In this document: in pieces, positions 1-64,000 of the stretch
How the letters are laid out: each line of letters starts with the position of its first letter
Numbering within the stretch: position 1 is the first letter of the stretch
Source of the DNA: Oligoflexia bacterium
GTDB lineage: Bacteria; Bdellovibrionota; UBA1018
Assembly (NCBI GenBank): GCA_023701205.1
Contig: JAMPXJ010000024.1
Location: 1 to 64,000, forward strand
Direction of reading: 5' to 3'
DNA: 64,000 bases
The notes under the pieces: generated by a model
What the model saw: only the letters and a program-made list of their open reading frames with translations
Databases searched by the model: none
What the model was told of the DNA's origin: nothing
Position numbers and translations under genes: made by a program

Positions 1-66
1 ACTTGCCTCCCACATATCGTGGACTTTGACCCCGGAAATCGGGGTGATAAACTGCCGCTCGGGCAT
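1..66 (-). CDS. Partial gene, N-terminus only, unknown product
   Basis: An open frame starts with ATG at 66 and runs off the left edge of the window. A ribosome-binding sequence AAAGGAA lies 7-8 bases upstream of the start. Only 22 residues are visible (MPERQFITPISGVKVHDMWE and two more), which is too little to name a family. It follows the gene at 122-700 on the same strand after 55 bases, so the two are probably co-transcribed. Given the plasmid-like neighbour it may be a transfer or mobilisation protein, but that is a guess. Confidence 0.45.
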   Translation of the reverse strand, partial: MPERQFITPISGVKVHDMWEAS

Positions 67-121
67 GGGCGGTTCCTTTCGTTAAAATTAAGTGTAAGCA
101 ACTCAATTCTAACAAAACCGT

Positions 122-700
122 TCATGCCCCTCGTTTTGATGAAGAGCCAACCACGTATCGAATGATGTCCTTCCTAGCCTCAGGAAGCGCCCCTCCTTTG
201 CCAGAAAGCCGCTTCCGCAACGCCCCGATGAACTCCTCGTAAGCCTTCCAAAATCCATCCGGGCGCCTATCGAGGCTCCTGGGGATCCAAGGGGGATAAT
301 AATCCTTGTGGTAGCAGCGCAGTTGCTGCTCCGTAAATAGGCTGGATCTGTCTGGCCATTGCACCAGCCAATCCCCAAGAAGGATAGCTGCAACGATCGA
401 ATCGTGATGTATTCGTTCCGTCTTGAATCCTTCCACAGAAAGGACGGGAAGTGAGTCGTCAAGCAGGTCGAATCCTTTTCGTTTCAGGGCCCAGAAACTC
501 CGTCCCGATTTTTCATCTTGGATACATTCCACGAATCCCCCGCGTTCCAGCGAGCGGAGTCTCTGGTAGGGCAAGGTAGGAGATTTATCCCTGAAAAACT
601 GATGCGCAATGGCCGCAGTCGTCGCAATCTTCCAGAGCCAAATGAAATAGAGGAGCTTCAAGTCTCGCTCTTTCGTTAGAAAGTCGGTCGCATATGGCAT
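122..700 (-). CDS. Winged-helix protein resembling the replication-relaxation family
   Basis: The product is 192 aa. The start at 700 is chosen because GGGGAGG lies 8 bases upstream; an ATG 60 bases further out has no such site. The first ~80 residues look like a winged helix (helices around FIWLWKIATTAAIAHQFF and LRSLERGGFVE). They are followed by an HHDSIVAAILL segment and a YPPWIPRSLDRRPDGF segment. The same order (HTH, H-D pair, then a Pro-Asp motif) appears in the protein at 52254-52982 inside the conjugative element, so the two are probably distant relatives. Proteins of this type are found on plasmids and integrative elements and have been linked to plasmid replication and relaxation. 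The C-terminus lacks the VELE-type strand seen in the second copy, so this one may be truncated or diverged. Function is inferred. Confidence 0.6.
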   Translation of the reverse strand: MPYATDFLTKERDLKLLYFIWLWKIATTAAIAHQFFRDKSPTLPYQRLRSLERGGFVECIQDEKSGRSFWALKRKGFDLLDDSLPVLSVEGFKTERIHHDSIVAAILLGDWLVQWPDRSSLFTEQQLRCYHKDYYPPWIPRSLDRRPDGFWKAYEEFIGALRKRLSGKGGALPEARKDIIRYVVGSSSKRGA

Positions 701-834
701 GTAAAAAACCTCCCCAAGAGTCGAGCTGGAGTGGAGCGCAATCACTCGACTACACGCCATCCCTTCTTACTCCGCCAAGGATGCAACGGTGTGCCATCCA
801 ATGAAGACTGAGTGTCAGCGCTCAACAGTGGTTA

Positions 835-848
835 GATAAGTACTTATC
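835..848. repeat. Perfect 14-bp palindrome GATAAGTACTTATC
   Basis: GATAAGTACTTATC is self-complementary over all 14 bases. It lies about 135 bases upstream of the winged-helix gene start at 700, in a gene-free stretch. It could be an operator for that gene or part of an origin. Confidence 0.6.
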
Positions 849-868
849 AGGGAAGTGTTTTTGAGCGG

Positions 869-949
869 ATGAGAGCGTGTCCTGAAAACGGTTTGATCTT
901 CTCACGGATGGGAGTGCGTTCTCAAAAATGAGAGTAAAAAATGAGAGTC
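869..949 (+). repeat. Iteron-like short direct repeats (ATGRGAGY)
   Basis: Four copies of a 9-base motif, ATGAGAGCG, ATGGGAGTG, ATGAGAGTA and ATGAGAGTC, start at 869, 908, 928 and 941. The first two sit in a longer degenerate repeat (GGATGRGAGYG followed by a TCCT or TTCT run). Short tandem repeats of this kind next to a replication or relaxation-type gene resemble iterons, but the spacing (39, 20, 13) is irregular. Confidence 0.4.
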
Positions 950-966
950 GGGGGGTGCTGTGACTT

Positions 967-1049
967 GCCTTGAGCCAAGGCGCGTGCCCAGCAGAACCCG
1001 GTTGGACGGATTTCGTCCAAAATCCGTCCGTGAAAACTGCGACGTTTTC
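967..1049. repeat. Three tandem perfect hairpins
   Basis: Three back-to-back inverted repeats are visible. GCCTTG and CAAGGC flank a 3-base loop at 967-981. GGACGGATTT and AAATCCGTCC flank a 6-base loop at 1004-1029. GAAAAC and GTTTTC flank a 6-base loop at about 1032-1049. There is no T-tract, so simple termination is not the obvious role. Together with the palindrome and repeats to the left they make a structured, gene-free block of about 220 bases (a candidate oriT, origin or control region). Confidence 0.5.
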
Positions 1050-1148
1050 GAGAAGGAGGGATATTTTGACCAGAATCGTTTCGCGCGCCTTGAATCTCCC
1101 TGATCCGTCGTGCGGGATCGCTCAGCCAATCAAGGAGTTTCGGACAAA

Positions 1149-1427
1149 CTACCAAATAATCATCGCGAGAAGAAAGGAGTAAAAAATCAGAATAAATGCA
1201 AAAGAGATGGCTGCAAGTACCCTGATGATGACAGTTTGATTGCTTTTCATGACCCAAACTGCTGCCGCGAGCGGCAGAAGCCAAAAGATAAGGACTACAA
1301 TCCAATGGGGCGCCCCCTCACTCGGCGTAAGCGGAGCAAGCAAGCCAATTCCATGTATAACCACTGCAAGAGCGATTAAGATACTTGCCACAAGTGGATT
1401 CAATTTCTTCTTAGCGGTGGAATCCAT
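1149..1427 (-). CDS. Small integral membrane protein, unknown
   Basis: The product is 92 aa, starting MDSTAKKKLNPL at 1427 with AGGAG 7 bases upstream. A lysine-rich cytoplasmic N-terminus precedes three hydrophobic segments: about residues 12-32, 42-60 and 68-90. The protein is almost entirely membrane-embedded and has no soluble domain or recognisable motif. It stands alone, with no close gene on the same strand. I do not recognise the family; composition and the ribosome-binding site are the only support for a real gene. Confidence 0.55.
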   Translation of the reverse strand: MDSTAKKKLNPLVASILIALAVVIHGIGLLAPLTPSEGAPHWIVVLIFWLLPLAAAVWVMKSNQTVIIRVLAAISFAFILIFYSFLLAMIIW

Positions 1428-1765
1428 TTGCTCCTAAGATAGCCAACCCTAGTTTGCAGGTCAGCAAGGAAATGCTTCGGGCGATTTGGCGGGACGAGAT
1501 CGTGGTAGGAAGAATGCCTGGCTACTCACGACGAGATTTCGAAGACAAGATGGGCGAGCCTTTCTTGGCAACGCCGAACAGAAGGCAATGTTTTCGTCCT
1601 GCTTGCTCAGTCCGACAATCCGCTCACGAATCGCAATGAACAGCAGGAGAGCCAGAAGGGTTTGCGAGATTCGATCCGAAGCAGCCGACACTGTTCAAGC
1701 ATTGGCTACTTCGGATACGAAACCTGGATTTACGATCAGCTTAGATCGCTTACGTAGATGGTTAT
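1428..1765. other. Gene-poor gap
   Basis: I see no convincing gene here. Short open frames on both strands lack ribosome-binding sites and protein-like composition. It separates the small membrane protein from the 3' end of the secreted-protein gene at 1766. Confidence 0.5.
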
Positions 1766-2770
1766 TTACTGAACTGCACTGCAACCGGTCAGGACTGATT
1801 CAGATAGCGGTTGCCCGCCTTGGAGCAATGTTAGCATAATGGGTTGCCCAGTGACATACTTGAGGCGAATCTCCCAGTCGCTCCTATGCTGGGTAATGAC
1901 TGGAAACGTTTCCACCCGACGGCCCAAGTGTTCGGCAATCAAGACCGGACCCAGCGTTCGATCTATGACCCTACGTGTTTCGAAGATCAGATCTGGAATA
2001 GATACTGTCCCTTTCACCAAAAGAGGCCTTCCAGCAATTTGAGTAAACTGGAATTTCACGTCCTCGCTTTCCATATCATTCGCCGCTTGGTGGACGTAAA
2101 ACACTGTCACTTGCCGCTGATCAGAACGCCCGGTGGTCACCGCCGAACATCGGAGTTTCGCGCTTTCAATCCCCGCCTGAACAGGCGTATTTCCTTGGAC
2201 CGAAACAATTTGTCGCACATAGGATCGACTGCTTTCCGATGTGGTTTCCCGGAACATCCGCTCGAAACGGTAAAACAGCTCATGTTGCACCAGTGCAGCC
2301 CGGTTTAGGGTGTCCAGATGCCGCCAAATCTCCGACTGGATCAGCACTCGCCCATTCTCATCGTAAAACACGGCGAGCTGTTCAAGATTGCATCCGATCA
2401 ACATGACAGGGGTACGGCCATGATCGTTAAGAAACGGAAGCTCCTCTGGAAGCTCAACCCATTTCACAAGCCCCATAAACTGTCGAAGATTTCTGGCCGT
2501 AGATTCAGAATCAAAGTAATTGGAGCCTTGGAGTCGATAAGTATTCTTCACCAGGCGAGCATAATCTTCCTCGAAGTCATTGGTTGCCCGTAAGACAGTT
2601 CGAGTAGGATCATGCTCGGCTTCATAGACATCCAGCAGCCGCGCCGACCGAATATTTCCCCCTCCGTCACGACACACAACAGCCATTCCACCGCCGCTGC
2701 TCGAGGGCCCTGCCAAGACTGGTGTGGCTATAAAAATGGCTAGAAATGCAGTACAGATTCGAGTTTTCAT
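1766..2770 (-). CDS. Secreted Cys-containing protein, Bdellovibrio-type hypothetical
   Basis: The product is 334 aa. The start at 2770 is preceded by GGAGG at a normal distance and opens a clear signal peptide (MKTRICTAFLAIFIATPVLA), so export to the periplasm or beyond is likely. The mature protein begins with a glycine/serine stretch and a VCRDGGG motif. In the middle, a VQHELFYRFERMF segment followed by a serine-rich RSYVRQIVS segment resembles the metalloprotease-like region of other Bdellovibrio exported proteins. However, the zinc motif is incomplete (HELFY, no second His). It is divergent from the TIGR02147 regulator at 2865, with 94 bases between the starts, and is paired with it much as the gene at 3772-4980 is paired with the second regulator. 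Enzymatic activity is not supported by the visible residues. Confidence 0.75.
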   Translation of the reverse strand: MKTRICTAFLAIFIATPVLAGPSSSGGGMAVVCRDGGGNIRSARLLDVYEAEHDPTRTVLRATNDFEEDYARLVKNTYRLQGSNYFDSESTARNLRQFMGLVKWVELPEELPFLNDHGRTPVMLIGCNLEQLAVFYDENGRVLIQSEIWRHLDTLNRAALVQHELFYRFERMFRETTSESSRSYVRQIVSVQGNTPVQAGIESAKLRCSAVTTGRSDQRQVTVFYVHQAANDMESEDVKFQFTQIAGRPLLVKGTVSIPDLIFETRRVIDRTLGPVLIAEHLGRRVETFPVITQHRSDWEIRLKYVTGQPIMLTLLQGGQPLSESVLTGCSAVQ

Positions 2771-2864
2771 AAGTAACCTCCTGCTCCCTGAGCTACCAGG
2801 CGGCCCTGTATACCACAATTAATGTGTTATAAAACATCGCGCATTTATGTTATAGATCCTAACA
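2771..2864. promoter_or_regulatory. Divergent promoter region with TGTTATA repeats
   Basis: This gap serves both the secreted-protein gene (start 2770) and the regulator (start 2865). It contains two copies of TGTTATA at about 2825 and 2848. The second forms a -10-like TATAGA at 2851-2856. The regulator ATG follows 8 bases later with no purine-rich site, so the regulator mRNA may be leaderless or nearly so. The repeats are candidate regulator-binding sites. Confidence 0.4.
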
Positions 2865-3707
2865 ATGGATAGGATCTTCCGCTACGAATCTTATAAGCAG
2901 TATTTGCGGGACTGGGTCGCTGAAAAAAGGGGGACGACGAGCGAACTAGCGCAAGGAGCGGGATGCCATCGCACGTATCTCTCCCAGGTCCTGAATGCGA
3001 AGGCCGAACTCACTGCTGATCATGCAGTCAATTTGTGTGATTTCTTTCAGTTTGATCCTCTTGAAGCCGATTACTTCCTCACCTGTCACCTGTGCGAACG
3101 GGCACGACTTAAGTCGGCAAAGGCACTCCTCCACGATAGGCTTACTAAGATTCGGCAGAGAGCTGACAGAATTTCCAAGCGAATTCAACCGAAAGACCGA
3201 GCACGACTTGAAGAACCCAGCTCACTTGGTGCTTACTATGCGGACAACCATGCCTCGTTGATCCACCTCGCCACCAGTTGCCTTTCAACTCAAACCGCTC
3301 AGAGCATTTCTCGTAAGTTCGGAATCCCAGTGGGCAAGGTACAAAATGTCTTGGAATATTTGGCGACGATGGGTCTAGTTTTCCGTTCGGGCGAGAAGTA
3401 TTCCCATTCAGGGAAGAGCATTCACCTTGATCGTCAAAATCCGTTTACGCGGATGAATCACCTGAACTGGCGACTTCAAGCGGTGGAGGATAGTTACAAC
3501 CAAGAGTCGATCCATTATACGAACGTGTTCACTGTCGGAGTTGAAGATGCTTCGGCACTCCGCGAGCGATTACTCCAGTTCATCGGATCCCAGAGTAAGC
3601 AAATTGCGGAATCTGGGAGCGAAGCGCTTATGGTGTTTTGCTGCGACCTATTCTCCCCTGGGAGCCCAAGCAGTCTATCAGATAGTGCCAAACGAGAGAG
3701 CAATTGA
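2865..3707 (+). CDS. TIGR02147 family transcriptional regulator
   Basis: The product is 280 aa. The opening (FRYESYKQYLRDWV) and the following helix-turn-helix (SELAQGAGCHRTYLSQVLN, roughly residues 28-46) are typical of the TIGR02147/DUF4423 family. These are DNA-binding proteins that occur in many copies in Bdellovibrio and Fibrobacter. The ALADYFxFDxxExxYFL-type helix is present as VNLCDFFQFDPLEADYFL. A second winged-helix-like part (residues ~140-185, ending GLVFRSGEKY) completes the family architecture. It is divergent from the secreted protein at 1766-2770 and convergent with the secreted protein at 3772-4980. A role in controlling the divergent neighbour is inferred from layout. Confidence 0.85.
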   Translation: MDRIFRYESYKQYLRDWVAEKRGTTSELAQGAGCHRTYLSQVLNAKAELTADHAVNLCDFFQFDPLEADYFLTCHLCERARLKSAKALLHDRLTKIRQRADRISKRIQPKDRARLEEPSSLGAYYADNHASLIHLATSCLSTQTAQSISRKFGIPVGKVQNVLEYLATMGLVFRSGEKYSHSGKSIHLDRQNPFTRMNHLNWRLQAVEDSYNQESIHYTNVFTVGVEDASALRERLLQFIGSQSKQIAESGSEALMVFCCDLFSPGSPSSLSDSAKRESN

Positions 3708-3771
3708 GTCTCGCGTATGCTCGGGATAGGGAGAGGCCCCGCGACCTCGCCCCTCCCACACCACCCAGCGC

Positions 3772-4980
3772 TTAGGGAACGGGATCAAACTCCGAACGAA
3801 TTTCCTGAACGACTCTGATGATCGCATATTCAGTCACTGCTGTTTCGCATATCACTTCATACTTGGTTGAGTCGGAATTATCGATGAGTCCAAGCGATGG
3901 AAAGTACGCGGCGCCTAAGATGGCACCCTCACTGAAATTCGTCGTGAATTCGGTGCCTTTCTTTAATGTAACGCTTGATTCATACGATAGAGGCCCCTTT
4001 AAAAGGCAGTGCTCTCCAAGACTACCCAGAACGTCTCCGCTACCTGATAACACGAGGTCATGCTTCAAGCGCAATCGATTTGTCTTAAAGCCTCTACGGA
4101 AAATGTGGTCGAAATAGCCGATATTTTGCTTTTTTGACTGCTCGGCGGGATCATACATATTCGTCTCACTGCAGCCAGAGTCGAAGTACGTCAGACAAAC
4201 TCTCGCACTCACAGATTTAAGAAGCTCGATGTTCTGCGCATCTGCTCGAACCGCTGGATCGAGATCAGACGAAAGAGCCCTGGCTGCCCCTACCGTAAAA
4301 GGAGTAATCCAGAGGTGGAAGTTTTGGCTTAATTTTGGATAGTAACTATAACCTTTAATATCCCCAGAAGCCCCGGAGTCTGGGTGGTAGTACGCTATGA
4401 CTGAATTGCCTAATTCCGATCGGTAAGGTCGTAGCGCATGGAGACGCTCGTGAATCATGGCGAGAGCTTTCTCTTTGATGTTCTTTAACTTTTTTAATTC
4501 GCGCTTTCCCAAATAGCTGATGTCGTCAAAAGTGCAACCGTATGGTTCAGAGGGGATGAGGCTGTTACCATCACGACGCAAGACTTTTCGGTCACTATCA
4601 CTTATGTTTGTTTGACCTGTTCTCGCGTAAAAAGTTAGAAGCTCGCAATCGAGATTATCGACAAACAGATACTTGGCGTCATCAATGAAAAGGGCGCGCA
4701 TCGCATATCGCGTGTTCGCTTGGTACTCTGCTGGTGAAAATGCGACGACGTGGTCGATAAGCGCATTCAACGCGTCTGCAATTTCGCCGGTCGGTTTGTA
4801 GTACGTCCCTAGAGTAGCGCTTGACTCGAAATGGTCTCGGAGAATCCACTGACCATCGACGTAAACCATGTTTCCGCCACCTCCTGCTCCAACTCCGGCA
4901 GCTAGGACGGATGAAGAGACAGAAAATCCGGCGAGGAACAAAAGACCGAGTGAAATTTTGTACAAAAGCGACTTTTTCAT
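3772..4980 (-). CDS. Secreted protein with HExxH motif, putative metalloprotease-like
   Basis: The product is 402 aa with start at 4980; the upstream AAAGAAG overlaps a further in-frame ATG, which favours this start. The signal peptide (KKSLLYKISLGLLFLAGF...VLAAG) leads into a glycine-rich GVGAGGGGNMVYVDG opening. A complete HExxH motif occurs in AMIHERLHALRPYRSEL, about residue 190, as in zinc metalloproteases, although no third ligand can be assigned with confidence. Several Cys residues suggest disulfides and extracytoplasmic folding. The layout copies that of 1766-2770: a secreted protein divergent from a TIGR02147 regulator (here 5266-6069, 285 bases away). Protease activity is an inference. 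Confidence 0.75.
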   Translation of the reverse strand: MKKSLLYKISLGLLFLAGFSVSSSVLAAGVGAGGGGNMVYVDGQWILRDHFESSATLGTYYKPTGEIADALNALIDHVVAFSPAEYQANTRYAMRALFIDDAKYLFVDNLDCELLTFYARTGQTNISDSDRKVLRRDGNSLIPSEPYGCTFDDISYLGKRELKKLKNIKEKALAMIHERLHALRPYRSELGNSVIAYYHPDSGASGDIKGYSYYPKLSQNFHLWITPFTVGAARALSSDLDPAVRADAQNIELLKSVSARVCLTYFDSGCSETNMYDPAEQSKKQNIGYFDHIFRRGFKTNRLRLKHDLVLSGSGDVLGSLGEHCLLKGPLSYESSVTLKKGTEFTTNFSEGAILGAAYFPSLGLIDNSDSTKYEVICETAVTEYAIIRVVQEIRSEFDPVP

Positions 4981-5060
4981 AAGAAAGCACTTCTTTCTGG
5001 GCTGCACCAGAGTGGGGAGCTTACAGTATCAGACCTATTATGTCGTCTATTATTCTCCCC

Positions 5061-5084
5061 TCGACACCCCTTGCGGGGTGCCGA
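5061..5084. repeat. GC-rich hairpin in a divergent promoter gap
   Basis: TCGACACCCC and GGGGTGCCGA pair around a TTGC loop (9 of 10 bases). It lies 80 bases upstream of the secreted-protein start at 4980, in an otherwise AT-rich gap, so it would be in that gene's 5' leader if transcription begins further right. There is no T-tract. It may be a leader control element or an mRNA-stabilising stem. Confidence 0.5.
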
Positions 5085-5194
5085 GGGCGGTCAGCGATTT
5101 CTTTGGCCTTTTCTGGTGCAGCCCGAATCAGCCTCAGAGTTTCGTTCTGACAGGGGCAAGATATATTGCATCGCATTATTCGACTAGATGATTA

Positions 5195-5247
5195 TTAGCT
5201 AAGAAACGACTAAGAAGTTAGCCGTTGAGCTAAAATAGCTAGCTAAC
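5195..5247. promoter_or_regulatory. Array of GCTAA boxes upstream of regulator
   Basis: The 70 bases before the regulator start contain TTAGCTAA (5195-5202), an inverted pair TTAGC-N6-GCTAA (5218-5233), and a perfect TAGCTAGCTA palindrome (5236-5245) followed by AACTAACC. A possible -10 TAAAAT sits at 5231-5236, inside the array. Clustered half-sites overlapping a promoter suggest an operator, plausibly for autoregulation by the TIGR02147 protein. The binding protein is inferred. Confidence 0.45.
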
Positions 5248-5265
5248 TAACCGATTAAATAAGAG

Positions 5266-6069
5266 ATGAGAATTTTTGATTTTACTGATTATCGCCCCTT
5301 TGTTTCGCGGACCGTTCGCGCGCTACCCAAATCGGGGCGAGGCGAGTTTCTTAAGATCGCAATGCACTTGAAAATCCACTCAAGCACTTTGAGCCAAATA
5401 CTGAGCGGAGTAAAACAATTCACCCTGGACCAAGCCTGTGCACTTGCCGATTATTTTGGATTCGACGAATTGGAGACACAGTATCTTTTGAATCTCGTGG
5501 AACTTGAACGGGCGGGAACCGAGCTGCTGCGGAGCACGCTTCGAAAACAACTCACCTCACTGAGAGAGAAGAGTCGCGAACTCTCAGCCGTTATCCCAGG
5601 TAAACGAACGCTCTCCGAAGAGGAGAAGGCAATCTTCTATTCGAACTGGTTTTACACCGGGATTTGGGCTCTGACGTCCATCCCCGGATATCAGAACGTT
5701 GATGCGATCATAGGGTATTTCGGACTTCCTAGAGTCCTTGTTAACCGGGTCATTTCCTTTTTGGTATCGACCGGTCTTTGTATCGAAGAGAATGGATTAC
5801 TTCGACCTGGAACCACTTACGTCCATCTTGAAGCGGATTCGCCACTCATCGGAAGACATCACTCAAGTTGGAGACAAAAGGCGATGGAGCGACACCCTGT
5901 TTTGACTGATAGCGAGATCGCGTACAGTTCACCTATGTCCATCTCCAAAGACGATGCGGAAAGAATCCGAAAGCTCATCGTTGAGTGGGTCAAAGATGTG
6001 AATAAAATCCGTGATCCGTCTCCTTGCGAGGCCCTCTATTTTTTGAATATCGATTGGATTAAATTGTGA
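5266..6069 (+). CDS. TIGR02147 family transcriptional regulator, second copy
   Basis: The product is 267 aa. The N-terminus (FDFTDYRPFVSRTVRAL), the helix-turn-helix (IAMHLKIHSSTLSQILSG, about residues 31-48) and the ACALADYFGFDELETQYLL helix match the TIGR02147/DUF4423 pattern, as does the C-terminal part with a second winged helix (LVNRVISFLVSTGLCIEENG). It shares the architecture but not close sequence identity with the protein at 2865-3707. TAAGAG lies just before the ATG as a weak ribosome-binding site. It is divergent from the HExxH secreted protein, which it probably regulates. Confidence 0.85.
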   Translation: MRIFDFTDYRPFVSRTVRALPKSGRGEFLKIAMHLKIHSSTLSQILSGVKQFTLDQACALADYFGFDELETQYLLNLVELERAGTELLRSTLRKQLTSLREKSRELSAVIPGKRTLSEEEKAIFYSNWFYTGIWALTSIPGYQNVDAIIGYFGLPRVLVNRVISFLVSTGLCIEENGLLRPGTTYVHLEADSPLIGRHHSSWRQKAMERHPVLTDSEIAYSSPMSISKDDAERIRKLIVEWVKDVNKIRDPSPCEALYFLNIDWIKL

Positions 6070-6602
6070 TGCTTTTGAAGCGGCGAAATCATTTAAGTTC
6101 GCGTTGTTGATTTTCGCGCGTACGTGAGTTGTTCACAAGGCCATGATCGCACATTGACGGAAAGCACGTGGGATTCACGATCGCACGTTTTTCGAGGCAA
6201 AAATCGCAATTTTCCCATCAGTAGATAGGCTGAGAGGTCGCCAAATCCTCTTAAATGCATTAGAAAATCCGAGTGCCCGACGGCGAATCCAGGACGGAAA
6301 AGAAATGGCCATGTGGGCGTCCTTGGCATGGTTTTCCGATTAGAGCTGGGTGCCCCTTCAGAGGAGACCGGAATTACTGACATTTTGTTCAAGCTGGAGT
6401 CCTCGCGTACAGGAGCAGAAACCTTTTTGACCACCGTCTCGACCGGTGAGGGTTCCCTGCCCCAAAGGCGCGTTCCGCCCGGGAGGATTAGCAGATTAGC
6501 AAGGGCGCGGCGAAATTACCCCTCCTGTATCAAAGGTCGTCGTTACGAAGCTTGCCTTTCCTTCGGGCCAACATGACCTGTGCAAGCCGCCGAGACGTTC
6601 AA
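6070..6602. other. Long gap without a supportable gene
   Basis: About 530 bases lie between the second regulator and the 3' end of the protease gene. Open frames on either strand are short and of poor composition. A short tandem GATTAGCA repeat occurs around 6487-6502. No tRNA, terminator with T-tract or strong hairpin was noticed. Confidence 0.5.
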
Positions 6603-7376
6603 TTACCACCAATGAGTATAGTGGGCCCTCTCAAGGAGCTGCGTCACTTCTTTAATTGATATCCCGACGGCATAGGTAGCGAGGGGAATCGCAACTTGAT
6701 TGCCGAGGTTTTGGGTGTTGACCTGAAATGCTCCTTGCGGAAGGTTCTGAACACCTGTCACGATCCCTAGGACCTTTCCGGTCTTCGCGCAGAAGATCGG
6801 CCCCCCGCTATTTCCTCCGACGAACATGAACTGCGCTTCCAGAAGCTCCTTGTCCTGAAGGACTACTGATCCAAGCGTCTTGGTCATAACGCCTGCGCAG
6901 CCCACCACCGTCTTGGCAACTTTTGGCCAAGCCGTGTCCCTTTGTACGCTCCCATTACCATCAATCTGAATTGAAGCCGCCGGAAAGCCGTAAACCCCGA
7001 TCTCGTCGCCCTGCGAAGCGCCCTTTGGCGAAAGGGGAAGTGAGCTAAAGCAAGAATCAAATTTCAACGTAGCCACATCAATGCCCAGAAACCGATGTAG
7101 CACCGTTGTCGTAAACCAAAAGCGAGCCTGGGCTCTACCGTTTTTCTGGAATCCGAAGAAAATGTCGTTAGGACCCAAGACTTGATCGATCACGTGATTG
7201 GAGGTCAACAGCAGACCGTTTCGATTGACGAAAAATCCGGAGCCGAGAGACCGGAAGGAGGAATATGAAACCCGTGTTCCAGCAACGGTCCTAGTACAAA
7301 TGCCGATTAGCGCCGTTGCTCTCTCTACGCTATGCGTAATCTCGCTGAATCCCTTTGGCTCTCGACTTCTACCCAT
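6603..7376 (-). CDS. Trypsin-like serine protease (S1/DegP-type fold)
   Basis: The product is 257 aa. The catalytic triad is visible: His61 in LTSNHVID, Asp100 in FLGIDVATLKF and Ser190 in FVGGNSGGPIF. The spacing is that of the S1C/S1B trypsin-like fold found in DegP/HtrA-type enzymes. No PDZ domain follows, and there is no signal peptide or N-terminal membrane segment before the catalytic domain, which begins within 45 residues. The enzyme is therefore either cytoplasmic or exported by an unseen route. GAGG and a nearby AAGG precede the ATG at 7376. The small putative secreted protein at 7398-7730 ends 21 bases upstream, suggesting a two-gene operon. The substrate is unknown. Confidence 0.8.
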   Translation of the reverse strand: MGRSREPKGFSEITHSVERATALIGICTRTVAGTRVSYSSFRSLGSGFFVNRNGLLLTSNHVIDQVLGPNDIFFGFQKNGRAQARFWFTTTVLHRFLGIDVATLKFDSCFSSLPLSPKGASQGDEIGVYGFPAASIQIDGNGSVQRDTAWPKVAKTVVGCAGVMTKTLGSVVLQDKELLEAQFMFVGGNSGGPIFCAKTGKVLGIVTGVQNLPQGAFQVNTQNLGNQVAIPLATYAVGISIKEVTQLLERAHYTHWW

Positions 7377-7397
7377 CCTTATTCCTCATTCGAGGAA

Positions 7398-7730
7398 TTA
7401 CCCCGCCATTGGGTTAGGTGTCCACTGAATCGATGCAACAGAATCACGGTTTACGCCCAAGGAAGAAGTCACGAGTCTCACGGTAGGGCAGCGCCGGCCA
7501 ATAAGTCGCGCCTTACCGACCGGCGTAGCCAAATCTAGTTTCGCGAATGGGCGCGATGATTCGCGCCGACCAGGGCGTGATTCAGGCGGCCGAGGCTCAT
7601 CATATATATGGTGCTGATGCTCGCCGGCCTCCTTCGCCATCCACAAGGTCAGATTGGCCATCGCTTGCCGCCCGAGCGGCGAGGTCGCGAAAAGTGCTAG
7701 GGCCAGGACAGTGGGAATCAGGGCTCTCAT
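7398..7730 (-). CDS. Small putative secreted protein
   Basis: The product is 110 aa. The first 25 residues (MRALIPTVLALALFATSPLG and on to QAMA) look like a cleavable signal peptide. GGGAG lies 9 bases before the start. The rest is basic and proline-rich with no recognised domain (a His-rich EHQHHIYDEP patch around residue 38). It directly precedes the trypsin-like protease on the same strand. It might be a substrate or partner of the protease, or a spurious frame with a fortuitous hydrophobic start. Confidence 0.45.
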   Translation of the reverse strand: MRALIPTVLALALFATSPLGRQAMANLTLWMAKEAGEHQHHIYDEPRPPESRPGRRESSRPFAKLDLATPVGKARLIGRRCPTVRLVTSSLGVNRDSVASIQWTPNPMAG

Positions 7731-7989
7731 TTTTGACAGCTCCCATCTTTCAATTCAGAAGCAGGGTTTTCGATACAGGATCCAGTGCCAGCTCGATCCT
7801 GCCGTTTTCCTTGCCTTTTCCACTGCGCCGGAAACATCCGAGAAACGCTGAGTGGTTCGAACACTTTACGACGACCTCCACCATTTCCATCCTTTGATCT
7901 CGCTCGGATCCCACCATCCCCAAATCACCTCGAAATCATTTCCGAATCCCGTATTCAGACACTTTCCCGAAATTGCCGATAAGAGAGCA

Positions 7990-8547
7990 ATGGCCTATGC
8001 CACGTCCCTCAGCCACCGGGCCTTGCTTCTGTGGAATCTCATCCTGGCTTCGACGACCGCCGCGGCGTCTCCGGGCTCCTGCCCCAGTGCCTTCGAGCGA
8101 CTCCAGCCCGAACCGCGGGCGATCGCCGTGCGGCTTGACCGGCTGGCGAACCTTCCGCGGGAAAAGAGACAGGCGTTTTTCCGCACCCTCAAAGCGCGAG
8201 GGGAAACCCTCCGGCAAGGCGCGCGGGCCGCGCTGCTGAGCGGAGAACGCCAGGGGCAGCGCTTCTACGAAGCCATCGGCAGGCAGGTCCCTCGCGAAGG
8301 CTATGTGCGCGCGCTGAGCCCCGAGGAGCTCGGCGCGATCGTGAGTGACGGAAAGATGGGCACGCTTTACGACTTCAACTTCCGTGACGCCGGCGCCCGG
8401 GTCGGTCATGCGGGGAACTTCGTCTTCCTGGTATGCAGAAAATGCCCGCCCGAAGCATTCGTGCCGGGAAACGCGGGGAGCGGGGTGCTCAACCAACGGG
8501 CGCTTTCGCTCGAAGAGCTCGAACTCGTGATTCCCTCCCTCCCCTGA
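7990..8547 (+). CDS. Secreted protein of unknown function
   Basis: The product is 185 aa from ATG at 7990, preceded by AAGAGAG. This start begins a signal peptide (SHRALLLWNLILASTTAAA); a frame opening 138 bases earlier adds only low-complexity His/Pro-rich residues and is not used. The mature region is Arg/Glu-rich and helical (RLDRLANLPREKRQAFFRTL). It is followed by a compact C-terminal part with a CRKC pair and a GNAGSGVLNQRALSLEELE end. The next gene, the CHASE2 cyclase, starts 19 bases downstream, so the two are probably co-transcribed. This gene marks the switch from the lower-GC left region to GC-rich core codon use. No family is recognised. Confidence 0.7.
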   Translation: MAYATSLSHRALLLWNLILASTTAAASPGSCPSAFERLQPEPRAIAVRLDRLANLPREKRQAFFRTLKARGETLRQGARAALLSGERQGQRFYEAIGRQVPREGYVRALSPEELGAIVSDGKMGTLYDFNFRDAGARVGHAGNFVFLVCRKCPPEAFVPGNAGSGVLNQRALSLEELELVIPSLP

Positions 8548-8566
8548 GTCCCTTATACTCAAAGGC

Positions 8567-10780
8567 ATGTCCCTCAAAACATTGACTTCGGCGCAGAAAA
8601 AGCGCCTGCTTCGCGCCGCCGCGGGCTTCGCGGTCCTCGGCCTGGTTTCGCTTCTCTGGCCGCATACCCAACTCGGCAAGAAGCTCGAGCAGGAGACCCT
8701 CGATTACCGCTACGCGCATTTCAATCGGGCCGCCAAAGCGAGCGACCAGGTCGTCGTGATCGATCTGGACGAGCAGACTTTCAAGCTCCTGGGCCCGACC
8801 TACGGACGCTGGCCCTGGCCGCGACGGATTTATAAAGAGCTCATCGAGTTTCTTTCCATCGGCGAGCCGTCTTCGGTGATTTTCGATCTGCTTTTCACCG
8901 AGGCCCAGCAAGGCACGACGGATGACGAGCTGCTGGCCGAAGTTTCCGGTCAGACGGGCCTCGCTTCGCACGCGCTCAAGTTCATTCCGGATGCCGCGCT
9001 CGAGGGCGAGGATGCCGCGGCCCTTCCGGCGGATTTCGCCGCGAAGCATGGCCTGAAGCTCAAAGCCCCTGAAACGCAGTCGCCGCGCGGCCTGGCTTCA
9101 GGGCTTCGGGTTTATCGCGATTTCCTCCTGCCGAACCCCGCGCTGCTGGCCAAAGCTCCCCGCCTGCACGTGGTCACGACCGAGCAGGATTCCGACGGCT
9201 CTTACCGGAGGGTCCCGATCGTCTTCCGCTACGGGGAGACCTGGCTTCCCTCGCTCACGCTGCGCGCCCTGCTCTCGCGCTTCAATGATCCCGCGCTCTC
9301 GGTCGCCGGGGGTGCGCTTCGGATCCAGGACGAAGGCCAAGAGCCGCTGACGATCCCTATCGACCGGGATGGAACCTATCGCGTGCACTATTACCGTGAC
9401 GAGCAACGCCCGGAATCCATCTCGTTTGCCGCGGTGCTGGCTTCGGCCGCCGCTCTGCAAAAGGGCGACGTACAGGACCCGGCGCAGCTCAAGGTCAATC
9501 CGCTCGAGTTCAAGGGCAAGACGATCGTGATCGGCGCGAGCGCCACGGGCCTCGAGGACCTCAAGGTCACGCCCGTGAGCACGGGCTATCCGGGAGTTCT
9601 GATCCACGCGAGCGCGATCTCGAATCTCATCGATAAGGATTTCCTCCGGCCGACGCCGGTGGCGCTGCAGTTCGGGCTCGTGCTCCTCACCTTGGCGTTG
9701 ATCTACGGGGTCACTTTCGTGAGCACCCATCCGGCGCGCTTTCTCGTTCCGCCTGCCTGGCTCGCGCTCGTCACCGGCGCCGGGATCGCCGCGTTCCAAT
9801 CAAAGGGGATCTGGCTGGAACTGGCGCGGCCGCTCGCCCTCGGCGGGCTCGCGTTTTTCGACAGCCTGGCCTACCTGATCCTCATCGAGAGCCGGGACAA
9901 GAAGAAGCTCAAGGACAGCCTCTCGAAATACCTTCCACCCTCGATGGCCGACGAGATCATCGCGAGCGGCCAGGACCCGCGAGCGGAGGTGGGTCATCAG
10001 GCCGAGCTCACGATCCTCTTTTCCGACGTCCGGGGCTTCACGACCCTTTCGGAAAAGACCGAGCCCAAAACGCTCGTCTCGATCCTCAACGAGTACCTCG
10101 GGCGCATGACCGACGTGGTCTTCGAAAAGGGCGGCACGCTCGACAAGTTCATCGGCGATGCCGTGATGGCCTTCTGGGGAGCGCCGCTGCGCGACCCCGC
10201 CCACGCGCTTCGCGCGGTCGAATGCGCACTCAAGATGCGCGAGGCGCTCGCAACGCTCAATGGCGAATGGGAAACGCGCAAGATCCAGCCCTTCGAGGTC
10301 GGCATCGGCATCAATACCGGCGAGGTGATCGTGGGAAATATCGGGAGCGAGAAGCGCCTCGATTACACCGTCATCGGCGATAACGTGAACCTCGCCTCGC
10401 GCCTCGAGGGCCTCACCAAGCAGTACAAAGCCTCAATCCTCCTGGGTCCAAAAACGGAGGAATCCGTAAAGGATTCGATCATTTGCCGTCCCATCGATTT
10501 TGTCCGGGTGAAAGGCAAAGCGCATCATGTTAAAATATTCGAAGCGCTGGGGTCCATATCGGACCCGGCGGCTGCGAAGAAAAAAGAGCTGGCGGAACGC
10601 TTTGCGGAGGCTCTGGAAGACTACCGGACAGGAAAATTCGAGGCGGCACGCGGGATGTTCACCAGACTCCAGAGCGAGTTTCAGGACGGCCCAAGCGAGG
10701 TGTTCGCGCTGCGCTGCCAGGAACTCATCGAGGAGCCCCCTCGGGACTGGGACGGCATCTTCACCGCGAAATCGAAGTGA
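8567..10780 (+). CDS. CHASE2-domain class III adenylate cyclase
   Basis: The product is 737 aa and makes a cyclic nucleotide, most likely cAMP, in response to an extracytoplasmic signal. An N-terminal membrane anchor (about residues 15-32) precedes a CHASE2 sensor domain (residues ~45-350, with the typical VVVIDLDEQTF and WPWPRRIYKELIEFL motifs). Three membrane segments follow at ~362-443, then a class III cyclase domain from ~480. Metal-binding Asp487 (FSDVRGFTTL) and Asp531 (KFIGDAVMAFWG) are present. Lys527 and Thr601 (DYTVIGDNVN) are the residues that normally select ATP over GTP. The C-terminal ~70 residues look like a short TPR-like helical tail (FAEALEDYRTGKFEAARGMF). It lies between a secreted protein and an SH3 protein, all on the same strand. 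Confidence 0.92.
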   Translation: MSLKTLTSAQKKRLLRAAAGFAVLGLVSLLWPHTQLGKKLEQETLDYRYAHFNRAAKASDQVVVIDLDEQTFKLLGPTYGRWPWPRRIYKELIEFLSIGEPSSVIFDLLFTEAQQGTTDDELLAEVSGQTGLASHALKFIPDAALEGEDAAALPADFAAKHGLKLKAPETQSPRGLASGLRVYRDFLLPNPALLAKAPRLHVVTTEQDSDGSYRRVPIVFRYGETWLPSLTLRALLSRFNDPALSVAGGALRIQDEGQEPLTIPIDRDGTYRVHYYRDEQRPESISFAAVLASAAALQKGDVQDPAQLKVNPLEFKGKTIVIGASATGLEDLKVTPVSTGYPGVLIHASAISNLIDKDFLRPTPVALQFGLVLLTLALIYGVTFVSTHPARFLVPPAWLALVTGAGIAAFQSKGIWLELARPLALGGLAFFDSLAYLILIESRDKKKLKDSLSKYLPPSMADEIIASGQDPRAEVGHQAELTILFSDVRGFTTLSEKTEPKTLVSILNEYLGRMTDVVFEKGGTLDKFIGDAVMAFWGAPLRDPAHALRAVECALKMREALATLNGEWETRKIQPFEVGIGINTGEVIVGNIGSEKRLDYTVIGDNVNLASRLEGLTKQYKASILLGPKTEESVKDSIICRPIDFVRVKGKAHHVKIFEALGSISDPAAAKKKELAERFAEALEDYRTGKFEAARGMFTRLQSEFQDGPSEVFALRCQELIEEPPRDWDGIFTAKSK

Positions 10781-10810
10781 ACGTTTGGTTAACGAGACGA
10801 AGGAGAGACA

Positions 10811-11311
10811 ATGAAACAGATCCTGATCTTCGGAGCGTCGGTTTTCCTGCTCATGGCGGCATCGATCACGCTTGCGGGCGAAACGCTTTACGTCCAGCCC
10901 GCGCAGACGCCGCTCAAGAGCGCGCCGCAGATGAACGCGGCGAACATCACGCAGCTCAGGCGCGGCGAGGCGCTGACCGTCCTCAAGAAGGAAGGCATCT
11001 GGTTCCAGGTCACCGCGGGCAAGAGCACGGGGTGGATCTCGAAGCTCTTCGTCAACACCAGCAAGCCCGTCGGCGAGGCCGAGCTCTCCAAAGAGCTGGC
11101 CGATGACAAGAACCTCGGAAAAGCCAGCCGGCGCCGGGTCTCCTCCTATGCCGCGTCCGCCTCCACGCGGGGACTCACCGCCGGCAACCGCATGCGCGAA
11201 GGGCGCGAGACCTATCAGTCGGACTTCAAGGCCGTCGAGAAGATGGAAGAGCTCAAAGTCCCTGAAAATGAGCTGCGCAATTTCCAACAGGCGGGTAAAC
11301 TGGGGCAGTGA
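10811..11311 (+). CDS. Secreted bacterial SH3 domain protein
   Basis: The product is 166 aa with AAGGAG before the ATG. A signal peptide (ILIFGASVFLLMAASITLAG) is followed by one bacterial SH3 domain (about residues 25-80). The domain shows the typical LYVQPAQTPLKSAP, LRRGEALTVLKKEGIWFQV and GWISKLFV strands. Such domains bind peptidoglycan stem peptides in the periplasm. The C-terminal half is charged and helical, with a conserved-looking GLTAGNRMREGRETYQSDF stretch. The stop overlaps the GTG start of the M48 lipoprotein by four bases, so the two are translationally coupled and probably act together in envelope quality control. Confidence 0.85.
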   Translation: MKQILIFGASVFLLMAASITLAGETLYVQPAQTPLKSAPQMNAANITQLRRGEALTVLKKEGIWFQVTAGKSTGWISKLFVNTSKPVGEAELSKELADDKNLGKASRRRVSSYAASASTRGLTAGNRMREGRETYQSDFKAVEKMEELKVPENELRNFQQAGKLGQ

Positions 11312-12198
11312 CCCCACAAAATTTTTTTTCCGGCCGGGCCTCGAAACCGAACCTGAATCCGCTGCTGGCGCTCCACGCGCTGGGAGCCGCTCTCGCCTTG
11401 TGCGTCGGCTGCGCCTCCTCTCCTGAAGAAAACCGCGAGCTCGAGCACGAGCGCTTCGCCCAGGAGATCAAGGAGGAAAAGGAGGTCGGGCGCCAGATGG
11501 CGGCGAAGCTCGCGGGCACGCTGGGCTCGCATGATTCCGACGACAAGCTCCTGCGCTATCTGAACCTCGTGGGCAATACCGTCGCGGCCAAGGCCAACCG
11601 GCCGGAGCTCGCCTATCGCTTCGGCATCCTGAAATCCGAGGAGATCAACGCCTTCGCCACGCCCGGCGGCTACATCTTCGTGACCATGGGTCTGCTTCGA
11701 GAGGTCCGCTCGGAGGATGAGCTCGCGGGCGTGCTGGGCCACGAGATCGCGCACGTGACCGAGCGCCACATGTACAAGGAGATCATGCCCAAGCGCGAGG
11801 TTTCGGCGGGCGAGACCCTGAGTCGCATGCTCTCGCGCGGCGGCGCGGACCTGGGCTTCTCCATCGGCAAGATCGTCAACCAGGGCATCGAGACCCTGCT
11901 CGAAAAAGGCCTCGGCCAGGAAAAGGAGCACGAGGCGGACCAGGGCGGCTCGCTTCTTTGCGCGGCCGCCGGCTACGATCCCTTGGCGCTCCAAACCTTC
12001 CTGACACGACTCCAGTCCCGGGCCACGACCGTGAAGGTCAGCAAGACTCACCCGCCCTTTCCGGCGCGCCTTCAGGCGCTGCAGGGCTTCCTCAAACAGA
12101 ACGGGATGGCCGGCCTGAGTCGCGACACCGAAGGCGGCCGGGCGCTCGAGACGCGGTTCAAGAGCTCCGTTTCCCTTCCTTCAGCGAGAAAAAGATGA
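11308..12198 (+). CDS. M48 family metalloprotease lipoprotein
   Basis: The product is 296 aa with a GTG start in a GTGA overlap with the previous gene. A lipoprotein signal ends in LCVGC (Cys about residue 35), so the enzyme is probably anchored in a membrane facing the periplasm. The M48 zinc site is clear: HEIAH at 145-149, with the third ligand in the EKEHEADQGG segment about 60 residues on. A TPGGYIFVTMGLL motif upstream is also typical. Related periplasmic proteases (BepA, LoiP) clear misfolded outer-membrane proteins. Consistent with that, the gene overlaps a predicted outer-membrane barrel at 12195 and follows an SH3 protein. The specific substrate is inferred. Confidence 0.9.
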   Translation: MTPQNFFSGRASKPNLNPLLALHALGAALALCVGCASSPEENRELEHERFAQEIKEEKEVGRQMAAKLAGTLGSHDSDDKLLRYLNLVGNTVAAKANRPELAYRFGILKSEEINAFATPGGYIFVTMGLLREVRSEDELAGVLGHEIAHVTERHMYKEIMPKREVSAGETLSRMLSRGGADLGFSIGKIVNQGIETLLEKGLGQEKEHEADQGGSLLCAAAGYDPLALQTFLTRLQSRATTVKVSKTHPPFPARLQALQGFLKQNGMAGLSRDTEGGRALETRFKSSVSLPSARKR

Positions 12199-13448
12199 GA
12201 AACCGTACCGGCCTACTGCTCCTTCCGGCTTTTCTGCTGTCCGCCCTTCCCGCTTCCGCGGACCAGTACCACTACCGCAACCAGCTCATCGGGGAGCGTG
12301 CCTCGGGAATGGGCGGTACGTATCTCGGAGTCTCGGATGATCCCACGGGGATCTTCTACAATCCGGCAGGGCTCGTCTATGGCTTCGAGAACTACATCAG
12401 CGCCTCGGCAAACACCTATACGACCACCGAGACGCGCTACAAGGATATCCTTCCCGGCCATGATTACTCGCAGAATTCGCGGGCGCTGCTTCCGAGCTTC
12501 TTCGGCTTCACTCAGAGCCTGGGGCGCGACAAGATCGGCTTCGCCGTGATCGTGCCCGAATCGGATCTCCTCAACCAGGACGACGAGCTCCCTAACTACT
12601 CCGCGGTCGCGGGCGACCCCAATACGCTCAAGCGCCGCCTCTACATCCAGGACACGACCTATTACTTCGGACCGGGTTACGCCAAGGCGCTCGGCGACCA
12701 TGCCTCCATCGGGGTGAGTCTGCTGGGCATCGTACGGCTTTACACGGCTCTCGACAACCAGACCATCCAATACAACCCCGTTCCAACCGGAAAATTCTAC
12801 TTCCAGAATACGCATCAGAGCATGGACATCTACGGGCTGCAGCCGAAGCTGGGCTTTCAGTACATGCCGGCGAAGAACCTTTCGCTCGCGCTCGTGGCTT
12901 CCAAGGCGCTCACCTTGAGCGGCACGGGCAAGCGCCGCATCCTGGCTACGAAGCTCGGGCCCGATAACCGTCCCGTGGTGCCTTCGGACAACTACTCAGC
13001 CGATTTCACGCTCGAGGAGCGCAACCTCAAGCCGAAGCTCCTCGGCCCCGTGACCGTCGGCGCGGGGGCCGCGTACTTTCCGAGCAAGGCCCTGCTGTTT
13101 ACGGGCGATTTCACCTACTATTCGGCCGACAGCGAGTTCACCGAATTCACCGTGAAGTCGACCTTCAATGCCTCGGCCGGTACCGAATGGTACGCCACCG
13201 AGTCGCTCGCGCTGCGCTTCGGCCTGTACACCAACAACTCCAACGTGGCCAATGCCGCGCAGGTGCCGCAGGTCAACCAGTACGGGGCCACGGCGGCCAT
13301 TTCGCTGCTCAAGCCGGGCTCATCGTTCACGCTGGGGACCGCGTACGCTTATGGCCAGGGCAAGGGCCAGGCCGTCGCCAACAATCAGCTGCAGGACGTG
13401 CGACAGACCAGCCTGAGCTTCTACATCGCCGGCGGCTATCAGCTGTAG
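12195..13448 (+). CDS. FadL/OmpP1-like outer membrane protein
   Basis: The product is 417 aa from an ATG that overlaps the M48 stop (ATGA). A signal peptide (NRTGLLLLPAFLLSALPASA) leads to a short N-terminal region with GERASGMGGTYLGVSDDPTG and IFYNPAGLVYG. This is the conserved hatch-like signature of FadL/OmpP1/TodX transporters, which carry hydrophobic compounds across the outer membrane. The rest alternates amphipathic strands, consistent with a beta-barrel, and ends in an aromatic-hydrophobic strand (FYIAGGYQL). The stop is followed within 7 bases by a large inverted repeat. Translational coupling with the M48 protease suggests co-expression. The transported compound is unknown. Confidence 0.85.
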   Translation: MRNRTGLLLLPAFLLSALPASADQYHYRNQLIGERASGMGGTYLGVSDDPTGIFYNPAGLVYGFENYISASANTYTTTETRYKDILPGHDYSQNSRALLPSFFGFTQSLGRDKIGFAVIVPESDLLNQDDELPNYSAVAGDPNTLKRRLYIQDTTYYFGPGYAKALGDHASIGVSLLGIVRLYTALDNQTIQYNPVPTGKFYFQNTHQSMDIYGLQPKLGFQYMPAKNLSLALVASKALTLSGTGKRRILATKLGPDNRPVVPSDNYSADFTLEERNLKPKLLGPVTVGAGAAYFPSKALLFTGDFTYYSADSEFTEFTVKSTFNASAGTEWYATESLALRFGLYTNNSNVANAAQVPQVNQYGATAAISLLKPGSSFTLGTAYAYGQGKGQAVANNQLQDVRQTSLSFYIAGGYQL

Positions 13449-13453
13449 TGCCG

Positions 13454-13591
13454 CGTCCGCGAGGAGACTATCTCACTCAGTTCAGCGAGCTAAGCCGCAT
13501 TTGGACCAGGATGATCCCAAATGCGGGTTTGTTTGTGGCCAGGATGGCCCCTCGCGAGCCTGAACTGAGTGAGATAGTCTCCTCGCGGACG
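13454..13591. repeat. Large inverted repeat with two inner hairpins between convergent genes
   Basis: Arms at 13455-13485 and 13560-13590 are perfect reverse complements over 31 bases, and one more C-G pair closes the stem. Between the arms lie a 9-bp hairpin (CGCATTTGG and CCAAATGCG, about 13496-13525) and a smaller GGCC stem at about 13537-13549. Both loops carry CCAGGATG. The element fills the whole gap between the stop codons of two convergent genes, 6 and 3 bases away. It has no T-tract, so it would be an unusual bidirectional terminator, or else a mobile palindromic unit. Confidence 0.85.
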
Positions 13592-13593
13592 TA

Positions 13594-15807
13594 CTAGGGC
13601 TTCAGCTGCTCGAGGTGCGCCGTCTCGCCGACGACCCAGAGGATATCCCCTGGCTGAAGCACGAGACTTGAGTCCGGATTGATCATCCGGCGCTCCCCGC
13701 GCTCCAGGCCCACGATCGTCGCTCCGAGGCGCTCGCCGATTCCGGTCTCCCGGATGCTTCGGCCGCAGAGCGCGGACTGCTCGCTCAGAAGCACGGATTT
13801 CAACTCATAGCCCGAGATATGGTGCCGGTAGCGCGCGTCGAGGCCCGGGGGCTTTTCGATGCGGAAGCGCACGGACTCGATCTGCTCGTCGGTGCCCAAG
13901 ACCAGCAGCTCGTCTTTGGGGAAGATGAACTCATCCGGCTTGGGAGCGACCAGCGTGCGCTGCCCGCGCTGGATCGCGACGATATTCAGCCCATGGGCCT
14001 TGCGGAGCGCGGCCTCGCGGATGCGCTGGCCGGCGATCGTGGCGTTGGGATGTACCTTGATCCGCACCAGGTGCGCGTCCCAGGGGGCCAGGTGCTTGAG
14101 CACGTCCGTGGTCCGGCCGGTCTTGGGCGCGGTCTCGAAGGCCGAGAGGAAGCGCTCCTCGAACCAGCGGTAAGAAGCCTCCAGCTGCCGGTAAAACAGG
14201 AGAAAAAGAGCCGTGATGAAGACCCCGACGAAAAGGACGGCGTACCGCGCCTCGAAAAACTTCAGGCTGATCGCCCCGACCCAGAATCCCGTGAGCACGC
14301 GTATGGCGAAAAGGACCCCACCGCGCGGGCCGGCCTCCTTCTCCGAAAAGCGGAAATCCCTGAACAGCGAGAGCATCGCCCAAAGGAAGGGCGAGGAAAC
14401 CAGCACCGCCAAGCCCCAGCCGACCGCGCTCGTGACCTGTTGCCCCACCTGCGTCCCGTGCCTGAGCCACGGCATCAGCGCCTCGTCGACGACGATGAAG
14501 ATCACCGTCACCATGATCCCGTTGAGCACCCAACGGAAGAACAGCCGATAAAAGGCGTTTCGCTTCAGGGTTCCCGCGCGTCGCTCCTGGCTCCAGGCGG
14601 CGTAGCGCGAGAGCAGGTCCTTGAGCGGCAGCGGGAGCCGCCCCTCGAGCCCCACCGCGAAGGTATGGGACACCCGGATCAGGTAAGGCGTCATGAAGGT
14701 GGTGATGAGCGAGACGGCTACGGCCACCGGAAAGAGAAACTCGCTGGTCACCCGCAGCGACTGGCCCAGCGTGGCGATGATGAAGGAGAATTCCCCGATC
14801 TGGGCGACTCCGAATCCCACCTGCACCGCGGTGCGGACGGTCTGCCCGCTCAGAATCGCGCCCGCGGTCACCGCGCTGATCTTGGCCACGAGATAAACCG
14901 TCGTGATCAGGAGGATCGAGCCCAGGTTCGCCAGGATCGCGACCGGATCCATGAGCATCCCGATCGAAACGAAGAAGATCGCGGCGAAGAGATCCCTGAG
15001 CGGCGCGATCAGGTCGGAGATCCGCTGCGACTCCGTGCTCTCGGCCAGAATCGAACCCATGATGAAGGCCCCGAGCGCGACCGAATAGCTGAAAAGCGAG
15101 GACAAAACCGCGAGAAAAAGACAAAGCCCCAGGGCGACGATCGTGAGCATCTCGTCGCTGCCGGTCTTGCCTACGTACCGGATAAAGCGGGGCACCGCGA
15201 AATAACCCACCAGGAACCAGGCCCCCACGACCAGCACGAGCTTGGCGGCCGACGTCAGGATCGCGATCCCGGAGAAGGCGCTCGTCACCGCCGCCGTCGA
15301 AAGCGCCACGAGCACGAGCACGGCCACGAGATCCTCGACCACCAGGACGCCGAAGATCATCTCGGCGAAGCGCCGCGTGCGGAGTCCCAGCTCGTCCAAG
15401 GCCTTGATGATGATCGTCGTCGAGGAAATCGCCAGGATCGCGCCCAGGAAGATCGCGTCGAAGGTGCGCCAACCCAGGAGCTTCCCGAGAAGGGTGCCCG
15501 TCGCGAGCATCGCGCTGACCTCGAACGCCGCGGTGAAGCTCGCGGAAAGCCCGACCTTCGCGAGCTTCCGGAAGCTGAAGTCCAGTCCGAGCGAGAACAT
15601 GAGGAAAATGACCCCGAGCTCCGCCCAGATCCGGATATTGGGGATATCCGCCACCAGGGCGCCGGGCAGGACATGCGGGCCCACGATGATGCCCGCGACG
15701 ATGTAGCCCAGCACCACGGGCTGACGGATCCGCTGGAAAACCAGCGTCACCAGCGCGGCCACGCCAAGGATGATGGCCAGGTCCCGGATGAGAGGAGCGA
15801 GATGCAT
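13594..15807 (-). CDS. CPA2-type monovalent cation:proton antiporter with two TrkA-C domains
   Basis: The product is 737 aa. The first ~390 residues form the Na+/H+ exchanger fold of the CPA2 (KefB/KefC-like) family. Motifs include RQPVVLGYIVAGIIVGPH, FLMFSLGLDFSFRKL and the ion-binding-region helix VLVVEDLVAVLVLVAL. A second membrane section (about residues 410-550) is followed by two TrkA-C regulatory domains: about residues 575-645 (LVRIKVHPNATIAGQRIRE) and 655-735 (SVLLSEQSALCGRSIRETG). No nucleotide-binding TrkA-N domain sits between, unlike KefB/KefC, so redox or glutathione gating is not expected. It is the last gene of the flbD-motA-motB operon, 9 bases after motB. The ATG has AGGGG almost touching it, an unusually tight ribosome-binding site. 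Confidence 0.88.
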   Translation of the reverse strand: MHLAPLIRDLAIILGVAALVTLVFQRIRQPVVLGYIVAGIIVGPHVLPGALVADIPNIRIWAELGVIFLMFSLGLDFSFRKLAKVGLSASFTAAFEVSAMLATGTLLGKLLGWRTFDAIFLGAILAISSTTIIIKALDELGLRTRRFAEMIFGVLVVEDLVAVLVLVALSTAAVTSAFSGIAILTSAAKLVLVVGAWFLVGYFAVPRFIRYVGKTGSDEMLTIVALGLCLFLAVLSSLFSYSVALGAFIMGSILAESTESQRISDLIAPLRDLFAAIFFVSIGMLMDPVAILANLGSILLITTVYLVAKISAVTAGAILSGQTVRTAVQVGFGVAQIGEFSFIIATLGQSLRVTSEFLFPVAVAVSLITTFMTPYLIRVSHTFAVGLEGRLPLPLKDLLSRYAAWSQERRAGTLKRNAFYRLFFRWVLNGIMVTVIFIVVDEALMPWLRHGTQVGQQVTSAVGWGLAVLVSSPFLWAMLSLFRDFRFSEKEAGPRGGVLFAIRVLTGFWVGAISLKFFEARYAVLFVGVFITALFLLFYRQLEASYRWFEERFLSAFETAPKTGRTTDVLKHLAPWDAHLVRIKVHPNATIAGQRIREAALRKAHGLNIVAIQRGQRTLVAPKPDEFIFPKDELLVLGTDEQIESVRFRIEKPPGLDARYRHHISGYELKSVLLSEQSALCGRSIRETGIGERLGATIVGLERGERRMINPDSSLVLQPGDILWVVGETAHLEQLKP

Positions 15808-15816
15808 CCCCTATTT

Positions 15817-16638
15817 TTACGGGGACTCGTAGAGATTATTCAAGATGATAACTTCGACCCGGCGATTTCGCGCCCGGCGCCACTCCTCGTTGCGGCTCTC
15901 GACCGGAGTCCCGTCCGAAGCCGTTTCGCGAGGCTCGCTCAGGGGTCGGTAGTGGGAATAGCCCGCGGCCCCGATCCGCTTGGGATCGAGCTCGAAGCGG
16001 TTCACCCAATATTTGGCGACCCACGCCGCGCGCGCCGCCGAAAGCTCCCAACCGCTGGCATAGCCTTCGGGCCGGGCCTCGGAGATGTCCGTATGGCCCT
16101 CGAGCCGGATCAGGCGCCGGCTCTTGGACATGATCCGCCCGATGCGGTCCAGCAGCGGCAGCAGATCCTTGCGCACGGCGGCCGAGCCCTGCTCGAAGAA
16201 ATCCTTGGCCGCGATCCGCACGACGAGCCCGCGACTGTCAAAGCGCATGTGCAGCTGGTCGGAGATGTCGCTCACCCCGAGCTCCAGCGTGATCGACTCC
16301 TCGAGCCGCTCTTTCATCTCCTGCAGCTCCGGGTCGGGATCGGCGGCGGTGTGGATCTTGCCCGCGGGCAGGTCCATCACACGGCCCCCCGCGATCTCGG
16401 GCGCCTCGAAGATATTGGCCGTGTCGCCGCCGGAGTTGCCGTCCATCGGGACCGTGCCGCCCGGACCCGCGCCCGAGAACGCGGCCTTGATGCTCTTGGA
16501 GGCGGCCTTGAACTTCGCCATGTCGGCCTGCGAGATGGCGTACATGATCACGAAGAAGGCGAAAAGCAGGGTGATGAAATCCGCGTAGGAAACCAGCCAC
16601 CGCTCGAGGTTGACGTGCTCCGGGTGCTTCTTCTTCAT
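15817..16638 (-). CDS. motB: Flagellar motor stator protein MotB
   Basis: The product is 273 aa. A single membrane segment near the N-terminus carries the proton-carrying aspartate, Asp20, in SYADFITLLFAFFVIMYA. This is followed by the plug/linker region and a C-terminal OmpA-like peptidoglycan-binding domain (about residues 130-270, with LIRLEGHTDISEARPEGY and NRRVEVIIL). It anchors the stator to the cell wall around the flagellar rotor. The start codon overlaps the motA stop (ATGA). The TDI segment where most MotB proteins have TD-xxP is a small variation. The OmpA domain and motA neighbour make the call secure. Confidence 0.95.
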   Translation of the reverse strand: MKKKHPEHVNLERWLVSYADFITLLFAFFVIMYAISQADMAKFKAASKSIKAAFSGAGPGGTVPMDGNSGGDTANIFEAPEIAGGRVMDLPAGKIHTAADPDPELQEMKERLEESITLELGVSDISDQLHMRFDSRGLVVRIAAKDFFEQGSAAVRKDLLPLLDRIGRIMSKSRRLIRLEGHTDISEARPEGYASGWELSAARAAWVAKYWVNRFELDPKRIGAAGYSHYRPLSEPRETASDGTPVESRNEEWRRARNRRVEVIILNNLYESP

Positions 16639-17411
16639 TCCTTCTTGTGCTCCTCGGTGCGCCGGAGATGCTCCTCGACGAAGACCTCGAGCTTTTCCTG
16701 GAGGAAGTGAGGGTTCAGGCCTTCCTGGATGCCCACGACCCCGAGCTTCACGACCTCCTTGGCCATCATGCGCTGGGAGGCCTTGCGCTTGAGCTTGGTG
16801 CCCCAGGGGATGAAGAACAGGTTGGCGATAACGAGGCCGTACACGGTCGCGACGAATGCGACGGCGATGCCCTCGCCGATTTTCGAAGGGTCATTGAGCA
16901 TCGACATGACGTGAATGAGGCCGAGCACCGCGCCGATGATCCCGATCGTGGGCGCGTAACCGCCCGTGCCCTCGAAGACCTTGGCCGCGGACTCCTCCTC
17001 CTCGAACGCCAGGAAGATCTCCGTGTCGATGATCTCCTTCACGGTATTGGGCTCGAAGCCGTCGATGACGTACTTGATGGACTTCTTGAAGAGCGGGTTG
17101 GTGATGGACTCGCGCTGCCCTTCGACGGCCAGCACGCCCTCCTTGCGGGCGATCGTGGCGATGCGGATGATCTCGTCGATCACGGGACGGACGTCGAGGT
17201 CCACGTTCTTGTAGATGACCGGCAGCATCCCGAAAGCGCGCTTGATGTCCGCCCCCGTGAACGAGACGAACATCGCGCCGAAGGTGCCCCCGACCACGAT
17301 CAGGGCGGCGGTGCCCTGCATCAGCTGGCTGACGTGGCCTCCTTCGAGCACCTGGCCCGTGAGGATGGCGCCCACGCCTAGAAACGAGCCGATCAACGAT
17401 GCGATATCCAT
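16635..17411 (-). CDS. motA: Flagellar motor stator protein MotA
   Basis: The product is 258 aa. Four membrane segments are visible: about residues 3-20, 33-52, 148-170 and 185-203. The large cytoplasmic loop between segments 2 and 3 contains the charged residues that contact FliG. The motif GGYAPTIGIIGAVLGLIHVM before segment 3 and the GIAVAFVATVYGLVIANL segment are typical of MotA/PomA. With MotB it forms the ion channel that powers flagellar rotation. The gene follows flbD directly (the stop of flbD is next to its ATG) and overlaps motB by four bases. Confidence 0.95.
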   Translation of the reverse strand: MDIASLIGSFLGVGAILTGQVLEGGHVSQLMQGTAALIVVGGTFGAMFVSFTGADIKRAFGMLPVIYKNVDLDVRPVIDEIIRIATIARKEGVLAVEGQRESITNPLFKKSIKYVIDGFEPNTVKEIIDTEIFLAFEEEESAAKVFEGTGGYAPTIGIIGAVLGLIHVMSMLNDPSKIGEGIAVAFVATVYGLVIANLFFIPWGTKLKRKASQRMMAKEVVKLGVVGIQEGLNPHFLQEKLEVFVEEHLRRTEEHKKE

Positions 17412-17624
17412 TCAGGAAAGCTCCCCCGTCCTTGCGGGTGGTTCACGGAAAATCCTCTGCCGGTATTCCATCGTGGAGCGGATCACCTGCTCCGCGCTCT
17501 CGCGGACCATGAGCTTCTCCCCTGAGACCAGGGTGATGACCGTGTCCGGCGTCTCCTCGATGAACTTGATCAGCTCGCAGTTCACGACGAACTCCTTGCC
17601 ATTGATTCGACTGAGCTTGATCAT
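17412..17624 (-). CDS. flbD: FlbD family flagellar protein
   Basis: The product is 70 aa using the ATG at 17624, which gives the family's usual opening MIKLSRINGKEFVVNCELIK. A longer frame from 17660 adds a non-conserved Leu-rich start. Small FlbD proteins of this kind are encoded just upstream of motA in many spirochaetes, clostridia and Bdellovibrio. The ETPDTVITLVSGEKLMVRES core matches. The exact role is unclear; genomic position is the strongest clue. It opens the flbD-motA-motB-antiporter operon and is divergent from the RDD-protein gene at 17664, leaving under 40 bases for both promoters. Neither start has a strong ribosome-binding site. Confidence 0.85.
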   Translation of the reverse strand: MIKLSRINGKEFVVNCELIKFIEETPDTVITLVSGEKLMVRESAEQVIRSTMEYRQRIFREPPARTGELS

Positions 17625-17663
17625 TAAGATTAAGTGTAACCTCAATGACATGAGAGTCAATAA

Positions 17664-19052
17664 ATGACCCAGGCGCCGAATTCAGCAGAAGTCCGTGGTC
17701 ATCAGGCGTTGACCCGCCCCGCCCCGGTGAGCGCCCGCATCCGCGCCCGCCTGGTGGATCTCGCCCTATGCTGTACCCTTTTCGCCGCATTGTTCGGCCT
17801 CACCGGCTTCTGGCCGGCCCTGCGCTGGTGGTGGTTTCCCCTGCTCGGGACCCTGGCCGGACTCTACGGGCTGCTGGCGCTCGCGCTGCTCAAATCCACG
17901 CCGGGCGAGCTCGCCTGGGGGCTTCGCCGTCGAGGCACCCTTTTTCAGGCGCAATCGCCGGCCGCCTCGCGACAGGCGATCGCCATCTTCTTGACTGCAG
18001 CCTCGATCGGGCTGGCCGCGCTCGCCTGCGAGCACGTGTTTTTGAGGCATCCGCTCTGGCGAAGCGCGCAGAACTGGGCGCTCACGCCTTTTCTTCCGCC
18101 GCTCGCTCAGGAGCGAGGAGGCGACTCGGAGCGCTGGACCGTGCTGCCCTATTACTATCTCCTCGGCGCCTGGCCCACCCGCTACGAAGGACAGCCGATC
18201 TTCTATGGCCTCCCCTACGAGAAGGGGCCGCCGGAACGGTTTCTCGGCCGGATCGTCGCGCGCTGGAATCCGCCGCATGCGCTGCTCACCATCGAAGGAC
18301 CGAAAACCCCCGAGCGCCTCGAGCAGGAGACTTACGAACGCATCCGCCGCTGCCTTTCCTCCCCGCTCGAGCGCGGGTGCCGCCGGATCCGCGAGGCCGC
18401 GCTCAGGCGCCACGTCACCGAGATGGAAAAAGCCGTGGGCGGGGCGCGTGAATGGGACCTCCGCTGGTTCACCGTCGAGAACCCCGCCCTGCCCGATCCG
18501 GAGCGCGCCCGCGGGTTTTTCCTGGGCGCGCGCGGAGCCGTCCGCGGTCAGGACCGCGTGGTGCTCGTCACCTCGAAAGGCACCCATCAGGCATTCTATA
18601 TGGAATACTCGACCGCGCCGGCCGCGGGCCACGACCCCGCGCGCGCGCGCGAGCTCCTCACGCAGTCCCTTCGCAGCCTGAGGACCTCCGAGGAGCTCGG
18701 GCCGGGACGCTCCTGGACTGAACGCCTTCTTCAGGACACGCGCCTGGCGGAGCTTCAGGCGATCCGGGATCCCGATGCGCTGATCCAGCGCCTCGCGGGC
18801 ATCCAGGCCCTGCTGCTTTCGCGGCTTTCGGTGGAACCCCGGACGTTTGACGCCTACTACCACCTGGGCGGAATTTCGCTCACGCTCTTCCGTCGCTCGC
18901 TCGTGCATCCGGATCGCCTCCGCGGTTCGGAATGGGCCGCCGTCGCGCGCCCGATGATCGAGAGTGCCCATGCCTACGCCCGGGACGTCAGGCCGGAGGA
19001 TCCGCGCACCCAGGAGCTCCAGAACTTCCTGCTGGAAATCCAGAAACGCTGA
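17664..19052 (+). CDS. RDD-like membrane protein with large soluble domain
   Basis: The product is 462 aa. The N-terminal ~130 residues resemble an RDD domain: a polar start with SARIRARLVDLALCCTLFA, two or three hydrophobic segments (about residues 28-47, 53-75, 105-125), and an STPGELAWGLR motif between them. The remaining ~330 residues are soluble, Arg/Glu-rich and unfamiliar, with a helical C-terminus. GAGAG precedes the ATG. The gene is divergent from flbD and is followed by the lipoprotein cluster on the same strand. RDD proteins are sometimes small transporters; with this long C-terminal extension the function is unknown. Confidence 0.7.
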   Translation: MTQAPNSAEVRGHQALTRPAPVSARIRARLVDLALCCTLFAALFGLTGFWPALRWWWFPLLGTLAGLYGLLALALLKSTPGELAWGLRRRGTLFQAQSPAASRQAIAIFLTAASIGLAALACEHVFLRHPLWRSAQNWALTPFLPPLAQERGGDSERWTVLPYYYLLGAWPTRYEGQPIFYGLPYEKGPPERFLGRIVARWNPPHALLTIEGPKTPERLEQETYERIRRCLSSPLERGCRRIREAALRRHVTEMEKAVGGAREWDLRWFTVENPALPDPERARGFFLGARGAVRGQDRVVLVTSKGTHQAFYMEYSTAPAAGHDPARARELLTQSLRSLRTSEELGPGRSWTERLLQDTRLAELQAIRDPDALIQRLAGIQALLLSRLSVEPRTFDAYYHLGGISLTLFRRSLVHPDRLRGSEWAAVARPMIESAHAYARDVRPEDPRTQELQNFLLEIQKR

Positions 19053-19180
19053 ACGGAAACCGGAATTATCCTCTCGATTCCAAAGAGTTACCTAAGCACT
19101 CTGAAATCCCCGCCGAAGGAGCCTGCCGCTTCAATTTCTTGACTGAAATCGCCGATAAGCATGAGGACCAGGAGACTCCC

Positions 19181-20143
19181 TTGGACTTCAGAATCGTAAT
19201 CCCCATGCTCGCCGCAACGCTGATCCTCGTCGGGTGCACGACCAACTCCCGCAGCCCGGCCGGCTCGTCCTCGGGACGGGCGGTGACCGCGTCCCCCACG
19301 CCGGCGACGATCGTGACCGGCGGTGCCCGCGCCGCCCGGATCATCTTCAAGCAGTCCGCTAATCCCGAAGGAGGGAGCTTCGATGCGCCGGCTCTCTCGG
19401 GTATCCAGTACGCCCAGCGCGTCTTTGATGCTTCGGGTGCGCTGCTCTCGAGCTGGCCCCAATGGCTGAGCTCGGTCGAGCTCGGCATCACCGGGACGAG
19501 CGCCGAAACCGACAAGAAATCCTACTGCGCGCGCTTCGCCACGAGCACCGAGTACGCTTCACCATGCAATCTGGGCGCGGGCCAGATCAACTGCGGCGCC
19601 CCGGACTCCTACTACCGGATCAGCGAGCACGATTGCGCGAAGCTTACCGGAGAAAGCGTGGGCGACGACTCCTCGGGCGTTTTCATCCGTGCGACCTTCA
19701 ACCGCGACGCCGCCGTGCTCGGCACGGGCGAAAACATCATGGCCGTCCTCGAGTACGCCGCCTCGGCGGCGAACGCCGCCCCGGCTGATCCGGCGAGCTG
19801 CTTCGAGAACGGCGCGCTCAAGCCCGCCAACTGCAACGAGCTGGTCTGGCAGTCCTATCTCAAGGCCACGCCCAGCGAGACGGTTTCCCCCTTCCTGCTG
19901 CTCTTTCCTCCGGTGCAGCATAACCCGGGCTCCAACGGGCCCGGTTTCGCGACCCGGCAGATCTTCCTGCCGCTCGCGGGAAACCCCACGCTCAAGATAT
20001 TCCAGCTGAACCGGATCAAGTCCGTGATCCAGAACCAGGCCGCATTCGATGCCGCGTGCGCCCCGAGTGGCGCCAATTCGGCGGCGAGTTCCCCTTACTG
20101 CACCGGAGCGGTCTTCATCGCTCTGACGTTCCACAGGATCTGA
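19181..20143 (+). CDS. Lipoprotein, first of a four-gene cluster
   Basis: The product is 320 aa. The start is TTG at 19181, chosen because AGGAG lies 7 bases upstream and the resulting peptide is a compact lipoprotein signal (IVIPMLAATLILVGC, Cys at residue 18). Upstream in-frame ATG codons give no signal. The mature protein has paired Cys residues and a C-terminal stretch (ATRQIFLPLAGNPTLKIFQLNR) that is echoed in the next gene (RQDQILIPLAQDPAIDRIRVER), so the two are paralogues. It is followed by 20150-21166 after 6 bases. No known family is recognised. Probable location is the outer membrane or periplasmic face. Confidence 0.72.
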   Translation: MDFRIVIPMLAATLILVGCTTNSRSPAGSSSGRAVTASPTPATIVTGGARAARIIFKQSANPEGGSFDAPALSGIQYAQRVFDASGALLSSWPQWLSSVELGITGTSAETDKKSYCARFATSTEYASPCNLGAGQINCGAPDSYYRISEHDCAKLTGESVGDDSSGVFIRATFNRDAAVLGTGENIMAVLEYAASAANAAPADPASCFENGALKPANCNELVWQSYLKATPSETVSPFLLLFPPVQHNPGSNGPGFATRQIFLPLAGNPTLKIFQLNRIKSVIQNQAAFDAACAPSGANSAASSPYCTGAVFIALTFHRI

Positions 20144-20149
20144 GGCGAG

Positions 20150-21166
20150 ATGGCGAAGGCGCGGCGAAGTCGAAATCCAGCGCAAAGGATCAGGGCCCGA
20201 ACGGCGACGGCGATCCTCGCGGCGCTTCTCTGCGCCTCCTGCACCGTGCGCAATTCCAACGTCCAGCGTGCCCAGACCCCGGTCGCGGACACCTCGAACT
20301 CGCCGCTCGAGCAGGACAAGCGTGCGATCTCCGGCCTTACGGGCGTACGCGTAGTCCTTCACGCCGACAACTTCTTCTCGCTTCCTTCCCCTCGCCCCGA
20401 CACCGGCTGCGCGGGCGACGCCAAGGCCTTCCATCACCCGTATTCGCACGCCGGAACCGCGCCCTCTCCGCTGCCGGCGAGCGCCATGGACCCGCAGATG
20501 AGCGTTCTTCCGGCGTTCTTGAAGAACGTCTCGGTGGACCTCACGCACGCGAACACCCCTGATTCGGCGGGCTTTCCCAACCAGGCCTATGCCTGCTCCT
20601 TCGGCAGCGGAGCTTCCGCCCCCCCTCCGACCGACTGCGCGACGTTCGACACCTCGGCCGGCTACCAGACCGGCTATTACACGCTTTATGACCAGGTCTG
20701 CGACGGCTCCGGCCCCATCGCCTCGGCCGATCCGGCACTGAGCAAGCTTCTGGCCGGCGGAATCTACTTTGACCTGGACCGTACCGCGCTCGGCGAACAG
20801 GAGAATCTCCTGTTGCATCTCACTTATTTCCCGCTCGGCACCAATAACGTCGTGCCCGGCGGCTCGCGCGCCGTGACCGAAACCGAGAGCGCGCGCTTCA
20901 AGGTGCACCTCATCCGCACGGGCCTCACCGCCTATGACCTGCGCGCCGCCTTCCAGCCGCGCCACTTCACTTACGCCGACACGGATCGCTTCCCGCAGGT
21001 CGTGCAGACGCTCGCCGTGCTCGCGCCGCCAACGGGACAGCTCAGGCAGGACCAGATCCTCATCCCGCTCGCGCAGGACCCGGCGATCGATCGCATCCGG
21101 GTGGAGCGGTATTCCGGCAGCGGGCTTCTCGTCGAAGCCGTTCTCCACAAGGCGGGTACCAAATGA
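20150..21166 (+). CDS. Lipoprotein, second of cluster
   Basis: The product is 338 aa with GAGG before the ATG. The N-terminus is unusually basic (AKARRSRNPAQRIRAR) and leads to a lipobox LLCASC at about residue 31. The mature protein contains Cys pairs, an IYFDLDRTALGEQENLLLHL segment parallel to FIRATFNRDAAVLGTGENI of the previous protein, and the shared RQxxxxPLAxxPxxxxxxxxR C-terminal motif. The paralogy and tight spacing point to an operon of related surface proteins. No family is recognised and no enzyme motif is visible. Confidence 0.75.
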   Translation: MAKARRSRNPAQRIRARTATAILAALLCASCTVRNSNVQRAQTPVADTSNSPLEQDKRAISGLTGVRVVLHADNFFSLPSPRPDTGCAGDAKAFHHPYSHAGTAPSPLPASAMDPQMSVLPAFLKNVSVDLTHANTPDSAGFPNQAYACSFGSGASAPPPTDCATFDTSAGYQTGYYTLYDQVCDGSGPIASADPALSKLLAGGIYFDLDRTALGEQENLLLHLTYFPLGTNNVVPGGSRAVTETESARFKVHLIRTGLTAYDLRAAFQPRHFTYADTDRFPQVVQTLAVLAPPTGQLRQDQILIPLAQDPAIDRIRVERYSGSGLLVEAVLHKAGTK

Positions 21167-21173
21167 CACAGCC

Positions 21174-21425
21174 ATGGAGCCGCCGCCCCTGGATTTCAGC
21201 GAGTCCTTCCCCGCACTTCCGGCGCCCAAGCCCTGGACAGCGCCCAGAACCTGGTCAATGCGCGAAATCCGCGCGTTTCGAGCCAAACTCCGGGGACTTC
21301 CCCCGGATCTCCGGGGTGGCGAGCGCATTTCGTCGAACTTTTTTACGGTTGTCCCGGAGATGGGCGGAGGCAAGTCCGCGTTTTCCGGGCAAAGAGGCCG
21401 TTTCGCATGCGCCTTGCACCTTTAA
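21174..21425 (+). CDS. Possible small gene, doubtful
   Basis: This 83-aa frame (MEPPPLDFSESFPALPAPKP and on) sits in the 281-base gap between the second and third lipoproteins. It has no clear ribosome-binding site and its GC bias at third positions is weaker than in the neighbours. The N-terminal half reads like a plausible protein (MREIRAFRAKLRGLPPDL) but the C-terminal half does not. It may be chance. Hairpin-forming CCGGGG repeats occur in the same stretch (about 21288-21316). Confidence 0.2.
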   Translation: MEPPPLDFSESFPALPAPKPWTAPRTWSMREIRAFRAKLRGLPPDLRGGERISSNFFTVVPEMGGGKSAFSGQRGRFACALHL

Positions 21426-21447
21426 AGCGCGAAAAGGGGAAATCGGG

Positions 21448-23361
21448 ATGCGCAACGGGAGGAGCCTACGCCAGCACACGGGAGCACTCCTGCTGCTCGC
21501 GCTGCTTTGCGCGTGCACGAACAACCGAACCACCCGCAGCACCGCGCGCGAGATCGCGGGCACCGATCCGCTTGCCGATGTGATCACCGATCTCAAGCAA
21601 TCCGGCATCACCCTTTCGCGCGTGATCCGCAACGCCTCGAATCCGACCTCGGTCTTCGACCTCGTGGGCGACGGCAGCGGCGCCATGGGCTCGCTGTGCA
21701 CCTCGACCGCCGCGGCGGGCGAGACCGCGCAGGGGCCGAGCACCTGCAACTGCAGCTACTCGTACACCAAGTCCGACGGCACGGCCGAGACCTTCGAGAC
21801 CCCGACGATCTACCACGAATCGAATCTCCTTCGGTGCGTCTACACGGGCATTCCCGCGGCGACCACCTCGGTGAAGGTCAAGATCCACATCACGACGAGC
21901 GACAGCTACTCCAACGAGATCACCTACACGTTCAAGGGCTCGGGTGCGGGCCTCGACAGCAGCGATCCGGCGAGCTTCGCCAAGGTCGAGCGTTACCAGT
22001 GCCGTGACACGGTCACGATCCCGCTCAACGGCCTGGCGCTTGGCGACGCCGGAATGGTCTATGACCGCTTCCAGTCAGAAGACCCCACCAACACCTATCC
22101 GTTGAATTATTACACGACAAACATGGGCGGGGCGATGGCCCTGTTCGCGGCGGGCGGAGCGGGCTTCACGGCGCCGATCGGCTACAACTGCCCGTCCATC
22201 CCCAACGATCCGGCCGCGGGAATGGATCTCACGATCTACAGCGTCGCGGCCGACGATTCCGCGACCGTCGCCGCGGGCAAGTTCAAGATCTATCCTCCGA
22301 CGACGGGGAACTTCGACCGTTCCACGTTTTACCTCGCCAAGCAATCCACCGGGATCTTCAATGTCCCCGTGAACGCCTACGTCGCACCGACGATCTTCAC
22401 GGCGACGCCGGCGGATGCCCAGGACACCTCCGTCATCCCGCCGATCGGCTATGGCGCCTTGCCGATCCCCTCGGGCACCACGGGCGTGGAGACCTGCCCG
22501 GACTCCTCGATCGCGATTCCCAAGGGCTATCACTGGGTGAAAGTATGGCTCTTCCGCATGGCGCTGGATCCCCGCAAGTATCTCCTGAGCTCGCGCCTGA
22601 ACAACCTGGGCGAGATCCAGTGTTATCCCGGGAAATGGAACAACCTGAGCGGCATCCCAGCCGGCCCGAGCCAGAGCGTATTTCCCGACTGCTACAACTC
22701 GACTTCACTCAAGGATCTCGAGACCAACGCCTCGCTCAGCGTCGCCTCCCGGTACTTCAACACGAACCTGCGCTGCGTGCGAATGGATCCGGCGGAATCC
22801 GGTGGCGGACCAGGCGGGACCTGGGACGGCACCGCCGCGCTCAACTCGAGCAAGGCCGGCTTCTCCACGCTCAATCTCCCCAACGGCGCGGACGTGATGA
22901 TTCCGGGCACCGGCTGGCAGAATCTCCCCGGCTATACCTATCTGGCGTGCAAGTCCGGCGTGGACCCCTATGACTACGCGCACGTCTGCGCGAGCCACGC
23001 GGCCTATGACGAGGCGCCCGTGACCGGCTACATCGACGCCGACCCTTCGACCAACGCCCCGTACTCGCGGTACGATTATCTCTTCGTCGTGACGCCCAAG
23101 GAGGTCATGTCGCGCGACATGGCCAACTCCTCCTCCTCGGTCGCGGCGAAGTACACGCCCTATCGCTTCATGAGCCCGGAGGACTGCAAGAACCCGGCGA
23201 CCGGGCTCCCTTACGACAACCCCACCGGCAACTGCAGCGCCTCGAAGGCGTTGCGCAACTACGGCGTGAAATTCCACGAAGTCGGGCGCACCGGCGACCC
23301 CACGGCGGATGACCCCAACCGGCCCGGGAACTTCCCGGTCTGCGCGCTTCAACCGGATTAA
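21448..23361 (+). CDS. Large Cys-rich lipoprotein, third of cluster
   Basis: The product is 637 aa from ATG at 21448, which has AGGGGA upstream and opens a lipoprotein signal (LRQHTGALLLLALLCAC, Cys at residue 23). A longer frame to the left lacks a signal. The mature protein has over 15 Cys. It shares a domain with the next gene: a CNCSYSY segment, then a single Cys, a beta-rich stretch and VERYQCRDTVTIPL here, versus CLCQFAW ... MNILRYGCYDR there. A glycine/asparagine-rich middle and many YxY patches suggest a beta-structured surface protein. No enzyme or adhesion family is recognised. The ribosome-binding site and spacing suggest transcription with the flanking lipoproteins. Confidence 0.75.
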   Translation: MRNGRSLRQHTGALLLLALLCACTNNRTTRSTAREIAGTDPLADVITDLKQSGITLSRVIRNASNPTSVFDLVGDGSGAMGSLCTSTAAAGETAQGPSTCNCSYSYTKSDGTAETFETPTIYHESNLLRCVYTGIPAATTSVKVKIHITTSDSYSNEITYTFKGSGAGLDSSDPASFAKVERYQCRDTVTIPLNGLALGDAGMVYDRFQSEDPTNTYPLNYYTTNMGGAMALFAAGGAGFTAPIGYNCPSIPNDPAAGMDLTIYSVAADDSATVAAGKFKIYPPTTGNFDRSTFYLAKQSTGIFNVPVNAYVAPTIFTATPADAQDTSVIPPIGYGALPIPSGTTGVETCPDSSIAIPKGYHWVKVWLFRMALDPRKYLLSSRLNNLGEIQCYPGKWNNLSGIPAGPSQSVFPDCYNSTSLKDLETNASLSVASRYFNTNLRCVRMDPAESGGGPGGTWDGTAALNSSKAGFSTLNLPNGADVMIPGTGWQNLPGYTYLACKSGVDPYDYAHVCASHAAYDEAPVTGYIDADPSTNAPYSRYDYLFVVTPKEVMSRDMANSSSSVAAKYTPYRFMSPEDCKNPATGLPYDNPTGNCSASKALRNYGVKFHEVGRTGDPTADDPNRPGNFPVCALQPD

Positions 23362-23369
23362 GAGGAATT

Positions 23370-26231
23370 ATGAAAAGGCAGCAGTCCGAAAACATCAGAG
23401 ACCGGCGCCTGGCCCGAAGCCTCCTTACGGCGGCGGGCGCGCTCTGCATTTCGCTCGCGCTGCTTTCCGGCTGCACCAACCAGCGCCTCAAAGTCACCAA
23501 GCTCTCGCGCCTGAGCGGCACGGAAGCTTCCGGCAGCTCCGGCACCCTGACGAAGATCTCCTCAGTCACCATCGCTCCGACGAGCGCCGCGGCGGGCTCC
23601 AGCTATCAGACCACCGTCTTCTTCGACACGAGTCAGACCACCGCGCCGATTTCCAACTACTGCACCAACCCAACGGCCACGGACTCCGCCTCCAAGCCCT
23701 GCCTTTGCCAGTTCGCCTGGCAGGAGGTCAACAGCAGCACCGGTACGGCGATCGCCATTCCGCGCGTGGTGCACACGACCGTCGACAATGTGCAGCCCAG
23801 CCTCGTCGGCTGCCTGGCGCCCGAGGTGTACTCCACCGAGATCCTCGACGGGACGCTCATCAAGATATCCGTCGTCCCGGCCCCCGCCAACAGCGAGACC
23901 TTCAGCGTTTCCGCCTACAATTACACGAAGTCCAAGAGCGTCGACACCAACACGTTCAAGGATGCCCAGGGCCGCAGCTTCATGAACATCCTGCGCTACG
24001 GCTGCTACGACCGGAGGCAGCGCGGGATGGCGATCCAGAGCAAGCTCGGACAGCTCCCGAACCCCAATTCGGCCAATACGGGCGACATCGCCACCTACCC
24101 GATCGGCAACCGTTTCTGCGTGCAGCGAGCCAACTCCAACGGCCTTTCGATCGAAGGCTGCGAGACGCTGCCGCCGCCCGAATACACGGCGCAGACCTAT
24201 TATTACAACCTCTTCATCCGCGAATCGGAGGTCGGGGACATCAACCCGGGCAACGCCCGCTACACCTGTCCCACGGTCAAGGAAGCACTCAATGCCACGG
24301 GCAGCCTGGGCAGCGAAGGGAAATACTGGCCGCTCGACAGCTCCTTCTCGCTTTCGCTCGGGCGGACCGCGGACTTCCCCATCGGGGTCGTCTCCAACAG
24401 CAAGGTTTCCAACCCGAATGATCCCACCTCGGTGAGCACGAGCTGCGACACGACCTCGGGGAGCGGCAGCGGCACCCGGGGCTCGACGCTCAACGCCTCT
24501 TGCCTGGGCTTCGCCGCCAAGCCCAACGGCGACGGCACGTGCCCCTATTTCCGGGATTCCACCGGCGCGATCCGCTTCACCTACCGCCTGCGGCGCTACA
24601 TCGCGTTCTATCCCCCGATCTTCGATACGAACGGGATGCCGCTGGAGGAGCCCCAGGCCACCGACACGATTTACGTCGTCGATCGCCCCGTCTCCGCGGC
24701 GAGCAACCCCGATCCGCTCAAGCCTTATACGATGCGAGGGCCGAAGCCCTGCCCGTTCGCCTATTTCGACCACAAGAGCGTGCTCGATCCCGGAAATGCC
24801 GCCTACTCGGCCTCCTATGCCGGCACGAACGACTCTCGCTGGAACGGTAAGAACGTCGACGGCATCCAGCTCCCCAACTTCGACAGCGCCAACTCCTGCG
24901 CCGCGACCGTCCCGATGGTGAACGCGGATCGCAGCGTGATGAGCCTGACGACGATCCATCCCGGCAACCTGCGCTCGGATCTCCGCCGCTCCTACATCCG
25001 ACCGGTCTCGAGCTGGGCTCCGCATTATGTGGAGGACCAGGACTTCCAGGCCTGCGCGCCGCTTTCGGACCCCTTCCGCGATCCACCTCTGCACTTCGCC
25101 CGCAACGGAGAGAACGTCGCGTGGTGCGCCGAAGTCTATCCGACGCAAAACGACAATGTCGCCAGGCTCGATGCCCAGGTTCGCGCGACGGTCTCGAGCC
25201 GCAGCGGCACGGCCAACGGCAAGGTCACCTCCATCACGCTCGGCACCCAGGCGGTCGAGGAGTCCTTCGCTGTGACCTACAATCCGGCGACCGGGCGCTT
25301 CGACGCGCGCGGCTCGGTTTCCGGCGCGATCACGCCGAGCGCCTCGACCGGCGCGCCGAACTTCTCATTCACGAGCAGCAAGCTCAGCTTCACCATCCAG
25401 CAGGGAACCACGCCCTTCTCGAGCGCGAGCGATGGCTTCACCTTCCTGGCATCGGCCTCGGGCTCGCTCAAGGTCGTGGCCTCCGCGCCTTCGCAAACCG
25501 GGACCGGAACGGGGACTGTCACGGATGCCTCGTCCTCTCTCGCGGTGACCGATCCTTCGGCTTTCGAAACGATCACGGCCACCTGTTCGGCCGCGGCCGC
25601 GAACGGCGGGACCTTCACCGTCCGAGACTTCGCGGGCAACAACCTCGGGGCCGCCACCGTGGGCGTCGCGTTCGCGAGCGCCAAGATCAACTTCACGATC
25701 GTGGACGGCGCGACGGATTTCGTGGTGGGTGACAAGTTCACCTTCTCGCTCTCGCCTTCGATGGTCAGCCACAGCGGCAAAGTCCGTCCTTTCACCTCCC
25801 ATTCCGTCAGGAACACCTCGAGCACGGAGTGCTCGGCCACCCTGCCGACCATCCCTTCCAACGCCAGCGTGGGCGCGGGCTATTATCCGGCAGGAGCGTC
25901 AGGCCTCGCCAACCACGATGCCGCCGACATCTTCGAAGGCCAGGTGGCGAGCAAGACCTGCGACCGGACGGTTTTGAACCCGCTTAGCGGGCCGAGCTGG
26001 AGCCGCTTCCCGCTTCTCGCTCCTCCCAGCGACGTCGAAAACATGCTCCGCAGCGCCACTGACCCGAGCTATGTCTGCACGATGACCTTCGACAATGGCG
26101 GGGCCAAGACCGGCAAGAAGTCCCCGAGCTCGGGCTGCTGTCAGGCCGCCTCGGTCGCCGTGTCCAGCGGCGGCGCCGTGGATACCGCGCACCTGGAGCC
26201 CGACGCCGCCTGCGGGTTGCCTCAATACTGA
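23370..26231 (+). CDS. Very large lipoprotein with tandem beta-sandwich repeats, fourth of cluster
   Basis: The product is 953 aa. AGAGGAATT precedes the ATG, and the signal ends in LALLSGC (Cys at residue 35). Residues ~45-215 form the same Cys-containing domain as in the preceding gene. Around residues 610-810 there are two related beta-repeats: one ends SFTIQQGTTPFSSASDGFTF, the other NFTIVDGATDFVVGDKFTF. This pattern is also seen in phage-tail and surface-fibre proteins. The C-terminus is again Cys-rich, with a CCQ pair. It starts 8 bases after the previous gene and ends 11 bases before the RluA gene. Likely a cell-surface protein; the function is unknown. Confidence 0.75.
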   Translation: MKRQQSENIRDRRLARSLLTAAGALCISLALLSGCTNQRLKVTKLSRLSGTEASGSSGTLTKISSVTIAPTSAAAGSSYQTTVFFDTSQTTAPISNYCTNPTATDSASKPCLCQFAWQEVNSSTGTAIAIPRVVHTTVDNVQPSLVGCLAPEVYSTEILDGTLIKISVVPAPANSETFSVSAYNYTKSKSVDTNTFKDAQGRSFMNILRYGCYDRRQRGMAIQSKLGQLPNPNSANTGDIATYPIGNRFCVQRANSNGLSIEGCETLPPPEYTAQTYYYNLFIRESEVGDINPGNARYTCPTVKEALNATGSLGSEGKYWPLDSSFSLSLGRTADFPIGVVSNSKVSNPNDPTSVSTSCDTTSGSGSGTRGSTLNASCLGFAAKPNGDGTCPYFRDSTGAIRFTYRLRRYIAFYPPIFDTNGMPLEEPQATDTIYVVDRPVSAASNPDPLKPYTMRGPKPCPFAYFDHKSVLDPGNAAYSASYAGTNDSRWNGKNVDGIQLPNFDSANSCAATVPMVNADRSVMSLTTIHPGNLRSDLRRSYIRPVSSWAPHYVEDQDFQACAPLSDPFRDPPLHFARNGENVAWCAEVYPTQNDNVARLDAQVRATVSSRSGTANGKVTSITLGTQAVEESFAVTYNPATGRFDARGSVSGAITPSASTGAPNFSFTSSKLSFTIQQGTTPFSSASDGFTFLASASGSLKVVASAPSQTGTGTGTVTDASSSLAVTDPSAFETITATCSAAAANGGTFTVRDFAGNNLGAATVGVAFASAKINFTIVDGATDFVVGDKFTFSLSPSMVSHSGKVRPFTSHSVRNTSSTECSATLPTIPSNASVGAGYYPAGASGLANHDAADIFEGQVASKTCDRTVLNPLSGPSWSRFPLLAPPSDVENMLRSATDPSYVCTMTFDNGGAKTGKKSPSSGCCQAASVAVSSGGAVDTAHLEPDAACGLPQY

Positions 26232-26242
26232 AAGAGGGAGCG

Positions 26243-27214
26243 ATGGCCGGCACCTCCCTCAACTTCACGCTTCGGATCGAGCCCGGCGCACCGCCGGCGC
26301 GGCTCGACGGCGTTGTGCTCGCCCAGGCGCGCGCGCTCGCGCCCTCGCTCTCGCGGGCCTCGCTCAAGGAGCTTTTCCGCAAAGGCCGGGTACGCGTGGC
26401 GGGCCGGCCACTCGCGGCCTCCGACCAGCTTCCGGCGGGCCTTTATGCGATAACGATTTCTGAGGTGGATCCGCGCGAGCTCGAAAGCCGCGAGGCCAGG
26501 CCTTCGGTCCAAGGCTCCTTTCTTCGCGTGGCGCATGAAGACGAGCGCCTGTTGATTCTCGACAAAACGAGCGGAACGCCTTCCGTGCCACATGCGCCCG
26601 AAGAGACCGAAACCGCCGTGGGCGCCGCGCTCGCGCACGCGCCCGGGCTCAAAGGCGTGGGGCGGGGCGGGTTGGAGCCGGGCCTTTTGCACCGGCTCGA
26701 CACCGGCACGAGCGGCCTCCTCGCCTTCGCCAAAAGCCAGGCGGAGTTCGAGCGCCTGCGCGCGCTCTGGAGCGGAGGCGAGGTCCGCAAGACCTACCGT
26801 GCGGTGGCGCAGGCCGGCCCGAGTGCGCGCCCGCTCCGCGCACCGCTTGAGCTCAGGCTGGAGCTGGCGCACGATCCCGATTCCGCCAAACGGATGGTGG
26901 CGCTCGCCCCCGGGCGCAAGCTCCGCCATCGCGGCAAGCCGCTGCCGACGTTGACGAGAATCCAAAAAATCCGAGAGCTCTCCGAAACCCTGCTCGATCT
27001 CGAAATCGAGATCCAGACCGGAGTCATGCACCAGATCCGCTGCACCTTGGCCTCACTGGGCTGGCCCATCCTGGGTGATCCGATCTACCGGGGCGCGCCC
27101 GCGCCGCGACTTTGGCTTCATGCCTGGAAGCTCGAGCTTCCGTGCGAAAAAGAAGAAGGGGGAACCCGACTCCTCGTCGAATCCCCCCTTCCCAAAGACT
27201 GGCCTACGAGCTGA
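26243..27214 (+). CDS. RluA family pseudouridine synthase
   Basis: The product is 323 aa. An N-terminal S4-like RNA-binding part (about residues 15-70, LKELFRKGRVRVAGRPLAA) precedes the RluA catalytic domain. The catalytic Asp153 lies in HRLDTGTSGLLAFAK. A QTGVMHQIRCTLASLGWPILGD segment is the usual C-terminal motif. It converts uridine to pseudouridine in rRNA or tRNA in the cytoplasm; which position cannot be told from the sequence. GAGGGAG precedes the ATG. It is convergent with nrdJ, with only 3 bases between stops, and is probably read from the lipoprotein operon or a promoter within it. Confidence 0.93.
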   Translation: MAGTSLNFTLRIEPGAPPARLDGVVLAQARALAPSLSRASLKELFRKGRVRVAGRPLAASDQLPAGLYAITISEVDPRELESREARPSVQGSFLRVAHEDERLLILDKTSGTPSVPHAPEETETAVGAALAHAPGLKGVGRGGLEPGLLHRLDTGTSGLLAFAKSQAEFERLRALWSGGEVRKTYRAVAQAGPSARPLRAPLELRLELAHDPDSAKRMVALAPGRKLRHRGKPLPTLTRIQKIRELSETLLDLEIEIQTGVMHQIRCTLASLGWPILGDPIYRGAPAPRLWLHAWKLELPCEKEEGGTRLLVESPLPKDWPTS

Positions 27215-27217
27215 GAA

Positions 27218-30200
27218 TCAGCTGCAGCCCATCGAGTTGCCGCAGTTGAGGCACTTGTAGCAGGCTCCGTTGCGGACCGTGGTGTGCCCGCAGCTGTCGC
27301 ACGGAGGCGCATCGCCCATCATCTCGGCGAGATAGCCGTTGACGTTCTCCCCGGCGGGAGCGGCGCCCTTGATTCCGAGCTCCATCTGCGGCTGCATCCC
27401 CGCCATCGGCACGCCGGCGGCGATCATCTTGGCGGGCTCCTTCGGATAGGTATTCGCCACCGCGCCTTTCTCGGCGGTGAGATCCACGGCGGGTTTCACC
27501 TGCACGAAGTCGGTACGGCCCAGGTACTCCATCCCGAGCACCCGGAAGATGTAGTCCACGATCGAGGTCGCCATCTTGACGTTCGGATGGCCATCCACGA
27601 TGCCCGAGGGCTCGAACCGGGTGAAGGTGAACTTGTCGACGAACTCCTTGAGCGGCACCCCGTACTGCAGGCCCAGGCTCACGGAGATCGCGAAGCAGTT
27701 CATCATCGAGCGGTAGGCCGCCCCCTCCTTGTGCATATCAATGAAGACCTCGCCCAGCGTCCCGTCCTCGTACTCGCCCGTGCGCAGGTACACCTTGTGC
27801 CCGGCGACACCGGCCTCCTGAGTGAAGCCGCGGCGCTTGGCCGGCATCTTGCGGCGAACCGGCGCGAAGGTCAGCTGTGCGCCCGCTTGCGCCGCGGTGG
27901 CGGCAGCCGCGACCGGCTCGACGGCCTTCTCTTCTTTCTGCGCGTTGGCGAGCGAGCTCGCCCCGACTTTCTCGGCGGACTTCGTCGAGAGCGGCTGCGA
28001 GAGCTTGCAGCCGTCGCGATAGAGGGCGATCGCCTTGAGGCCGAGCTTCCAGCCCTGGGTGTAGATCTCCTCGATCTCCTCGACGGTCGTCTCGTTGGGC
28101 AGGTTCACGGTTTTCGAGATCGCGCCGGAGAGGAACGGCTGCGCCGCGGCCATCATCTTGATGTGGCCCATCGGGGCGATGAAACGCTTGCCCTTCACGC
28201 CGCACTTGTTGGCGCAATCGAAGACCGCCAGGTGCTCGTCCTTCAGATGGGGCGCGCCCTCGACCGTCATGGTGCCGCAGATCACCTCGTTGGCTTCGGC
28301 GATCTGCGCCTCGCTCAGGCCCGCCCAGCGCAGGAAGTTGAACGTGGGCTTATCGAGCTCCGCCGCCGGCACGCCGATCCGCTTGAGCGTCTCCTCGCCC
28401 AGCGCGAACTTGGTGAAAGCGCTCGAGAGCTCGAAGGTGCCCGGAAGGCCCTTTTCGATCTTCGCGATCTCATCCGTCGTTAGCCCCTTAGCCTTCAGCA
28501 AATCCGCGGTGACGTGCTTGCCGCCCGTGAGGCTCATCGTGCCCAGGAGGTACTTGATGATGTCGGCGATCTGCGCCTGGGTATAGCCCAGGTTCTTGAG
28601 CGCCGAGGGCACCGAGTTGTTGACGATCTTGAAGTAGCCGCCGCCGGCGAGCTTCTTGAACTTCACGAGCGCGAAATCCGGCTCCACCCCCGTCGTATCG
28701 CAGTCCATGAGCAGACCGATCGTGCCCGTGGGCGCGAGAACCGTCGTCTGCGCGTTGCGATAGCCGTATTTCTCGCCGAGCTTCACGGCGAGATCCCAGT
28801 CCTGGCGCGCGGCCTTGACGAGCTCCTTGGGAGCCTTGGTCTCGTCGATCCGGTAAGCGGCATCGCGATGCTTGCGCATGACCTTGAGCATCGAGCTCTC
28901 GTTCGGCGCATAGCCCGGGAAGGGCCCGAGCACTCCGGCCTCCTCCGCGCTCACGGCGTAGGCGTGACCGCACATGATGGCCGTGATGGCGCTCGCCCAC
29001 GCGCGACCCTCGTCGCTATCGTAGGGAATGCCCTTGAGCATCAGCATCGTGCCCAGGTTGGCATAGCCCAGGCCGAGCGGGCGGTAGTCGTGCGAGTTCT
29101 TGGCGATCTGCTCGGTCGGATAGCTCGACAGATCGACCAGGATCTCCTGCGAAACGATGAAGATCCGGCAGGCCTTGCGGAAGGCGTCGACATCGAAGCT
29201 TCCGTCCGCCTTCATGAACTTCACGAGGTTCAGCGAAGAGAGATTGCAGGCCGTGTCATTGAGGAACATGTACTCCGAGCAGGGATTGGACGCGTGGATC
29301 CGATCCGTGTTGGCGCAGGTGTGCCAGTCATTGATCGTCGAGTCGTACTGCACGCCCGGATCGGCGCAGGCCCAGGCCGCCTCGGCGACCATCCGCCACA
29401 GCGTCTTGGCTTCGTACGTATCGCAGACTTCGCCCGACGTGCGCAGGCGCGTCTGCCACTTGCCGTTCTGCTCGACCGCGCGCATGAACTCGTCGGTCAC
29501 GCGGATGGAGTTGTTGGAATTCTGGCCGCCGACCGTGCGGTAGGCATCGCCGTTGAAGTCCGAGCTGTAGCCGGCGTCGATGAGCGCCGCGACTTTCTTC
29601 TCCTCGCGGCTCTTCCAGGTGATGAAGTCCACGATCTCCGGATGATCCATATCCAGGCAGACCATCTTGGCCGCGCGACGGGTCGTACCGCCGGACTTTG
29701 TGGCGCCCGCGCCGCGATCGAGCACCTCGAGGAAGCTCATCAGGCCCGAGGAGGTCCCGCCGCCGGAGAGCTTTTCCTGGCGCCCACGTACGCGCGAGAA
29801 GTTCGTGCCCGTGCCGGAGCCGTACTTGAAGAGGCGCGCCTCGTTCTTGAGCAGCTGGAAGATCGACATCAGATCGTCATCGACCGACTGGATGAAGCAG
29901 GCCGAGCACTGAGGCTTGGAATAAGCATCCGGGGTCTCGACCACCCGCATGGCCACCGGATCCCAGCCGTAGTTGCCGCCGGAACCGTCGATCTTGTACT
30001 CGTGCCACAGACCGAGGTTGAACCACACCGGCGAGTTGAACGCACCCATCTGGTTGACGAGCAGGTAGGAAAGCTCGTCCTCGAACACGGCCGCGGTCTC
30101 GGCGTCGAAATAGCCCATCCGCTCGCCGGCAACGCGCAGGGTGCGCGCCAGGCGGGTGATCACCTGGCGGATGGAGGTCTCATGCCCGGTCTCGGGCACG

Positions 30201-30553
30201 CCGGCCTTGCGGAAGTACTTGGAAACCAGGATATCCACCGCGAGCTGGCTCCAGCCGGCGGGCACCTCGACGTTCTCCATCTTGAAGACGGCGCGGCCAT
30301 CGGTGTCCTTGATCTTGGAGCTCGACCGCACGTACTCGATCGAATCCAGCGGGGAGAGCCCCTTTTCCGCAAGCTCCCGGGTGAAATAGCGCGCGAACTC
30401 CACGCCGATCCTGCCCTGGGCGGACTTGGTCGCCAAGGTCCCGGCACCCAGCACCTTCTTGCCCTTGAGCGAGCCCTTGAGCACTTTCTTTCCCGTAACG
30501 ACTTCGTTCAACTCTTTCACCGTCTGCTCCCGCATTTCTGGCATCTTCTCCAT
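27218..30553 (-). CDS. nrdJ: Adenosylcobalamin-dependent (class II) ribonucleotide reductase
   Basis: The product is 1111 aa, typical of the long NrdJ form. It reduces ribonucleotides to deoxyribonucleotides with vitamin B12 and needs no oxygen. Visible features are a catalytic loop NPCSE at residues 423-427 with the radical Cys425; CSACFIQ near residue 210, which holds an active-site disulfide Cys; the SGTGTNFSRVRG and KSGGTTRRAAKMV segments; and a C-terminal zinc-ribbon/thiol tail with CDSCG and CLNCGNSMGCS. The start at 30553 has GGAGG 8 bases upstream. A long structured leader and an NrdR-like box lie to the right. A B12 enzyme as the only reductase seen here suggests growth where oxygen varies. 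Confidence 0.96.
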   Translation of the reverse strand: MEKMPEMREQTVKELNEVVTGKKVLKGSLKGKKVLGAGTLATKSAQGRIGVEFARYFTRELAEKGLSPLDSIEYVRSSSKIKDTDGRAVFKMENVEVPAGWSQLAVDILVSKYFRKAGVPETGHETSIRQVITRLARTLRVAGERMGYFDAETAAVFEDELSYLLVNQMGAFNSPVWFNLGLWHEYKIDGSGGNYGWDPVAMRVVETPDAYSKPQCSACFIQSVDDDLMSIFQLLKNEARLFKYGSGTGTNFSRVRGRQEKLSGGGTSSGLMSFLEVLDRGAGATKSGGTTRRAAKMVCLDMDHPEIVDFITWKSREEKKVAALIDAGYSSDFNGDAYRTVGGQNSNNSIRVTDEFMRAVEQNGKWQTRLRTSGEVCDTYEAKTLWRMVAEAAWACADPGVQYDSTINDWHTCANTDRIHASNPCSEYMFLNDTACNLSSLNLVKFMKADGSFDVDAFRKACRIFIVSQEILVDLSSYPTEQIAKNSHDYRPLGLGYANLGTMLMLKGIPYDSDEGRAWASAITAIMCGHAYAVSAEEAGVLGPFPGYAPNESSMLKVMRKHRDAAYRIDETKAPKELVKAARQDWDLAVKLGEKYGYRNAQTTVLAPTGTIGLLMDCDTTGVEPDFALVKFKKLAGGGYFKIVNNSVPSALKNLGYTQAQIADIIKYLLGTMSLTGGKHVTADLLKAKGLTTDEIAKIEKGLPGTFELSSAFTKFALGEETLKRIGVPAAELDKPTFNFLRWAGLSEAQIAEANEVICGTMTVEGAPHLKDEHLAVFDCANKCGVKGKRFIAPMGHIKMMAAAQPFLSGAISKTVNLPNETTVEEIEEIYTQGWKLGLKAIALYRDGCKLSQPLSTKSAEKVGASSLANAQKEEKAVEPVAAAATAAQAGAQLTFAPVRRKMPAKRRGFTQEAGVAGHKVYLRTGEYEDGTLGEVFIDMHKEGAAYRSMMNCFAISVSLGLQYGVPLKEFVDKFTFTRFEPSGIVDGHPNVKMATSIVDYIFRVLGMEYLGRTDFVQVKPAVDLTAEKGAVANTYPKEPAKMIAAGVPMAGMQPQMELGIKGAAPAGENVNGYLAEMMGDAPPCDSCGHTTVRNGACYKCLNCGNSMGCS

Positions 30554-30889
30554 TTTAAAAATCCTCCGTTGATCTTTCCGTTGGCCGTTGGCCTGGCCGC
30601 AGCCTGCAACCCCGCCTCTCGGAATCCCTCTTCGAGGGAAAACCCTGCCCTGACCCGGAAATACCCAGGCTCAGGCCCACCCCACAAATTTCCAATCGCT
30701 TGGCGAAGAATGAAGTTCTAATCCCAAGCGAGTTCCGACGCCACCCCCGGAGCCAAATTTTTGGCTCCCCCGTTCCGACGCTTCAAAAACACTTCGGAAG
30801 CATTGGGGTGGGCATCTCAAACTTGTCAGCGAATGACTGCTTGCTGATGATTTGAGCCTGCATGTTTTTTTGGGCTCTGTCAAAAACCA
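30554..30889 (-). promoter_or_regulatory. Long multi-hairpin 5' leader of nrdJ (candidate structured RNA)
   Basis: Within this 336-base leader a perfect 10-bp stem (GCCCACCCCA at 30675-30684 with TGGGGTGGGC at 30804-30813) encloses further hairpins. One is TCGCTTGG/CCAAGCGA at about 30696-30732. Another is a GGAGCCAA stem at about 30749-30768, flanked by two copies of GTTCCGACGC (seen on the + strand). Upstream in transcript order a further hairpin spans 30816-30856 (CTCAAA/TTTGAG and TCAGC/GCTGA). I see no B12-box, so it is not an obvious cobalamin riboswitch. A conserved nrdJ-associated RNA motif is known from comparative work and could be the same thing; this is untested. Confidence 0.6.
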
Positions 30890-30905
30890 CCACTACAGAT
30901 TGTGG
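30890..30905. promoter_or_regulatory. NrdR-box-like palindrome upstream of nrdJ
   Basis: On the minus strand the 16-mer CCACAATCTGTAGTGG matches the NrdR consensus ACACWATATWTWGTGT at about 12 positions and is an imperfect palindrome. NrdR represses ribonucleotide reductase genes. The site is 337 bases from the nrdJ start, which fits a promoter in front of the long leader. A partner box at the usual ~31-base spacing is not clear. Confidence 0.5.
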
Positions 30906-31033
30906 TACCCAGATTACACCACCCCCATGCCTAGTTGTTCGCAGGCGCGTTAGGTATCGGGCTCGTTTGGGATTTTTCTAAAAACGGCTCTCGGAAACCC
31001 GCATCACGCGAAAACTTACGCATTGCAGAAACC

Positions 31034-31062
31034 CAACTTCCGCTTGACCGAAGTTGTTTTTT
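31034..31062 (+). terminator. Orphan rho-independent terminator
   Basis: CAACTTC and GAAGTTG pair around a 9-base loop and are followed directly by TTTTTT, all on the + strand. No + strand gene ends nearby (the last is 3.8 kb to the left and convergent with nrdJ). It either ends an unannotated + strand RNA from the 30.6-31.0 kb region or is coincidental. The 30906-31309 stretch otherwise holds no gene I can support. Confidence 0.45.
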
Positions 31063-31309
31063 CCGGAAGCCGCGAGGGTGCGCGCTTTCGAGTGACAAGA
31101 GCCGCATTTTCCGCGCATTTCGCGAATTTTTCCGGCCTTCGCGGGGCGCGATTCTCCGAAACCAGCGCCGGAGGCCGACTTTCAAAGAGAGGCCTCCTCA
31201 AAAAAAGCCCGCATCACCTCAAAAAACGGTCCGAAAGCCCTGTTTCAAAGGATTCATCTAAGACGGCAAAGGAGAACAGGAGGAAGCCGGCGAAAGAAAG
31301 AAGGCAGGT

Positions 31310-31906
31310 TCAGTAAACCAGCCCCAGCACGAAGGTGAAGCCCTTGAGCTGAAACCCGCTCTGCCCGCCCAGGGAGCTCGTGACCGCTGAGTAACCGCTC
31401 TCAAGCCGGATCGCGTTGCCGTCAGCTCCGCCCAGGCGCATGTCCACGCCCGCGCGCACCTCATAGCCCAGCGATAGGCTCTGCGTGTTCGCCTCAACGC
31501 CGCTCGGCGCGGGCGAAAGCTTGATCATGTGCCAGGCCAGCACGCCCGCTCCGCCGAAAAACGCCTGAAAGCGGCCCGTCGTAAAAATGAAAACGTTCGC
31601 GCCGCCCAGGAACCCCCCGCCAAAAAGCGAGAACCCCGGCGCGTCCGCCCCCACCGATGCCGTGCCTGACGAATACTCGAACTCCGCATCGGCGAAGGTG
31701 CGGAGCCACCCGCGGCGCTTTTCGGCGCGGAAGTGCAGCACGTACCCCGGCGAGCCCGTGATGCTCTTGCCCGTGTCGCCATTGAAGAACTTGTAGCCAA
31801 AGCCCAGGACCGGAGCGTACTCGCCCCCTCCGCCCGCCGCATAGGCCTGAGGTCCGATCATTTCGGAAAGGAGAAATGCCAGGATGCCGATCAATCCAGT
31901 CCTCAT
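31310..31906 (-). CDS. Putative outer membrane beta-barrel protein
   Basis: The product is 198 aa from the ATG at 31906; another ATG at 31924 is possible and neither has a strong ribosome-binding site. A signal peptide (RTGLIGILAFLLSEMIGPQAYA) leads to a mature domain of alternating strands and glycine turns (GGGFLGGANVFIFTTGRFQAFF). It ends with an aromatic/hydrophobic final strand (FTFVLGLVY), typical of small outer-membrane barrels. Its size fits an eight-stranded barrel. No specific family is recognised. It stands alone upstream (in its own direction) of the nrdJ promoter region. Confidence 0.65.
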   Translation of the reverse strand: MRTGLIGILAFLLSEMIGPQAYAAGGGGEYAPVLGFGYKFFNGDTGKSITGSPGYVLHFRAEKRRGWLRTFADAEFEYSSGTASVGADAPGFSLFGGGFLGGANVFIFTTGRFQAFFGGAGVLAWHMIKLSPAPSGVEANTQSLSLGYEVRAGVDMRLGGADGNAIRLESGYSAVTSSLGGQSGFQLKGFTFVLGLVY

Positions 31907-32005
31907 CACTCGGCTTGTCGGCATTGGAGCGGGGAAACTGAATACTTTTGGAAACTGAAGCCTGATAAAAACAACAAAGCCCGATCCGGGGGCACCCCAG
32001 AACCG

Positions 32006-32617
32006 TTACTGCGGACTCTTCACATAAAGCTCGATATGGCTGAGAGGCGCCGCAGCGCAACTCTTAGCGGGTTCGCCAAGAGAAGCAAGGAGCTTGAAGC
32101 CACTCGCACAAACGAGCTGGTCTGCATTGCCCTGGACAAAGCGACAGGACTTTTCGAAATAGGCTTCATGATATTCTCCACCGCTGGAACGGTAAGCCCA
32201 AAACGCAAACTGCGGCTCCACACCATCCACCTGGTAGGGCCCCTGAAAGGTGTCCTTGTTGCCAAGCGAAGTCCCCGTCACCGAGAAGACCTTCAGGATG
32301 GGATTGGAGCCAGGAACATTCCTGGAGACATACCCGAAAGTCAGTCCGCTGATCGAGCTGTCCTCATTTTTCAGCCCTGACCAATCGGTGCCTTCGGTTG
32401 CCATTTTGCAGGCGGCGGAATTGTATATCGCCACGCTTTTCCAATGCCCCTCAAGCATGCTCTCACTGGTCTTTGAGCCACTCTCGTAAACCGACATGAG
32501 CTCCGAGTAAGAAAGCCCGGGATTGATAGGACGTGGAGGGCCGGCCAAAACGCCCAGATCAGCACTCGCCAAACTCAGAGAAACCGAGTTCATTGCCAAA
32601 AACGCCGAAATCAACAT
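32006..32617 (-). CDS. Secreted protein of unknown function
   Basis: The product is 203 aa from the ATG at 32617, which has GAAGGGGG upstream and opens a signal peptide (LISAFLAMNSVSLSLASA). The mature protein has four Cys (for example AACKMAT, KSCRFV, QLVCAS, KSCAA), suggesting disulfides, and mixed alpha/beta composition. No domain is recognised. It sits between the small barrel protein and the minor pilin gene on the same strand, with gaps of about 100-190 bases, so they may be separate units. Confidence 0.65.
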   Translation of the reverse strand: MLISAFLAMNSVSLSLASADLGVLAGPPRPINPGLSYSELMSVYESGSKTSESMLEGHWKSVAIYNSAACKMATEGTDWSGLKNEDSSISGLTFGYVSRNVPGSNPILKVFSVTGTSLGNKDTFQGPYQVDGVEPQFAFWAYRSSGGEYHEAYFEKSCRFVQGNADQLVCASGFKLLASLGEPAKSCAAAPLSHIELYVKSPQ

Positions 32618-32802
32618 CGTCTTACCCCCTTCGAGTAGATGAGGCGCGTATAGCAATCGGCATGGGGCGCAGCAACCGAAATCTCTGCGCAGAGATCCGC
32701 CTTGAAGAGCAGCGAGCTGAGCCTGTCAAACGCGTGCGCCGTGCAGCATCTCCGAAACGGATCAGCGCAGGCTGATCAACGAGTCACCGGCGAGTCCTGC
32801 CC

Positions 32803-33882
32803 CTAGGGCAAAGCCTCAGCGGAGCTGCTGGAACACTGGATAGCGGGGAAATAATCCGTGGCGTAGACATTCCTCAGCCTGAGCTTGCATCTCGGCCGGC
32901 CTTGCGAATCCAGGTCGGAGTAATCCAGTTCCGTCCTGATGATATGAGGCCTGGACCAGGTAGGGCCGTTCGAAATGAATTGGCTGGTCACGATCTTGCC
33001 GCCCATCTTCACCGCGCAACCGGTCACCTGAGTGCCTGAAGGGCAGTCGGGAGCGAAGACATTGTAAAAAGAACCGAATCCGTCGATGCCAGGACTGACC
33101 TCGGGCGAATGCGGGGCGGTTCCAGGCAGAAAGACCCCGGCGTCCATGGCGTTGTCCGTCGTCCATCTGACGCCCGCCGAAACATACCACTTCGAGTGAA
33201 TTTTCAACCTGCATGACGGCGCTCCGGGGGGCGGTGCGGGATCGTAGACTCCTCCCATGGTGCTCTCGCACAGGAGCTTGGCGAGAGTCCCACCGCTCCC
33301 GCATTGATCGATCTGCGCAGTCGTTCCTGAGACGATATGCGTAGCAAGCGTCAAAGGGACATCCCGAGTCAGGATCGGAGATCCGATCGCCGAGTTCTGC
33401 TCTCTTTTCGCTTCCAGGCGGACCATTGCCAGATAATGAGTCCCGGCGCTCAGCTCCTGAAACCCCCTGAGCTCAAGCTTCATAAGTACGAGGCCTGACG
33501 AAATCTTCATGCCGGGTTCCGCGATCACGCTTCCGCTCGGCAAAGTGATCCTGTTAATCGTGATGACCTGACCGGGGAGCGCCCCGGAACTGCTGTCAAA
33601 GCTGACGGAGCTCAGATTCGCCGCAGTGAGATTAGAAGAACAGACCGTCGGATTCTGAAGGACCAAGGTAACCTGATCCACCAGATGATTGAGCTCGCTC
33701 GAGCCCCGTACGGCGCTCTGCCCCTTGAGCGATTGCGTGGTGATCTGGGCGAAAAGGAGACCCAGAACGCCGAGCAGTCCCATACCGATCAGGACCTGAA
33801 CCAGAGAAAACCCTTCCAAATTCCCGAAGCGGAATCGAACCACGTCGCCCCCTATTTCTCGAATCCATTCTAGACAATTCAT
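32803..33882 (-). CDS. Type IV pilin-like protein (minor pilin/pseudopilin)
   Basis: The product is 359 aa. A prepilin-type signal is visible: a short basic-ended leader, then a Gly processing site and the segment FSLVQVLIGMGLLGVLGLLF (residues ~25-45), which forms the N-terminal pilin helix. The usual Glu at mature position 5 is replaced by Gln, a change typical of some minor pilins. Further on are a large Cys-containing soluble domain (CRLKIHSKWYVSAGVRW; about residue 230) and a C-terminal CSSSS. Minor pilins prime pilus assembly or act in DNA uptake, secretion or prey contact. No pilus genes are nearby, and the large soluble domain is unfamiliar. Confidence 0.72.
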   Translation of the reverse strand: MNCLEWIREIGGDVVRFRFGNLEGFSLVQVLIGMGLLGVLGLLFAQITTQSLKGQSAVRGSSELNHLVDQVTLVLQNPTVCSSNLTAANLSSVSFDSSSGALPGQVITINRITLPSGSVIAEPGMKISSGLVLMKLELRGFQELSAGTHYLAMVRLEAKREQNSAIGSPILTRDVPLTLATHIVSGTTAQIDQCGSGGTLAKLLCESTMGGVYDPAPPPGAPSCRLKIHSKWYVSAGVRWTTDNAMDAGVFLPGTAPHSPEVSPGIDGFGSFYNVFAPDCPSGTQVTGCAVKMGGKIVTSQFISNGPTWSRPHIIRTELDYSDLDSQGRPRCKLRLRNVYATDYFPAIQCSSSSAEALP

Positions 33883-34377
33883 TTGAGAAAGTCACACTCT
33901 TACTGCCCCGCGCAAGCCGGCGCCCACGTCTTGATCGGAATTCCGGGATCGGCACAAGTCCCTGCCGTTGACGCCTCCGGAAGAAGCATAGCGACCGGAG
34001 CCAGAGCTGGAAACGAAGATGAAGACGGATCCGATCATGGAGGTGACTCCAGAGGAGATCCACAGGCGGTGGTCATTACCAGGGCCACTGACATTACGGA
34101 AATCGCAGAAAGCGCACCCGGCTTGCCATCCCCCTCTCGAAAAGCAATTCCTACTCGATTTCCAGCGAATTCCTAAAAAGGAAGAAAAAGCGAGACCGCA
34201 TGAAACAACACCTGACAGCTCCTCGGAAAGGGGCAAACTCCCGCTTTCGCCGCATAAATTCCATACAGGTGACCAAGAGTTCGACACTTTTCAGCCGCAG
34301 CTCGAATCTATTCGAGCTGCGGCTGCATGGGATTTGCACGAATTAGATTCACCGGGTGATACCAATAGGGGGCGGCG
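33883..34377. other. Gene-poor gap with a strong hairpin
   Basis: I see no convincing gene. Frames on both strands are broken, though one minus-strand frame contains a short lipobox-like stretch (SVALVMTTAC at about 34080), perhaps a relic. A 15-bp perfect stem with a 4-base TCTA loop lies at 34292-34325 (arm CAGCCGCAGCTCGAA). It has no T-tract and lies 53 bases before the start of the lipoprotein gene at 34378. Confidence 0.5.
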
Positions 34378-35967
34378 ATGAGATCGGTTTCCTGGATTTT
34401 CCGGATGGCGGTCACGAGCGCGATACTCATGGGAGTCGGCGGGTGCGCCGAGCATCGGGTCGAGCTGGACCGCGAAGGTATTGACGACGAGACGGAAACT
34501 GGAGCGGAGCTCTTCCAAAGCTATGCGGATGTCCGAGCACTGCTGGCGGACGCCGCTAGCAACCAGGTGAAAAACTCCATCGTCATCGATGGCGTCAGAA
34601 GGCATACGGGCCCCCTTCCGACCATTTATTTCATGACTCATCCGAGGAGCGGCGCCCTGTTTTATGCTTCGGGTCCTTCGGTAAGAGGACTTCCTCTCGT
34701 GCTCGGATTTTCCGACCTCACCGGAAAATACGACTCCACGGAAGAGCTTGCCGAGAGGGCACGCGCCTTAGGGTTTCAGAGTTGCATCACCTTAAACGGG
34801 CGGCAGATTCACTCGGGCGCGACCCCGTGTCTCGCGCTTGAGGATCCCGCCGGCACGGAAGCGACGAACGTTCCTTCCCATGGAGGCACGCTGGCTGCGC
34901 AGGCAACCCAGGGCAACATCGTCGTGACCCACGCCGCGCTCGCCGGGACCTATACCTCCGAAGCGGAGCTCATCGAGCGCGCCACCGCGATCCGGTTCGA
35001 TAGCTGCATCCTTTTTGAGGGCCGGCGGATCTACCACGGCTTTGGTCCGTGCCTGACCGTGGTCCGCCAGCCCGGAGGAACTGTGTCCGCGCCAGTCACT
35101 GCCCCAGTGACCGCCCCAGTGCCCCCCCCGATCACCGCCCCGGCCGTCATTCCGACCACTTCAGCGCCCCTGCCGGCCACCTCTGCAGGCGCGATCATCG
35201 TCAACTACGCCCCGCTCGCCGGCACCTATTCCTCTGAAGCCGAGCTCGTCGAGCGCGCCACCGCCGTCAAGTTCGATAACTGCATTCTCTTCGAGCGCAG
35301 AAGGATCTATCACGGCTTCGGCCCTTGCTTGACCGTGGTGAGGCAGTCCAGTGGGCCCACTTTCACTCCTGCACCGGTTGTCACTCCCGCTCCAACGGCA
35401 GCTCCTGCTCCAACCACTCGACCCAGCCCCCAACCGACGACGACGCCGAGGCCTGCCACGAACGGCGATCCGGGCTATGGAACAGGAACCTGGCAGCCCC
35501 CCGGAACGAACGGCCTCTATGTCGTCGACCAAAGCGGCGTCAATGGCGGAAGCGGCGCTTCGATCGTTCCCGGATGCGTCAATGGCGGTTCGATGACCTA
35601 TGAAGACCCCTGCCGCAAGCTCACTGCCTATGGCGGCGTCCAACTCACTCAAGGCAAGATCGTGAGTATCCGCTATCGCGTCAAGAAGGACGCACCGACC
35701 AGCGCGTACTCGGGGTCCTTTCGCCTCCGCAACATCATCGGAGGAGGGCTTTTCTACAAGCAGACGATATCGCTCTCAACGATCCCCGGTGATTTCTCCA
35801 ATCCGGCCTGCACCTTGAGCACTCAGCGCTCACCGAATATTGCCATCGGGACCGCTCACTGCCCGATCTCGAAGGACAAGTCGCTCTATTACCTCAATAT
35901 CCGCCTGGATCAGCCGTGTCGTGAGTGCATTTTCGTGGTCGGAGAGGAATCCAACGAGCTCTACTGA
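34378..35967 (+). CDS. Lipoprotein with internal repeats and Cys-rich end
   Basis: The product is 529 aa. The signal ends in LMGVGGC (Cys at residue 23). Three copies of a ~65-residue repeat follow: a divergent copy near residues 115-155 and two close copies near 180-230 and 275-330. The close copies read LAGTY-SEAEL-ERATA-FD-CILFE-RRIYHGFGPCLTVVRQ. Proline/threonine-rich linkers (APVTAPVPPP, PAPTTRPSPQP) separate them. The C-terminal ~150 residues are a Cys-containing beta domain with SLSTIPGDFSNPAC, of a type seen in Bdellovibrio surface proteins. It ends in a tandem TGA TGA. Probably a cell-surface protein; binding partner unknown. Confidence 0.75.
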   Translation: MRSVSWIFRMAVTSAILMGVGGCAEHRVELDREGIDDETETGAELFQSYADVRALLADAASNQVKNSIVIDGVRRHTGPLPTIYFMTHPRSGALFYASGPSVRGLPLVLGFSDLTGKYDSTEELAERARALGFQSCITLNGRQIHSGATPCLALEDPAGTEATNVPSHGGTLAAQATQGNIVVTHAALAGTYTSEAELIERATAIRFDSCILFEGRRIYHGFGPCLTVVRQPGGTVSAPVTAPVTAPVPPPITAPAVIPTTSAPLPATSAGAIIVNYAPLAGTYSSEAELVERATAVKFDNCILFERRRIYHGFGPCLTVVRQSSGPTFTPAPVVTPAPTAAPAPTTRPSPQPTTTPRPATNGDPGYGTGTWQPPGTNGLYVVDQSGVNGGSGASIVPGCVNGGSMTYEDPCRKLTAYGGVQLTQGKIVSIRYRVKKDAPTSAYSGSFRLRNIIGGGLFYKQTISLSTIPGDFSNPACTLSTQRSPNIAIGTAHCPISKDKSLYYLNIRLDQPCRECIFVVGEESNELY

Positions 35968-35970
35968 TGA

Positions 35971-36129
35971 CGAACGCGCCCCACGGCAATTCACTTCGGC
36001 GTGGCGAATCGGCTCTCGACCTCGCCTTCCAGCAAGATGATCGTCATTTCGCCGATCCCCGGCGACGTGAGCCTTGCGGATAAGGAGGGAGGCTGTTTCA
36101 AGTACAGCTATGAGAGCTCGAGCGTCTAA
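35971..36129 (+). pseudogene. In-frame C-terminal remnant after the lipoprotein's double stop
   Basis: After the two TGA codons the lipoprotein reading frame stays open for 52 codons and ends in TAA at 36129. It includes KMIVISPIPGDVSLADKEGG and then CFKYSYESSSV. The ISPIPGDVS stretch echoes SLSTIPGDFS in the preceding lipoprotein, so this looks like the tail of a second copy of that domain. It is either a remnant of a duplicated gene or part of the same gene cut by new stops. The 3' end overlaps the spoVR stop on the other strand by a few bases. Confidence 0.4.
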
Positions 36130-37640
36130 AGAAACCGCTCCGAAAACTCCCCATTGATGTAGGTGAAGAGCTTCTTCTGCCCGTCCACCTCGGTCTCGAC
36201 GTTCACGGGGCGCTTCCAGAGCTCCGATAGCCCACGCATCGTCTCGCGCGCCCACTTCACGTCGAGATCCAAACCCTGGTGCTTGTGCCAGAGCAGCAGC
36301 TCGCCCTTGTTCTGAAAGTTGCCGTCCGTCACGTGAATGAAGGGCTGCCCCATGTTCGTGAGCTGGAAGAGGAGCTTCTCCTTCACCTTCTTGAAGTCGC
36401 GCTCGGCGATCTCGTACTGGTTGGTGCGCCGGTTGAAGGCGTAGGTGTACATCTTGTAGCGCTCGACGAACTCCTCGGTGAGGTACTCGTCGATGAACGT
36501 CACGTCGTTGCACACGCGCCGCACCTCGAAGATCTTCTGGCGCCCCAGGCCGAGCTTCCGGTCCCAGCGGGCTTTGGCGACCATGTCATCGCACTCGTCG
36601 TACTCTTTTCCGAACTTGCCGCGATCCCAGCGCTCCTCGATGTCACGCAGAAGCTCCACACCGATCTTGTAGGGATTGATCCGGCCCGGCGCCATCGCCA
36701 TCGTGCCCGCGTGGTGGTCGGCGAAGTCGATGATCTCGGAATCCTTGAGCGCCTTCTGGGTCATGATCTTGGAGTGCCAATAGGAGGCCCAGCCCTCGTT
36801 CATGATCTTGGTCTGCATCTGCGGCACGAAATAGTACGCCTCGTCGCGGACGATCGAGAGGCACTCGTGCTGCCAGTCCTCCAGCGGCGCGTTCTCGAGC
36901 AGAAACAGCAGCACGTCGCGCTGCGGGGCGGCCGGATTGCGCCGCTGCTTCTGGCGTTCCTCCTTCTGCCGCTTGCGCTGCTCCTCGAGGAACTCCGGCG
37001 GGTTGATGTAGCGGTCCATGTAGTTGCGATCGCTCTTGAGCCTTCCGGGCTCGATCGCCTTGGGAGCCCTCTCGTCCTCCGTCTCGCCCGGGCGCGCCCC
37101 CCGCGCGGGCATGGTGAACGGCAGGTGGGGATCGATCAGGTTCTCGATCGACAGGCAATGATCCAGGAAATTCTCGACCGTGTCCTGGCCGTAAAGATCC
37201 ATGGTGTTGCGGATCTTCACCGCGTGATTGGCCATCGTATCGAGCATCTTGCGGTTGGTCTTGGAGAACCAGATGTTGTTCTTGAAGAAGTCCACGTGCC
37301 CATACACGTGCGCCATGACCATCTTCTGGTCGACGATGTTGTTGGACTTCATGAGGTAGGCGTACGAAGGGTCCGTATTGATGACCATTTCGTAGATCTT
37401 CTGCAGGCCCCACTCATAGCCCTTGGAGAGCTGGTCGTAGTCCATCCCGAAGCGCCAGTGCGGGTAGCGCACGGGGAAGCCCCCGAGCGCCGCCAGCGAG
37501 TTGATCTGGTCGTAGTCGACCATCTCGAAGATCGTCTCGAAGAAATCCAGGCCGTAGTCCTCGGCATGGCGCCGGATCTCGTCGCGGTACCGGGCCAGCT
37601 CGGGCGGAAGCTCGCTGCTCATGAAATCGGAGGAGGACAT
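36126..37640 (-). CDS. spoVR: SpoVR family protein
   Basis: The product is 504 aa from ATG at 37640; a longer frame adds an Arg/Ser-rich, non-conserved start. It matches the SpoVR/YcgB family. Visible segments are an early YGLDFFETIFEMVDYDQIN, PHWRFGMDYDQLSKGYEWG, KMVMAHVYGHVDFFKNNIWF, a PQMQTKIMNEGWASYWH motif and HAGTMAMAPGRINPYKIG. Its biochemical role is not known. In most genomes it forms an operon with prkA and yeaH, and is linked to stress, sporulation or stationary-phase states. Here it is the third gene of that operon, 4 bases after the yeaH-type gene. Confidence 0.95.
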   Translation of the reverse strand: MSSSDFMSSELPPELARYRDEIRRHAEDYGLDFFETIFEMVDYDQINSLAALGGFPVRYPHWRFGMDYDQLSKGYEWGLQKIYEMVINTDPSYAYLMKSNNIVDQKMVMAHVYGHVDFFKNNIWFSKTNRKMLDTMANHAVKIRNTMDLYGQDTVENFLDHCLSIENLIDPHLPFTMPARGARPGETEDERAPKAIEPGRLKSDRNYMDRYINPPEFLEEQRKRQKEERQKQRRNPAAPQRDVLLFLLENAPLEDWQHECLSIVRDEAYYFVPQMQTKIMNEGWASYWHSKIMTQKALKDSEIIDFADHHAGTMAMAPGRINPYKIGVELLRDIEERWDRGKFGKEYDECDDMVAKARWDRKLGLGRQKIFEVRRVCNDVTFIDEYLTEEFVERYKMYTYAFNRRTNQYEIAERDFKKVKEKLLFQLTNMGQPFIHVTDGNFQNKGELLLWHKHQGLDLDVKWARETMRGLSELWKRPVNVETEVDGQKKLFTYINGEFSERFL

Positions 37641-37644
37641 CGGC

Positions 37645-38753
37645 TCAGCGCCCCTTCCCGAGGAAATCCTTGATCGACTGCAGGATCCCCTCCTTGTTCT
37701 CGATCTTCGAGAGGATGACCGAGTCATGCTCGATCCCGTAATGCTCCTTGAGGTCCTTGTAGAACTGCCCGGAGCCGTAGCGGGACTCGACCTGCCCGTA
37801 ACAGAAGACGTTGCACTTGTTCAGAAGGCTCTTGTCCATGAGATCCAGGCAAAGACGCGTGTCCTCGCCCGACCAGTTGTCGCCGTCGGAGAAGTGGAAA
37901 GGATAGATGTTCCAGTCCGAAGGCGCGTAATCGGTCTCGATGATCTTCTCGCAAAGCTTGTAGGCCGAGCTGATGAGGGTGCCGCCGGACTCACGGGTCT
38001 TGAAGAAGGTCTCCTCGTCCACCTCGCGCGCGGTCGCGTCGTGGATGATGTAGCGGGTCTCGATCCCCTTGTACTGCGAGCGGAGCCAGGTATCGATCCA
38101 GAAGGCCTCCGTGCGCACGATCTCCTTCTGCTCGTCGCCCATGGAACCCGAGACGTCCATCATGTAGATGATGACGGCGTTGTTCTCGTGCCGCACCTCG
38201 GTCTTCCACGAGCGGTAGCGCAGGTCGCGCTTCACCGGGATCACGATCGGGTGCTCCGGGTTGTAAGTCCCTGTGGCGATCTGGCGTTTGAGCGCCTCCT
38301 TAAAGGTCCGCTTGAAGTGTCGAAGCGAGTTCGGGCCCTCGCTGGCGATCCCCGTGTAACGCTCGGTCTTGGACTTGACCGTCTTGTGCCCGCGCGGCTC
38401 GATCTTCGGGAGCTCGAGCTCCTCGCCCAGGATCTCAGCGAGCTCCTGGAGCGTCAGATCCACCTCGAGCATGTGATCGCCGGACTGGTTGCCCGCCTCG
38501 CCCTGCCCCGGCTGCTCCTGATCGCCCTGGCCCACCGGATCGCCCGGCTTGCCGTCCCCCTGCCCCACGCCCCCCGCCTCCTTGTCGCCGAAGCGGAAGC
38601 GCGGGATCTCGATCTGCGGCACGGGGATCGTCACCGTGTCCTTGCCCTTGCGGCCGATCATCTCGCCGTGAGTGACGTACTTGCGGAGGTCCTGCTTGAT
38701 CCGCCCCTTGACGATCGACCGGAAGCGGGCGTGATCGCGTTTGATGTTATAAA

Positions 38754-38757
<4 letters not shown>
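37645..38757 (-). CDS. yeaH: DUF444 family protein (YeaH/YhbH), von Willebrand-like
   Basis: The product is 370 aa with a GTG start that overlaps the prkA stop (GTGA) and has GGAG 4 bases before it. The N-terminal half carries the family motifs [20 protein letters not shown] and [20 protein letters not shown]. The C-terminal half has a von Willebrand A-type metal site ([20 protein letters not shown]). Proteins of this family are always found beside PrkA and SpoVR. They probably bind a partner through the VWA-like domain; the role in stress signalling is known only genetically. The linker contains a Gly/Gln-rich run (about residues 65-95), variable in the family. Confidence 0.95.
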
Positions 38758-40835
<2,078 letters not shown>

Positions 40836-41078
40836 TGTTTTCCCTGCCCTCTTGATATGCGTTGGCGAGCGGAGGTCCCCCTCGACTTCCGTTCATTTTA
40901 CCCGTACCGGGCTCCGGCTGTAAAGTTGGAGCGAAGGTTGTGCCGCCTGAAGAAGCGATCGGCGCCTGCGACAGACGGCGCCGCCCGTGGACGGCCGGCG
41001 TTTTTTTGACGGAAAAGACGGCATTGCGGTTCCCGAACGGCAAATCATTGGAACTTTTGCCGGGAATGTCGGATATTA

Positions 41079-41093
41079 AAGGTTCGAAACCTT
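41079..41093 (+). promoter_or_regulatory. Hairpin covering the ribosome-binding site of the phosphatase
   Basis: AAGGTT (41079-41084) and AACCTT (41088-41093) pair around a CGA loop. The AAAGG that would be the ribosome-binding site is in the left arm, and the ATG at 41094 follows the right arm at once. In RNA this would hide the site, so translation may depend on opening the stem. It is short (6 bp) and could be chance. Confidence 0.35.
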
Positions 41094-41837
41094 ATGGTGC
41101 GCTACAGAGTCGGTCACGCCACGGACATCGGACGAAAGCGGTCGCAGAACCAGGACAACTACTTCGCGGACGCGGAGCAGGGGCTTTTTCTCGTCGCTGA
41201 CGGCATGGGCGGCCACAAAGGCGGCGAGACCGCGAGCTCCATGGCGGCCGAGATCATCCCCCGACTCGTCCGCGAAGGGCAAAGGAGCGACGACTGGGTT
41301 CCTTCGCGCGTGATCAGTCATGCGATCGAGACCGCCAGCTCCACGATCTTCGAACGCTCGGCCAAGGAGACCTCGCTCCATGGCATGGGCACGACGACGA
41401 CCGCCCTGCTTTTCAAGGGCGCCCACCTGGCAGTGGGCCACGTGGGCGACTCGCGTTGTTACCTGATCAAAGGCGATGCGATCTGGCAGGCGACCCGTGA
41501 CCACTCCCTCGTACAGGAGAAGCTGCGCGCCGGGCTCATCACCCGTGCCGAGGTCAAGACCGACCGGATGAAAAACGTCATCACCCGCTCCGTGGGCTTC
41601 GAGCCGCGGATCACGGTCGAGATTTACGAGATGACCGTGCAGCCCGGAGATGTTTTCGTGATCTGCTCGGACGGGCTCTCGGGCCTGGTCAGCGATCTGG
41701 AGATCCTGCAGCTCGTCGAGCGCGATCTCCACCGCTCGGGAGACCTCGAGCGGACGGTGAAATCCCTCATCGACGCCGCCAACGCCAACGGCGGCGATGA
41801 CAACATCACGACGGTGGTCGTTCAGGTTACGGAGTAA
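41094..41837 (+). CDS. PP2C-type serine/threonine phosphatase
   Basis: The product is 247 aa, a minimal stand-alone PPM/PP2C domain in the cytoplasm. Metal-binding residues are visible: Asp21 in RSQNQDNYF, Asp36-Gly37 in FLVADGMGGHKGGE, the Asp in FVICSDGLSGLV, and Asp-Asp in GGDDNITTVVVQV. It hydrolyses phosphoserine or phosphothreonine from proteins. It is divergent from the prkA kinase operon and upstream of an M23 peptidase gene (8-base gap), so it may be co-expressed with the peptidase. A small hairpin covers its ribosome-binding site. Being next to a serine kinase suggests, but does not prove, a kinase-phosphatase pair. Confidence 0.92.
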   Translation: MVRYRVGHATDIGRKRSQNQDNYFADAEQGLFLVADGMGGHKGGETASSMAAEIIPRLVREGQRSDDWVPSRVISHAIETASSTIFERSAKETSLHGMGTTTTALLFKGAHLAVGHVGDSRCYLIKGDAIWQATRDHSLVQEKLRAGLITRAEVKTDRMKNVITRSVGFEPRITVEIYEMTVQPGDVFVICSDGLSGLVSDLEILQLVERDLHRSGDLERTVKSLIDAANANGGDDNITTVVVQVTE

Positions 41838-41845
41838 GACGGGTC

Positions 41846-42856
41846 ATGGCCAATCGCTTTTTCACCATCCTCATCGTGCCGGAGAAAACGGCGCAGGTGC
41901 GGCGAATCGTCATCCCCAGCTGGCTGGCCAAGGGGATGGCGCTGGGTCTCGCGCTGATCACGCTCATCGGGACCGTGATGGTCCTGGACTACTGGTACGT
42001 CATGAGCCAGATCGGCGAGAACAAGCAGCTGCGCATGGAGAACCGCCGCCTGCGGCAGCAAGTGCAGGTCTTCAAGAACAAGGTGGCCACCATCGAAAGC
42101 ACGATGGAACGGGTCAAAACCTTCGCCACCCGCCTCAAGGTGATCACCAATATCGAGGATCGCGGCAATCTCCTGCAAAGCCTCAACGGAAAGCTTCCTG
42201 ATTCCGCGCACAATATCGGCGCACCGCAGGCAGCGGCACCCTCTGCCGCCCGGGCTGTGCCGGCCGTCTCCCCCGACACCGCTCTTGCCTCGGCCGCCGC
42301 GGACGCGGCCCCGACGGGCGAGACCCCGGAGGATGCTGTCTTGCGTCGCGAATACGACGAGCTGGACGAGCGTTTCAGCCTGCTGAACCACGAGAGCCTT
42401 TTCGCCGAGCAGACGCTCCAGGACCTTTATGAGCTTCTGGCGGACCAGAAGGCCTTTCTCGCGGCGCTGCCCACGCGCAAGCCCGTGGTCGGCTACTTCA
42501 CCAACGGTTTCGGCATCCGCCGCTCGCCCTTCGGCGGCCACGTGAAGATGCACGAAGGGCTCGACATCGCGAACCGGCCAGGCACGGTCATCAAAGCTCC
42601 TGCCGACGCGGTCGTCGCTTTCGCGAACGTCAAAGCCGGCTACGGCCAGACGCTGATCCTGGATCACGGCTATGGCCTGGAGACCTGGTACGCGCATACC
42701 CGCAAGATCCTGGTCAGCAAGGGACAGAAGGTTCGCCGCGGCGAGTCCATCGCGCAGCTCGGCAACAGCGGCCGCTCCACCGGTCCTCACCTTCACTACG
42801 AGGTCCGCGTGAACGGATATCCGGTGGATCCGCTGTCCTATATTCTTGAAAACTGA
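41846..42856 (+). CDS. M23 family metallopeptidase with coiled coil (peptidoglycan endopeptidase)
   Basis: The product is 336 aa. A short cytoplasmic N-terminus precedes one membrane segment (residues ~28-52, [15 protein letters not shown]). A coiled coil (about 53-95, [15 protein letters not shown]) and an Ala/Pro-rich linker follow, then a LytM/M23 domain from ~225. The zinc ligands are His236 and Asp240 (MHEGLDIA) and the His315-x-His317 pair (HLHYEV). All the catalytic residues are kept, so this is probably an active endopeptidase cutting peptidoglycan cross-bridges at the periplasmic face. The shape is like cell-division or elongation endopeptidases. GGAG precedes the ATG. It lies just upstream of secA. 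Confidence 0.92.
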
Positions 42857-42909
42857 AGGACTTGACTTGCCTTCCCCCCCTGGCGCCATTAAAGTCGGGG
42901 TCGAATCCT

Positions 42910-45813
<2,904 letters not shown>

Positions 45814-46899
45814 GTGACCAAAGACGATTCTCAGGACCTCGGCGAAATCAAGATTCCTGAAGAAAACGGCGGCCCCGCCAATCCGGAGACCTCCAAGATC
45901 CTGAACGATCTGCCCGGGGTGTTCGATGCTTCGGAGATTCCCGGTCTTTCGTCGCCCCCTGCGGCACCCGCGCCTCCGGAGTCTTCAGAACCCGCCGAAC
46001 CTCTCGTCGAATTTTCCGAAAGCTCGCGCTCGCCCGCGGAACTCGAAGGGCTCGAGGAGCCCTCGCTTGGAGAACCCGCCTCGAATGCGCCCGCCGAGCT
46101 CGCTTCGCGAGCTTCCGCCCCTGAACAGCCCTTCCCATCCAGCCCGTCCGCGGAAGATGCCCCGGCCAATGAAGCGCTCGAAAAAATCCGGCGGTTTTCA
46201 GAGGAAGAGGCGCTTCCCCGGCCCGCCGTTCCAGCGGCCTTCCCCTTCAGCCTGCTCATCGAAGGCAAGCTCGGCGTCTACGAAAAGGAGAAGCTCCTCG
46301 ATCTTCTCGCGCGCGAGAACATGGGCATCCGCGATATCGACCTGGAGCCCCAGTTCGAGGCTGGCAGGATCCTCATCCCCCGTATCAGCGAATTCGCGGG
46401 CATTCTCCTGGTTCAGGCCTTGCGCGGCACCTCCGCGCGGCTGCGCCTGGCGCCGTCGGACGAGATCTTCGCGACCGACGAGACGCGCGACGCATCCGAG
46501 ACCGCTCATCCAGCCCTCGCGACCTACTCTTCTTCCGAGCGTCTCCATCCGGCCGAGAGGATCCCGATCACGCCCAGCCCCGAGCTACCCGGGCACGCCG
46601 AGCTCGAGCTTCTGGACGCGATCACGGCGAGCGCCTCGCTGCGCTCGGAGACCGTCGAGGCCGAGCGCTCCGACGAATACCAGGAGCTCCTCGAGTCGCT
46701 CCAGCGCGAGCTGCGCTACAAAGCGCATCGCAAGGGCGCCACGGCCATCGTCAACTTCTCGGTCCATCTCTCAAACCTGAGCCTGCCATCGCAGTACCGT
46801 CTCACTCTGATGGGCAACGCGGTGCGGGCTGTCGGCGAGAAAGACGATCTCAGAAATTCTGGAGCAGCCTTCCCAACAGAGCCGGAAGCGCAGGCGTAG
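45814..46899 (+). CDS. Unknown cytoplasmic protein with YbjQ-like C-terminal part
   Basis: The product is 361 aa with a GTG start immediately after the secA stop. Residues 1-140 are acidic and Pro/Ser/Glu-rich, probably disordered. A middle part (~145-215, FPFSLLIEGKLGVYEKEKLL) looks folded. The end (~260-345) has LLESLQRELRYKAHRKGATA, IVNFSVHLS and YRLTLMGNAVRAV. This order (helix, AxxxGATA, beta strand, small-residue-rich final strand) resembles the YbjQ/heavy-metal-binding DUF74 fold. This is a pattern-level impression. It is translationally linked to secA. The last 50 bases overlap the 3' end of the subtilisin-like gene on the other strand. Confidence 0.6.
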   Translation: MTKDDSQDLGEIKIPEENGGPANPETSKILNDLPGVFDASEIPGLSSPPAAPAPPESSEPAEPLVEFSESSRSPAELEGLEEPSLGEPASNAPAELASRASAPEQPFPSSPSAEDAPANEALEKIRRFSEEEALPRPAVPAAFPFSLLIEGKLGVYEKEKLLDLLARENMGIRDIDLEPQFEAGRILIPRISEFAGILLVQALRGTSARLRLAPSDEIFATDETRDASETAHPALATYSSSERLHPAERIPITPSPELPGHAELELLDAITASASLRSETVEAERSDEYQELLESLQRELRYKAHRKGATAIVNFSVHLSNLSLPSQYRLTLMGNAVRAVGEKDDLRNSGAAFPTEPEAQA

Positions 46900-48931
46900 G
46901 CGCGGGAGCCCCCAGGGCCTTCCGCCGCGCGATCTCCAGCGCCCGAGGGATCATCGCTCCCGGATTGAAAACCTTCACGGTCCGTTCCGCGGGCAAGCCC
47001 TGCGAGGTAGCCAGCGCGGCCAGCCCGGGACTGTCGTATTCGACCTTGAGCGTCTTTTCCTCGGCGGCCTCCAGGATCACCTCCTTGAGCTGCTCGGGGG
47101 TGAGCGACGGGTACTTGCCCGCGATCACCGCCACCGCCCCCGCCACGGCCGGAGTCGCGCACGAGGTGCCGCTCGGGCAAAGCTGGATGTAGGAGTCGAA
47201 CGCGTAGACATCCACGCGCTTGCCGAAGTTGGAATAGCCCGCGATCACGTCATTGACGATGCCTTGCTTGAGTGCGCCCACGCACAGGATGCGCGCATCC
47301 GGCCGCTCCTCCGCGGGGAAATCATCGAAGCATCCGCTGAAAGCCTCCTGACTGAGCTCCACGCCGGAGTTGCCCGCGGCCATGACCCAGAGCCACGGGG
47401 CCTTGAGCAGAACGCCCTGACGGCCCAGCTGGGTGAAAAGCTCGCCCAGCCGCATGAAGCCCATCGAGACCGACACGATCTTGGGCTTGACCTGCGCGCC
47501 CTCGATCCGCGAGATGATCGCCTCGGGCACTCCGAAGCGGCTCGACCAGTCGACCCGGTCCTTGAGCGGGCCGGCCAGATAATCCCGTATGGAATAGAGC
47601 TTCCACATCGCCAGATCCAGCTTGCGGCTGCGGAGCAGCTCGGGCGCGTAGTGCGACATGACCGTGAGTACCGACGCCGAGGTGGCCGAGCCGTGACTGA
47701 AGGAGGCGCCATCGGCCGGGAGCCAGGGGTTCGGGTCCGCATCCACGAAATCGCCCGAAGAGAGCTGCCCGTCTTTGCCGTTCCCGAGGAAAAGCCCCAG
47801 ATCCGGATACCTCAGGAAGTCGATTCCCGAATCCAGCACCGCGACCCGCACCGCGTCCGGCGCGGCGGCCGGATGCTCGGGCAGCGCGGGATTATCCATG
47901 TCGCGCGCCTGCATGTAGTTCGCGAGCGTCTGCATGACGATCCCGGGCGCGCCGGCGAGCTCTCCTTGCATCCGGAGCACCGCGATGAAGGGGTTTTCGG
48001 CTCCCGAGCGAAGCGGGGCTTCCTCTCTTCCGGGCTCGGGAAGAACGGCCTCCAGCGCGTACGGGTGCAGCATCCAGCTCGGAAAATCCCGCAGCTCCGC
48101 AGCCGAGGGCGCATACAGGTTGCCCCGCTCGAGGATCTCGGCAAGCGCTTCGGCCGTCTCGTTCCCCTCCGCATCGCCCGCGGTATCATGCAATATCTGG
48201 ATAATCCGAAAACGCTCCGAGATATTCGCGAAATACCGGACCAGCTCCGGGCGCGCATCCATCGCCGCATAGACGCGCGCCTCGGCCTCCTCAAGCGCCG
48301 TGTACTTGCGCCCAACCAGCAAGAGCAGCTCCTCGAGCTCCGCGTCGCTGAAGCTCGAGCGCACCTTGCGTTCGCGTTCGGAGCTTTCCACGAGAAAGCT
48401 CACCGGATCGATATAATTCTCGTCGATATAGGCCAGGATCTCCGAATCAGCCATCGCGGAGAGCGGCCGCTCGGACTCGTCGAGCCGATAAACCTTGAAG
48501 AAGCGGATTGCCTTTGAAACGGCCTCCACCGGCTCGTACTGCGCCCGGGCGCAGGCGACGAATTCCCGAAGCGCCGCGCGCAGAACATCGCGACCCGCGT
48601 TCGCGGCAGGAGCCGCGACCTCAGGACACGGATCCTTGACGACCGGAGCCTCCTCTTCGGCGCCTACGCCTTCATCCCCTTCGCTCTCGTCGCCCTCCCC
48701 CAACCCATTTTCGAATGCGGGCGTGAGCGCCTTGCGCCCTTCAAGATCCTTGGAGATCCGCTCATTGAGCTCGCCGCTTTGGGCACTCTCGATGACCTGC
48801 TCGATCCGCAGCTCATCGGGGACCATGATTTTCGGCGTGCAGGAGGATCCCAGGCCCAGCGCCAGCACGGCCGCGTTTAAGGTCAGGGATATAGAAGAAG
48901 GAGGATAAGACTTAGGGAAGAGCAGCTTCAT
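46850..48931 (-). CDS. Subtilisin-like (S8) serine protease, lipoprotein-like N-terminus
   Basis: The product is 693 aa. The N-terminal hydrophobic segment ends GLGSSC (Cys31), a weak lipobox. An acidic linker and a helical prodomain-like region (to ~340) follow. The S8 catalytic domain starts with Asp367 (AVLDSGIDFL), then His413 (FSHGSATSA) and Ser590 (SGTSCATPAVAGA). An Asn oxyanion residue is likely in MAAGNSGVE. All the catalytic residues are kept. It is probably exported or surface-attached and may process other proteins, or it may digest prey or substrates. Its 3' end overlaps 50 bases of the gene at 45814, which is convergent. The tmRNA promoter lies to its right on the other strand. 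Confidence 0.88.
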   Translation of the reverse strand: MKLLFPKSYPPSSISLTLNAAVLALGLGSSCTPKIMVPDELRIEQVIESAQSGELNERISKDLEGRKALTPAFENGLGEGDESEGDEGVGAEEEAPVVKDPCPEVAAPAANAGRDVLRAALREFVACARAQYEPVEAVSKAIRFFKVYRLDESERPLSAMADSEILAYIDENYIDPVSFLVESSERERKVRSSFSDAELEELLLLVGRKYTALEEAEARVYAAMDARPELVRYFANISERFRIIQILHDTAGDAEGNETAEALAEILERGNLYAPSAAELRDFPSWMLHPYALEAVLPEPGREEAPLRSGAENPFIAVLRMQGELAGAPGIVMQTLANYMQARDMDNPALPEHPAAAPDAVRVAVLDSGIDFLRYPDLGLFLGNGKDGQLSSGDFVDADPNPWLPADGASFSHGSATSASVLTVMSHYAPELLRSRKLDLAMWKLYSIRDYLAGPLKDRVDWSSRFGVPEAIISRIEGAQVKPKIVSVSMGFMRLGELFTQLGRQGVLLKAPWLWVMAAGNSGVELSQEAFSGCFDDFPAEERPDARILCVGALKQGIVNDVIAGYSNFGKRVDVYAFDSYIQLCPSGTSCATPAVAGAVAVIAGKYPSLTPEQLKEVILEAAEEKTLKVEYDSPGLAALATSQGLPAERTVKVFNPGAMIPRALEIARRKALGAPAPTPALPALLGRLLQNF

Positions 48932-49059
48932 GGAGACTCCTGCCGGCCCCTACAGCAATCTGCGTGCCGCCCAGCGGCACCGCTTTCGCTTTGTTTATCC
49001 ATTAGTTACATTGGATGGAAATCCGATTTCTTGACCTATTTTCACGGAATTAGAAAAAT

Positions 49060-49088
49060 TTACACGGTGCAGCGTTTTAATTTATGAT
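49060..49088 (+). promoter_or_regulatory. Sigma70-type promoter of tmRNA
   Basis: TTACAC (49060-49065) and TATGAT (49083-49088) are separated by 17 bases, a good sigma70 match. The mature tmRNA begins 16 bases after the -10 box, leaving a short 5' precursor for RNase P to remove. Confidence 0.7.
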
Positions 49089-49103
49089 AGGAGTGACTGA
49101 TCT

Positions 49104-49454
49104 GGGCCCGATCCGGCTTCGACGGGAGTATTGAAGTCCCAGACGCATGCCGAGGTGCCGTCAGGCCTCGTTAAACAGGCGGCTACTGTAATCGCGAACG
49201 ATTACGCTCTCGCTGCTTAATTTAATTAAGCACGACGTCTCTCCTGTCTTCGCCTAGGTGCCAGGAAGAGACGCCATTCACTAGGCTAGTTTCCGACCTC
49301 TCGCAGATGGGCCGGAAGCGAAACCAAAGTCTGCGGAGGGTCGACGCAGTTTGTTCCTGGACGTCGCCGGCCCAATCCAAAACAGGAACTAAGCATGTAG
49401 ATTCTGGCGGCGGATTGCTTTCGGACGTGGGTTCGACTCCCACCGGGTCCACCA
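49104..49454 (+). ncRNA. ssrA: Transfer-messenger RNA (one-piece tmRNA)
   Basis: This RNA of 351 bases rescues stalled ribosomes. The 5' GGGCCCG pairs with the 3' CGGGTCC to make the alanine-tRNA-like acceptor stem, followed by the discriminator A and an encoded CCA. The T-arm GTGGGTTCGACTCCCAC is at the 3' end. The resume codon GCG is at 49194, after the usual TACTGTAATC-like sequence. The tag reads ANDYALAA and stops at TAA (49218-49220), only 8 residues, a very short version of the usual tag but with the conserved ALAA end. The antisense strand of the 3' half is read by the serine recombinase frame, which enters at 49454 and stops at 49286. Confidence 0.95.
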
Positions 49455-51166
49455 CTTTGAACAACAGACGCGTTTTCGTCCGAAAGAAATCGGGCTGGAC
49501 GCGTCGAGCGCAAGCTCTGGACATTGAAACTGTTGGGGATGGCCCCGGAGGAAGACTCCGGGGCCATTGCTTTTTTGGGAGATGGGATAAAAGGCCCACT
49601 GCCGGCGGCCGTCACGTAGTAGGCGTGCAGGCCATCGTGGGTGTAGATGAGCTGATCCACCAGGCGCCGGACCAGACGCTTTCGAACTGCCGGAGTGGCT
49701 TTCTTCCAACCCCGCTTGAACTCGGTCGCCCGTTCTTCAACGACAGAGCGGGCAAACTTCGCGTCATTCGCCGCCTCGATCTTGGCCAGGATTTCTTCCC
49801 TGAACGCCAGAAGCTCCCGCTTACGTTCGGCGAGCTTTTCCATCTTCTCGTGGACCATCTTTGCCACGTCAGGCGTGCCGCTCATCTCGGTATACAGCCG
49901 AAAAGCTGCATCGATGTCTTTTTCGAGCTGCGTGAGCTCCTTTTGAACCCGGTCTCGTTCCACAAGAAGGTCGGCGCCCTGGACACCGATGTTCTTTCGG
50001 ATGTTCGCTTCGACCTGATCGAGGTGACCCGCACGCAGTAACATCTCGTCCAAGTGATTCACGACCGCTTCCTCAATCTCCTCAGCACGGAGGCGTTTAA
50101 CTTTGCAGGTCTGCTTTTCACCGACAACCAACTTGTGACCATAATACCGATGAATCAGTTGTTTACCGTGGGAAGCCTGGCCTATCAGTGCCCGACCGCA
50201 GTCTCCACAGCGGATGATTCCGGACAGGAGAAAGAATCGGCGATCGCCATTCTTACAACGATCGCGTTCTTTCACGCGATTCTCCTGAACCAGTCGTCGC
50301 ACAAGATCAAAGGTCTTTTCTTCGATAATCGCCGGCCAGGCCCCTTTGACAATTTGATAGCGCTGCCAAGCCTTGAGCGACTCCTGATCCTCATCCTTGT
50401 TGTGCTTGTTCACTTCCCTCTTGCCAACGTAGGTGAGGTTCGTCAGGTGATTGCGGACGGTGCCGACTGTCCATCGCCCATCGAGCGCGTGGCGGCACTT
50501 TCGGCCGGAAGCGATCTTTGGGCGAATCCCGGTACCATTGAGTCGCTTTGCCGTTTCCTGAAGACTCCCGGTCTCCAGATACGTATCGAAAATCATTCTG
50601 ACCGCTGGCACCTCGGCCTGATTGACGATGAGCTTCCCTGGATTGCTCGGGTCCTTGTCATAACCCAGGATCGGATTCCCACCATTCATAAGCCCACGCA
50701 GGGCGCGCGAGTGGAAGTTCATGGATACGCGCTCGGAGGTCTGTTTACGCTCGAACTGGGCGAGGTTGATCATATTGTAGATCATCATCTCGCCGACCGG
50801 CGTGCTCGTATCGAACTGCTCTTTGACCGAGAAGAACTTAGCCTTTTGCTCTTCAAGCTCTTTCAGGAGTCCACAGAAGTCGAAGATATTGCGCGAAAGG
50901 CGCGAGATATCGGTCACCAGGATCATGTTGATTTTGCCAGCACGGATATCCCTCATCATCCGCTGGTAGGCCGGTCGACGGGTGTCCTTCGCGGAATAGC
51001 CGTCATCGATGTAGGTATCGACGATCTTTCCCCAAGATCCCTCCTGGCTATTTCGCAAATCGACGTAGCCTCTCACGCGGTATTGCTGGTTCTCGATGGA
51101 GCCATCCATGACCTGCGCTTGCTCTTCGGTCGACACCCTTACATACGCGCCAATCTTATGCGGCAT
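49286..51166 (-). CDS. Large serine recombinase (integrase/resolvase family), fused to locus DNA
   Basis: The product is 626 aa from the ATG at 51166, which has GGAGGA upstream. The N-terminal resolvase domain carries catalytic Ser12 in YVRVSTEEQ, and the MILVTDISRLSRN and FERKQTSERV segments. A recombinase domain follows (PILGYDKDP..., about 190-290), then a zinc-ribbon (CGDCGRALIG), a long coiled coil (about 400-490) and a basic end. Such enzymes integrate and excise mobile elements. The last ~100 residues are unlike the family, because the frame continues through the tmRNA terminator and antisense to the tmRNA 3' half, stopping at 49286. The tail may come from the host site rather than from the element. 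Confidence 0.88.
   Translation of the reverse strand: MPHKIGAYVRVSTEEQAQVMDGSIENQQYRVRGYVDLRNSQEGSWGKIVDTYIDDGYSAKDTRRPAYQRMMRDIRAGKINMILVTDISRLSRNIFDFCGLLKELEEQKAKFFSVKEQFDTSTPVGEMMIYNMINLAQFERKQTSERVSMNFHSRALRGLMNGGNPILGYDKDPSNPGKLIVNQAEVPAVRMIFDTYLETGSLQETAKRLNGTGIRPKIASGRKCRHALDGRWTVGTVRNHLTNLTYVGKREVNKHNKDEDQESLKAWQRYQIVKGAWPAIIEEKTFDLVRRLVQENRVKERDRCKNGDRRFFLLSGIIRCGDCGRALIGQASHGKQLIHRYYGHKLVVGEKQTCKVKRLRAEEIEEAVVNHLDEMLLRAGHLDQVEANIRKNIGVQGADLLVERDRVQKELTQLEKDIDAAFRLYTEMSGTPDVAKMVHEKMEKLAERKRELLAFREEILAKIEAANDAKFARSVVEERATEFKRGWKKATPAVRKRLVRRLVDQLIYTHDGLHAYYVTAAGSGPFIPSPKKAMAPESSSGAIPNSFNVQSLRSTRPARFLSDENASVVQSGGPGGSRTHVRKQSAARIYMLSSCFGLGRRRPGTNCVDPPQTLVSLPAHLREVGN
49539..49576 (+). 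terminator. Rho-independent terminator downstream of tmRNA
   Basis: ATGGCCCCGGAG and CTCCGGGGCCAT form a perfect 12-bp stem around a GAAGA loop, followed after 3 bases by TTTTTT on the + strand. It lies 85 bases past the mature tmRNA 3' end and probably ends the ssrA transcript. It sits inside the recombinase reading frame on the other strand, so the native ssrA locus may extend to here. Confidence 0.8.
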
Positions 51167-51359
51167 CACGTTCCTCCTCGTCGCGCTGGGGCTTGCAGCG
51201 CCCTTTACGGCGCCCCAGAAGGACAATCTGAGCGATCAGATCGTCCAGGTCCTTCCGACGCAACGGATCTTGGTCTGCACTTACTGAAGCAGGAATGAGT
51301 TCAACTCGAGGGATCGCGCGCTTAGCCGCACTGGACAAAGCTGCGATTCGTTTTGCCAT
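51156..51359 (-). CDS. Small basic protein upstream of the recombinase
   Basis: The product is 67 aa from ATG at 51359, with GGAG 7 bases upstream. It is Lys/Arg- and Ala-rich (MAKRIAALSSAAKRAIPRVE) and contains RRKDLDDLIAQIVLL near the middle. Its 3' end overlaps the recombinase start by 11 bases, so translation is coupled. No family is recognised; it may be a DNA-binding helper of the recombinase. Confidence 0.5.
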   Translation of the reverse strand: MAKRIAALSSAAKRAIPRVELIPASVSADQDPLRRKDLDDLIAQIVLLGRRKGRCKPQRDEEERDAA

Positions 51360-51384
51360 CCTTTGACTCCAAAGCTGGATGAAC

Positions 51385-51609
51385 CTATTTGGGCTCATGG
51401 CGTTTGAGTTCCTCGATATGGGCTATGGCCTTCGGCTTGGATAGCGAATCCAGATATCGAAGCAGCCGGATCGCAAGTTTCCCTGGGGCGCGGAAGTCAG
51501 TCTCGATGTTCATCATGCTGCGATAACCTGACAGGCAAAGAAGCTCCGCCATCTCGTCGCGGCTCATTTGAAACTTCTCCCTGATGCGCTTGACCTCGTC
51601 TCCCTTCAT
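51385..51609 (-). CDS. Small helix-turn-helix (XRE-like) regulator
   Basis: The product is 74 aa. VKRIREKFQMSRDEMAELLCLSG is a compact helix-turn-helix as in XRE/Cro regulators. The remaining ~40 residues form helices (KLAIRLLRYLDSL) likely used for dimerisation. Its ATG overlaps the stop of the upstream gene (51606-52031). It lies between that gene and the recombinase and probably regulates integration or transfer. The target is not known. Confidence 0.7.
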   Translation of the reverse strand: MKGDEVKRIREKFQMSRDEMAELLCLSGYRSMMNIETDFRAPGKLAIRLLRYLDSLSKPKAIAHIEELKRHEPK

Positions 51610-52031
51610 TGGTCTCCCTCGTTCGTCATGTCATCATTGATGACATTCTTTTTCAAGTCCCTTTTTGCACGTGGCTTGGCGGCCTCATCAAGTCCGAGCT
51701 GCTTCTGCAATAGAGCTTTGATATCCGAAGGAACTTTGCCGGACTTCTTGGCCTTCCGCAGCACTGATTCAAGGAACGCGATGTCATCGAAATGCTCGGC
51801 CCGGATCTCTCGGATTTCTGCGTCTCCGCATGATTCGGCATAACGCACGAGAACCCAATTGAGCACTTGAGTCCGATTGACTTTCCCGCCCTCGAATCCG
51901 CTATTCACCCTGTCCACCACGCTCGACAACGCCTCTTCCGCTGCCTTCGAAACAGATATCCGATATAACTCCTCGCCTTTTTCCTCAGTCTTTTTTTCCT
52001 CTATTTCCTTCAATTGAATTTGATCTTCCAT
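51606..52031 (-). CDS. Putative DNA-binding accessory protein (ribbon-helix-helix-like)
   Basis: The product is 141 aa. The start is very charged (IQLKEIEEKKTEEKGEE). A core around residues 22-70, YRISVSKAAEEALSSVVDRV and NRTQVLNWVLVRYAES, resembles a strand-helix-helix DNA-binding unit as in relaxosome accessory proteins, but this is a pattern impression. A basic/acidic C-terminus ends in a four-base overlap with the HTH gene. GGGAGGTAGG precedes the ATG. Upstream lies a 108-base hairpin. A mobilisation or partition role is inferred from position. Confidence 0.5.
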   Translation of the reverse strand: MEDQIQLKEIEEKKTEEKGEELYRISVSKAAEEALSSVVDRVNSGFEGGKVNRTQVLNWVLVRYAESCGDAEIREIRAEHFDDIAFLESVLRKAKKSGKVPSDIKALLQKQLGLDEAAKPRAKRDLKKNVINDDMTNEGDQ

Positions 52032-52049
52032 ATCCTACCTCCCGTTTTT

Positions 52050-52165
52050 CCCCGCCGCCGCCCGTGTCTTGTACCAGGCTCCTGACCCCTTCCAACCGCA
52101 TCGTCGGGTGGGAGGGGTCAGGAGCCGACCAGGGACAAGCACGGGCGCGCGGCGGGGCGTTTTTT
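52050..52165 (+). repeat. 108-base near-perfect hairpin followed by T-tract
   Basis: The arms 52050-52093 and about 52111-52157 pair almost throughout: CCCCGCCGC, CGCCCGTG, CTTGT and GGCTCCTGACCCC with their complements, interrupted by a few small bulges. The loop of ~17 bases has the core CCGCATCGTCGGGT. TTTTTT follows at 52160-52165 on the + strand. It sits between two genes on the minus strand, 19 bases upstream of the accessory-protein start at 52031. It could be a + strand terminator, a leader hairpin of 51606-52031, an oriT, or a palindromic mobile unit. Confidence 0.75.
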
Positions 52166-52253
52166 CTTTGGCTTTCAGCTCGTTAAGTCTTGTTTGATTC
52201 GATTCAAGCAAGTAGCTCAGTTGGTCTCTTCAGGACGTGCTACGGACGAGCTC

Positions 52254-52982
52254 TTACGAAGCGATTTTCGCGGCTGCCGGCGCCGGCCCAGCCGCCTTTG
52301 CTAGGACCGCCGCCGCGTCGCTCAGCCATTCATCCTGCGTGAAGAAGGACACCGGAAGCCGGTTCACCGGGAAATAGACCTCCTTCATCACCTCTTGGAT
52401 CGTCCGCTTGATGGACGGATTCTCGACGACGTAGATCAGGCCATTAATCCGCTTCATGGACGCGTAGGCACCGAGCAGTTGGACATACCGGCGCCGGGTC
52501 TTTAGCGTTCTTTCCAGCTCCACGGCCATGATCCTCTCGGGGAGTGGCGCTGAAGCGTAGATCAGAAGGTCCGGATACTTGATCAACTGGCCTTGCGTTT
52601 CCAGGCGGTAGTCATTGGCTCCGAGCTTCTTCAGTTCACTCTCGGACTGCCAGAAGGAAACGAGGCCGGATCGCTCAAGACTCAGAATTCCCTCGGCTAG
52701 GATCTCGTCGTGGTCGATTTGACCAACGGGAGGCGGAGCGACCGGATTAAGGTTCATCGCGCGCACCACAGGGCTTTCCCGATCCAGTAGATACAAGGCT
52801 CCGTGGTACTTGCTCGAATGGAGCTTCAGGTATCCGCGACGGATCAGCCCGTTCTTCATCCGCCGCGCCCAGCTCGACGACTGTGCCGTGCAGAAGTACC
52901 GGCGCCAGAGGTCATGACTGATGAAGCCGGTCTTCGCCATGAATCGGATCAGCTCCAGAGGAGGTTGGTGAGTACCTCTCAC
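52254..52982 (-). CDS. Replication-relaxation-like winged-helix protein (possible relaxase or relaxosome protein)
   Basis: The product is 242 aa. The GTG start at 52982 has GGAGG 5 bases upstream and overlaps the upstream stop (GTGA). The N-terminus (about 1-75) is a winged helix (LELIRFMAKTGFISHDLWRR, ARRMKNGLIRRGYLKLH). The middle has IDHDEILAEGILSLE and QLIKYPDLLIY, then MAVELERTLKTRRRYVQLL, as in the replication-relaxation family of mobile elements. It is related in order to the gene at 122-700. No classical relaxase motif (such as HUH) is seen in this or any other element gene in the window, so this is the best relaxosome candidate. That is inference. Confidence 0.6.
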   Translation of the reverse strand: MRGTHQPPLELIRFMAKTGFISHDLWRRYFCTAQSSSWARRMKNGLIRRGYLKLHSSKYHGALYLLDRESPVVRAMNLNPVAPPPVGQIDHDEILAEGILSLERSGLVSFWQSESELKKLGANDYRLETQGQLIKYPDLLIYASAPLPERIMAVELERTLKTRRRYVQLLGAYASMKRINGLIYVVENPSIKRTIQEVMKEVYFPVNRLPVSFFTQDEWLSDAAAVLAKAAGPAPAAAKIAS

Positions 52983-53428
52983 TTTTCCTCCCATCGCGCG
53001 GGTTCGCTGATGATGTACTCGAAGTGCCCTTCGATAAAACGGTTGCCGACGATGCGGCCCTCAACCCAATGAGTCTCGACCTTGGGGCTCTTCAAGGCCG
53101 GCATGGCCCCAGGCTTTGGCTGGGGAGCCGATGCCTGCCCTTTGAGAAAAGCCTCCCGTTTCTGCTCTTCGGTGTTTTCGTGAATGACCGATCCCGCGAT
53201 CATCCCGGCCATGCCGCCAAGGGCGCTACCGACGATGACGTTGCGGGTTCTCAGTTCGCCGTTCTTGCCAGGGTCCGCGATCCCGCCCAGGACCGCGCCG
53301 GTCCCGGTTCCGATCGCGCCACCGAGGCCGATGCTCTTACTCGATGTGGCACAGCCAGACAGCGCGACGGCGAGCGCCGTCACATTGATCAACGCGAAGT
53401 AATAGAAGTTTGCTTTGTCTTGGTTCAC
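52979..53428 (-). CDS. Glycine-zipper lipoprotein (possible VirB7/TraV-like)
   Basis: The product is 149 aa with a GTG start and GGGAG upstream. The signal ends in VALSGCATS (Cys about residue 26). A glycine-zipper segment follows (GLGGAIGTGTGAVLGGIADP and a second SALGGMAGMIAGSVIHENTE), like outer-membrane-spanning glycine zippers. The end is basic with a KVETHWVEGRIVGNRFIEGH stretch. Small lipoproteins of this kind often stabilise the outer-membrane part of type IV secretion systems, but there is no direct motif for that here. It ends in an overlap with 52254-52982. Confidence 0.6.
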   Translation of the reverse strand: MNQDKANFYYFALINVTALAVALSGCATSSKSIGLGGAIGTGTGAVLGGIADPGKNGELRTRNVIVGSALGGMAGMIAGSVIHENTEEQKREAFLKGQASAPQPKPGAMPALKSPKVETHWVEGRIVGNRFIEGHFEYIISEPARWEEK

Positions 53429-53526
53429 TTAAGCTCCCTTGTTGAAGGATGTTGGGAATGCTCAAGTGGATGCGCGATATGATTTTCAGAGTCTGAAATA
53501 CGATTCAGCTTCTCCGCCGCCCAATA

Positions 53527-54348
53527 TCAGGCCGCTCCCAATAGGCCTTGAATTAGCGCCGCTGTTCTCAGGCGTGGCTCCGGATCAGTACCGTCTTCCA
53601 TCGCCCAAACGGCGCTCAAACATCCGAACGAGAAGGCAAACGCAAGAATCCTCTGGCGCTCGAGATTGAAGAACGTTGAGAACTTTTCTGAAAGCATCTC
53701 TATTCGATCCTGTCTTTCAATCAGTTGGGGGAGAAAGTTCGGATTATAGAAGACGTTCGCTAAGTCATAGCACGGATCTCCTACGAGTCCTTTCGGGTCA
53801 ATCGCCACCCAGCCATCTCTTGAGGACCAAAGAGTGTTCATATGGTGAATGTCGCCATGAAGGAGGACCTGCTTAGTCTCAGAGGCTAGCAGCTTCACCG
53901 CTAGCTCCGATCCGGTCCTCAGCATCACATTATCGGGATTTAAGGAGCACCACCGAAAAAGGGCCTGAAAACTATCTCGTGTAGACTTGAGTCCAGCAGG
54001 TATCTCGTCCCGATAGGAATGCAGCTTCTGAATGAGTTGGCATATAACCTCGGTCGCTTCATCGTCCCTTCCATCGGAAACAAGGTCGCTAAGCGGCCTT
54101 CCATCCGCATACGACAACAACAGAGCCTGATCGTCCGCCTCAATTAAGCGAACACATCCGCGACCTGCGTAGCATCTAAGGACTACCGCTGAGCTTCCTT
54201 CGTCCTTTTTTCCTACGGGTGTAAGGAGTTTTAATGCAGCCACTTCGTCCTTTACCTGAACGCGATACACATTACTTGTTTGGGTCCGCGCCAACTCTAC
54301 CGGATTCGACAGGGACCACTTTCGGAGATAGCGTTCAACTTGGGTCAC
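53527..54348 (-). CDS. Aminoglycoside/hydroxyurea phosphotransferase family kinase (APH(6)-like)
   Basis: The product is 273 aa. Kinase motifs are visible: Lys40 (VAALKLL), the catalytic Brenner-type motif LLHGDIHHMN with Asp166 and Asn171, and AIDPKGLVGDPCYDL with the metal-binding Asp184. The order and the DPKG segment match the APH(6)/StrB and hydroxyurea-kinase group. Members inactivate streptomycin or other small molecules by phosphorylation. It may give antibiotic resistance, but the substrate cannot be decided here. The ATG overlaps the stop of the NUDIX gene (ATGA). It is cargo within the conjugative operon, on the same strand as virD4. Confidence 0.8.
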   Translation of the reverse strand: MTQVERYLRKWSLSNPVELARTQTSNVYRVQVKDEVAALKLLTPVGKKDEGSSAVVLRCYAGRGCVRLIEADDQALLLSYADGRPLSDLVSDGRDDEATEVICQLIQKLHSYRDEIPAGLKSTRDSFQALFRWCSLNPDNVMLRTGSELAVKLLASETKQVLLHGDIHHMNTLWSSRDGWVAIDPKGLVGDPCYDLANVFYNPNFLPQLIERQDRIEMLSEKFSTFFNLERQRILAFAFSFGCLSAVWAMEDGTDPEPRLRTAALIQGLLGAA

Positions 54349-54851
54349 AAAGTCCTCGGGGCAATCCAGTCTCGGTTAACGATGACCTCGGTATGTTTCG
54401 GCAGTTGCCGCAGAGCCTCCCTGAGAAATTTCGGGCGAATGTCCTCTTCTGGCATCTTGTTCTGTGGGATCCACTTGTAGATCAATCTAATATCCTGATC
54501 CTTTCTGAAGAATGACTCCACCCCTTCGAACTCATCCTGCCGATAGAATTTTTGAGACTCGCCAGTGAAACGAAAATGATAGTAAAGGCCGATTTCGTGC
54601 CATGGGACCCCGTCATACACGAAAAAGTTCTCCACAACCCAGAGGAGTTCGCCAACCTCAATTTCGGCGTTCAGTTCCTCATTTATTTCCCGCTTCAGAG
54701 CAGTTCTTGAATCCTCATTAAACTCGCAGGCGCCTCCGGGTAAGGCCCAGAAGTTATCCGACTCTGCACGATGGAGTAGTACACGATTCTCGAAAGTGGC
54801 GACTCCCGCCACTCTGTAAACGAAATCCTTGTCGTCGAGCTTGATTCTCAT
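54345..54851 (-). CDS. NUDIX hydrolase
   Basis: The product is 168 aa. The NUDIX box is visible around residues 40-61: G40, E46, R54-E55-I56 and E58-E59 (ALPGGACEFNEDSRTALKRE and INEELNAEI), with Asn in place of the usual final Gly. NUDIX enzymes hydrolyse nucleoside diphosphates linked to other groups. The C-terminal domain (LYYHFRF...FFRKDQDIRLIYKW) is of the NADH/sanitising type. It is coupled to the APH-like kinase by a four-base overlap, suggesting a joint drug-modifying or nucleotide-cleaning role. It lies 66 bases after virD4. Confidence 0.88.
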   Translation of the reverse strand: MRIKLDDKDFVYRVAGVATFENRVLLHRAESDNFWALPGGACEFNEDSRTALKREINEELNAEIEVGELLWVVENFFVYDGVPWHEIGLYYHFRFTGESQKFYRQDEFEGVESFFRKDQDIRLIYKWIPQNKMPEEDIRPKFLREALRQLPKHTEVIVNRDWIAPRTL

Positions 54852-54917
54852 TGCACCACATTAGAGCCATCCGTCTGCCCTGTCCAGGATGAGGGCCAGA
54901 GGTGGCCATGTGTCGGT

Positions 54918-56492
54918 CTATGCGGCAATATTCACCTTTAGGCCGGCACTCTCCCTATTTGTCTTCGGAACTACAGGGATCTCGCTGGGCGGTAAATCCC
55001 CATACCTCCGGAACTTGATCTCGATCGCCCGGCTCCCAGCCTCGTGCGGAATGATCATGACGGCTTCGCCGACGCCGAGTTCGCGCTTGAAGTGGTTCGG
55101 GTGGATGACGAACTCGTCGACTTCGCGGGCTGAGGTATCGCCCGTCGCCTCTTCCTTCCAGAGGACCTTCTTCCTCCGCTCGGTGTATTTGATCGCCTTC
55201 ACCGTGCCGATGACTTTCGAGAAGTACTCGGCCGACTCGGGATCATTGCCTCGCATGAAGACCTTGATGTTGGCGTTGGTGAGAATCGAGTTTGCGATCG
55301 CGTCTCCCATCGTCTTGATGTCACCCAGGGCCTGATGCGCAAACACGACGCCGACATTGGCACTTCGCGATTTATTGAGCACCGAAACGAATCCCGGATA
55401 AAGATACTCGGAAAAGTCATCCAAGAAGACCGAGAAGAACTGCGGGCTCTTGTCGGCGCTCCGATGGCGATTGGCGACCGCGCTCTGAAGGCACTGAAGG
55501 ATCATTCTTCCCGACGCCTTTCCCAGAAACGGGGAGAGAAGCACTGGGAGCTGAAAGTAGACGATCAGGTTTTGGTTTAACGCGTCCTCAAGCGTGATGC
55601 CGGGCTTCTCGGTATTGAAGAGGCACGCGCTCTTGCCAAAGGCGAAGTGACTGAGCGCTGCCGTCAGCCCGCTCGTTCTCTGCGCCCTCTCGCTGATCGA
55701 AAGGGCCGCAAAGTACTCACTCCACTCACGAAGGGACGAATCCTCGAGCTCCCGCGCAATGGCCTGAAGCCGGTTTGGCTTTGTGATGACCTCATGCACC
55801 CGAGTAAAGGTCGGAACGAACTTCGCCGCTTCAAAAACGCGCATCACCTGCGAAAAGATCTCAAATTGAAGGCTTCGGTAGTACGGGTTTTCAAATTCAA
55901 AGGAATTGAAAACGCGCTCGGAGATCTCCTCGGCCGTTCCGCCAATCAAGGGGTTGAACTGGTGCGACTCCTCGATGTGGCTGAGTGAAAAGAGCCTAAA
56001 GTCCTTCTCTCGCCCGGATTTCACCGTATAGGTCCAGAGCTTATCAAGAAGCGAGCGGTCGGCCTTTCCGTCGATCAGAATGAGTCCTCGGCCTTGCTCG
56101 ATATCTTGAATCGCCCAGGGGAGAATGACCGACTCCGTCTTACCGGCATTGGTCGTTCCGATCACCTGCGTATGCATGGCACGCTGCCTGGGCTTGATGT
56201 GGACCTCCTCGCCTTCTTTCGTTTTCCCGCAATAGACTGAGCCCGGAGCGGGAGCGAGGATTGCCTTTTCGCGTTCTCGTTTCTCCACCGCGACTTTGCG
56301 CTTTTTCATGGCCCACGCTGCGCCTCCGGCTGTGCCAGCACCCAACGCGCTCGCAAGAAGCAATTGGTTCTCCGGAGCTTTGATCCAATGGGAGAACCAC
56401 CCATCCAGGCGACTCAAGGCCGAAATGGCGCCAATAAGTCCCGCGCCCCAAAGAAGAAGCTGATCGCTTGGCTCAATCCCCCTATCGTCCAT
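54918..56492 (-). CDS. virD4: Type IV coupling protein (VirD4/TraD family)
   Basis: The product is 524 aa. Two N-terminal membrane segments (about 13-29 and 43-61) precede the ATPase. Walker A is GTTNAGKTES (Lys118), and VFLDDFSEYLYPGF is the Walker B-like segment. The QVIGTTNAGKT and AIQDIEQGRGLILIDGKADR motifs are typical of VirD4/TraD/TraG. The protein delivers DNA and proteins to the type IV secretion channel at the inner membrane. Its start overlaps the virB10 gene by 11 bases. It is on the same strand and in the same operon as virB6-virB10. Confidence 0.9.
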   Translation of the reverse strand: MDDRGIEPSDQLLLWGAGLIGAISALSRLDGWFSHWIKAPENQLLLASALGAGTAGGAAWAMKKRKVAVEKREREKAILAPAPGSVYCGKTKEGEEVHIKPRQRAMHTQVIGTTNAGKTESVILPWAIQDIEQGRGLILIDGKADRSLLDKLWTYTVKSGREKDFRLFSLSHIEESHQFNPLIGGTAEEISERVFNSFEFENPYYRSLQFEIFSQVMRVFEAAKFVPTFTRVHEVITKPNRLQAIARELEDSSLREWSEYFAALSISERAQRTSGLTAALSHFAFGKSACLFNTEKPGITLEDALNQNLIVYFQLPVLLSPFLGKASGRMILQCLQSAVANRHRSADKSPQFFSVFLDDFSEYLYPGFVSVLNKSRSANVGVVFAHQALGDIKTMGDAIANSILTNANIKVFMRGNDPESAEYFSKVIGTVKAIKYTERRKKVLWKEEATGDTSAREVDEFVIHPNHFKRELGVGEAVMIIPHEAGSRAIEIKFRRYGDLPPSEIPVVPKTNRESAGLKVNIAA

Positions 56493-57471
56493 TGGTCGCT
56501 CCCGGATCGCGGAACGTGAAGGCCTGATTGAGAACGGCTAGCGACTCGGTGCCGGCCTCAAGCTCAATCCATTTCTTCTCTTTTCTCAGGTCCTCGGCCC
56601 ACGTATTGGCGCGATCCTTGGCGGTCTCGGCGATGGCGTTTTTCATGCCGTTTGAGTGGCCTCCCTCGGAAGCGCCCAGTTGTCCGCGCGACATGGAGCC
56701 CTCGGCGTAGGCGCCGATAAAGCGCGTGATGGTTTGACCGATCGTGTTCTTCACAGCCTCGGAATAAACCCGCCCCTCAACGCCAACTTGTCCGTCGCGG
56801 CCTACGCCAATGGCCGAAAGCTGGCGCTCCCGTCCATCCGGAAACTGAAGCGCCCGCCAGGCGAGGTGTGCCCGCTCCGAGGAGTCATCAAACGAGATTT
56901 CGCCAAAGAGCTTTGATCCCTCAGGAATCGCGACCGTGTCCTCATGCTGGAAGTCCGATGAGACCACCCCGATAACGGGCATCGCTTGCCCCGAAATGGT
57001 CGCTCTTTCTATAAGTCTCACGCGAATGCGGCTTCCCGGAGGAAGCTGGGTTCTGGAGTCAAGCCCCCCTCGGGTCAAGACCATCGAGGTACTGCGATCG
57101 CCTCCACGTCGACCTCCGCCGCCCATACCCACGCCTTGCGCGGACTGATAGAGGTAATCAAGCGACGAGGGCACAGCGCCCACGCCGGCTTTCGCCGCCT
57201 GAAGTTGCGCCCAAGTGTCATCGGTGGCCGTTGATTCGGGGACTTTCGCCACCTGTGCGGAGCCGGGCTCAGCCTTCTCATGAAAGCTCGGGTTCTCGGG
57301 CTTGGGCTCGGGCATCAGAAGAAGCGCCACGACGGCAACGCCGATGCCGATGGCGCCAAACTTCTTGATCGCACCCCAATCGATATCACGTTTTGTGGTG
57401 AAAGGCTTGGGCTCTTTCAGAAAGAACTTCGAGAGTCGCTCCTTCAGAGAAACTGAGGCTATTATTTCCAT
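56482..57471 (-). CDS. virB10: VirB10/TrbI family protein of type IV secretion
   Basis: The product is 329 aa using the ATG at 57471, which has AAGGTG upstream and a short overlap with virB9. One membrane segment (about 36-52, GAIGIGVAVVALLLM) follows a cytoplasmic start with KEPKPFTTKRDI. The C-terminal domain (about 140-300) has TRTQLPPGSRIRVRLIERAT-like strands, PEGSKLFGEISFD and a GRVYSEAVKNTIGQT segment, the TrbI/VirB10 pattern. It spans the envelope and gates the channel. It is shorter than the 380-450 aa typical of Ti-type VirB10. Confidence 0.82.
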   Translation of the reverse strand: MEIIASVSLKERLSKFFLKEPKPFTTKRDIDWGAIKKFGAIGIGVAVVALLLMPEPKPENPSFHEKAEPGSAQVAKVPESTATDDTWAQLQAAKAGVGAVPSSLDYLYQSAQGVGMGGGGRRGGDRSTSMVLTRGGLDSRTQLPPGSRIRVRLIERATISGQAMPVIGVVSSDFQHEDTVAIPEGSKLFGEISFDDSSERAHLAWRALQFPDGRERQLSAIGVGRDGQVGVEGRVYSEAVKNTIGQTITRFIGAYAEGSMSRGQLGASEGGHSNGMKNAIAETAKDRANTWAEDLRKEKKWIELEAGTESLAVLNQAFTFRDPGATNGR

Positions 57472-58184
57472 GCGGTCACCTTGGGAAGAGTTAGAAATGA
57501 CATTTTCTTCCACCTCAGCTCCAAGCGCAGTGGGTCCGCATCCGAAACATCCGAGCGAAGGACTTGCATCACTCCTGAAACTATCTCGCCCGGCTTGATC
57601 GCCATCGACGAGAGAAACAGAAGGTGAATCGGCCGCGTCACTCCGCTTTGCGTGAGCCAGAGCCATTCCGCCTTCAACACCTCGGGCTTCGTGCTTCGAA
57701 TGATGAACTCGATCAGGAGGATGCCGTCACGAGACCGACCCAAGCGCTTTACCTCCAGCGAAAGCGTCTCATTCGTGAGAGATCGCTTTATCGGTGTCCA
57801 GACAAGCGATGCCTTTGCCTCTTTGTAGGTTTCTTTCGGGTTCTCAAGATAAACGACGTAATCGGCCGCTGGTTCGGGGCCGGTCACGAGCTGCACGTTG
57901 TAGCGCCTCCAATCCGTATAGATATACAGATTGCTCTTGGCGCTCCCATGAAGCGGCTTGATCGTGACGGCCTGATCCAGATACTCAACTTTGAAAGCGT
58001 CGAGATCACCCACCACGACGCTATTGGGCCGATCCGGTACTTGGATGATCGTTGCGATCCCAAGCGCCGTTCGGACGGCCTCGATTTGATCTTGAGCGAT
58101 TGCAGCTCTCCGCACCTTCGGCGGAGCGGCCTCGGTCGCAAATGGGAATACAAGCAACAGAATCCAGAGAAATAGTGGATTCAT
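57462..58184 (-). CDS. virB9: VirB9/TrbG-like outer channel protein
   Basis: The product is 240 aa with a signal peptide (FLWILLLVFPFATEAAPP). The central part has VGDLDAFKVEYLDQAVTIKP and SNLYIYTDWRRYNVQL, the order of beta motifs characteristic of VirB9/TrbG/TraK. A C-terminal part with WLWLTQSGVTRPIHLLFLSS is the second domain. VirB9 forms the periplasmic/outer-membrane ring with VirB10 and VirB7. Its stop overlaps the virB10 start by 10 bases. It is separated from virB8 by the PadR/Cdd1/VOC cargo block. Confidence 0.8.
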   Translation of the reverse strand: MNPLFLWILLLVFPFATEAAPPKVRRAAIAQDQIEAVRTALGIATIIQVPDRPNSVVVGDLDAFKVEYLDQAVTIKPLHGSAKSNLYIYTDWRRYNVQLVTGPEPAADYVVYLENPKETYKEAKASLVWTPIKRSLTNETLSLEVKRLGRSRDGILLIEFIIRSTKPEVLKAEWLWLTQSGVTRPIHLLFLSSMAIKPGEIVSGVMQVLRSDVSDADPLRLELRWKKMSFLTLPKVTAWK

Positions 58185-58253
58185 GAGCCCTCCTTTGGAA
58201 AAGAGGGTTTTCAGTTGCTCAAACTATTTCGCAATAGGGCGAATACTCGCGCG

Positions 58254-58640
58254 TCATCCCATCGGCGAGCAAATCTCTACAAGGAAGCCGTTACAGTCCT
58301 TCACGTAGCCTACCTCCTGGCCCCATGGCTTTTGGACCGGCTTCATCACCTGGGCCGCACCCTGTGAAAGAGCTCTCTCGAACGCGGCACCGACGTTTTC
58401 AGTAACAAGCGCGATTTCGAATGGAGGTGGCGTCGATGGGCGGCCAAATTTAGAGAATTCCGGGCCATTTGACTTTGCAAGCTCGAAGCTGACAAATGCC
58501 AGCTTCGTTGTGCCCGTGTTCATCTCTGCGTAGCCGTTGCTTTCGTGAATGAACAAGCGCTCAAGTCCGAACGCCTTCTCATAGAACTCGACTGTTTCAG
58601 GTACGTTCTCAACATAGGCAATGGCATATCCGAATTTCAT
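58254..58640 (-). CDS. VOC family (glyoxalase/bleomycin resistance-like) protein
   Basis: The product is 128 aa. The beta-alpha-beta-beta-beta repeat with VENVPETVEFYEKAFGLER and a second module (AQVMKPVQKPWGQEVGYVKD) places it in the VOC superfamily. The Glu in FLVEIC is a likely metal ligand. Members include glyoxalase I, dioxygenases and antibiotic-binding proteins; the role here is not known. It is divergent from the Cdd1/PadR genes, with a palindromic operator between, so it is probably PadR-regulated. Confidence 0.85.
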   Translation of the reverse strand: MKFGYAIAYVENVPETVEFYEKAFGLERLFIHESNGYAEMNTGTTKLAFVSFELAKSNGPEFSKFGRPSTPPPFEIALVTENVGAAFERALSQGAAQVMKPVQKPWGQEVGYVKDCNGFLVEICSPMG

Positions 58641-58665
58641 TTGGGTTCTCCTTGATTCGGTATCG

Positions 58666-58686
58666 AGACTAGTCTAATTTAGACTA
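58666..58686. promoter_or_regulatory. Overlapping palindromes, likely PadR operator
   Basis: A perfect 17-base inverted repeat TAGTCTAATTTAGACTA (58670-58686) overlaps a second palindrome AGACTAGTCT (58666-58675). It lies between the divergent VOC gene (start 58640) and cdd1 (start 58688), directly before the latter's ATG. A repressor bound there would block both promoters. The PadR protein of the cdd1 operon is the obvious candidate. Confidence 0.7.
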
Positions 58687-58687
58687 C

Positions 58688-59005
58688 ATGTCAACTAAGG
58701 CTAGCAAACCGAAAACGAAGCTCTCTGACCACCCCCATCAAGAGCGACTGATTGATTTAGTCTCGGTCGGTCCCGCTACTGTGAAAGACTTCGAGCTTCT
58801 TGGCATTCGAACCATAGATGACTTGCGAGACCAAGATGCCACGGAGCTCTATCGGCGCCTTTGCGTAATGACGAAGGCATCGCATGATCCTTGTGTAGAG
58901 GACGTCTTCAGAGCAGCGATTGAGCAGGTAAATGATCCTAATCTGAGCCAGCAACAGAAGAACTGGTGGTATTGGAGCCAATTACGGAAAAAGAGAACAA
59001 AGTGA
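58688..59005 (+). CDS. Cdd1-like (pathogenicity-locus) helix-hairpin-helix protein
   Basis: The product is 105 aa. The SVGPATVKDFELLGIRTIDDL and DATELYRRLC segments match the Cdd1 family, a helix-hairpin-helix of ~90 aa often found beside regulators and cargo on mobile elements. The molecular function is not established. The stop overlaps the PadR start (GTGA). The ATG immediately follows the palindromic operator, so there is hardly any 5' leader. Confidence 0.75.
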   Translation: MSTKASKPKTKLSDHPHQERLIDLVSVGPATVKDFELLGIRTIDDLRDQDATELYRRLCVMTKASHDPCVEDVFRAAIEQVNDPNLSQQQKNWWYWSQLRKKRTK

Positions 59006-59580
59006 AACGAAGCTCATCGCGACTATCCCCTGCGGATCTAGTAGTCCTCAGTCTGCTTGCAGAAGCTCCCATGCACGGCTACAAACTAGTTGCCGAGCTT
59101 GAGATTCGAGATGCGGAAGACTGGGCACCGATCTCTCGACCACAGGTCTATTACAGTATTAAGAAGTTGGCTAAGCTCGGACTCATCGAGCCTGCAACCA
59201 CCGATACGGATCCACTTGGCCCAGAACGAGAAGTCTTTCGCATTACCTCGAAAGGCACCAAGGCCATGAACGATGCTCTAAGCAGGCTGACTTGGGCTGA
59301 GCAACGCCCCCCATCGCCCTTTATGACGTGGATGGCGCTCTCAACTCATTTATCCTCAGAAAAGACGAGCGAGGTTATCAAGGCTCGACAGAAATATCTG
59401 ACAAAGCAACTCCAAAAAGAAAAGCGAACTCTCGCCGAATTTGCTGCCGACTCAGGCGCCATGGTTACCGCAGGACGCCTCATGGTATCTCTCACGATCG
59501 AATTGTTTGAGGCAGAGCTTAAGTGGCTTCAACTGGTCCTGAAGGAGCTTCCGAAAGCCCGCCAAAACATCCGGAACTGA
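59002..59580 (+). CDS. PadR family transcriptional regulator
   Basis: The product is 192 aa from a GTG that overlaps the Cdd1 stop; a longer start at 58966 is less likely. The PadR winged helix (about 10-85) has LVVLSLLAEAPMHGYKLVAE and RPQVYYSIKKLAKLGLIEP. The C-terminal helical domain (about 110-190) is for dimerisation. PadR proteins usually repress and are released by small phenolic or drug-like compounds. It probably binds the palindrome at 58666-58686 and controls the VOC gene and itself. It is convergent with virB8. Confidence 0.9.
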   Translation: MKRSSSRLSPADLVVLSLLAEAPMHGYKLVAELEIRDAEDWAPISRPQVYYSIKKLAKLGLIEPATTDTDPLGPEREVFRITSKGTKAMNDALSRLTWAEQRPPSPFMTWMALSTHLSSEKTSEVIKARQKYLTKQLQKEKRTLAEFAADSGAMVTAGRLMVSLTIELFEAELKWLQLVLKELPKARQNIRN

Positions 59581-59636
59581 ATCCCGGCAGTCATCTAACA
59601 TCGACATTTGAATCAATGAGCCGATTGTTCGACCGA

Positions 59637-60221
59637 TCACTCCTCCCTTTCTTTTGCGACGTAAATGCCCCAAGGATTTTCTTTTGATCTTGTGCCGCTC
59701 TCGAAACCCAGTTCTAGCCGAAGGCTACCGGCAGCCTTTAACCCCTGGATGGCCGTTACGCGATCTCCGGTGATAACTGCGGTCCTTCTCTCAAGACTCA
59801 CGTCGATCTTCTCGGGGTATACCCGCTGGGCAACAGCTTTCTCCGTCGAAAACTTCGCAACGTTCGCTACGGCCGCCTGGTACGCCCTCACGCTATTAGG
59901 AAGTATAAAGGCCTCTGCGCCCCGCAGTCGCTGCTTCACATTCGCAGGCTCCCATCGATACCGAAGTTCGAGATAGCGAGCGATCGCCTCCCGAACCTCA
60001 TCCTCCGGCTTCGGAAGCGTCGTCTGTTCAAGCGACGCGCCCGAAGGACTGAGAGCCAAGACCACCGGCGGTCGGGTCGCCGTTACATACAGAAGCCCGC
60101 CGCACACAAGCGCGAGCGCCAGCCCAAGTAAAGCAAACACCTTCAAGACCTGATTCGAGTGCGTGAGTTCCCCGAGCATCCTGGGGAACCGGGCTGATTC
60201 AAGCTTTGTATTCTGGTTCAT
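59637..60221 (-). CDS. virB8: VirB8/TraE-like inner membrane protein
   Basis: The product is 194 aa. It has a short cytoplasmic start, one membrane segment (about 27-47, LKVFALLGLALALVCGGLLY) and a periplasmic NTF2-like domain with EDEVREAIARYLELRYRWE and SLERRTAVITGDRVTAI, typical of VirB8/TraE. It nucleates the inner-membrane complex. It follows virB6 by 15 bases and is cut off from virB9 by the cargo block. Confidence 0.75.
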   Translation of the reverse strand: MNQNTKLESARFPRMLGELTHSNQVLKVFALLGLALALVCGGLLYVTATRPPVVLALSPSGASLEQTTLPKPEDEVREAIARYLELRYRWEPANVKQRLRGAEAFILPNSVRAYQAAVANVAKFSTEKAVAQRVYPEKIDVSLERRTAVITGDRVTAIQGLKAAGSLRLELGFESGTRSKENPWGIYVAKEREE

Positions 60222-60236
60222 GCGTAAATCCCTTCT

Positions 60237-61109
60237 TTAGCGGTTACGAGGAGGAGTTCGGATCTTCGCAACTTGAGCGCGCACGAAAGTCTGTCCGTGG
60301 TTGAGAACATTTCGACTGGTTGTTGCCACCATCGCGGCTCGGGCCGGGGCGGCTGCCATCGCGGCCACCGCCGCAGGCCCGAGGGTCGACGACATGGACT
60401 GAAAGCCTTGTCCCACAAGCGAGCGCACGATAAGTGGGGTCGCAAGCATCGCGATGGCAATCACGAAATTTATGACGATCAATGTCAGGTAGTTTCCTTC
60501 GGCCTTGTAGGCATCGCCAAAGGAAAGCGCCGTAAGCATCGCACCCAGGATCGCCCACACGATTTTCCAAGAGGCCACCTCGATCATTCCCTTGAAAAGG
60601 TTCACCGTGATCTGGCTTGTTCCCGAGAACAAGTTGAAGAGAAGCAGCAAGGGTGCGGCCACCATGAAAAACGCCCAGAAGAAGTGATACATCGCTATCG
60701 TCAGATAGCGCGCAATATAGAGAATGAGGTAGCTCAAAAACGATAACGTCGCGATGATCAGGTCATTGAACTGAAGGAGAATGCTCGTCGGTGAGAGCGA
60801 GTAGTTCTGGGATTTCTCCTGGGCCATGCGGATGATCGTGTCGATGGAACTTAAGGAGTCAATTCGCTCGGTGATTCCATCGGCGACAAAGACAATCGCC
60901 CGGCTGATATCCGGAAACGCCGCCAGGAGAATCGTCGAGATCACCGCGCGCTTCAGGACATCCAGAAACTCGATGCTTCCTTGCGGGGAGCGAAACCATG
61001 TCACCGCAATCGAGAGCGCAAAGAAGACGGGGAGCATCAGGTAATAGACCCTGACGAAATCCTGGTGCAGGTCGCGCATGAGCGAACCGAGAAGTTCAAA
61101 CTGTGGCAT
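60237..61109 (-). CDS. virB6: VirB6/TrbL-like membrane protein
   Basis: The product is 290 aa with AGGGGG before the ATG. Five or six hydrophobic segments are seen (about residues 20-40, 55-75, 110-135, 140-165, 180-200, 205-230), the shape of a VirB6/TrbL polytopic protein. The motif YLTIAMYHFFWAFFMVAAPL and the following VNLFKGMIEVASWKIVWAI segment fit. It forms the inner channel. The end is soluble and Ala/Arg-rich. A group II intron lies upstream of its start, separating it from virB5. Confidence 0.7.
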   Translation of the reverse strand: MPQFELLGSLMRDLHQDFVRVYYLMLPVFFALSIAVTWFRSPQGSIEFLDVLKRAVISTILLAAFPDISRAIVFVADGITERIDSLSSIDTIIRMAQEKSQNYSLSPTSILLQFNDLIIATLSFLSYLILYIARYLTIAMYHFFWAFFMVAAPLLLLFNLFSGTSQITVNLFKGMIEVASWKIVWAILGAMLTALSFGDAYKAEGNYLTLIVINFVIAIAMLATPLIVRSLVGQGFQSMSSTLGPAAVAAMAAAPARAAMVATTSRNVLNHGQTFVRAQVAKIRTPPRNR

Positions 61110-61486
61110 CAGTTACCCCCTGAGCGCCGGGATAAACCGGCAGATTGGTTGTTAGTGTTACGATTAACCTTTAAACGCCTAGCCAGCGATAAAGTGCCCG
61201 AGTCATGCGGGCGTGTCCGCAATGGCACGTCCGAAGCGTTGACAGGGTTGCAAGCAGGCCAAGTATTGAGCCCCGAAATCAACTCGAAATCAGGTGCCGA
61301 CGCCCTAGGAGGACGCGGAAGGCAACAATCGATGGATCGTTTCGGCGAGATCGGTCGATACCTGACGGGGTCAAAGAACTTGAGCATGCTTTGCCGTGCC
61401 AATCTGCGCGAGAACCGGGAGATCCCATGTTCAGCCAGTGGTGCAACGCCATTGGTTCGCATCGTGAAGTCTAAGGACGCACGACG

Positions 61487-62971
61487 ATGATGAACGAACA
61501 TGGGAAGTCGGACAGAACCAAAGTACCTGCGAAGTTCGCGAACAAGGGTGGCACCCATGCGCCTGCGGAGCGGGATGGAGGGAAGGGTTCTGGCCAAAGG
61601 GAACGCGACAAGCAAAACGCGTCGAGGGTCACAGCAGCCCACAAAGGCGCGCCCAATGCGCTTGATCGCGTACGCAAGCTCGCCAAGAGCGATAAAAAGG
61701 TGCGGTTCACGAACCTGATGCACCATATCTACAACGTCGACAGACTCCGTGCGTCCTACTTCGCGATGAAGAGAACAGCAGCGGCCGGCGTCGATGGGGA
61801 GACTTGGGCAAGCTATGGAGAAAGGCTTGAGGAAAACCTCGCGGCCCTCTCTGAGCGACTGCGCAAGGGAGGATACCGAGCGAAGCCTGTCAAAAGAACG
61901 TTCATACCAAAAGCCGACGGCAAACAGAGACCCCTCGGGGTTCCTGTGCTGGAAGATAAAATCGTTCAGCGAGCCACGGTTGACGTACTGAATGCGATCT
62001 ACGAGACGGACTTTCTCGGATTTTCCTATGGATACCGACCGGGTAAAGGGCAGCACAACTGCCTCGATGCCTTGTACGTCGGACTTCTCACCAGGCAAGT
62101 GAATTGGGTCTTGGATGCGGACATCCGAGGCTTTTTCGACAATCTCAGTCACGAGTGGCTGATCAAGTTTGTCGAGCACCGAGTGGGTGACGAGCGTGTT
62201 CTCCGGCTGATCCAGAAGTGGCTCAAGGCCGGAGTTATGTTCGAAGGCCGCAGAGAAGAGACTGAAGAAGGGGTACCGCAGGGCGGGAACATCTCGCCGC
62301 TGCTCGCGAACGTCTACCTTCACTACGTCTTGGATCTGTGGGCGCAACAAAGACGACAGGACAAATCGCGCGGAGAGATGATCATCGTGCGATGGGCTGA
62401 CGACTTTGTTGTGGGTTTTGAACACAAATCGCAAGCCGAGAAGTTTTTGGCGGATCTGAGAGAGCGCATGCTCAAGTTCAGCCTCGAGCTTCATCCCGAG
62501 AAAACGCGCATCCTGGAGTTTGGCCCCTGGGCCATTAACAACCGGAAGCGACGCGGACTCGGGAAGCCGGAAACTTTCAACTTCCTTGGGTTCACGCACA
62601 TCTGTGGCAGGAAATGGGGAAACAAGAGGTACACGGTTCATCGGCGAACGATTGCGAAGAAGATGAGGGCAAAACTCAGTGAAGTGAAAACGGAGCTGAG
62701 AAAGCGCATGCACCAGCCGATCCCTCAACAGGGAAAATGGTTGAGGAGCGTGGTGGACGGACACAACCGATACTACGGAGTGCCCGGCAATGCGGATGTG
62801 CTGTACCGCTTCTACAAAGCGGTCTGCCGCTACTGGTTGACCGTGCTGCAACGGCGCGGAAATCGTCGACCAATGACGTGGGGCCGGCTGCGGCGACATA
62901 TCGACCGTCATCTCCCTTCGCCCAAAATCCATCATCCTTATCCGCTCAGACGAATGGGCGTTATCACCTGA
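61487..62971 (+). CDS. ltrA: Group II intron reverse transcriptase/maturase
   Basis: The product is 494 aa. RT motifs include KRTAAAGVDGETW, RTFIPKADGKQRPLGVPVLE, LDADIRGFFDNLSH, EGVPQGGNISPLLANVYLH and the catalytic WADD box (VRWADDFVV, Asp305-Asp306; Trp replaces the usual Tyr). The maturase/thumb X domain follows (RTIAKKMRAKLSEVK) and the protein ends in RRMGVIT. There is no HNH endonuclease domain, so it is the En-minus type that usually relies on other priming for mobility. It copies the intron RNA and helps it splice. A 5' extension of ~60 basic residues precedes the RT. Confidence 0.93.
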   Translation: MMNEHGKSDRTKVPAKFANKGGTHAPAERDGGKGSGQRERDKQNASRVTAAHKGAPNALDRVRKLAKSDKKVRFTNLMHHIYNVDRLRASYFAMKRTAAAGVDGETWASYGERLEENLAALSERLRKGGYRAKPVKRTFIPKADGKQRPLGVPVLEDKIVQRATVDVLNAIYETDFLGFSYGYRPGKGQHNCLDALYVGLLTRQVNWVLDADIRGFFDNLSHEWLIKFVEHRVGDERVLRLIQKWLKAGVMFEGRREETEEGVPQGGNISPLLANVYLHYVLDLWAQQRRQDKSRGEMIIVRWADDFVVGFEHKSQAEKFLADLRERMLKFSLELHPEKTRILEFGPWAINNRKRRGLGKPETFNFLGFTHICGRKWGNKRYTVHRRTIAKKMRAKLSEVKTELRKRMHQPIPQQGKWLRSVVDGHNRYYGVPGNADVLYRFYKAVCRYWLTVLQRRGNRRPMTWGRLRRHIDRHLPSPKIHHPYPLRRMGVIT

Positions 62972-62976
62972 GGCAA

Positions 62977-63009
62977 GAGCCGTGTGCATTAGCAGTGCCC
63001 GCACGGATC
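62977..63009 (+). ncRNA. Group II intron domain V
   Basis: GAGCCGTGTG and CGCACGGATC form the lower stem (one G-A mismatch), with a two-base CC bulge and a CATT/AGTG distal stem. Length (33) and the catalytic AGC triad near the 5' end fit domain V, the heart of the ribozyme. It begins 6 bases after the RT stop codon. Confidence 0.8.
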
Positions 63010-63063
63010 TGTGGAGGGGGTGGTCCGAAGTAAATGCTGTTTGGTGTTTAGGAAGGACCATTC

Positions 63064-63768
63064 CTACTCCGACTCCAGAGGTTTCAGACTCGTTTCTTTG
63101 GGGAGAGACCCCAGCGCACTCGAGATTCCGTCGTATTGGGTGCGGAACTGGGCGGACTCGAGTTTGTCCTTCCGGTTCTGTAGAGCCATGTTCTCGGCCA
63201 TCATTTTGAGCATCATGGAATTGGTCCGGAGCACCTGAGTCGTCACCCCAATGAGCACCGCGACCGACTGCGCGGTGAGTTTCCCAGCCCCTTGGGGATT
63301 CACGGCCTGGGAATGGCTGATGATGCGTCTACTCTGCTCGTCGGCCTGGTCGGCAAATCGGAAAAGCGTCCCGTTCATCGCAATACTCTCCGCGACCGAC
63401 TGGTCTTGAGCCCGCTGAAGCTTCGCATCGCCAGTTTGCGGTATCCTCCCGTAGAGATCGTTGATGACCGCCATCACGCGATCAGCCGTCGCAAGATCGC
63501 CATAGAGGCCGGGATTGAACTTCGGGTCCATCATCTGGATCACGCCAAGCCCCTCCCGAATGCCGCGGTTGATGTCTCGAAGGAGACCTAAGGTATCCGC
63601 GCCAGTCCCGAGAATCTGTCTCAGCTGCGCGAGTTGGGTAACCGCGTTTGCCAGGATATTCAGAAGAATCGGGATGTCCGCGCCAAAGAGATCCGCCTTT
63701 GCAGGAGTTGGAAGTGCGATAGCAACGGACATTAGGAGAACGACAAGCGCTTTCTTAGCTCTCTTCAT
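63064..63768 (-). CDS. virB5: VirB5/TrbJ-like secreted protein
   Basis: The product is 234 aa with a signal peptide (KALVVLLMSVAIALPTPAKA). It is helix-rich, with a start like TrbJ/VirB5 (DLFGADIPILLNILANAVTQ, LAQLRQILGTG) and several long helices. VirB5 proteins sit at the pilus tip and may bind recipients. The start overlaps the virB4 stop (ATGA). The group II intron begins right after its stop, so the very last residues could have been altered by the insertion. Confidence 0.72.
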   Translation of the reverse strand: MKRAKKALVVLLMSVAIALPTPAKADLFGADIPILLNILANAVTQLAQLRQILGTGADTLGLLRDINRGIREGLGVIQMMDPKFNPGLYGDLATADRVMAVINDLYGRIPQTGDAKLQRAQDQSVAESIAMNGTLFRFADQADEQSRRIISHSQAVNPQGAGKLTAQSVAVLIGVTTQVLRTNSMMLKMMAENMALQNRKDKLESAQFRTQYDGISSALGSLPKETSLKPLESE

Positions 63769-64000
63769 TCTTGCCCTCCTTTGATTGATGCTTGGCCTTG
63801 GGCGACACCGTTCGGGTAGATCCGAGCGGCCTTTTCGATCGCTTCAACCAGGTTCACCCCCTGAGCCCGCTGCTCCGCGAGATATCTGTTATCCTGAGCG
63901 TCGCTTGTGGAGAGCCAGTATTCAAAGGCACTCGGGAAAATGCGGACCACCTGCCGGTGATCGCCCTCGATCATGAACCCCTCGGAGAATTCGCCCTTTC
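63765..64000 (-). CDS. virB4: VirB4/TraC family ATPase, C-terminal part only
   Basis: The gene runs off the right edge; about 78 codons are visible. GEFSEGFMIEGDHRQVVRIF and SAFEYWLSTSDAQDNRYLAE match the end of VirB4/TraC ATPases (the EYWLSTxxxxDN segment is typical). These power pilus assembly and transport. A shorter reading from an ATG at 63974 is unlikely, as the conserved stretch starts before it. It overlaps virB5 by four bases. Confidence 0.7.
   Translation of the reverse strand, partial: KGEFSEGFMIEGDHRQVVRIFPSAFEYWLSTSDAQDNRYLAEQRAQGVNLVEAIEKAARIYPNGVAQGQASIKGGQE

Follow-up and report, generated by a model that had tools for sequence, protein, structure and literature searches.

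The ssrA locus and the element beside it

The window, that is, the whole 64-kb stretch of DNA analysed here, contains an ssrA gene and, on the opposite strand, a large serine recombinase gene whose reading frame runs antisense through the 3' half of the tmRNA before stopping at 49286-49288. This overlap, to which the original prediction had drawn attention, was borne out by an ORF of 626 residues and by detection of the tmRNA gene with both ARAGORN and Rfam (RF00023, 191 bits). The features of the locus are listed below, the junction between host and element having been placed by analogy with mapped relatives.

49104-49454, plus strand: tmRNA gene (ssrA), tag ANDYALAA, the host target gene
49286-51166, minus strand: large serine recombinase ORF in its integrated state, 626 residues, ATG start, stop at 49286-49288
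49451-51166, minus strand: recombinase residues 1-572, element-encoded; relatives at other tRNAs share this stretch up to the CCA
49451-49606, minus strand: element-encoded linker, residues 521-572, including half an attachment site and the antisense of a terminator
49289-49450, minus strand: host-templated tail, residues 573-626, antisense of the tmRNA
49449-49450: inferred crossover dinucleotide, the last two acceptor-stem bases, beside the discriminator and CCA
49451-49454: ACCA, the final four tmRNA bases, probably supplied by the element
49455-49481: element sequence past the CCA, expected from the arms seen in relatives to carry one attP arm
49541-49576, plus strand (the tmRNA strand): terminator hairpin and T-run, within the recombinase coding region

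The recombinase starts with the ATG at 51166 (MPHKIGAYVRVSTEEQ), and it has the domains of a large serine recombinase, namely, Resolvase (residues 7-158; PF00239), Recombinase (184-296; PF07508) and a zinc ribbon (313-372; PF13408, Zn_ribbon_recom), together with the catalytic serine motif, the serine of the catalytic region being invariant among 19 aligned members. The zinc ribbon is followed by a coiled-coil-like region and then by the linker, the counterpart of which lacks an in-frame stop in relatives and is predicted to be disordered in an unsplit relative, L089. No second resolvase adjoins the gene among the ORFs of at least 50 residues that were checked. Its closest counterparts in named records come from Bdellovibrionota MAGs, and no close relative was found in plasmid and phage collections.

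The tail of about 100 residues that had been proposed for this enzyme is host-derived only in its last 54 residues (573-626, 49289-49450), residues 521-572 being encoded by the element. The hairpin at 49541-49576, which had been read as the ssrA terminator, is likewise borne by the element rather than by the host, since the same hairpin is found in the 3' coding region of recombinases from relatives inserted in tRNA-Ala genes. Across the family described below, 41 of 78 loci have a terminator-like hairpin on the tRNA strand within 180 nt of the CCA, compared with 23 for the opposite strand and a shuffle expectation of 7.5; the 3' coding region of the integrase gene thus seems to double as the transcript end of the target gene.

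The tmRNA acceptor stem (49104-49110 and 49444-49450) differs by two compensatory pair changes from that of the sister genome G001, being GGGCCCG/CGGGTCC in the window and GGGGACG/CGTCTCC in G001. In several relatives (L001, L002, L004, L007, L008, L018 and L020), pieces of the 3' end of the tmRNA (..CCACCGTCTCCACCA or similar) repeat within about 300 bp downstream of ssrA, and these resemble scars of successive integrations.

To the right of the recombinase lie conjugation genes, because of which we place the recombinase at the attL end of an ICE:

51385-51609 and 51606-52031, minus strand: small element ORFs upstream of the recombinase, the second conserved in collinear ICEs
54918-56492, minus strand: TraG/TraD-type conjugative coupling protein
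56482-57666, minus strand: TrbI
57462-58184, minus strand: CagX-like protein
59637-60221, minus strand: TraE
60237-61109, minus strand: TrbL
63765-64000, minus strand: start of a VirB4/TraC-type ATPase gene, which runs on to contig position 66287

An integrase, a coupling protein and T4SS genes are therefore present in one element, as in an ICE; a relaxase was not identified in it. The element extends beyond the window, and its stretch between 49.3 and 67.5 kb is collinear with the ICEs of G267 (in a tRNA-Ala gene) and G300 (in a tmRNA gene). Between the TrbL gene and the gene at 63064-63768 there is a group II intron (RF02005, 165 bits; 61161-62971, plus strand) with a reverse-transcriptase ORF at 61487-62971, which can be regarded as an insertion in this particular ICE because its flanking genes adjoin in the collinear ICEs of G267 and G300. 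At the right end of the contig (G000:C13:70639-74905, L032) there are genes for a transporter-like protein, a sensor kinase and a sigma-54-type regulator, conserved at 55-64% in G003:C33, which also has a C-terminal integrase module; these genes are probably ICE cargo.

Attachment sites and the continuation of the integrase frame

We gathered relatives of the recombinase from the order and the phylum, obtaining 81 non-duplicate loci in which a tRNA or tmRNA gene lies downstream on the opposite strand. The recombinase frame is open into the antisense of this gene in 78 of them, with targets that comprise 13 tRNA isotypes as well as tmRNA. From the last aligned residue to the tRNA, these 78 frames contain no stop in 5,392 codons, whereas the other two frames over the same stretch contain 216 and 399; after mononucleotide shuffling only about 4 of 76 would be expected to be open. 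Therefore, as a rule the element itself provides no stop for the recombinase gene; the host tRNA region does. The T-loop is read in a single frame (..CGA-ACC, Arg-Thr) in 69 of the 78 relatives, and a tree of the 78 integrases requires at least 31 changes of target and only five of frame. The resulting tails have no common length or end: they shrink to about six codons with a GTTCAA T-loop, which gives TGA in frame, and are much longer elsewhere. As a rough control, since viral contigs may be trimmed at att, LSRs from such contigs (about 30% identity) had any flanking tRNA in only 1 of 80 cases, and there it was upstream.

The crossover was mapped in G197, where a 41-kb element occupies a tRNA-Pro gene at a site that is empty in G200, G202 and G207. 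The attB, attL and attR of G197 have CGACCATTT in common, located at the 3' end of the tRNA, and the reconstructed attP has 15-bp inverted arms, GGTTCGCATAATACA-20-TGTATTATGCGAACC. It thus has the traits of a serine-integrase attP, namely, a length of about 50 bp, inverted arms around a short crossover region and a sequence that differs from attB; similar arms are present in several relatives. As read from this comparison of empty and filled sites, the crossover falls in the last bases of the acceptor stem, and the discriminator and CCA are re-supplied by the element. By analogy with the tRNA-Pro case, and given 24 core matches, the crossover in the window would lie at about 49449-49450. The comparison with an empty ssrA locus that had been suggested could be made in part with the sister genome G001, to which the left host flank is syntenic as far as the CCA; past this point no match was found, but the comparison is thin because G001 has only 122 bp beyond ssrA.

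When the ends of the G197 element are joined in silico, the integrase frame continues through attP for about 165 further codons. All 24 relatives in which both ends could be read (16 of 16 pairs, plus 8 of 8 from a second subclade with a different module) give in the same way one longer, uninterrupted integrase frame through attP in the excised form, although these fusions do not amount to 24 independent trials, since the elements share ancestry. In each of the 16 pairs the core of attR is the antisense of the CCA/acceptor end of the target, and the frame of the integrase is that of the module; in L086 (frame 0) and L087 (frame 1) both halves have shifted together, such that the fusion is still in frame. 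The members of the second subclade are small elements at tRNA-Ser and tRNA-Leu genes with a different, shorter, HTH-like module. The distance between integrase and module ranges from 2 to 43 kb. Thus, the claim that integration joins the 3' end of the enzyme to host DNA, and that the circular form has a different C-terminus, holds throughout these relatives. In them, judging from the joined ends, integration has been shown to split the gene into a catalytic part with a host-templated tail at attL and a C-terminal domain that is stranded at attR.

Unsplit full-length genes, of 751-769 residues, were found in L042 and L089, together with a partial one in L068. A second int, at a tRNA-Met gene and in identical orientation, is located about 25 kb from L089, as would be expected if the int of one element had been fused to the module of its tandem neighbour. 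The unsplit contig G038:C42 has no terminal repeat that would mark it as circular. L069 has no tRNA past the break and might have been a circle, but it was not assigned as such, the expected second arm being absent.

The attR of the window element itself probably lies beyond the end of the contig. This is suggested by the ICEs of G267 and G300, in which the modules sit well past the last gene shared with the window element, and by the end of contig C13 at 75,052. An inverted-arm search of contig C13 and a search of the whole genome with the pattern TGGTGGN{6,34}ACGCGTTT gave no match for this attR, and a profile search of the genome gave no fitting match for its C-terminal module, which by analogy with the relatives the element would be expected to possess. 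The sole module match in this genome (G000:C10:75805-76122, L260), at a contig end, was rejected as the module of the window element: its core is TGGGGTG, which is tRNA-His-like, and not TGGTGGA, and it therefore belongs to another element, either a second split element or a remnant of one.

The stranded module and the meaning of the split

The main module, of about 160-165 residues, comprises a helix-turn-helix together with a partial second PF07508 recombinase domain. An alignment of 20 modules was used; a mixed alignment (A4) was dropped because module fragments fell on the N-terminal recombinase domain. Matches to the module profile lie at the distal end of many elements, oriented as the model of a split gene predicts. 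An AlphaFold (AF2) model of the module, with a mean pLDDT of 84, consists of a three-helix HTH and an RD-like domain, and its best PDB matches in Foldseek are serine integrase complexes, with weak E-values (0.016) and a probability of 1.0; the modelled module therefore resembles the DNA-binding domains of serine integrases. Comparison of the closely related elements of G197 and G198 gives dN/dS values of 0.06 in the catalytic region, 0.09 in the module and 0.34 in the short linker, which implies purifying selection on the module even though each integrated copy has it detached. When L089 is modelled at full length, residues 536-624 are predicted to be disordered and att, at about residue 601, falls inside this stretch, from which it follows that the cut leaves both folded parts intact. 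An in-frame ATG, GTG or TTG ahead of the module is absent from 6 of 16 attR sequences, such that the detached module is probably silent.

Related stand-alone genes, with or without the HTH, occur at L043 and L204, near integrases or tRNA-Pro, and these may be separate accessory factors. At L055 (G031:C326) a C-terminal module is followed almost at once by an integrase and tRNA-Lys, an arrangement of about 2 kb that may be a minimal or decayed element.

Given the crossover position, the in-frame fusion across attP, and the identity and purifying selection of the lost module, all of which were established in relatives from their sequences, we consider it highly probable that the window contains the attL end of an ICE in which attP lies inside the large serine integrase gene, and that integration splits this gene. 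In the circular element, the integrase gene would read through attP into a C-terminal DNA-binding module made up of an HTH and a second recombinase-like domain. Crossover with the 3' end of ssrA, that is, the acceptor/CCA end, would restore the tmRNA gene and split the integrase gene; attL would keep the catalytic, recombinase and zinc-ribbon domains with an antisense-tmRNA tail, and the C-terminal module would be left at attR. The circle would thus make full-length Int, expected to favour integration, and the chromosome truncated Int, which could not repeat integration and would serve excision together with a separate directionality factor. Excision would then restore the full-length gene.

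That the integrase gene works in this manner as a state switch between full-length and truncated Int is a reading to which we give about an even chance; it is the most likely role, given that transfer of an ICE requires its excision and that a complete serine integrase is retained in the truncated form. We propose more tentatively, judging it somewhat below even, that there is a phylum-wide family in which recombination toggles between a full-length, integration-competent form in the circle and a truncated, excision-competent form in the chromosome, the directionality switch being built into gene structure and operating at many tRNA and tmRNA targets. The original prediction, according to which the tail acquired on integration could switch activity, is thus right in essence and partly supported: the C-terminus does change, but the change is probably the loss of a domain of 70-165 residues rather than the gain of a tail, because tail length varies with the sequence of the T-loop.

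A serious rival, although a rather doubtful one in our estimation, is that the split is a passive by-product, attP being located in int because this keeps site and enzyme linked, with both enzyme forms acting alike and the lost module having some unrelated role, such as repressing a promoter in the circle. The retention of all canonical LSR domains by the truncated form and the position of the junction in a predicted disordered linker fit this explanation, and so does the existence of two unrelated C-terminal modules in two subclades, which implies that the identity of the module is not strict. It accounts poorly, however, for the purifying selection on the module (dN/dS of 0.09), and for the frame across attP having changed only five times in the course of 31 inferred switches of target. 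We find it unlikely that the integrated element expresses the module from attR for action in trans, as part of a split protein or as a detached directionality factor. Some attR ORFs do have an upstream in-frame start (e.g. L275), and stand-alone module genes exist (L204), but the 6 of 16 attR sequences without such a start mean that this cannot be general.

Still less probable, to the point of being nearly discounted, is that the antisense-tmRNA tail is itself functional, as a host-templated peptide that modifies the enzyme. Its frame relative to the tRNA is nearly constant (69 of 78), but this constancy is accounted for by in-frame continuity across attP, and the length of the tail is set by the T-loop sequence, with no shared length or end. 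Antisense tRNA frames are commonly open over tens of codons, giving rise to spurious ORFs, and the open frame over the tmRNA could on this basis be a biologically meaningless accident. The absence of stops at 78 loci, against hundreds in the other frames, and the continuation in frame into conserved domains in 24 of 24 cases already refute chance for the family, and leave it virtually no probability in the window.

Relation to known systems

The prediction that serine recombinases are less usual at ssrA is supported in part. At tDNA such enzymes are uncommon, although earlier cases exist. The Islander paper states that no serine integrases were known at tDNA (PMC4383910), and another paper calls them rare (PMC3218068); we dropped the stricter statement that they never target tDNA, given DsiB at ssrA in Dehalococcoides (PMC3146451) and, as cited in PMC3218068, the serine recombinases of Mycobacterium AICEs (tRNA-Leu) and of phage phiRSM1 (tRNA-Ser). 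The latter are few cases with single targets, and the passage on them in PMC3218068 reports no gene splitting.

The closest parallel, by description, is DsiB of Dehalococcoides, a serine recombinase of about 540 residues beside ssrA, whose 3' end overlaps attL and whose stop lies only outside the island, its frame being antisense to ssrA (2011, PMC3146451). Its authors suggested that the enzyme is perhaps fully functional only on the circle or beside an island with the 'requisite 3' gene fragment' (PMC3146451). The window enzyme is, like DsiB, a serine integrase at ssrA with no stop before the target gene. DsiB, in contrast, is CcrB-like, has a small partner recombinase, DsiA, and was assigned an insertion in the T-loop. 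The window recombinase has no second resolvase beside it among ORFs of at least 50 residues, and the present family has many tRNA targets or tmRNA, with the crossover at the acceptor/CCA end in relatives. Moreover, whereas the missing 3' fragment of DsiB was not identified, the lost module has been identified here in 24 elements, such that the family supplies, across a phylum, the fragment postulated for Dehalococcoides. The Streptococcus ICEs that enter rumA by means of a single serine integrase exchange the 3' portion of their integrase gene with the target on integration (Ambroset et al., 2016, PMC4701971), and there too the C-terminus of a serine integrase is altered. In that case, however, the target is protein-coding, both proteins change frame, and loss of a domain was not described (PMC4701971).

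A similar logic is found in the archaeal 'suicidal' (SSV-type) tyrosine integrases, in which attP lies within the int gene, the targets are tRNA genes and integration splits the gene, a partition proposed to control direction; a 2021 review described such self-splitting enzymes as exclusively archaeal (PMC8371274). The archaeal split removes the part with the catalytic domain (Int(C)), whereas what the bacterial serine enzymes described here lose is an additional DNA-binding module, the catalytic part being retained. Since the truncated form keeps all canonical LSR domains, the inability of the integrated fragments to excise the element, typical of the suicidal type, may not hold here. The likeness is one of working only, as these enzymes have serine recombinase domains and not the tyrosine recombinase fold; the present family thus extends gene-splitting integrases to bacterial serine enzymes. 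The Int of myxophage Mx8 is a tyrosine recombinase that acts at a tRNA gene. Its attP also lies in int, and integration gives int a new 3' end, which alters specificity without inactivation (reviewed in PMC6070905). Mx8, which shares attP-in-int and the exchange of the 3' end with the present family, is a single phage.

The choice between integration and excision by serine integrases is central both for mobile elements and for genome-engineering tools. The natural pairs of full-length and truncated enzymes, with their matched attB, attP, attL and attR, make the effect of the module on direction directly testable. The family also adds about 80 serine integrases with conserved tRNA and tmRNA ends as targets, potentially useful as portable landing sites, and the C-termini of all of these will be mis-called by annotation pipelines. 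Compared with the open-licence literature, the advance over known systems is that the lost fragment has been identified and that the phenomenon is general across one phylum.
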